DNA from: Streptosporangiaceae bacterium
Lineage (GTDB): Bacteria > Actinomycetota > Actinomycetes > Streptosporangiales > Streptosporangiaceae
Reading direction: 5' to 3'
Assembly (NCBI GenBank): GCA_025934635.1
Contig: JAICWX010000125.1
Coordinates: forward strand, 1-22,919
DNA: 22,919 nucleotides
Part shown: positions 1 to 22,919 of the stretch, piece by piece
Layout of the letters: every line of letters starts with the position of its first letter
How positions within the stretch are numbered: the stretch's first letter is position 1
Made by a program: the position numbers and the translations under genes
The notes under the pieces: model-generated
Databases searched by the model: none
Told to the model about the DNA's origin: nothing
The model's input: the letters and a program-made list of their open reading frames with translations, nothing else

Positions 1-1
1 C

Positions 2-631
2 CGCGCCGCCGCGGCCATGCACGAGCGACTCGGGGCCGCCGGCTGGGCCCGCCTGTCGAAGCGGGCCCTGGCCGGGCTCCAGCTCGTCGCCGCGGACCGG
101 GCGGCGAACGAAATGCGGCTGGTGAACGGCGTCCGGCTGCTCTGCTTCGCGGGCCGGCCGGTCCAGCTGCCCGACACCAAGGGCCTCGGTGACATCGCGG
201 CCCTGATCGGAGCGCGCGGAGCCGACGTTCACGTTCTCACCCTGGTCGGGCATCAGCTCGCCCGGATGGGCGCCGACCCGGTCCTGGACGAACAGGCGAA
301 GGCGGCGTACCAGGCGCGGCTGGCGGCCCTGGCCGGGGACATCGAGGACGCCGACGACGCGGGCCACCCCGGACGGGCCGAGGCGCTTCGCTCCGAGCGC
401 GACGCGCTCATCCGCGAGCTCGCCGCCGCCGCCGGCCTGGGCCGCCGGGACCGCACGCTCGGCGATGAGACCGAACGAGCCCGCAAGACCGTCAGCGCCC
501 GGGTGCGTGATGCCCTGGCCAAGGTCGGGCAGGTACATCCCGAGCTAGCCGATCACCTGCGCAGCTCGCTGCGGATGGGAACCCTGTGTTCATACGCGCC
601 CGCGGATCCCGTGACCTGGAAGCTGGGCTGA
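2..631 (+). CDS. C-terminal part of a large ATPase/regulator-type protein (5' end outside window)
   Basis: The reading frame is open from the first bases of the window, so the gene begins upstream and the ATG at 17 is probably internal. The visible ~209 residues match a C-terminal module that I recognise from large actinobacterial AAA/NACHT-like ATP-binding regulators. It starts with a beta-rich stretch (VNGVRLLCFAGRPVQLPDTK), followed by a GLGDIAALI helix, then a helical part with alternating charged residues (DEQAKAAYQARLAALAGDIEDA). The ending is the typical GRRDR...ERARKTVSARVRDAL...HPELADHLRSSLRMGTLCSYAP. In such proteins this part follows a P-loop ATPase and TPR repeats and is probably a winged-helix-like or signalling output module; none of that catalytic part is visible here. 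Its last 42 bases overlap the 3' end of the convergent TetR gene. Family assignment is moderately sure; the signal sensed is unknown. Confidence 0.6.
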   Translation, partial: RAAAAMHERLGAAGWARLSKRALAGLQLVAADRAANEMRLVNGVRLLCFAGRPVQLPDTKGLGDIAALIGARGADVHVLTLVGHQLARMGADPVLDEQAKAAYQARLAALAGDIEDADDAGHPGRAEALRSERDALIRELAAAAGLGRRDRTLGDETERARKTVSARVRDALAKVGQVHPELADHLRSSLRMGTLCSYAPADPVTWKLG

Positions 632-1360
632 CCAGTCCGGCGCATGTTCTGGTAAATCCGGATACACCCCTGTGCCCTGATCGACATCCTCACCCCGCCG
701 CCCGGACCTAGCGCTGGTTTCCGCGCTGGTGACCATGCCGAGGGCCAGGTCAGCGTAGAACTCGCCGAGCTGCTCGGGGGAGTCGGGCCCGTCCGTCCGG
801 TACCACCGGACGAGATCGACGCCCAGCGAGAGAATGGCGCGGACGACGCGGTGCACGTCGACGGCGGCGAATGTCCCCTCGGCGATCCCGCCGGTGACGG
901 CCTGGCGGAAGATGTCCGTGGACTGCCTGCGCAGGTGCAGTATCTCCGCATAGTGCCCGGGTGTCAGCGCGGCCAGTTCGTACTGGCTGACCCGCCCGGC
1001 GACGTGATGGTGCGCGTGCCAGGCCACGAACCGGGTGACCAGCGATCTCAGGTAGGAGGCCGCGCCGGCGCCGGCGTCCGCTTCCTGCAAGGTTTCCAGC
1101 GACCTCACATGCCCGGTCCTGATGATCTCGAACAGCAGGTGCTCCTTCGACCGGAAGTGCACGTACAGCGCACCGGGCGACAAGCCGATGGCGGCGGTGA
1201 TGTCCCTGGTCGTGGTCGCGTGGAAACCGCTCGACGCGAAACAGCGCACGCCCGACGTCAGCAGGCTCCGGGCCACCTCTGCCCGCTGGCCGTCCCAGAG
1301 CTGCGCCGACCTGTCCGGCAGGCCGGGTGACAGCACGCGCTGGTTACCGGACCGGGGCAC
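590..1360 (-). CDS. TetR/AcrR family transcriptional repressor
   Basis: This 256-residue protein has an N-terminal TetR DNA-binding domain at about residues 28-75. It contains the helix-turn-helix signature TTTRDITAAIGLSPGALYVHF followed by the usual RSKEHLLFEII. The all-alpha ligand-binding half follows, with the motif RAILSLGVDLVRWY, a common C-terminal helix in acyl-CoA or lipid-type TetR regulators. The GTG start is preceded by AGGTG about 8 bases upstream. The C-terminal ~45 residues are basic and proline-rich beyond the TetR fold. The gene is divergent from the luciferase-like oxidoreductase, with 192 bp between the two starts and a perfect inverted repeat at 1470-1491, so it most likely represses itself and the oxidoreductase/lactonase pair. 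The ligand is unknown. Its 3' end overlaps the upstream convergent gene by 42 bp. Confidence 0.9.
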   Translation of the reverse strand: MPRSGNQRVLSPGLPDRSAQLWDGQRAEVARSLLTSGVRCFASSGFHATTTRDITAAIGLSPGALYVHFRSKEHLLFEIIRTGHVRSLETLQEADAGAGAASYLRSLVTRFVAWHAHHHVAGRVSQYELAALTPGHYAEILHLRRQSTDIFRQAVTGGIAEGTFAAVDVHRVVRAILSLGVDLVRWYRTDGPDSPEQLGEFYADLALGMVTSAETSARSGRRGEDVDQGTGVYPDLPEHAPDWSAQLPGHGIRGRV

Positions 1361-1469
1361 CGGAACACCTGCCGACCATCGCCGTCCTGCCTTTCGCTGT
1401 CCCGCGCGGTACCCGGCGAACGGTCAGGCACCTTGCCGTCGCCATGCCACCAAGCGTACGGTTCTGAGA

Positions 1470-1491
1470 TAACTAACTATGCGCTTAGTTA
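1470..1491. promoter_or_regulatory. Candidate TetR operator (7-8-7 inverted repeat)
   Basis: The sequence has perfect arms TAACTAA (1470-1476) and TTAGTTA (1485-1491) separated by 8 bases. It stands out as an AT-rich patch in a GC-rich intergenic region between the divergent tetR gene and the oxidoreductase gene. The size (22 bp) and TTAG/CTAA half sites fit known TetR-family operators. It lies 61 bp before the oxidoreductase start and 109 bp before the tetR start. Binding is inferred, not shown. Confidence 0.6.
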
Positions 1492-1552
1492 CCTCGCACG
1501 GCTAACTGCCGGCCTCCGAACGACCGGCATCACCGTCGAAAGGAGGGCACCG

Positions 1553-2542
1553 ATGGAGGTGTCATGCGCGTTCCCGACCGCCCTGGATTCTCCTGACAAC
1601 ATCGCGCTGGCCGAGCAGCTCGGCTATCACCGGGCCTGGATTTACGACACGCCCCAGCAGAGCCCCGACGTGTGGATGACGCTGGCGCTCGCCGCGCAGC
1701 GCACCGAGCGCATCGGCCTGGGCCCCGGGGTGCTCGTGCCCAGCCTGCGCCACCCCATGGTCAACGCCGCCGCCACCGCGACGCTGTGCGCGCTGGCGCC
1801 GGGCCGGGTCGCGGTCTCCTTCGGCACCGGCTTCACGGGCCGCCGGGCGATGGGCTACCCCGCCATCTCCTGGGCGTTCATGGATTCCTATATCCGCGCC
1901 TACCGGGCCCTGCTCCGCGGTGAGGTGGTGGAGTGGGAGGGCGCCCGCATGCAGATGCTGCATCCGGACGGCCACGCGCCCGCCCGCCCGGTCGAGGTGC
2001 CGGTCCTGATCGCCGCCCTCGGCCCCAAGGGCAACAAGGTCGCTCGAGAGCTCGGCGACGGCCTGTTCGCCACCTTGACGATGCCGGAGTTCATGACCGA
2101 CTACTCGTGGACCGCCTTCCTCGCCTGGGGCACGGTCCTGGACGAGGGAGAGCCGGCCGGCTCCGAGCACGCCCGCGCGGCCGCCGGCCCCGGCTGGGCC
2201 CTGTCGCTGCACGGCGCCTACGAATTCGGTGGCCCCGCCGCCGTGCGCACCCTCCCGCACGGGGACGAGTGGCTGAGGGTCATCGAGCAGGCCCCCGAGG
2301 ATGAACGCCACCTCGCCGTGCACGCCGGGCACTGCGTCGAGCTCAATGCCGCCGACGAGGCCAGCTGGCGGGCCGGCGGCAGCAGCACGCTCCGGGACGT
2401 CACGCTGAGCGGGACCCGGGACCAGATCCGGCAGACCCTCGAGGACTACAGTGCCCGTGGTATCACCGAGATCGTCTTCCAGCCGTGCGGACCCGATATC
2501 CGGGCCGAGCTGGAGCGCTTCCTCGATGCGGCCCGCGGGTAG
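1553..2542 (+). CDS. Luciferase-like (LLM class) flavin/F420-dependent oxidoreductase
   Basis: This 329-residue protein has the TIM-barrel layout of the bacterial luciferase superfamily. It shows the early AEQLGYHRAWIYDTP strand-helix and LALAAQRTERIGLGPGVLVPSLRHPMVNAAATATL, the classic 'GtgV..p..RhP...A..aatL' motif. It also has GRVAVSFGTGFTGRRAMG and later PVLIAALGPKGNKVARELGDGLF, another family hallmark. Such enzymes use F420 or FMN to oxidise or reduce small carbonyl or alcohol substrates; which cofactor is used here cannot be told. A start further upstream at 1433 is possible, but the ATG at 1553 has a strong AAAGGAGGG ribosome-binding site and matches the usual family N-terminus. The gene is followed after 26 bp by the SMP-30 gene, suggesting a two-gene operon under the divergent TetR regulator. 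Confidence 0.9.
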   Translation: MEVSCAFPTALDSPDNIALAEQLGYHRAWIYDTPQQSPDVWMTLALAAQRTERIGLGPGVLVPSLRHPMVNAAATATLCALAPGRVAVSFGTGFTGRRAMGYPAISWAFMDSYIRAYRALLRGEVVEWEGARMQMLHPDGHAPARPVEVPVLIAALGPKGNKVARELGDGLFATLTMPEFMTDYSWTAFLAWGTVLDEGEPAGSEHARAAAGPGWALSLHGAYEFGGPAAVRTLPHGDEWLRVIEQAPEDERHLAVHAGHCVELNAADEASWRAGGSSTLRDVTLSGTRDQIRQTLEDYSARGITEIVFQPCGPDIRAELERFLDAARG

Positions 2543-2568
2543 GCCGCCTTCACCGTCTAGGAGGATGC

Positions 2569-3462
2569 ATGAGCCGCGAGATCAGCACCATCATCACCGG
2601 CATGTCCTATCTGGAAGGGCCTCGCTGGCATGACCAGCGGATCTGGTTCTCCGACTTCTACACCTGCCGCGTGTACTCCGCGGCCGAGGACGGCAGCGAT
2701 CTCCGGACCGAGGCCGAGGTCGCCCAGCAGCCCTCGGGCCTGGGCTGGCTCCCGGACGGCCGCCTGCTGATCGTCTCCATGCGCGACGGCCGCCTGCTGC
2801 GCCGCGAGACCGACGGCACCCTGGCCTGCCACGCGGACTTGTCGGGCTACCTCGGCGGCCATCTCAATGACATGGTGGTCGACGCCCAGGGCCGGGTCTT
2901 CGTCGGCGAGTTCGGGTTCGACCTCATGAGCGGGGCCGACCTCACGCCGGCCGGCCTGCTGCGGGTCGATCCCGACGGAACCGTCACCAAGGTCGCCGAG
3001 GACCTGTGGTTCCCCAACGGCAGCGTGATCACCGAGGACGGCACGCTGCTGGTAGACGAGACCTTCGGTAACCGCGTCACCGCCTTCGACATCGCCGCCG
3101 ACGGCACCCTGGCCAACCGCCGCACCTGGGCGAAGTTCGGGGAACTGCCGGGCGACCGCGAACTCGGGAAAATGCTCGGCCAGGTCGTCGTCGCCCCCGA
3201 CGGCTGCTGCCTGGACGCGGACGGGGCGATGTGGATCGCGGACGGCCTCAACGGCCGGGTCATCCGGGTGCGCCAGGGCGGCGAGATCGCCGAGGAGATC
3301 CAGCCCGGCACCGGCGTCTTCGCCTGCATGCTCGGGGGAGCCGACGGCCGCACCTTGTTCATCTGCACCGCCCCCGACTTCCAGGAGGAAGCGCGCAAGA
3401 ACGCCCGCGAGGCTCACCTGGTGACCGTCCGCGTCGACACCCCGCGGGCCGGCCTGCCCTGA
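2569..3462 (+). CDS. SMP-30/gluconolactonase-type hydrolase
   Basis: This 297-residue six-bladed beta-propeller belongs to the SMP-30/gluconolactonase/LRE family. The expected metal-site residues are visible: Glu16 in LEGPRW, Asn150 in LWFPNGSVIT, and Asp211 in PDGCCLDADGAMWIADG. The substrate-site motif HLNDMVVDAQGRVFVGEF (family RxND...D..G) is also present, although Arg is replaced by His. Members hydrolyse sugar or other lactones using a divalent metal. The ATG at 2569 is chosen over upstream in-frame starts because AGGAGG lies immediately upstream (2559-2564) and the family N-terminus begins here. It is probably cotranscribed with the preceding oxidoreductase. The pairing suggests oxidation of an alcohol or aldehyde to a lactone followed by ring opening; this is inference. 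A hairpin overlaps the stop codon. Confidence 0.88.
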   Translation: MSREISTIITGMSYLEGPRWHDQRIWFSDFYTCRVYSAAEDGSDLRTEAEVAQQPSGLGWLPDGRLLIVSMRDGRLLRRETDGTLACHADLSGYLGGHLNDMVVDAQGRVFVGEFGFDLMSGADLTPAGLLRVDPDGTVTKVAEDLWFPNGSVITEDGTLLVDETFGNRVTAFDIAADGTLANRRTWAKFGELPGDRELGKMLGQVVVAPDGCCLDADGAMWIADGLNGRVIRVRQGGEIAEEIQPGTGVFACMLGGADGRTLFICTAPDFQEEARKNAREAHLVTVRVDTPRAGLP

Positions 3463-3497
3463 CCTGACCGGCTTACCGCGCCACCCGGTAGGTCAGG
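3458..3497 (+). terminator. Hairpin overlapping the SMP-30 stop codon
   Basis: An imperfect inverted repeat has a left arm at 3458-3471 and a right arm at 3485-3497. It forms 13 base pairs with one bulged base and a 13-base loop. The stem includes the TGA stop of the lactonase gene. No T-run follows, which is common for actinobacterial terminators. The right half also encodes part of the small reverse-strand ORF at 3473-3523. Confidence 0.5.
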
Positions 3498-3523
3498 TGC
3501 ATGTCGCAGATCACGAGGGTCAT
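3473..3523 (-). CDS. Possible 16-residue peptide ORF
   Basis: On the reverse strand an ATG at 3523 follows a good ribosome-binding site (AAGGA, 7 bases before the start). It opens a 16-codon ORF, MTLVICDMHLTYRVAR, ending in TAA. The peptide has one Cys and two Met and is not a shadow of a coding frame, since it lies in the gap after the lactonase gene. It runs towards the convergent lactonase gene, so it is not an obvious leader peptide for a downstream gene. It could be a real small peptide, the start of a broken gene, or chance. I do not recognise it. Confidence 0.3.
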   Translation of the reverse strand: MTLVICDMHLTYRVAR

Positions 3524-3726
3524 GAGTGCTTCCTTTCCGTGCGGCCCCGGGTCGGCCTGGACAGCTCTGTCACTGACACAGGCGTCGCTGGCTGCTCTTC
3601 TTCATCGGCCGGCCGCATCGCGCCCGGCCGCTTGCCGAATGAAATCCGGCCCGGCGGGTAACCCGGGTTGATGCCAGCGCGTTCCGCGCCGGACCGTGGA
3701 TGTGATCACCGAAGGAGATGGCCGAT
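3524..3726. other. Intergenic region with a short palindrome
   Basis: No gene is supported here. A palindrome TGTCA-C-TGACA lies at 3568-3578, upstream of the small reverse-strand ORF, and could be a repressor site. A GAAGGAG ribosome-binding site at 3711-3717 serves the next gene. Confidence 0.3.
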
Positions 3727-3975
3727 ATGACCGGCAGCGATCCGGGGCACGAGCCGGATACGTCCCTGTCCGCCGAGGATCCCGGGTATCTCACGGAAAC
3801 AGGCCAGGCGGCCGGCGAGGACGGCTCGGTCGTCCCGATCATCGGCGGGCTGCCCGCCGCCGAGGGCTCGGCCTGGGACATCGGCGCCCCGCTGGACGAG
3901 CGCGGCGCGGGACTGGCCGAGGAACTGGGCACCGCACCGGACCAGGACGGCCGCGAGGACATAGCCGGCCGCTGA
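3727..3975 (+). CDS. Small acidic protein of unknown function
   Basis: This 82-residue, strongly acidic, probably disordered protein starts MTGSDPGHEPDTS and is rich in Asp, Glu, Gly and Pro. It lacks cysteines, a signal peptide and membrane segments. An ATG nine bases earlier (3718) directly abuts the GAAGGAG motif. The ATG at 3727 gives a normal 9-10 base spacing and is preferred. A short VVPIIGGLPAAEGSAWDIGAPLDE segment is the only part that looks structured. I do not recognise a family. It stands alone, 264 bp after the lactonase gene and about 315 bp before the large oxidoreductase. Confidence 0.5.
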   Translation: MTGSDPGHEPDTSLSAEDPGYLTETGQAAGEDGSVVPIIGGLPAAEGSAWDIGAPLDERGAGLAEELGTAPDQDGREDIAGR

Positions 3976-4290
3976 GTCGCGGCCGGCGGAAGACGGGGCC
4001 CGGACATGACAGCGCCCCCGGGAGCGTGTGCTCGCGAGGGCGTGCCGTGGCCGATGCGCAGGTCGCCTCACGGCGAAAGGCGCAACATGGCTCCAGCCGA
4101 ACGGTATTCCATGAAGGCAATGGTTAGGCCCGGGGGACACTAACGCACCGACCAGAGGGCTCAACGCGAGCCCAGCCAGCGCTATTCCAGCCGCGGCCCA
4201 GAAGCGCAGCGGTAACGCCGCCAGCAGCTCCGGGAGGGCCCGATATATCGTCGTTATGCAGCTCGCGACGGTTTTGACCCCGGAGGACAC
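3976..4290. promoter_or_regulatory. Intergenic region upstream of the indolepyruvate oxidoreductase with CGATATATCG palindrome
   Basis: This 315 bp gap has no convincing forward gene. A perfect 10-bp palindrome, CGATATATCG (4241-4250), lies about 40 bp before the ATG of the large oxidoreductase. It is one of the few AT-rich spots and may overlap its promoter or be an operator. A GGAGG ribosome-binding site precedes the start at 4291. A hydrophobic reverse-strand frame crosses the region but lacks a credible start. Confidence 0.35.
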
Positions 4291-7200
4291 ATGACGGAAA
4301 CGGCGGCCCGCCCGGCACTGAGCGACCGGTACACCGCCACCTCGGGCCGGGTGCAGCTGACCGGGGTCCAGGCGCTGGCCCGGCTGCCCATCGACCAGCA
4401 CCGCCGCGACCTGGCGGCGGGACGATGCGTCGGCACGTTCATCTCCGGGTACGAGGGGTCCCCGCTGGCCGGCTACGACACCGAGCTCGGGCGGCTGAAG
4501 CAGGTGCTCGACGCGAACGACGTCACCTTCGTCCCCGGCCTGAACGAGGAGGCGGCCGCCACCTCGGTCCAGGGCAGCCAGCTCGCCTGCACCCTCCCCG
4601 GCGCCACCCGCGACGGGGTGCTCGGCATCTGGTACGGCAAGGCGCCCGGCCTGGACCGGGCCACCGACGCGCTGCGGCACGGGAACCTGATGGGCGCGCA
4701 CCCCCGGGGCGGGGCCCTGGTCCTGGTCGGCGACGACCCCGCGGCCAAGTCCTCGACCCTGCCGTGCGCGTCGGACGCGGCCCTGGCCGACCTGAACATC
4801 CCGTACCTGTACCCGGCCGACAGCCAGGACGTGCTCGACCTCGGCCGGCACGCGATCGAGCTGTCCCGGGCCTCCGGGCTGTGGGTCGGGCTGAAGATCG
4901 TCACCGCGATGGCGGACGGATCCTCGACGGTCGACCTGGCCGCCGACTGGCCCGCCCCGCGGATCCCGGAAGGCGCCGGGACGCATACGCCCACCGCCCG
5001 CCTGCTGCACCCGGCCCTCGGCCAGCTCGAGCGCGACCTCGTGACCAACCGGCTCCGCCTGGCCAGGGAGTACGCCCGCCTCAACCAGCTGAACCGCGTC
5101 GTCGGCCGCGGCCCGGACGACGTCCTCGGCGTGGTCGCCGCCGGGCACACCTACCTCGACGTGCTGGCCGCGCTGCACCGCCTCGGCATCGGCGAGGACG
5201 GACTGACAAGCAGCCGGGTCCGCCTGCTGCGGGTCGCCATGCCGTGGCCGCTCGAGGAGGTCACCGTCCGCGAGTTCGCCGACGGGCTGGAGGAGATCGT
5301 GGTCGTCGAGGAGAAGCGCTCCTTCCTCGAGGCCGCCATCCGCGACGTCCTCTACGGCGGCCCGGCCCAGCCGGCCGTCACCGGCAAGGCCGACGCCGGC
5401 GGCTCCGAGCTCATCCCGGCCTACGGCGAGCTGGACGCCGACGCGGTCATCGGCCCGCTGCGGCGCCGGATGGCCGCCCGCGGGATCGCGACGACGGCCA
5501 GCCCTAGCCGGCCGGCCGAGCCAGTGCTCCTGCCGCTTGTCAGCCCCCCGCTAGCGAGCAGGGTGCCGTACTTCTGCTCGGGCTGCCCGCACAACAGCTC
5601 CACCAAGCCGCTGCCCGGGACCCTGGTCGGCGCCGGCATCGGCTGCCACGCCCTGGTGATGCTGATGGACGAAGAGCAGGCCGGCACGGTCACCGGCGTG
5701 TCCCAGATGGGCGGCGAGGGGATGCAGTGGATCGGCATGGCGCCGTTCCTCGACCGCGACCACTTCACCCAGAACATCGGCGACGGCACCTTCGACCACT
5801 CCGGCTCGCTCGCCATCAGGGCCGCGATCGCCGCCGGGGCCAACATGACCTACAAGCTGCTGTACAACCGGGCCGTCGCCATGACCGGCGGCCAGCGCCC
5901 GGCCAGCGGCATGACCGTCCCCCAGATCGCGGCGTTGCTGCTCGCCGAGGGGGTGGCCAAGGTCATCGTCACCACCGAGGACCTGAGCCGCTATAAGCAA
6001 ACCAAGCTACCGAACGGGGTAGCCGTCTGGGATCGCTCCCGGCTCGACGAGGCGCAGCGGGTCCTCGCCGCGACGCGCGGCGTCACCGTGCTCGTCCACG
6101 ACCAGGAGTGCGCGACTGAGAAGCGCCGCAAGCGCAAGCGCGGCAAGCTGGCCCAGCCCGCTGCCCGGGTGTATATCAACGAGCGGATCTGCGAAGGCTG
6201 CGGGGACTGCGGGCGCACCTCCAACTGCCTGTCGGTGCAGCCGGTGCCGACCGAGTTCGGCCGCAAGACCCGCATTCACCAGTCCTCTTGCAACGTCGAC
6301 TACAGCTGCCTGGACGGGGACTGCCCGGCCTTCATGACCGTGGTCCCCGGAGCATCCGGCGACGGCCGCGCGCAGGCGGCCGGGGCGATCACCGCGGACG
6401 AGCTCCCGGCGCCGCCCCCGGTGGTGGCAGCCGGCTCGTTCGGTATCCGGCTTTGCGGCGTCGGCGGGACCGGCGTGGTCACCGTGTCGCAGGTCCTCGC
6501 CACCGCCGGCCTGATCGCGGGCTGGCATGCCCGGTCGCTCGACCAGACCGGGCTGGCGCAGAAGGGCGGCGCGGTCGTGTCCGACGTCCGGTTCAGCCGC
6601 TCCGGGCAGGCGCCGACCAACAAGCTCGGCGCCGGGGAGTGCGACCTCTACCTGGGGTGTGACCTCCTGGTGGCCGCCGACCCGAAGAACCTGGCGGTGA
6701 CCGACCCGGACCGGACCGTCGCGGTGGTCTCGGTCGCCGAGGTGCCGACCGGGCCGATGGTGTCCGACCCGGCCCGGTCCTTCCCCGACCGGGCCGCCGT
6801 CAGCGCGCCGATCACGGCCCGGGTCCGCGACGGCGCCGTCCTGGCCGACGTGCGCCAGCTCGTCACCGGGCTGTTCGGGGACGACCAGTTCGCCAACGTC
6901 TTCCTGGTCGGTGCGGGCTTCCAGGCCGGGGCGCTGCCGCTGCCGCCGGACGCCATCGAGGAGGCGCTGCGGGTGAACGGCGTGGCGGTGGAGAAGAACA
7001 TCCAGGCGTTCCGGCGCGGCCGCCAGTACATCGCCGACCCCGCCGCGGTCCTGAGCGCGGCCGGCCTGGACCGGCCGGCCGCTCCTGAGGACGGGGAGTC
7101 CCCGCTCGGCCAGCTGATCAGGACCCGGTCCGAGGACCTGACCGCGTACCAGGATCACGCCTACGCTCGCCGCTACCTCGACGTGGTCGAGCGGGTCCGC

Positions 7201-7740
7201 GCCGCGGAACAGGACAAGACGCCGGGCTCAGACGCCCTGACCGAGGCCGTCGCCCGGTACCTGTACAAGCTGATGGCCTACAAGGACGAGTACGAGGTGG
7301 CCCGGCTCGCCCTGGAGCCGGCCGCCGGCGCCGGGCTGGAGGCCGAGTTCGGGCCGGGCGCCCGCGCCTCCTGGCGGCTGCACCCGCCGGTCCTGCGCGC
7401 CCTCGGGATGAAACGCAAGATCGCGCTCGGCCCGTGGTTCGTCCCGGCGTTCCGGGTCCTGCGCGCGATGCGCGGGGTGCGGGGCACGTGGCTGGACCCG
7501 TTCGGCCGTACCCAGGTCCGCGTCGTCGAGCGCGAGCTGATCGAGGAGTACGCCGGCCTGGTCGACCAGCTGATCGCCCGGCTGAGCCCGGCCAATGCCG
7601 CGCTGGCCGTGCAGCTGGCCTCGCTGCCGGATGTCGTGCGCGGCTACGAAGACGTGAAGCTCCGCAACGTCGAGTCCTACCACCAGTTCCTGGCCGACCT
7701 CCGCGCCCAGCTCGACGCGCCGGCCGCCAGCCCGAGCTGA
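4291..7740 (+). CDS. Fused indolepyruvate ferredoxin oxidoreductase
   Basis: This 1149-residue enzyme carries in one chain the parts of the archaeal IorA/IorB pair. Residues ~1-370 are the pyrimidine-binding TPP domain (GTFISGYEGSPLAGYDTELGR, then PGLNEEAAATSVQGSQ). Residues ~430-580 are the TPP-pyrophosphate domain (FCSGCPHNSS, QMGGEGMQWIGMAPF, GDGTFDHSG at 497-505). A cysteine cluster at 634-646 (CEGCGDCGRTSNC) with further cysteines around 665-675 binds Fe-S. A gamma-type domain begins near 718 (GIRLCGVGGTGVVTVSQ), and the C-terminal ~200 residues are the helical extension found in these giant bacterial forms. The family oxidatively decarboxylates aryl-pyruvates (indolepyruvate, phenylpyruvate) to aryl-acetyl-CoA with ferredoxin as acceptor, in aromatic amino acid catabolism. 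The length is normal and all motifs are intact. A GGAGG site supports the ATG. Confidence 0.93.
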   Translation: MTETAARPALSDRYTATSGRVQLTGVQALARLPIDQHRRDLAAGRCVGTFISGYEGSPLAGYDTELGRLKQVLDANDVTFVPGLNEEAAATSVQGSQLACTLPGATRDGVLGIWYGKAPGLDRATDALRHGNLMGAHPRGGALVLVGDDPAAKSSTLPCASDAALADLNIPYLYPADSQDVLDLGRHAIELSRASGLWVGLKIVTAMADGSSTVDLAADWPAPRIPEGAGTHTPTARLLHPALGQLERDLVTNRLRLAREYARLNQLNRVVGRGPDDVLGVVAAGHTYLDVLAALHRLGIGEDGLTSSRVRLLRVAMPWPLEEVTVREFADGLEEIVVVEEKRSFLEAAIRDVLYGGPAQPAVTGKADAGGSELIPAYGELDADAVIGPLRRRMAARGIATTASPSRPAEPVLLPLVSPPLASRVPYFCSGCPHNSSTKPLPGTLVGAGIGCHALVMLMDEEQAGTVTGVSQMGGEGMQWIGMAPFLDRDHFTQNIGDGTFDHSGSLAIRAAIAAGANMTYKLLYNRAVAMTGGQRPASGMTVPQIAALLLAEGVAKVIVTTEDLSRYKQTKLPNGVAVWDRSRLDEAQRVLAATRGVTVLVHDQECATEKRRKRKRGKLAQPAARVYINERICEGCGDCGRTSNCLSVQPVPTEFGRKTRIHQSSCNVDYSCLDGDCPAFMTVVPGASGDGRAQAAGAITADELPAPPPVVAAGSFGIRLCGVGGTGVVTVSQVLATAGLIAGWHARSLDQTGLAQKGGAVVSDVRFSRSGQAPTNKLGAGECDLYLGCDLLVAADPKNLAVTDPDRTVAVVSVAEVPTGPMVSDPARSFPDRAAVSAPITARVRDGAVLADVRQLVTGLFGDDQFANVFLVGAGFQAGALPLPPDAIEEALRVNGVAVEKNIQAFRRGRQYIADPAAVLSAAGLDRPAAPEDGESPLGQLIRTRSEDLTAYQDHAYARRYLDVVERVRAAEQDKTPGSDALTEAVARYLYKLMAYKDEYEVARLALEPAAGAGLEAEFGPGARASWRLHPPVLRALGMKRKIALGPWFVPAFRVLRAMRGVRGTWLDPFGRTQVRVVERELIEEYAGLVDQLIARLSPANAALAVQLASLPDVVRGYEDVKLRNVESYHQFLADLRAQLDAPAASPS

Positions 7741-7762
7741 CTACTACGGAGGGCTGATCGTC

Positions 7763-7966
7763 ATGTCGATCACCGCGAGGCGGACTCCGGCAGCGGCCGG
7801 CGAGGCTGGTGGTCGAAGACCACGGCTAACCGGCATCGGTAAGCCCGGGCCGTTCAAGTACCACCTGCTCGGGACATGGTCACGGCGCTTTGACGACGAG
7901 CATCGTCTCGGCTATGTCGTAACGGAGGCAGAGATCATCATCCTCGCGGCCCGCTATCACTACTGA
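7763..7966 (+). pseudogene. Decayed YefM-YoeB toxin-antitoxin remnant (YoeB C-terminal half)
   Basis: The last ~46 residues (LTGIGKPGPFKYHLLGTWSR, then RFDDEHRLGYVV and AARYHY) clearly match the C-terminal half of YoeB/Txe ribosome-dependent mRNA interferases. The N-terminal half of the toxin is missing. The general base of E. coli YoeB, Glu46 in GKPEP, is glycine here (Gly29), while the equivalents of Arg65, His83 and Tyr84 remain (Arg48, His66, Tyr67). The first residues MSITA equal the usual start of YefM antitoxins and are preceded by GGAGG, so the ORF looks like a deletion joining the antitoxin start to the toxin end. No intact antitoxin gene lies upstream. I infer an inactive relic. Confidence 0.75.
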
Positions 7967-8044
7967 CCTCACCCACGCCATTTACGCTGAGTGCGGATCG
8001 TCCTGAGGTTGCCTGCGAGGGCAGCCCGACCTCTTATCGCGGAC

Positions 8045-8071
8045 GATCACCGGGTATTCGCCCGGGTGATC
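8045..8071 (+). promoter_or_regulatory. Inverted repeat upstream of the Hxs cassette
   Basis: Arms GATCACC and GGTGATC, extended inwards by GGG/CCC with one bulged base, form a ~10-bp stem around the loop TATTCG. It lies between the YoeB relic and the Hxs cassette, 73 bp before the hxsA start. It could terminate upstream transcription or act as an operator. There is no T-run. Confidence 0.35.
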
Positions 8072-8132
8072 CTGCGGCTTTGTCGTTACTGGCCGCCTTG
8101 CTTTTTCGGGTATCGACCCCGGGTTCCGCTGA

Positions 8133-8138
8133 TATGGT
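8133..8138 (+). promoter_or_regulatory. Candidate -10 box of a leaderless hxsA transcript
   Basis: TATGGT fits the actinobacterial TANNNT -10 element and sits six bases before the GTG start of hxsA at 8145. Transcription would therefore begin at or next to the start codon. No Shine-Dalgarno motif precedes this GTG, as expected for a leaderless mRNA. No convincing -35 element is visible. Confidence 0.4.
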
Positions 8139-8144
8139 CCTGTT

Positions 8145-8690
8145 GTGCCGAAGTCGCCGATTCTCCCGCTAGCTGCCGCGATAACTGCCGTGGCGGTCGC
8201 CGCATCGCCCGCGCAGGCCGCATCGCTTTTAGCCGGAAGGCGCGATGACGTTAAGGTCGTGGCGTTTCCGCTTCTCGCGGTGAAGAGCCAGGTGCCGGCA
8301 GGCTTTGAGGGTCACGTCAGCCATTCATCCCACTCGTCCCATGTTTCGGGTACAGGCAGTCATGTCTCGCATGTTTCTCATGCCTCGCACGTCTCGTCGG
8401 TTCCTGCCCCGGCGCCGGCGAGCGTGGCGCCCGCCACCTCCCAGCCGCCGCCGAGCCCGGCTCCGGTGGCCAGTACGGCCTCGAGCAGCCCGCCTGCTGC
8501 AGCGTCCGCCTCGGGCGAACCGTCTGCGGTCGCACCGCCATCGGGCGACCTTTCGGGCAGTGCAGCGGACTTGGGGAGCGGCAGCCCGGCCGCGAGCAAT
8601 AACGGGGGCTGCGCGTTCGTCATCGTCGCTCCGTTCAGCGCCCTGGCGGGATGGATCAGGCGGGTCATTCTCCGCGGGAGGGCGAGATGA
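8145..8690 (+). CDS. hxsA: HxsA-like His-Xaa-Ser repeat protein, exported; presumed substrate of the Hxs maturases
   Basis: This 181-residue protein has four parts. Residues 1-25 form a signal-peptide-like segment (MPKSPILPLAAAITAVAVAA, then SPAQA, a plausible signal peptidase I site). Residues 57-84 carry eight His-Xaa-Ser triplets in two blocks of four (H-V-S, H-S-S, H-S-S, H-V-S; spacer GTGS; H-V-S, H-V-S, H-A-S, H-V-S). Residues ~86-150 are a low-complexity Pro/Ala/Ser linker. The C-terminus has a single Cys156 followed by a short hydrophobic segment and Arg-rich end (GGCAFVIVAPFSALAGWIRR). The His-Xaa-Ser repeat next to HxsD, HxsB and HxsC identifies the system. HxsA is the presumed target of the two radical SAM enzymes; the modification is unknown. 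The gene overlaps hxsD by ATGA. The C-terminal hydrophobic/basic tail could hold it at the membrane. Confidence 0.82.
   Translation: MPKSPILPLAAAITAVAVAASPAQAASLLAGRRDDVKVVAFPLLAVKSQVPAGFEGHVSHSSHSSHVSGTGSHVSHVSHASHVSSVPAPAPASVAPATSQPPPSPAPVASTASSSPPAAASASGEPSAVAPPSGDLSGSAADLGSGSPAASNNGGCAFVIVAPFSALAGWIRRVILRGRAR
8313..8396 (+). repeat. Tandem His-Xaa-Ser codon repeats inside hxsA
   Basis: Eight nine-base units of pattern CAY-NNN-TCN (mostly CAT/CAC GTC/GTT TCG/TCC/TCT/TCA) are arranged 4 + 4 around a 12-base GTGS spacer. The synonymous codons differ between units, so the protein repeat is kept by selection rather than by very recent duplication. Confidence 0.8.
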
Positions 8691-9046
8691 GCCAGGTCGC
8701 TGACACAGCGGGCGCCGGTGCCGAGGCAGCCGGCGCGGCGGAGATCACGGTGGTTTTCGATCAAGCGACCGTGGGACTGGACGCATTGCAACGCAGCGCC
8801 TATACGCTCGCCGCCGAGCTGACGGCTGACATCCGCGTCCGCGGCTCGGACTACGTGTGCACGTTGTTTCCGCGCACGCCCGGCGTTGCCAGCGACGAAC
8901 TGAAGCACCGGTTTCGCGCGGAGGTGAACGACCAGGTCTTGCGGGCGCGGATCGCGAAAGCTACTGAGCCGCTGCGGAATCTGGTCTTCGCGCTGGCGTT
9001 CTCGCAGACCGGCCTGGCCGAGGCTGAAGCCGGGGACCCGGCGTGA
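8687..9046 (+). CDS. hxsD: Hxs system protein HxsD
   Basis: This 119-residue protein corresponds to HxsD, the small non-radical-SAM partner of the His-Xaa-Ser system. The diagnostic region near the C-terminal half reads EVNDQVLRARIAKATEPLRN (from residue 79) followed by LVFALAFS. It is the counterpart of the 'LLNDYxLRE...T...R..I...A' signature of the family. The N-terminal ~18 residues are Ala/Gly-rich, then a compact alpha/beta part begins (EITVVFDQATVGLDALQRSAYTL). The ATG at 8687 overlaps the hxsA stop (ATGA) and has GGGAGGG upstream, so it is preferred to the in-frame ATG at 8651. Its role is unknown; it may be a peptide-binding or scaffold subunit. It is translationally coupled to hxsB through a GTGA overlap. 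Confidence 0.82.
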   Translation: MSQVADTAGAGAEAAGAAEITVVFDQATVGLDALQRSAYTLAAELTADIRVRGSDYVCTLFPRTPGVASDELKHRFRAEVNDQVLRARIAKATEPLRNLVFALAFSQTGLAEAEAGDPA

Positions 9047-10494
9047 TCAAACTGGAGCGGGCAACGACGGAACTCCCTCGGCAGGGCTGGCAGTTGCTGC
9101 CGTTGCGGTTTCACCGGATGGACGCGGATTCGGTGGTCCTCACCAACCTGGTGGGTGAGCACGTGTTCGTGACGCCGGACGAGCTGAGCGCCGTGGTAGA
9201 CGGTACTTGCGCGGATCAGGAGCTGCTCGCGCGGCTGCGGGCGGCGCACCTGATCCAGGTGCCCGGCGAGACGCTTCCTGCTGAGCTGCTGGCTATCAAG
9301 CTGCGGACCCGGATGCGGCGCCTGCCGGACTCGACAGGACTGCACATCTTCGTGGTCACGCTGCGCTGTGAGCACACCTGCCGGTACTGCCAGGTGTCCC
9401 GGCAGGCGGCGGCGAAGAGCGAGTTCGACATGACCGAGCAAACCGCCCGCCGGGCGCTCGAGCTGGCCTTCCGGTCGCCGTCGCCGCACCTGAAGATCGA
9501 ATTCCAGGGTGGTGAGCCGCTACTGAACTTCCCGCTCGTCCGCTGGATCACCGCTGAGGCCAGACGGATGAACTCCGAGCACGGCAAGGACCTGGCGTTC
9601 GTGATCGCGACGAACCTGGCGCTGCTTGACGAGGAGATCCTCGGGTTCTGCGCCGAGGAACAGATCGACATTTCGACCTCCCTTGACGGCCCGCAGGACC
9701 TGCACAACGGCAACCGCCGCCGCCCCGGCCGCGACAGCTGGCAGCAGGCGGTGCAGGGCATCAGGCAGGTGCAGGAACGTCTCGGCCCAGACCGGGTCAG
9801 TGCGCTGATGACGACTACGGAGGCGAGCCTTGACCGGGCCGCCGAGATCATCGACACCTACGCCGGACTCGGGTTGCGCGGGGTATTCCTGCGCCCGGTA
9901 TCGCCGTATGGCTTCGCGTTGCGAAGCCGCGGCGGCGCGAATTACGACGTGGGCCGGTGGCTTGAGTTCTACGCGGCCGGGCTGGACCGGATCGTCGAGC
10001 TGAACCGGCAGGGCGTCCCGATGGCGGAGATGTACGCATCGATTATCGCGAAGAAGATGCTCACCAACGCCGACCCCGGCTATGTCGACCTGACCTCCCC
10101 GGCGGGCATCGGAATCGGTGCGCTGGTCTATAACTACGATGGCGACATCTACGCGAGCGACGAGGGCCGGATGCTCGCCGAAATGGGTGACCACACCTTC
10201 CGGCTCGGCAACGTGCACGACTGTTCCTATGCGGACATCATGCTCTCCGACGCCCTGCTGAACCCGCTCTCCGAATCAATAACTCTTAGCGCGCCGATGT
10301 GTTCCACATGCGCGTTCGAGCCGTACTGCGGTGCCGATCCAGTGTTCCACCACGCGACTATGGGAGATTTCACCGGGCATAAGGCGCTGTCGGCGTTCTG
10401 CCGGCGCAACATGGGCGTCTTCACCCTGCTTCTGCGGAAGATGCGCGACGACTCCTATTTCCGCGACCTGATGTGGCGGTGGGCGCAATGCTGA
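9043..10494 (+). CDS. hxsB: His-Xaa-Ser system radical SAM maturase HxsB
   Basis: This 483-residue protein has an N-terminal ~95-residue region typical of HxsB (LPLRFHRMDADSVVLTNLVG...). It may act as a precursor-recognition part. The radical SAM core follows, with CEHTCRYC giving Cys109, Cys113 and Cys116 for the [4Fe-4S]-SAM cluster. FQGGEPLLNF is the GGEP SAM-binding motif, and next come IATNLALLDEEIL and DISTSLDGPQDLHNGNR. A C-terminal SPASM-like cysteine set includes Cys420, Cys423, Cys429 (CSTCAFEPYCG) and Cys453. SPASM radical SAM enzymes modify ribosomal peptides by cross-linking or epimerisation; the chemistry here is not known. The GTG start overlaps the hxsD stop (GTGA). It is coupled to hxsC by a 7-base overlap. 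Confidence 0.88.
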   Translation: MIKLERATTELPRQGWQLLPLRFHRMDADSVVLTNLVGEHVFVTPDELSAVVDGTCADQELLARLRAAHLIQVPGETLPAELLAIKLRTRMRRLPDSTGLHIFVVTLRCEHTCRYCQVSRQAAAKSEFDMTEQTARRALELAFRSPSPHLKIEFQGGEPLLNFPLVRWITAEARRMNSEHGKDLAFVIATNLALLDEEILGFCAEEQIDISTSLDGPQDLHNGNRRRPGRDSWQQAVQGIRQVQERLGPDRVSALMTTTEASLDRAAEIIDTYAGLGLRGVFLRPVSPYGFALRSRGGANYDVGRWLEFYAAGLDRIVELNRQGVPMAEMYASIIAKKMLTNADPGYVDLTSPAGIGIGALVYNYDGDIYASDEGRMLAEMGDHTFRLGNVHDCSYADIMLSDALLNPLSESITLSAPMCSTCAFEPYCGADPVFHHATMGDFTGHKALSAFCRRNMGVFTLLLRKMRDDSYFRDLMWRWAQC

Positions 10495-11666
10495 AACTGA
10501 TCGGCCGCGCCGACGCGAGCGGGCTGACCGGGCCGATCGTCGGCGATGTATGGCGGGTCTGCCTGCCTGATGATCCAGGCTGCGGTCCCGCTGGAGCTGT
10601 CGCGTGCCTGCTGCGGGACGGTCAGGCAGCACCTCCCGGCTACGGTCTGTACCTCGCCTCCGGAAAAGAACCGGGGATGGCCAGGCCGCGTGACCATGAG
10701 GTATCCGCCGTGCCCGGTCCGGTGCTCAGTCTCGGGCCCGAGTTGGCGCACTTGGACGCGGGTGACATCATCCACGTTCCCGGCGACGGCCGGCGGGTCA
10801 CCGTCTTGTGGAAGAACTCCGCCCGGCACAACGCCCTGCTGCTCACCGAGCAATGCGACAACTACTGCCTCATGTGCTCTCAGCCCCCAAAAGACCGCGA
10901 CGACGCGTGGCTGTTCGACCGGGCAAGAAAGGTGATCAGCCTGCTTCCGGACGACGCGCGGGCACTCAGCTTCACCGGCGGCGAGCCGACGCTGAACGCG
11001 GACGCCTTCATCGGCCTCCTCGAGCACTGCCAGCGGGTTGCGCCCCGGCTCTCGTTGCACCTGCTGACCAACGGCCGCCGCTTCGCCGACTCCGCGTTCA
11101 CTGACCGTTATGCATCCGTCGGCCTGACTGACATCATGGCCGGCATCCCGCTCTACGCGCCCGAGCCAGGCCTGCATGATTTCATCGTCCAGGCCGCCGG
11201 CGCGTTCGAGGAAACGGTGCACGGCATCCTCAGCCTGGCCTCGCTCGGCCAGGCGGTGGAGATCCGGGTCGTCGTCCAGCGACACACCGTCCCGGTGCTC
11301 ACGGGCCTGGCGGCATTCATCGCGCGAAATCTGCCGTTCGTCGCTCAGGTGGCGCTGATGGGGCTGGAGATGACTGGCCTGGCCCGGCCGAACTCGTCGC
11401 AGGTGTGGGCCGACCCCGCCGATTATCAGAGCGAGCTTGCCGAGGCGGTCGGCACGCTCACCACTGCCGGGATCGCGACGCGGATCTACAACCACCAGCT
11501 ATGCGTCCTTGACCGGCGCCTGTGGCCGTACGCGGTCCGCTCTATCAGCGACTGGAAGAATGACTACCTGGACATCTGCCGGTCCTGTACGGTCCGCGAC
11601 GTATGCGGCGGCGTCTTCACCACGAGCGGCAACCGCCTCAGCCAGCACCTGCACCCGGTAACCTGA
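10488..11666 (+). CDS. hxsC: His-Xaa-Ser system radical SAM maturase HxsC
   Basis: This 392-residue second radical SAM protein has TEQCDNYCLMCSQPPKDRDD, a hallmark of HxsC, with Cys123, Cys127 and Cys130 binding the SAM-cluster iron. LSFTGGEPTLNADAFIGLL follows, then LHLLTNGRRF and a C-terminal cysteine group CRSCTVRDVCGGVF (Cys364, Cys367, Cys373). The first ~115 residues are a separate N-terminal domain lacking the Fe-S motif. HxsC always accompanies HxsB in the described family, so two sequential or cooperative modifications of HxsA are likely. The ATG at 10488 is preferred over the GTG at 10473; either overlaps the end of hxsB. It is the last gene of the cassette, and the next gene, vapC, is convergent. 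Confidence 0.88.
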   Translation: MLKLIGRADASGLTGPIVGDVWRVCLPDDPGCGPAGAVACLLRDGQAAPPGYGLYLASGKEPGMARPRDHEVSAVPGPVLSLGPELAHLDAGDIIHVPGDGRRVTVLWKNSARHNALLLTEQCDNYCLMCSQPPKDRDDAWLFDRARKVISLLPDDARALSFTGGEPTLNADAFIGLLEHCQRVAPRLSLHLLTNGRRFADSAFTDRYASVGLTDIMAGIPLYAPEPGLHDFIVQAAGAFEETVHGILSLASLGQAVEIRVVVQRHTVPVLTGLAAFIARNLPFVAQVALMGLEMTGLARPNSSQVWADPADYQSELAEAVGTLTTAGIATRIYNHQLCVLDRRLWPYAVRSISDWKNDYLDICRSCTVRDVCGGVFTTSGNRLSQHLHPVT

Positions 11667-11698
11667 TCAGTCCTCGCCTGATTTCACGGCGGCCTCTG

Positions 11699-12142
11699 TT
11701 ACCCGCGGTCATTATCTGGCGGCTGGAACGGATTCGCCACGCGAACCCCGGTGTATTCCTGGCCGGCGTTGAGATCCTCTGAATAGAGCACGGTGCAGCC
11801 GATCTCGGCGGCACTACGGACGATCATCGCGTCCCGGAACGAGATCCGGGTGTCCTGGTGGATGCTGATCGCGGCCAGGACGTCGTCAGCCGCCGGAGTG
11901 TGTACATACCAGCGTGCGAGGTCAGCGATGATCTCCTTCGCCATTGCCGGGCTGAGCGGCTTGGCGATCTTCCGGGTCACGGTGACAAAGAACTCTTGCA
12001 GCACTTGGACGCTCAGACAGCCGTCTCGAGACTCCCAGAGTTGTTCGACCAGCGCCCTAGCCTGATCCCGCTTGTCGGCCGCGGAATCGTCGTGCGCGTA
12101 CACCAAGATATTGGTATCGACGAACGCGCGGTTACCGCTCAT
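11699..12142 (-). CDS. vapC: PIN-domain ribonuclease toxin, VapC family
   Basis: This 147-residue PIN-domain protein has the four acidic catalytic residues in place: Asp9 (FVDTNILVYAHD), Glu50 (SVQVLQEFF), Asp104 (ISFRDAMIV) and Asp123 (LYSEDLN). VapC toxins are Mg2+-dependent RNases that cut tRNA or rRNA and are held inactive by their VapB partner. The ATG at 12142 is chosen because it fits the PIN N-terminus and overlaps the end of vapB by 11 bases. An upstream extension to 12229 would only duplicate vapB coding DNA. Length and motifs are normal, so the toxin is probably active. Confidence 0.88.
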   Translation of the reverse strand: MSGNRAFVDTNILVYAHDDSAADKRDQARALVEQLWESRDGCLSVQVLQEFFVTVTRKIAKPLSPAMAKEIIADLARWYVHTPAADDVLAAISIHQDTRISFRDAMIVRSAAEIGCTVLYSEDLNAGQEYTGVRVANPFQPPDNDRG

Positions 12143-12374
12143 GGAGGCTGTCCCGGCTCCAAGCAGCCTGCCCGCTGGTGCCGAGATCCATCCCCTCCCG
12201 CAGCCGGGCAAGGCTCCGGTCCCGGGCACGGGCGTATCCGGTTTCCTGCTCGACGAGATCCTTCAGCATCCGGGCAAGCAACTGCGACACCGACGTGCCG
12301 CGGCTTGCGGCCAGGATCCTGGCCGCCCGGATGTCGTCCTCAGGGAGCGACAGCGTGATGTTCTGGTTAGTCAC
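12132..12374 (-). CDS. vapB: VapB-type ribbon-helix-helix antitoxin
   Basis: This 80-residue protein has the N-terminal ribbon-helix-helix fold: a beta strand (NQNITLSLPEDDIRAARILA) followed by helices ASRGTSVSQLLARMLKDLVE. Its C-terminal tail (residues ~46-80, with AWSRDSL) would wrap the PIN toxin. It starts with GTG, preceded by GAGGTGG. It overlaps vapC by 11 bases, the standard antitoxin-first order. The promoter at 12403-12443 carries an inverted repeat over the -10 box, as expected for autorepression by VapBC. Confidence 0.87.
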   Translation of the reverse strand: MTNQNITLSLPEDDIRAARILAASRGTSVSQLLARMLKDLVEQETGYARARDRSLARLREGMDLGTSGQAAWSRDSLHER

Positions 12375-12402
12375 GGCGATCCACCTCAGGCGATTCGACT
12401 AG

Positions 12403-12443
12403 TACACGTAAACCAGTGTAGCGCGGGATTACGTGATGTTCAG
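12403..12443 (-). promoter_or_regulatory. vapBC promoter with overlapping operator
   Basis: On the reverse strand a -10 box TACACT (complement of 12415-12420) lies 17 bp from a weak -35 CTGAAC (complement of 12438-12443). Arms TACAC and GTGTA (12403-12407 and 12416-12420) form an inverted repeat with an 8-bp spacer that overlaps the -10 box. This is the usual placement of a toxin-antitoxin autorepression site. The vapB GTG would lie ~34 bases downstream of the start of transcription. Confidence 0.55.
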
Positions 12444-12603
12444 GCTCGTCCGCTTTCACGGCATCCGTCCGCAAGGCGTGATGCGATGAAGGCGCCGACG
12501 GGACGTCATCGCTAGGGGTCAGGGGCGTGGATGTGAGGTGATCTGTCATTGTTAGTTGAGGATTAGCAAGTACCCGGGCCACAGATGGGGAGCGTGTCCG
12601 CCC

Positions 12604-14424
12604 ATGGCGGTTAATTCTGACGTGGCAGGCGCGTCAGCTCAGGCAGGCCGTGCACTCGGACCGCGCTACAAGTGGATCGCGCTGTCCAACACGACGCTCG
12701 GCATGCTGATGGCGACGATCAACCAGTCGATCGTGCTGATCGCGCTGCCGGACATCTTCCACGGGATCGGGCTGAACCCGCTGAGTCCCGGGAACACCAG
12801 CTACCTGCTGTGGATGTTCATGGGCTTCCTGGTGGTCTCCGCGGTGCTGGTGGTCTCGTTCGGCCGGCTGGGCGACATGTTCGGCCGGGTGCGGATGTAC
12901 ACGCTGGGCTTCGCGATCTTCAGCGTGGCCTCGATCTTCCTGACCGTGACCTGGATGCACGGCGCGGACGGGGCGCTGTGGCTGATCATCTGGCGGGTCG
13001 TGCAGGGCATCGGCGGCGCGTTCCTGTTCGCCAACGCCGCCGCCATCGTCACCGACGCGTTCCCGGCCGGCCAGCGCGGCCGCGCCCTCAGCGTGAACTC
13101 GGTCGCGGCCATCGCCGGGTCGTTCATCGGCCTCATCCTCGGCGGCGTCCTCGCCCCGGTCAACTGGCACCTGATCTTCCTGGTCTCGGCGCCGATCGGC
13201 GTGTTCGGCACCTTGTGGGCCTACTTCATGCTGCATGACATCGGGGTGCGCAAGCACGCGCAAATGGACTGGTGGGGCAACCTGCTGTTCGCCGCCGGGC
13301 TGGTTTCCATCCTGGTCGGCATCACCTACGGCCTGCTGCCCTACGGCGGCCACCCGATGGGCTGGACCAGCCCGTTCGTGCTCACCGCGCTGTTGGGCGG
13401 CCTCGCGCTGCTGGTCATCTTCGTGTACGTCGAGACCAAGGTGGCCGAGCCGCTGTTCCGCGTCTCGCTGTTCAAGATCCGGGCGTTCGCCGCCGGGAAC
13501 GTCGCGAGCCTGATGCTGGCGATGGGCCGCGGCGGCATGCAGTTCATGCTGATCATCTGGCTGCAGGGCATCTGGCTGCCGCTGCACGGCTACGACTTCA
13601 GCCAGACCCCGCTCTGGGCCGGCATCTACCTGGTGCCGCTGACGCTCGGCTTCCTGGTGGCCGCGCCGCTGTCCGGGGTGCTGTCCGACAAGTTCGGCCC
13701 CAAGGCGTTCACCGTGGGCGGCGCGCTGCTCACGGGCGTGAGCTTCGGCCTGCTGATCTTCGTCCCGGTGAACTTCTCCTACTGGGAGTTCGCGCTCGTC
13801 ATCGCGCTCAACGGGTTCGGCTCGGGCCTGTTCTTCTCGCCGAACTGGGCGGAGATGATGAACTCGGTCCCGGCCGACCGGCGCGGGGCGGCGGGCGGCA
13901 TGATCGCCACCTTCCAGAACTCCGCGTTCGTGCTGTCCATCGGCATCTTCTTCACCCTGATGGTGGCCGGCCTGTCGAGCAAGCTTCCGGGCGCCATGTT
14001 CAGCGGCCTGACCGCGCAGGGCGTCCCGGCCGCCTCGGCCGCGCCGATCTCGCACCTGCCCCCGATCGGCGTGCTGTTCGCCTCCTTCCTCGGCTACAAC
14101 CCGATCCAGCAGCTGCTCGGCCCGCTGCTGCACCAGCTGCCCCCGGCCCACGCGGCCTACGTGACCGGGCGCCAGTTCTTCCCGCACCTGATCACGGCCC
14201 CGTTCCACAGCGGTCTCGGCGTGGCCTTCGGGTTCGCCATCGCGGCCAACGTGATCGCGGCCATCGCCTCGGCGCTGACGGGCCGGCGTACGCCGGCCCC
14301 GGGCGCGCACGAGCCGCTGGGCTACGAACTGGCCGCCGTGGCCGGCGAAGGCAGCTTCGAACCCAGCGAGCTCGTCCCCGGCATCCCGGACGAGAGCGCA
14401 CAGCCGCCCGATCAGTCCGACTAG
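12604..14424 (+). CDS. DHA2 (14-TM) major facilitator drug exporter
   Basis: This 606-residue membrane protein belongs to the EmrB/QacA-type DHA2 group. The first helix contains TTLGMLMATINQSIVLIALP, typical of the group. Loop 2-3 holds motif A (GRLGDMFGRVRMY), and helix 5 has the antiporter motif C variant (AAIAGSFIGLILGGVLAP). About fourteen hydrophobic segments are seen. An unusually long loop of ~75 residues lies before the last helix (SKLPGAMFSGLTAQ... to ...TGRQFFPHLI), a feature seen in actinobacterial members. The family exports drugs by proton antiport; the substrate is unknown. The ATG at 12604 has GGGGAG 11 bases upstream; an in-frame TTG at 12556 is less likely. The exonuclease gene follows after 12 bp. 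No dedicated regulator gene is adjacent. Confidence 0.87.
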   Translation: MAVNSDVAGASAQAGRALGPRYKWIALSNTTLGMLMATINQSIVLIALPDIFHGIGLNPLSPGNTSYLLWMFMGFLVVSAVLVVSFGRLGDMFGRVRMYTLGFAIFSVASIFLTVTWMHGADGALWLIIWRVVQGIGGAFLFANAAAIVTDAFPAGQRGRALSVNSVAAIAGSFIGLILGGVLAPVNWHLIFLVSAPIGVFGTLWAYFMLHDIGVRKHAQMDWWGNLLFAAGLVSILVGITYGLLPYGGHPMGWTSPFVLTALLGGLALLVIFVYVETKVAEPLFRVSLFKIRAFAAGNVASLMLAMGRGGMQFMLIIWLQGIWLPLHGYDFSQTPLWAGIYLVPLTLGFLVAAPLSGVLSDKFGPKAFTVGGALLTGVSFGLLIFVPVNFSYWEFALVIALNGFGSGLFFSPNWAEMMNSVPADRRGAAGGMIATFQNSAFVLSIGIFFTLMVAGLSSKLPGAMFSGLTAQGVPAASAAPISHLPPIGVLFASFLGYNPIQQLLGPLLHQLPPAHAAYVTGRQFFPHLITAPFHSGLGVAFGFAIAANVIAAIASALTGRRTPAPGAHEPLGYELAAVAGEGSFEPSELVPGIPDESAQPPDQSD

Positions 14425-14436
14425 AGATAATGCGGG

Positions 14437-14943
14437 ATGAGCAAGAAGACGCCATGGGTATTCGTCGACTGCGAGGCGCGTGGCACCAGTCCCGTGCACG
14501 GCGTGCTGACCGAGTTCGGGGCCATCCACTACGACACGCGTAACTCGTTCCACGGACGCCTGTTCGAGGCGACGCCGGACCCGGTCAACCCCGCGATCAG
14601 CATCGTCGGCGAGCGCATAGCGACCGATGAGGAAGTTGCTGCGAGCTTCGCAGCCTGGCTGCGGGAGCATCTCGACGGCAGGCGGCCTGTCTTCGTGAGC
14701 GACAACCCTGCCTACGACTGGCAGTGGATATCCGGCCTGTTCGACCGGGCCGGAATGGAGAACCCGTTCGGCCACTCCGGCCGCCGTATCAGCGACTTCT
14801 GGGCCGGCCTCAACCGGGACTGGAGTGAGACCCAGGGCTGGAAGCGGTTCAGGAGGACAGCCCATGACCACAATCCCGTCAACGACGCGATGGGGAACGT
14901 AGAGGCCTTCGAGGAGATACTGCGCATAGCCAAAGGCTCCTGA
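14437..14943 (+). CDS. DEDDh-type 3'-5' exonuclease (exoribonuclease-like)
   Basis: This 168-residue single-domain RNase H-fold exonuclease has all DEDDh residues: Asp11 and Glu13 in VDCEARG, Asp94 in NPAYDWQWI, and His145 and Asp150 in HNPVNDAMGN. The size fits small bacterial stand-alone 3'-5' exonucleases or exoribonucleases rather than DnaQ, which carries a polymerase-binding tail. The presence of FDRAGMENPFGHSGRRISDFWAGL suggests the subgroup annotated as 3'-5' exoribonuclease; the substrate (RNA or DNA) cannot be told. It starts 12 bp after the exporter gene and may be cotranscribed with it. No strong ribosome-binding site is seen. A strong terminator follows 12 bp after the stop. Confidence 0.75.
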   Translation: MSKKTPWVFVDCEARGTSPVHGVLTEFGAIHYDTRNSFHGRLFEATPDPVNPAISIVGERIATDEEVAASFAAWLREHLDGRRPVFVSDNPAYDWQWISGLFDRAGMENPFGHSGRRISDFWAGLNRDWSETQGWKRFRRTAHDHNPVNDAMGNVEAFEEILRIAKGS

Positions 14944-14955
14944 TCCGCCGTCCGT

Positions 14956-14989
14956 GGGCGGCTCCGCCCGCGTACGGGCGGAGCCGCCC
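14956..14989. terminator. Bidirectional terminator hairpin
   Basis: A perfect 15-bp inverted repeat (arms 14956-14970 and 14975-14989; left arm GGGCGGCTCCGCCCG) encloses the 4-base loop CGTA. It lies in the 53-bp gap between the convergent exonuclease and EF-G-like genes and would stop both transcripts. Confidence 0.85.
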
Positions 14990-14996
14990 TTCGGCG

Positions 14997-17054
14997 CTAG
15001 CCGTGCGGCGCCGGCGCATAGCCGGCTGGCCGGGCGGTGAAGGTGCCACGGCCCTGCGTCCGGCTGCGCAGCCGGCTCGCGTAGCCGAACAGCTCGGCCA
15101 GCGGCACGGTCGCGGTGACCACGGCGGTCCCGGCCCGCACCGCGGAGTCCGTGACGTGGCCGCGCCGGGCCGCGAGGTCGCCCAGCACCACGCCCACGGC
15201 GTCGTCCGGCACCGTCACGATGACGTCGGCCACCGGCTCCAGGAGCTGCATCACGCTCGCGCGCAGTGCTTCCCGCAGCCCGAGCCGGCCCGCCAGCCGG
15301 AACGCCAGCTCGGACGAGTCCTTCGGGTGGGTGGCCCCGTCGGTCAGGGTGACCCGCAGCCCGGTCACCGGATGGCCGCCGAGCGGCCCCTCGGCCAGGG
15401 CGTCCCGGCATCCGGCCTCCACCGCCCGGATGTACTCGCGCGGCAGGTGGCCGCCGGCCACCGCCGACCGGAACCCGAAGCCTTCCCCGTCCTCCGCGTC
15501 AGCGGGCTCGACGTCGAGGACGACATGGGCGAACTGGCCCGGCCCGCCGTCCTGCTTGACGTGCCGGTACACCAGTCCGGACACCCCGCGGACGACGGTC
15601 TCCCGGTAGGTCACCTCCGGCCGCCCGACGATGAGTTCCAGGCCGCACGCCCGGCGGATCTTCTCCACTGCCACCTCCAGGTGCAGCTCGCCCAGCCCGG
15701 AAAGCACCGTCTGGCCGGTCTCGGGGTCGTTCCGTACGACCAGCGACGGATCCTCCTCGACCAGGTGCGCCAGCTCCGACGCCAGCCGTCCGGTGCCGGC
15801 GGCCCGGCGGGCCTCCACCGCCACCGAGACCACCGGATCCGCCACCGTCGGCGGCTCGAGGACCAGCGGGTCCCCGGGGTCGCAGAGGGTAGTGCCGACC
15901 CGGGCTGCCTTCGGCCCGGCGACCGCGACGATGTCACCGGCGATCGCACGGTCCACCTCGGTGTGGCGGTCGGCCTGAACCCGCAGGAGCCGGGCGATCC
16001 GCTCGGTACGGCGGGCACCGGCATCCCATACGGCCGCTCCCTTCCGCGCCGTCCCGGAGTACACCCGCAGGTAGGTCAGCCGGCCGGTGGCGGTCGTGAC
16101 CACCTTGAACACCAGCGCGGCGAACGACGCCGCCGGGTCAGCGGCCCGTTCCTGCCCCACCCAGGCCGCAGTGCCGCGCACCGGCGGCACATCCAGGGGC
16201 GACGGCAGGTAGGCCACGACGGCGTCCAGCAGCGGCTCGATGCCGCGGTTGCGGTAAGCCGAGCCGCACAGCACCACGAGGCCCTCGCCGCTGAGGGTGA
16301 GGTCGCGCAGCGCGCAGGACAGCGTCTGGGCGGACACGGTCCCCTGCGCGCAGAACTCCTCCAGCGCCGCCGGATGAAGCCCGGCCACCGCTTCCTCCAG
16401 CAGCCGTCGGCGCCGTCGCGCCTCGTTGCCCAGCCCGTCAGGCACCGGTCCTTCGTCGGCCGTCTCGCACCCGTCGGTCCAGGTCAGCGCCCGCAGGCGC
16501 AGCAGGTCGACTACGCCGGTGAATCCGTCCTCTCGCCCGATCGGCAGCTGCACCACGAGCGGCGCCGGATGCAGCCGCCGCCGGATCGAGCCGACCGCCG
16601 CATCGAGTTCGGCGCCTGCCCGGTCCAGCTTGTTGACGAACGCGATGCGCGGCACCCGGTGCCGGTCGGCCTGCCGCCATACCGCTTCGCTCTGCGGCTC
16701 GACGCCCGCCACGGCGTCGAACACCGCGATCGCGCCGTCGAGGACCCGCAGCGAGCGCTCAACCTCGCCGGAGAAGTCGACGTGCCCGGGCGTGTCGATG
16801 AGGTTGATCCGGTAGCCGTCCCAGCCGCAGCTCACGGCCGCGGCGAAGATGGTGATCCCGCGATCGCGCTCCTGGGAGTCGAAGTCGGTGACGGTCGTGC
16901 CGTCATGGACTTCGCCGCGCTTGTAGGTGGTCCCGGTGACATACAGGATCCGTTCGGTGATGGTGGTCTTGCCGGCGTCGACATGGGCGAGGATGCCCAG
17001 GTTGCGGACGCCGTTCAGCGGGTTGACGGGAATACGGTTCAGGCCGGTACGCAC
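14997..17054 (-). CDS. EF-G-like translational GTPase (paralogue, ribosomal-protection-type)
   Basis: This 685-residue five-domain translation GTPase has G1 AHVDAGKTT (23-31), G2 RGITI (65-69), G3 DTPGHVDF (87-94), G4 NKLD (141-144) and a G5-like GSAYRN. These are followed by domain II, then GLGELHLEVAVEKIRR and an EF-G domain IV/V (HVKQDGGPGQFAHVVLDVEP, LREALRASVMQLLEPVADVIVTVP). The segment before G2 reads VTDFDSQERDRGITI instead of the MDWMEQEQERGITI of housekeeping EF-G, so this is a paralogue (EF-G2 or ribosomal-protection-like) and not the str-operon fusA. Such paralogues relieve stalled or drug-bound ribosomes or act in recycling. The start is GTG at 17054, with AAAGG ten bases upstream; longer in-frame extensions would run through the leader hairpin. 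The leader holds a 38-codon ORF and a terminator-like hairpin, implying attenuation control. Confidence 0.85.
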   Translation of the reverse strand: MRTGLNRIPVNPLNGVRNLGILAHVDAGKTTITERILYVTGTTYKRGEVHDGTTVTDFDSQERDRGITIFAAAVSCGWDGYRINLIDTPGHVDFSGEVERSLRVLDGAIAVFDAVAGVEPQSEAVWRQADRHRVPRIAFVNKLDRAGAELDAAVGSIRRRLHPAPLVVQLPIGREDGFTGVVDLLRLRALTWTDGCETADEGPVPDGLGNEARRRRRLLEEAVAGLHPAALEEFCAQGTVSAQTLSCALRDLTLSGEGLVVLCGSAYRNRGIEPLLDAVVAYLPSPLDVPPVRGTAAWVGQERAADPAASFAALVFKVVTTATGRLTYLRVYSGTARKGAAVWDAGARRTERIARLLRVQADRHTEVDRAIAGDIVAVAGPKAARVGTTLCDPGDPLVLEPPTVADPVVSVAVEARRAAGTGRLASELAHLVEEDPSLVVRNDPETGQTVLSGLGELHLEVAVEKIRRACGLELIVGRPEVTYRETVVRGVSGLVYRHVKQDGGPGQFAHVVLDVEPADAEDGEGFGFRSAVAGGHLPREYIRAVEAGCRDALAEGPLGGHPVTGLRVTLTDGATHPKDSSELAFRLAGRLGLREALRASVMQLLEPVADVIVTVPDDAVGVVLGDLAARRGHVTDSAVRAGTAVVTATVPLAELFGYASRLRSRTQGRGTFTARPAGYAPAPHG

Positions 17055-17131
17055 GGCACGGGACCTTTCGAAGTGATCTGTGCCAGGACAGCGCCATTCC
17101 CGCGGCGAGCCGACGTCCGGATGCCCGTGCG

Positions 17132-17155
17132 AAAACCCGGCCTGCCCAGGCCGGG
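17132..17155 (-). terminator. Intrinsic-terminator-like attenuator hairpin in the EF-G-like leader
   Basis: Read on the reverse strand, CCCGGCCTG and CAGGCCGGG pair (17155-17147 with 17144-17136; realistically 7-8 bp with a 4-6 base loop) and are followed at once by TTTT (17135-17132). It lies between the leader ORF stop (17178) and the EF-G-like start (17054). A longer-range pair, CCCGTGC/GCACGGG (17171-17177 with 17124-17130), encloses the hairpin. The left partner directly follows the leader stop codon, where a stalled or terminating ribosome would cover it. Confidence 0.6.
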
Positions 17156-17177
17156 CGGGCCAGGCGGCGAGCACGGG

Positions 17178-17294
17178 TCAGGGGCTCGTCACGAATTCCG
17201 GCGACAGCCGCGCGGCCGTCGCCGGGTGTCCTCCAGACACCAGAATCACGTCGTACCGCGGCTGGGGGACGGCGACAACGGTGCGGTGACGCAC
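17178..17294 (-). CDS. Putative 38-residue leader peptide of the EF-G-like gene
   Basis: A GTG at 17294 is preceded six bases away by GAGGGAG, the best ribosome-binding site in this leader. It opens a 38-residue ORF beginning VRHRTVVAVPQPRYDVILVS and ending SPEFVTSP, with its stop right before the attenuator-type hairpin. A longer frame from 17450 is possible but has no site of similar strength. The peptide lacks a signal peptide or known domain. Its position suggests a regulatory peptide whose translation senses ribosome state (drug stalling), as leader ORFs do upstream of ribosomal protection and rRNA methylase genes. Confidence 0.45.
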   Translation of the reverse strand: MRHRTVVAVPQPRYDVILVSGGHPATAARLSPEFVTSP

Positions 17295-17318
17295 GGCTGG
17301 CTCCCTCGTTCGCGGCGG

Positions 17319-17342
17319 CGCGCTGCGACGAACCGCAGCGCG
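17319..17342 (-). promoter_or_regulatory. Leader hairpin upstream of the leader ORF, with candidate -10 just upstream
   Basis: A perfect 9-bp inverted repeat (arms CGCGCTGCG 17319-17327 and CGCAGCGCG 17334-17342; loop ACGAAC) lies 11 bp upstream of the leader ORF's ribosome-binding site. On the reverse strand a TACCGT (TANNNT) sequence lies ~12 bp further upstream and could be the -10 box, which would place the hairpin near the 5' end of the mRNA. Confidence 0.4.
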
Positions 17343-17464
17343 TGGATGGTCAGAACGGTAGCGAACCCGGCCCGCCGGGCGAAACCGGTTTTCCCGGCGG
17401 TGAGGGCCTGGCCGGGGCGTATCGGCGGCCGGACCTGCGATCGCGGCCATGCGAAGATGGCCGC

Positions 17465-17928
17465 ATGCGCGTGCTGGTTCCGCTTCCAGACCGCGATTTC
17501 GATGTGACCGAAGTCGCGGTGCCGTGGCGGGTGCTGCATGACGCGGGCCATCAGGTCGTCTTCGCCACCGAGCAGGCCGGTACGCTGCCCGCCGCGGACC
17601 CCCGGCTGCTGGACGGTGTCCTGTTCGGGCAGCTAGGCGCCGCGGCCGAGGCCAAGAGCTACTACGCCGAGCTCACCCGGGACGCCGAGTTCACCGCGAC
17701 GCTGGCGTGGGCGGAGCTGGACCCGGCCGCCTTCGACGGGCTGCTGCTGCCTGGCGGGCACGCACCCGGGATGCGGCGGTACCTGGGCTTGGTGGCGCTG
17801 CGACCGACGACACGGCGGCCTTCGTCGTGCAGGACGGCAACTACCTGTCCGCGCGCTGGCCCGGTGACGCCTACCTGTTCGCCCGCCGCTTCCGCGACCT
17901 CCTGCAACCCGCAGCCCAGCCCGCCTGA
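17465..17928 (+). pseudogene. DJ-1/PfpI-type gene broken by internal deletion
   Basis: The first ~107 codons encode a normal N-terminal half of a DJ-1/PfpI-superfamily protein: MRVLVPLPDRDFDVTEVAVPW, GHQVVFATE, then FDGLLLPGGHAPGMRRYL. After about 17786 the frame changes. The true C-terminal end continues in the third frame (about 17803-17928) as ATDDTAAFVVQDGNYLSARW, then PGDAYLFARRFRDLL. Intact relatives carry roughly 90 more residues between these points, including the 'AICHG' nucleophile-elbow cysteine; here they are missing. The out-of-frame continuation to 18001 is meaningless Pro/Thr-rich sequence. The gene is thus an inactive deletion product with a ragged frameshifted junction at about 17786-17806. 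Confidence 0.8.
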
Positions 17929-18360
17929 CCCGCCCGCCAGTCGGCCTGCCTGGCAGCCGACCGCCACCAGCACAGCCCGGCTAATGACGACACGCACGTA
18001 GAACCGAACGATCGGGGCGACCGCAAGCTTTAAGGCGCTCGTCAGATGAGGAGCACAGATCTGGTCGATCTGGTGGCGACGGAGACCGGTCGGCGCGACT
18101 GCGGCGCGTGCTCATGTGCCGAAATGAGTGCGTACTCATGACGTATAAGGAACCTAGCTTTGTATACTCACGGTAGTTCGCGGCGGTAGACGATTCCGAT
18201 CGTGCGGGTGGAGGCATGTCGACGAGGCGGGCGATCTCCTAAATGGCGACGTCGACAGGGCTGTATCTTCGAGCATCTTGATTATTCTGCCCGGTATGCA
18301 GATCTGAGGACATGGATGTGTTGGCGGCTGAATACTGACCTTGACACAGTTTCTGCGGGG
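17929..18360. other. Gene-poor stretch with orphan promoter-like signals
   Basis: No intact gene is supported. An inverted repeat ATGAGT-GCGT-ACTCAT (18124-18139) lies just upstream of a good -10, TATACT (18163-18168), with a TGACG-containing possible -35. Downstream, GGTGGAGG precedes an ATG at 18216 that opens only 8 codons (MSTRRAIS, stop at 18240-18242). This looks like the regulated promoter and first codons of a gene whose body has been lost. Confidence 0.35.
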
Positions 18361-18470
18361 TCAGCCGGTGAGCAGGACGCGGAGGCGGAACTGGTCGGGG
18401 CTCGCACGTCCGTACTTCTGGCGTTTGAGCATCTTGATGTGGTTGACGTGGCCCTCTGCGCTGAGCCGAA
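18361..18470 (-). pseudogene. ISL3-family transposase C-terminal fragment
   Basis: Read on the reverse strand, the frame gives RLSAEGHVNHIKMLKRQKYG, then RASPDQFRLRVLLTG and a stop at 18361. This is the very end of an ISL3 (IS204/IS1001/IS1096/IS1165-type) DDE transposase; the Glu in EGHVN is the third catalytic acid. All of the protein upstream of it is missing; beyond 18470 the sequence turns AT-rich and unrelated. It is a relic of a deleted insertion sequence. Confidence 0.75.
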
Positions 18471-18669
18471 ATTGTTAAACAGATCCTTAGTATTAACAGA
18501 GGGGTGCGCCATGCCGGTAGAAATCCCTGTGTCTAGCTATAGTTGGTGGCCTCCTCTGTTACCGATACGCTCTTCATCTAGCTCACATGTGACGAGCCTG
18601 AGAGCGCAGGGGCCACGCTAAAACGAGCATTCACCTGCGCGGGCACCCTCCTGGTGCGATACTAGGGGC
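18471..18669. other. Intergenic region with a spaced 9-bp inverted repeat and a promoter-proximal inverted repeat
   Basis: TAACAGAGG (18494-18502) and CCTCTGTTA (18553-18561) are perfect complements 50 bp apart and could be the ends of a tiny element or a stem. Just before the next gene, GCACC-CTCCT-GGTGC (18643-18657) abuts GATACT (18658-18663), a plausible -10 six bases before the GTG at 18670. The transcript may therefore be leaderless and operator-controlled. Confidence 0.35.
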
Positions 18670-19302
18670 GTGAACTGGATCTTGTTCCTGTGGATCTTTG
18701 CAGGAGTCATATTTACGATAATCATCGGGATCCTTGTCGATAAGGCGACCAGCAAGTTGTCCGCGACGCTGGTAATGGGAATCCTGCTTGCGGCAATTGC
18801 CGCAAGCGCCGCATCGTATGCGGTAAACCAGGAAGAAAATCAAGCTAAGGCTATAGTGGCGGCGCCTCGTCCGACAGGTATCGCGGCGTCAACAGCACAC
18901 ACCGCATCGTCGACTAGATCGAAATCGGCAAAACATCGCTCGCGTCCCACCCCGCTTCAAACAAAGTCTACTGTCACTAGGGTAATTCCCTCTGCTGCCG
19001 CAGTGACGCCCGCGCAGTCGCCGCTCAAAGTAGCCCTTGCTCAAGGGCCTTCCGCAGTGAACTCAAAGACAGGTTGCTCGCTGGAAAATGGTTGCTTCTA
19101 CCTCGACTGGAACCTTGAGGGGAATTGGAGTTCTAACTCCCATAGTGTCCGGTGTTACGAAAACGGTTACCTTATGGACGGGACCCCTTACGCCACCACA
19201 AAGTCGTCCGATGAAACGGTATGTTGGGGTTCAGTTGGAAACGATTACTACGTGGTGGTTGACGGTATCAAATCTCCGACAATCGAGCTGCATGGAACAT
19301 AG
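18670..19302 (+). CDS. Two-TM membrane-anchored protein with Cys-containing extracellular domain, unknown function
   Basis: This 210-residue protein has two N-terminal hydrophobic helices (about 3-22, NWILFLWIFAGVIFTIIIGI, and about 30-51, LSATLVMGILLAAIAASAAS). A ~75-residue Ser/Thr/Lys-rich, probably extracytoplasmic linker follows. The compact C-terminal domain contains four cysteines (GCSLENGCFYLDW, SVRCYENGYL, ETVCWGSVG), likely two disulfides. The GTG start has no clear ribosome-binding site and lies six bases after GATACT. Codon use is less GC-rich than in the left half of the window. I do not recognise a family. It sits between two transposase fragments, consistent with accessory DNA. 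Confidence 0.6.
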   Translation: MNWILFLWIFAGVIFTIIIGILVDKATSKLSATLVMGILLAAIAASAASYAVNQEENQAKAIVAAPRPTGIAASTAHTASSTRSKSAKHRSRPTPLQTKSTVTRVIPSAAAVTPAQSPLKVALAQGPSAVNSKTGCSLENGCFYLDWNLEGNWSSNSHSVRCYENGYLMDGTPYATTKSSDETVCWGSVGNDYYVVVDGIKSPTIELHGT

Positions 19303-19509
19303 CCGGTTGGCCTATCTACGTAGCGGTAATTCTCGAAGTCGGCGGGGCTGCGGCAGCCCTGTGGGGCTTGATTACTGGACCTTGTCTTAGCGGACGTCCC
19401 GGCTGGAATATCACTAAGTGATCATTTCGGCTGCCTACCAGCTCATACGATGCCTACATAGTTGCCTAACGGTGCTGACCCGGTACCGAGTATCCAGGGT
19501 TGAACTCTG
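19303..19509. other. Intergenic region with perfect palindrome ATCACT-A-AGTGAT
   Basis: No gene is visible between the membrane protein and the transposase fragment. A perfect 13-base palindrome (19410-19422) is the only notable element and resembles a repressor binding site. Confidence 0.3.
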
Positions 19510-19798
19510 ATGCTCCGGCACGAGAACGCCGTGCTGCGCCACCAGGCCGGCTGGCTCCGTTACCTTACGGTCGACCAGCTGACGCCGGCGGCAGTGTCGC
19601 GACTGATTGCCGCTTCCGGTGGGCGGAAGTGTTCGCGATCACGCCGGCGGCACTGCTCATCAGGCACCGGCGGCTGGTCACGCGCAAATGGGACTACATC
19701 AGCCGTCGGCGCCCCAGACGGCCATCCACGGCGGTCGCGATCCGAAGGGTCGTACCCATATTGCGACGGAGAAGCCCGTGTGCGGACACTAGCGGTAA
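19510..19798 (+). pseudogene. Frameshifted integrase-core transposase fragment
   Basis: The translation must change frame at least twice to follow a known actinobacterial integrase-type transposase N-terminus. One frame gives LRHENAVLRHQAGWLRYLTV...VSRLI (from 19513). A second gives RWAEVFAITPAALLIRHRRL, then VTRKWDYISRRRPRRPSTA (from ~19616). A third gives HIATEKPVCGH (~19760-19790), matching the 'MATENPTWGHRR' region of relatives. The catalytic DDE domain is absent. It is a degenerate remnant, at the edge of the last block of unknown genes. Confidence 0.7.
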
Positions 19799-19967
19799 AG
19801 TGATAGAGAATTCACTTGATTCACTTGAGTACCAGAGATGCCTTAATTCATCATCTGATTGAGGACGGTCAATCACTAACACGAATCATGTTTGCCTGCG
19901 ACCGCACTCTACTCGTGCGCATCGGGTAGGCTGTGGGCACTAATTGGCCTGCTTGGGTGGAGTGGGA

Positions 19968-21479
19968 ATGCCCAATTATTCGACTTGCCCGGTGTGCTCT
20001 CAGAGAACCGAACTCACGCCAAAGCTAGGCCGGTTCAAAGCGCATGCCATCAACGGAACCCGATGCCAGGGCAGTGGAGAGCCTGCTCCGGTGAAGCAGT
20101 CGAAATTCAAATCAGTCAAAGTCATCGTGTCTATCCTTACTGGCGCTATCGCCGCGGCCGCCGGCGTAGTCGCCATTCTGCAATTCATAGGCGTCTCGCC
20201 TTCGCAGTCAAAGCCGACGGCATCCGCCACCAGTACGACCATATTGCCTCCCGTCAAGATAGCCAGTTCGCCGCGCCAGCTGGTAAGTTCCAACAGTGCA
20301 GGCGAAGTCGGCGACGGAGATAGCGGACGGCCCAGCTTCGACGCATCCGGACGCTACGTCGTGTTCACTTCGGACTCGACCAACCTTGCCCCAGGAGCCA
20401 CGAACGGCCAGTACAACATCTACCGTAAGGATAGGGAGTCAGGCGCCGTTTACCTGGCCAGTTCCGGAGTGAACGAGGAACCGTCTAACGGGAGTAGTCA
20501 ATTTCCGGTCATCTGCTCGACGGGCAGATTCATCGCCTTCGCATCTGCCGCAACCAACCTGGTACCGGCTGCCCCTGGAATCGATGGCAGTAACTATCAG
20601 GTGTATGTGAATGACACTCTTACCCGTCAGACCTATCTGGTGAGTGCGACCAGTACAGGCGAGGCTGCAAACGGTGACAGCAGGAACCCGATGTTCAATT
20701 CTGACTGCTCCGAGGTGGTCTTCGAATCTTCGGCCACCAACCTGTCCGCCACGAACGGGGCCTCAAATGTCTATGTCAAGAACCTGCTGTCTCAGTCGGT
20801 TACCTTGGCGAGTACAGGCGACGCGGGCAGCTTGCTGAACAACAGCAGTACTCATGCAGCAATTAACCAGACGGGCACCATGGTGGCCTTCACTTCTTGG
20901 GCGACCAACCTCCCGCGAGCCACAGGCGGCATGCCAGCGATGTACCTGCGGAACTTGCAGACAAGAAAGACCGTGAATGTTAGTACGGCGTTCATGCACT
21001 TCTGCTCCACAGCGAAGGGATACAGCTGGCCGTCGTTTAGCCCCGATGGCCGCTATCTTGTCTTTACCTCGGTGAACTCAAGCGGAAACCCCAACTTCAG
21101 AGGTAATTGCGTATTCGTTTGGGACACCGAAAAGCACCGGAGCGCCATAGTCGGCGCTACTGGAACACCTGTTGGTTGGAGTGACGCATGTGTCACCGGC
21201 GTCAACAACGGCACGACCTTCGCTCCGGAGATCAGCAATTCGACGCATACGCATCCCTACCTGATCCTGTTTACCGTCGCACGTCCAAATGGCGCCTGCA
21301 GCCTAGTCCTCCGGGATTTGCGAGGAAACGATATCCCGGTCAAGTCGGGAATCAATCGAGGACAGATTCTTGAACCGAGCATCAATAACTCAGGTGATTA
21401 CCTGAGCTGGGACGTCAGCGGAAATCGTCAGCAGGTCTATGCTTGTAAACTGGCGAGCTGCACACAAGGCCTATCTTGA
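19968..21479 (+). CDS. Zinc-ribbon-like, single-TM protein with extracellular WD40/TolB-like beta-propeller
   Basis: This 503-residue protein has three parts. The N-terminal ~35 residues have a CPVC pair plus His and Cys (STCPVCSQRTELTPKLGRFK, then AHAINGTRCQG), a probable cytoplasmic zinc-binding element. One TM segment lies at about 51-74 (VKVIVSILTGAIAAAAGVVAIL). A long C-terminal domain has about six or seven propeller-like repeats with the pattern 'P.F...GRYVVFTS..TNL......IY.KD..T...LVS' (PD40/TolB type), e.g. RPSFDASGRYVVFTSDSTNL and WPSFSPDGRYLVFTS. The ATG at 19968 is preferred over 19944 because GGTGGAG lies just upstream. The propeller probably sits outside the cell and binds protein or polysaccharide; function unknown. 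Codon use is clearly less GC-biased than the housekeeping genes. Confidence 0.7.
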   Translation: MPNYSTCPVCSQRTELTPKLGRFKAHAINGTRCQGSGEPAPVKQSKFKSVKVIVSILTGAIAAAAGVVAILQFIGVSPSQSKPTASATSTTILPPVKIASSPRQLVSSNSAGEVGDGDSGRPSFDASGRYVVFTSDSTNLAPGATNGQYNIYRKDRESGAVYLASSGVNEEPSNGSSQFPVICSTGRFIAFASAATNLVPAAPGIDGSNYQVYVNDTLTRQTYLVSATSTGEAANGDSRNPMFNSDCSEVVFESSATNLSATNGASNVYVKNLLSQSVTLASTGDAGSLLNNSSTHAAINQTGTMVAFTSWATNLPRATGGMPAMYLRNLQTRKTVNVSTAFMHFCSTAKGYSWPSFSPDGRYLVFTSVNSSGNPNFRGNCVFVWDTEKHRSAIVGATGTPVGWSDACVTGVNNGTTFAPEISNSTHTHPYLILFTVARPNGACSLVLRDLRGNDIPVKSGINRGQILEPSINNSGDYLSWDVSGNRQQVYACKLASCTQGLS

Positions 21480-21835
21480 AACCTGCAGCGACATTTCCGC
21501 GGAAACGCCCTCGCATGCCGCAGATAGATCGTCTGCTCGAGTCACTGCGCACCCGCGGCCGCATCCCGTAACGTCCTCCCCTCCGGGAAGCCCGTTTCAC
21601 CGGGCTGCGCAGGCTGCGGGCGGGAACGTGCGAACCTTGGCAGGTGACCCAGACCAGGCCATCGCCGCAGGCGAAGAACGCAGACGGATACGATCCTGGC
21701 CTTTCTCGGAGCCGGGCTGTTTCAGCAGCCCTCACGCGCAATAGGGGATGCTCAGCGTAGATCTTGGGTTGTTGTTTCCCGAAAGTGCTCTGGCTGGCCG
21801 ATTTGGCAGTAGACAGCTGGTTGGATTTCCTCGCG
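21480..21835. other. Gene-free stretch with inverted repeats
   Basis: This 356 bp stretch has no frame I can support on either strand. It holds a 12-bp palindrome TTTCCGCGGAAA (21494-21505) just after the propeller gene stop, a hairpin AGCCCG-TTTCAC-CGGGCT (21589-21606), and another GGGCTG-TTTCAG-CAGCCC (21714-21731). These could end the two convergent transcripts. Confidence 0.4.
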
Positions 21836-22522
21836 TCAGTCACCGTTCTTTGCGTAGACGGTGACGTCGAGATTCAATTGCGAGTCATTCACTGATTTGA
21901 TGATCACGAGTGCCAGGCGGTTTTCACTTGTGATGACGCAGAGAAACGGTGTCCTCTCCAATCGCGTGATGGTGATCGAAGCCTTGCTGTAACCAGAGGC
22001 GTGATTACAGGCGTCATAGCTGGGTGTTCCAGTCATGGCGACCGCACCGTTAGACCACGTTTCGATCTCGAGATCAGGCGAATAGTAGGTCAACTCTACA
22101 TCTGTGGTGTTGACCTTCCACGCGTGGTTGCTCGGGTCGGCGTCAAGATCGGCACTGTCGCCTCCTGACGTCAGCACAAGTGGATCATGATGATAGATCC
22201 CTGGAGAGCCTGAATTTGATGCTACGGGGGTAGGCTGCCCGCCTGCTGTCGGGGTATTCTGCCCGTCGTTGTGCAAGGCCGCGATGCTTGCCTGTGCCTG
22301 CGCCAGCTGGCCTTGGAGGGAACTCTTCTGCTGGATGAGCGTCTGCACTTGGGCGTTTGATGCATCGGCCTGACTTTGTGCCGTACTAGCGGCATGTAGC
22401 GCCGGCAAAATGCCAGCTACAGCGCCGACGATCGCAGCAATGCCGACAACCACGGCTGTGCGGAACTTGATCGTCTCGGTCTTGAGAGCCAGCTCAGCAG
22501 CATCTCGCGGTTCCTCGGCCAT
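21836..22522 (-). CDS. Single-TM coiled-coil protein with extracellular Cys-pair domain, unknown function
   Basis: This 228-residue protein has a short cytoplasmic N-terminus (MAEEPRDAAELALKTETIKF) and one TM helix at about 22-44 (TAVVVGIAAIVGAVAGILPA). A Gln/Ser-rich coiled coil follows at about 45-85 (AQVQTLIQQKSSLQGQLAQA), then a Pro/Thr linker. The C-terminal beta-rich domain has the pattern 'DSADLDADPSNHAW...YDACNHASGYS...PFLCVITSENRLALVII', which I have seen in extracellular parts of actinobacterial membrane proteins and kinases. Its two cysteines probably form a disulfide. The ATG is preceded by GGGGGAAGG. It is convergent with the propeller gene. Function unknown; a cell-surface sensor or scaffold is a guess. 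Confidence 0.7.
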   Translation of the reverse strand: MAEEPRDAAELALKTETIKFRTAVVVGIAAIVGAVAGILPALHAASTAQSQADASNAQVQTLIQQKSSLQGQLAQAQASIAALHNDGQNTPTAGGQPTPVASNSGSPGIYHHDPLVLTSGGDSADLDADPSNHAWKVNTTDVELTYYSPDLEIETWSNGAVAMTGTPSYDACNHASGYSKASITITRLERTPFLCVITSENRLALVIIKSVNDSQLNLDVTVYAKNGD

Positions 22523-22919
22523 TTCCTTCCCCCGTCCACGAGCGTAACATCACGCGGTAGAGGCCACGTGAGCGTCACCACTGTATGCTAGATGAGCTAA
22601 GCGATACGCGGTCGCCGTGACACATGCTGATCGCTAGCCTTTCGCGCCAGCAGACGAACCTCAGATACCCGTCCGTGCGGGAGCGGGAGCCTCCCCAGTC
22701 GGAAGCGGGCCTCGGGGCCGCTTTGAAAGCGCGGAGAAGTTAGCACAGTCTCGACAGCTCTTCTCATTCTCTGGAGACGGTTCCACGGACTGCTCTCTTA
22801 CGGTTCTGCGGTTATCAACCGCTACCAGCGCAAAAGCCTTTCGCGGGAGGCGCAGAACCGATGATCTGTAATGTCCGAACGCGCCGCGACTGACTGATTT
22901 TCTTGCACGCGTATTCGGC
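22523..22919. other. Inverted-repeat-rich region without a recognised gene
   Basis: No coding frame is supported. Several short stems crowd into 22670-22860: GGCC-TCGG-GGCC, CGCTT-TGA-AAGCG, GCGGTT-ATC-AACCGC, CGCT-ACC-AGCG and an enclosing 10-bp repeat at 22801-22860. This density suggests a structured RNA, a recombination site or the end of a mobile element, but nothing identifies which. Confidence 0.35.
22801..22860. repeat. 10-bp inverted repeat enclosing nested hairpins
   Basis: CGGTTCTGCG (22801-22810) and CGCAGAACCG (22851-22860) are perfect complements with 40 bases between them. Inside are GCGGTT-ATC-AACCGC (22808-22822, which competes with the outer stem) and CGCT-ACC-AGCG (22820-22830). 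The overlapping arms would allow two alternative folds. Confidence 0.55.

Follow-up and report, generated by a model that had tools for sequence, protein, structure and literature searches.

By its sequence, the four-gene locus at 8145..11666 is a real Hxs cassette, complete and of a kind already known, and its new part is the substrate, an unnamed and probably envelope-tethered HxsA family that stands outside the current family models. The window, that is, the whole stretch of DNA analysed, comprises 22,919 nucleotides of a Streptosporangiaceae bacterium. The Hxs system has been catalogued from genomes. According to excerpted text of PMC9062424, which cites Haft and Basu, the maturation of such motifs putatively depends on HxsB and HxsC, and the accessible part of PMC8446631 lists hxs genes on a genomic element. 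In our literature searches, most subscription journals being outside their scope, no established reaction or role was found for Hxs, which agrees with the first-pass annotation of this DNA. The actinomycete clade supplies a short four-gene set and 76 substrate relatives revealing the residues that never change. Because of the four-gene set, the 76 relatives and a predicted change of -2 Da per repeat, the Hxs modification is directly testable.

The hxs operon and its enzymes

The genes hxsA, hxsD, hxsB and hxsC overlap in succession on the + strand, and all four open reading frames proposed in the first-pass annotation were recovered. The genes and the cluster cysteines of the two enzymes are as follows.

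8145..8690, + strand: hxsA, 181-aa HxS-repeat substrate, GTG start
8687..9046, + strand: hxsD, 119 aa; the alternative upstream start is the ATG at 8651
9043..10494, + strand: hxsB, radical SAM maturase, 483 aa
10488..11666, + strand: hxsC, radical SAM maturase, 392 aa
9367..9390, + strand: HxsB radical SAM cluster CxxxCxxC (C109, C113, C116)
10300..10401, + strand: HxsB auxiliary-cluster cysteines C420, C423, C429 and C453
10854..10877, + strand: HxsC radical SAM cluster cysteines C123, C127 and C130
11502..11606, + strand: HxsC auxiliary-cluster cysteines C339, C364, C367 and C373

The couplings described earlier were seen again, with ATGA at the A/D junction (8687-8690) and GTGA at the D/B junction (9043-9046), while B and C share a 7-nt overlap, ATGCTGA (10488-10494). 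A profile scan of the window proteins found no exporter or peptidase in the operon, in line with the earlier statement that no transporter or protease is adjacent; an efflux-type MFS pump lies 0.9 kb past hxsC. The upstream neighbour is a YoeB remnant and the downstream neighbours form a vapBC-like pair.

HxsB scored 584.9 bits against TIGR03978 (cut-off 370) and HxsC 373.3 bits against TIGR03977 (cut-off 267.9), and both passed PF04055 (Radical_SAM; 50.5 and 35.3 bits, cut-off 29.5). The view of them as two distinct radical SAM maturases is thereby upheld, since both exceed the curated Hxs cut-offs. HxsD, scanned from the 8651 start, reached 40.4 bits (E 2.8e-10) against TIGR03976, whose cut-off is 50, so that its relation to this family is clear from sequence while curated equivalence is not reached. 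The profile search suggested for all four proteins thus succeeded for HxsB and HxsC, whereas HxsD and HxsA match Hxs models below their cut-offs; for this reason, the word complete draws partly on gene order and co-conservation.

Gene order was compared with nine of 487 HxsB-matching plasmid records, picked for diversity. The order A-D-B-C was found in seven of the nine (Novosphingobium, Paraburkholderia, Methylobacter, Nostoc, Leptospira, Adhaeribacter and Mesorhizobium) and D-B-C-A in Aeromonas and Klebsiella. The substrate-first order noted earlier is therefore confirmed, but it has no special status. All of A, D, B and C occur together in the window and the nine plasmid loci; three further loci (L001-L003) have A, D and B side by side. 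The HxsD proteins of the nine loci hold the same operon place as that of the window and are 19-33% identical to it. Near the Mesorhizobium operon, a gene for a zincin-like metallopeptidase lies 0.2 kb away on the opposite strand; in Novosphingobium, chromate and EamA transporters lie further from the operon. In an Elusimicrobium locus no ORF with two HxSHxS matches was found, while the genome has HxsB-family matches over the cut-off; the enzyme family is thus not always beside an HxS substrate.

In a homologue search with HxsB, 8,000 candidates were scored and 7,759 passed E 0.001. The top matches among the best 120 of these are 91-92% identical, those named being Trebonia sp. (2), Streptosporangiaceae (1) and Actinomycetota (1); Trebonia belongs to Treboniaceae, Streptosporangiales, by taxonomy. 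Judged by these protein names, the host, a soil-type actinomycete, is probably Trebonia-like. An HxsB tree of 29 rows united the 16 actinomycete rows in a single clade (100/100), which is nested in a group of 20 rows (100/99) that also holds Novosphingobium, Mesorhizobium, a betaproteobacterial MAG and Paraburkholderia. Nostoc HxsB adjoins this group (89/78), with long branches flagged and the exact sister unsure.

The SAM-cluster cysteines and the extra C-terminal sets described in the first-pass annotation are present and conserved, being invariant in 28 HxsB and 10 HxsC rows except for C113, which is Arg in one of the 28. A full SPASM domain has seven cysteines and two auxiliary clusters. 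Each enzyme falls short of this, with four conserved C-terminal cysteines in the same 28 and 10 rows, which suggests one extra cluster per enzyme and not two. The next-best families for HxsB are PapB (103 bits), nif11 (94.3), QhpD (89.6) and SCIFF (84.6), followed by weaker matches to the anaerobic sulfatase maturase (68.6 bits, cut-off 349) and YhhB (67). The best solved-structure match of the HxsB profile is CteB (5wgg), and the sulfatase maturases 4k36 and 4k37 also match. Of 55 families matched, 25 were shown, and among these the N-terminal domain of HxsB is covered by no models other than those of HxsB and QhpD; five pieces of this region gave no match to Pfam RRE at E 10.

An AlphaFold2 model of HxsD built from 43 sequences has a mean pLDDT of 81.5; over the bulk of the folded region, ten-residue blocks score 93-96, while two blocks score 82 and 81. 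It contains a strand (20-25), a helix (31-40), two strands (45-52 and 55-62) and a helix (69-108), a predicted order of beta-alpha-beta-beta-alpha. The PqqD-like RRE fold has three strands followed by three helices. Because the predicted order differs from this, HxsD may represent another type of partner protein. The model gave structural matches that were weak and of a common type. PF27806 is annotated on the 120 HxsD homologues listed and is absent from the Pfam scan of the window.

The HxsA family, its core and its C-terminal end

The following features were assigned to HxsA.

8145..8219, + strand: predicted Sec signal peptide, residues 1-25, with an AQA cleavage site, judged by eye
8256..8285, + strand: leader motif VVAFPLLAVK, residues 38-47, candidate maturase recognition element
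8313..8396, + strand: HxS core, residues 57-84, HVSHSSHSSHVS-GTGS-HVSHVSHASHVS
8607..8687, + strand: Gly-Cys / hydrophobic / basic tail, residues 155-181, putative membrane anchor or sorting signal

The repeat region was correctly located at residues 57-84, where the window HxsA has eight HxS and no Cys. Eight were reached in none of 100,000 shuffles of the HxsA residues (maximum 7), and the core is not a DNA microsatellite, as six different Ser codons are used. Against the NCBIfam models, the protein scored 30.1 bits for HxsA3 (cut-off 65), 26.4 for HxsA4 (cut-off 55) and 24.6 for HxsA (cut-off 121.65), with no match to HxsA2 at E 0.1. Judged by sequence, it is clearly related to Hxs substrates though it lies under every HxsA-model cut-off. 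Its 87 relatives are named hypothetical protein or not at all in their sources, save one labelled TonB. For alignment, 11 of them were removed as truncated or frame-broken (P0185, P0190, P0192-P0198, P0200 and P0204), giving a set of 77 rows; the motif, tail-pattern and x-position counts use all 88, the window protein and its 87 relatives. None of the 77 matched the NCBIfam models at E 1e-12, a threshold at which an HxsA2 score barely over the 48-bit cut-off could escape.

The aligned proteins share a layout of signal peptide, usually a VVAFPLLAVK-like motif, an unbroken core, a linker and a C-terminal end, and their N-terminal residues are almost invariant. The motif precedes the core in 81 of the 88, with a spacing to the first His of exactly nine residues in 77 of those 81. 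The alignment has 14 invariant columns, 12 of them a His or Ser of the repeats. The 77 cores contain 649 His, followed by Ser at +2 in 638; the remaining 11 have His at +2 and all stand beside an x-position His. Since the core limits were set by HxS matches, these counts show that no repeat is broken inside the core, not that none is broken beyond it. The x position is chiefly Val (335) or Ser (181), more rarely Ala, Tyr, Asp, Thr, Asn, Gln, His, Glu and others, and short, mostly Gly-rich inserts separate the HxS blocks. A hydrophobic-basic stretch was also recognised by eye 9-12 residues ahead of the core in nine of 13 distant HxsA (FVLKR, LILRK and LVLKL, where the window has FPLLAVK), L015, L018, L022 and L023 fitting poorly.

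Beyond the core, most of the 88 proteins carry a tail of 83-105 aa whose end is conserved. A strict Gly-Cys-x-hydrophobic-Ala-Pro end was found in 69 of the 88. Among the 77 aligned rows, Cys with the hydrophobic pattern stands 26 residues from the C-terminus in 64 and at 25, 27 or 34 in five, and is absent in eight; these eight are six distant rows whose plain, transmembrane-like hydrophobic anchor is followed by a basic tail, P0133, which keeps the hydrophobic/basic tail of the majority but has no Cys, and P0206, with a different end. Median hydropathy over the best 17 residues is 1.79 and median net charge in the last 15 residues is +6, with low hydropathy in two rows (P0180, 1.15; P0206, 0.34). 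The shortness of the hydrophobic stretch and the Pro within it count against a membrane anchor.

In some distant Gram-negatives, HxsA ends instead in PG_binding_1 (cut-off 23), as seen in Aeromonas (40.1 bits), Klebsiella (25.5 bits) and Adhaeribacter (64.0 bits). One core type is thus accompanied by different tethering ends, the membrane tail here and PG_binding_1 there, and ends of different kinds argue for a cell-surface function of the modified HxsA. The short HxsA of closer relatives (Paraburkholderia, Nostoc and others) have no anchor, and tethering is not universal. From these sequences, a protein tethered to the envelope and bearing a modified tip is a likelier identity for HxsA than a peptide that diffuses away. 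The first-pass annotation had proposed an exported product and had overlooked the C-terminal anchor, which shifts the likely role to that of a tethered surface protein.

Proposed maturation and competing explanations

On balance, and from sequence, we somewhat favour a Hxs system adapted to the actinomycete envelope, in which the HxS repeats would be modified in the cytoplasm and HxsA then exported and held by the membrane. HxsA would be synthesised in the cytoplasm, where VVAFPLLAVK, nine residues ahead of the core, would place the repeats on HxsB and HxsC, HxsD playing an accessory part. These two radical SAM enzymes would alter the His and Ser of every repeat. The modified HxsA would leave by Sec export through its N-terminal signal peptide; its hydrophobic/basic tail would retain it in the membrane, possibly with lipidation or cleavage at the Gly-Cys, and the Pro/Ser/Ala-rich linker would carry the modified His-rich tip outward. 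Modification is placed before export because radical SAM enzymes act in the cytoplasm, as does QhpD. In excerpted text of PMC7876137, QhpD modifies QhpC there, and the enzyme to which the subunit QhpC belongs is obtained from the periplasm.

By analogy with triceptides, the likeliest single modification would be a carbon-carbon cross-link from His(i) to Ser(i+2) in each repeat, an assignment that we make only tentatively. The His-x-Ser spacing suits a three-residue cyclophane since cyclophane enzymes link residues i and i+2: HaaB and YhhB join His C2 to the C-beta of Ala or Arg, and MscB joins Phe C4 to the C-beta of Ser (PMC11002830). Counting against a cyclophane, HxsB is closer to PapB, nif11, QhpD and SCIFF (103 to 84.6) than to YhhB (67), and this thioether-forming kinship weighs against a confident call, though the window core has no Cys. 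Also on the negative side, the presence of two distinct radical SAM proteins points to two or more reactions. A modification other than the His-Ser cyclophane, by Ser-to-formylglycine conversion, epimerisation, or a backbone or ether link of the streptide/bicyclostreptin type, possibly one reaction per enzyme, falls a little short of an even chance. It is favoured by the sulfatase maturase model and structures that match HxsB, and by the bicyclostreptin system, in which, by excerpted text, a His-Gly-His precursor is served by two radical SAM enzymes together with an RRE protein (PMC11002830). The bicyclostreptin ether, however, joins Ser(i) to His(i+3) in the same source, a spacing unavailable to the invariant Ser of the HxS register, and formylglycine alone leaves the invariant His unexplained. 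Such chemistry competes with the cross-link only and not with tethering. For the use of the modified tip, a metal-binding or redox role at the surface is our guess. That the tip consists of eight three-residue rings, each bridged by an imidazole (His C2-Ser C-beta), aligned rigidly on a stalk outside the membrane and serving as a genetically encoded, surface-tethered metal-binding or redox ladder, is unlikely; if true, it would put triceptide chemistry on a resident envelope protein and not on a secreted peptide.

Where radical SAM enzymes are encoded next to small precursors, the product is usually a RiPP, and the relatives' short HxsA have the core at the extreme C-terminus, as many RiPP precursors do. 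A diffusible signal or bacteriocin, its HxS core modified, cut out and released, is nevertheless improbable, given the long tail with its conserved end past the core in most of the 88 HxsA and the lack of a peptidase or exporter in the operon here and in the nine plasmid loci, for which the PLSDB gene tables are incomplete. His-rich repeats can also bind metals without modification, and Elusimicrobium has HxsB-family enzymes with no HxS protein detected, so HxsA might be an unmodified metal-binding surface protein with HxsB, HxsC and HxsD acting elsewhere. We consider this very improbable in view of the clustering of the hxs genes across the loci compared and of an HxS register, unbroken inside 77 cores, that is stricter than metal binding seems to need. 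With regard to the tail, there is a modest chance, by analogy, that the Gly-Cys end is no simple anchor but a lipidated sorting signal cut by an intramembrane protease, as has been proposed for MYXO-CTERM, which is compatible with the envelope-tethered explanation. The Cys-hydrophobic-basic layout at a fixed place resembles the Cys-helix-Arg layout of MYXO-CTERM, described in excerpted text as a tripartite signal whose Cys is invariant and which a CPBP protease cuts (PMC11980579). On the other side stand P0133, without Cys, and the window HxsA, which matched no CTERM model at E 0.1, a search in which HMMER filters can lose short motifs. The MYXO-CTERM model found no match in 10 HxsA relatives at E 1; the CTERM-type matches among these 10 came from other models, below cut-off, in plain-anchor rows.

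Comparison with known systems

In triceptides, the i to i+2 link fits HxS, and His and Ser partners are known from different enzymes (PMC11002830). Hxs differs in that a small partner accompanies its two radical SAM enzymes, and HxsB lies far under the cut-offs of the three-residue cyclophane families. QhpC/QhpD resembles the proposed Hxs pathway in that, in the accessible text of PMC7876137, the target of a radical SAM enzyme is a protein subunit that is modified in the cytoplasm, and TIGR03906 matches window HxsB over residues 27-287, N-terminal domain included. Unlike in Hxs, the links of QhpC are made through Cys and its leader is cleaved off by the protease QhpE, according to the same text. 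With the MYXO-CTERM/myxosortase system, as excerpted in PMC11980579, HxsA shares a Cys, a hydrophobic stretch and a basic end, and the Gly-Cys tail may, by this analogy, work like a MYXO-CTERM signal; that system belongs to a different phylum from the window, whose HxsA, as noted, matches no CTERM model.

Closer at hand are the short-HxsA systems, annotated HxsA2 in Paraburkholderia and Nostoc and unnamed in Mesorhizobium and Novosphingobium. They share the A-D-B-C order with the window, their HxsB is 49-55% identical to that of the window, and some have the hydrophobic-basic stretch ahead of the HxS core. Their HxsA, by contrast, is 61-96 aa as annotated, stops at or a few residues past the core and has no anchor, whereas the window HxsA is without an HxsA2 match at E 0.1. 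The Klebsiella and Aeromonas plasmids, with an annotated hxsA, differ in their D-B-C-A order, in a PG_binding_1 end instead of a membrane tail and in an HxsB only 33-39% identical, yet they have the HxS core, the linker, a tethering end and the HxsB, HxsC and HxsD families in common with the window.

The start region of hxsA

At the position that corresponds to 8133-8147 of the window, where hxsA begins, Tyr-x-Pro-x-Val or Tyr-Arg-Leu-x-Val was found in 34 of 46 relatives, the relatives counted being those whose reading frame continues upstream past the GTG start. In the window itself, a stop codon immediately precedes this stretch. The pattern, read from relatives that are known from their protein sequences only, would fit leaderless transcription, with a TATGGT-like box being conserved at 8133-8147.

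Toxin-antitoxin-like genes flanking the cassette

Profile matches placed genes of toxin-antitoxin type on both sides of the hxs cassette, and a translation factor gene lies further downstream.

7763-7966, + strand: YoeB-family toxin gene with its N-terminal part missing (Pfam match covering model positions 32-80 of 80)
11699-12229, - strand: PIN-domain (VapC-like) gene
12132-12374, - strand: small gene with weak matches to ribbon-helix-helix antitoxins
14997-17174, - strand: complete EF-G-like translation factor gene

The YoeB-family gene, situated just upstream of hxsA, looks like a remnant, and no antitoxin partner beside it was identified among the profile matches of neighbouring genes. The VapC-like gene and the small gene are oriented convergently with hxsC.

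An unusual substrate and further occurrences of hxs genes

In one HxsA relative (P0206) a longer domain comes after the HxS core, and the hydrophobic-basic end is absent. In an Elusimicrobium genome, three HxsB-family matches above the cut-off (L005, L010, L011) all lie on one contig, and the stretches searched around them contained no HxSHxS reading frame; these enzymes may act on a different substrate.

HxsB of a metagenome-assembled genome (MAG) called Dehalococcoidia is nearly identical to that of a Methylovulum MAG (loci L001 and L003), with tree branches of 0.02 and 0.025; the two MAGs bear similar site names, and binning contamination or recent transfer is the likely explanation. A Leptospira plasmid (L019) carries hxsDBC plus an HxS protein, and hxsB and hxsC are present in the phage record vB_LnoZ_CZ214-LE1 (KF114877.1).
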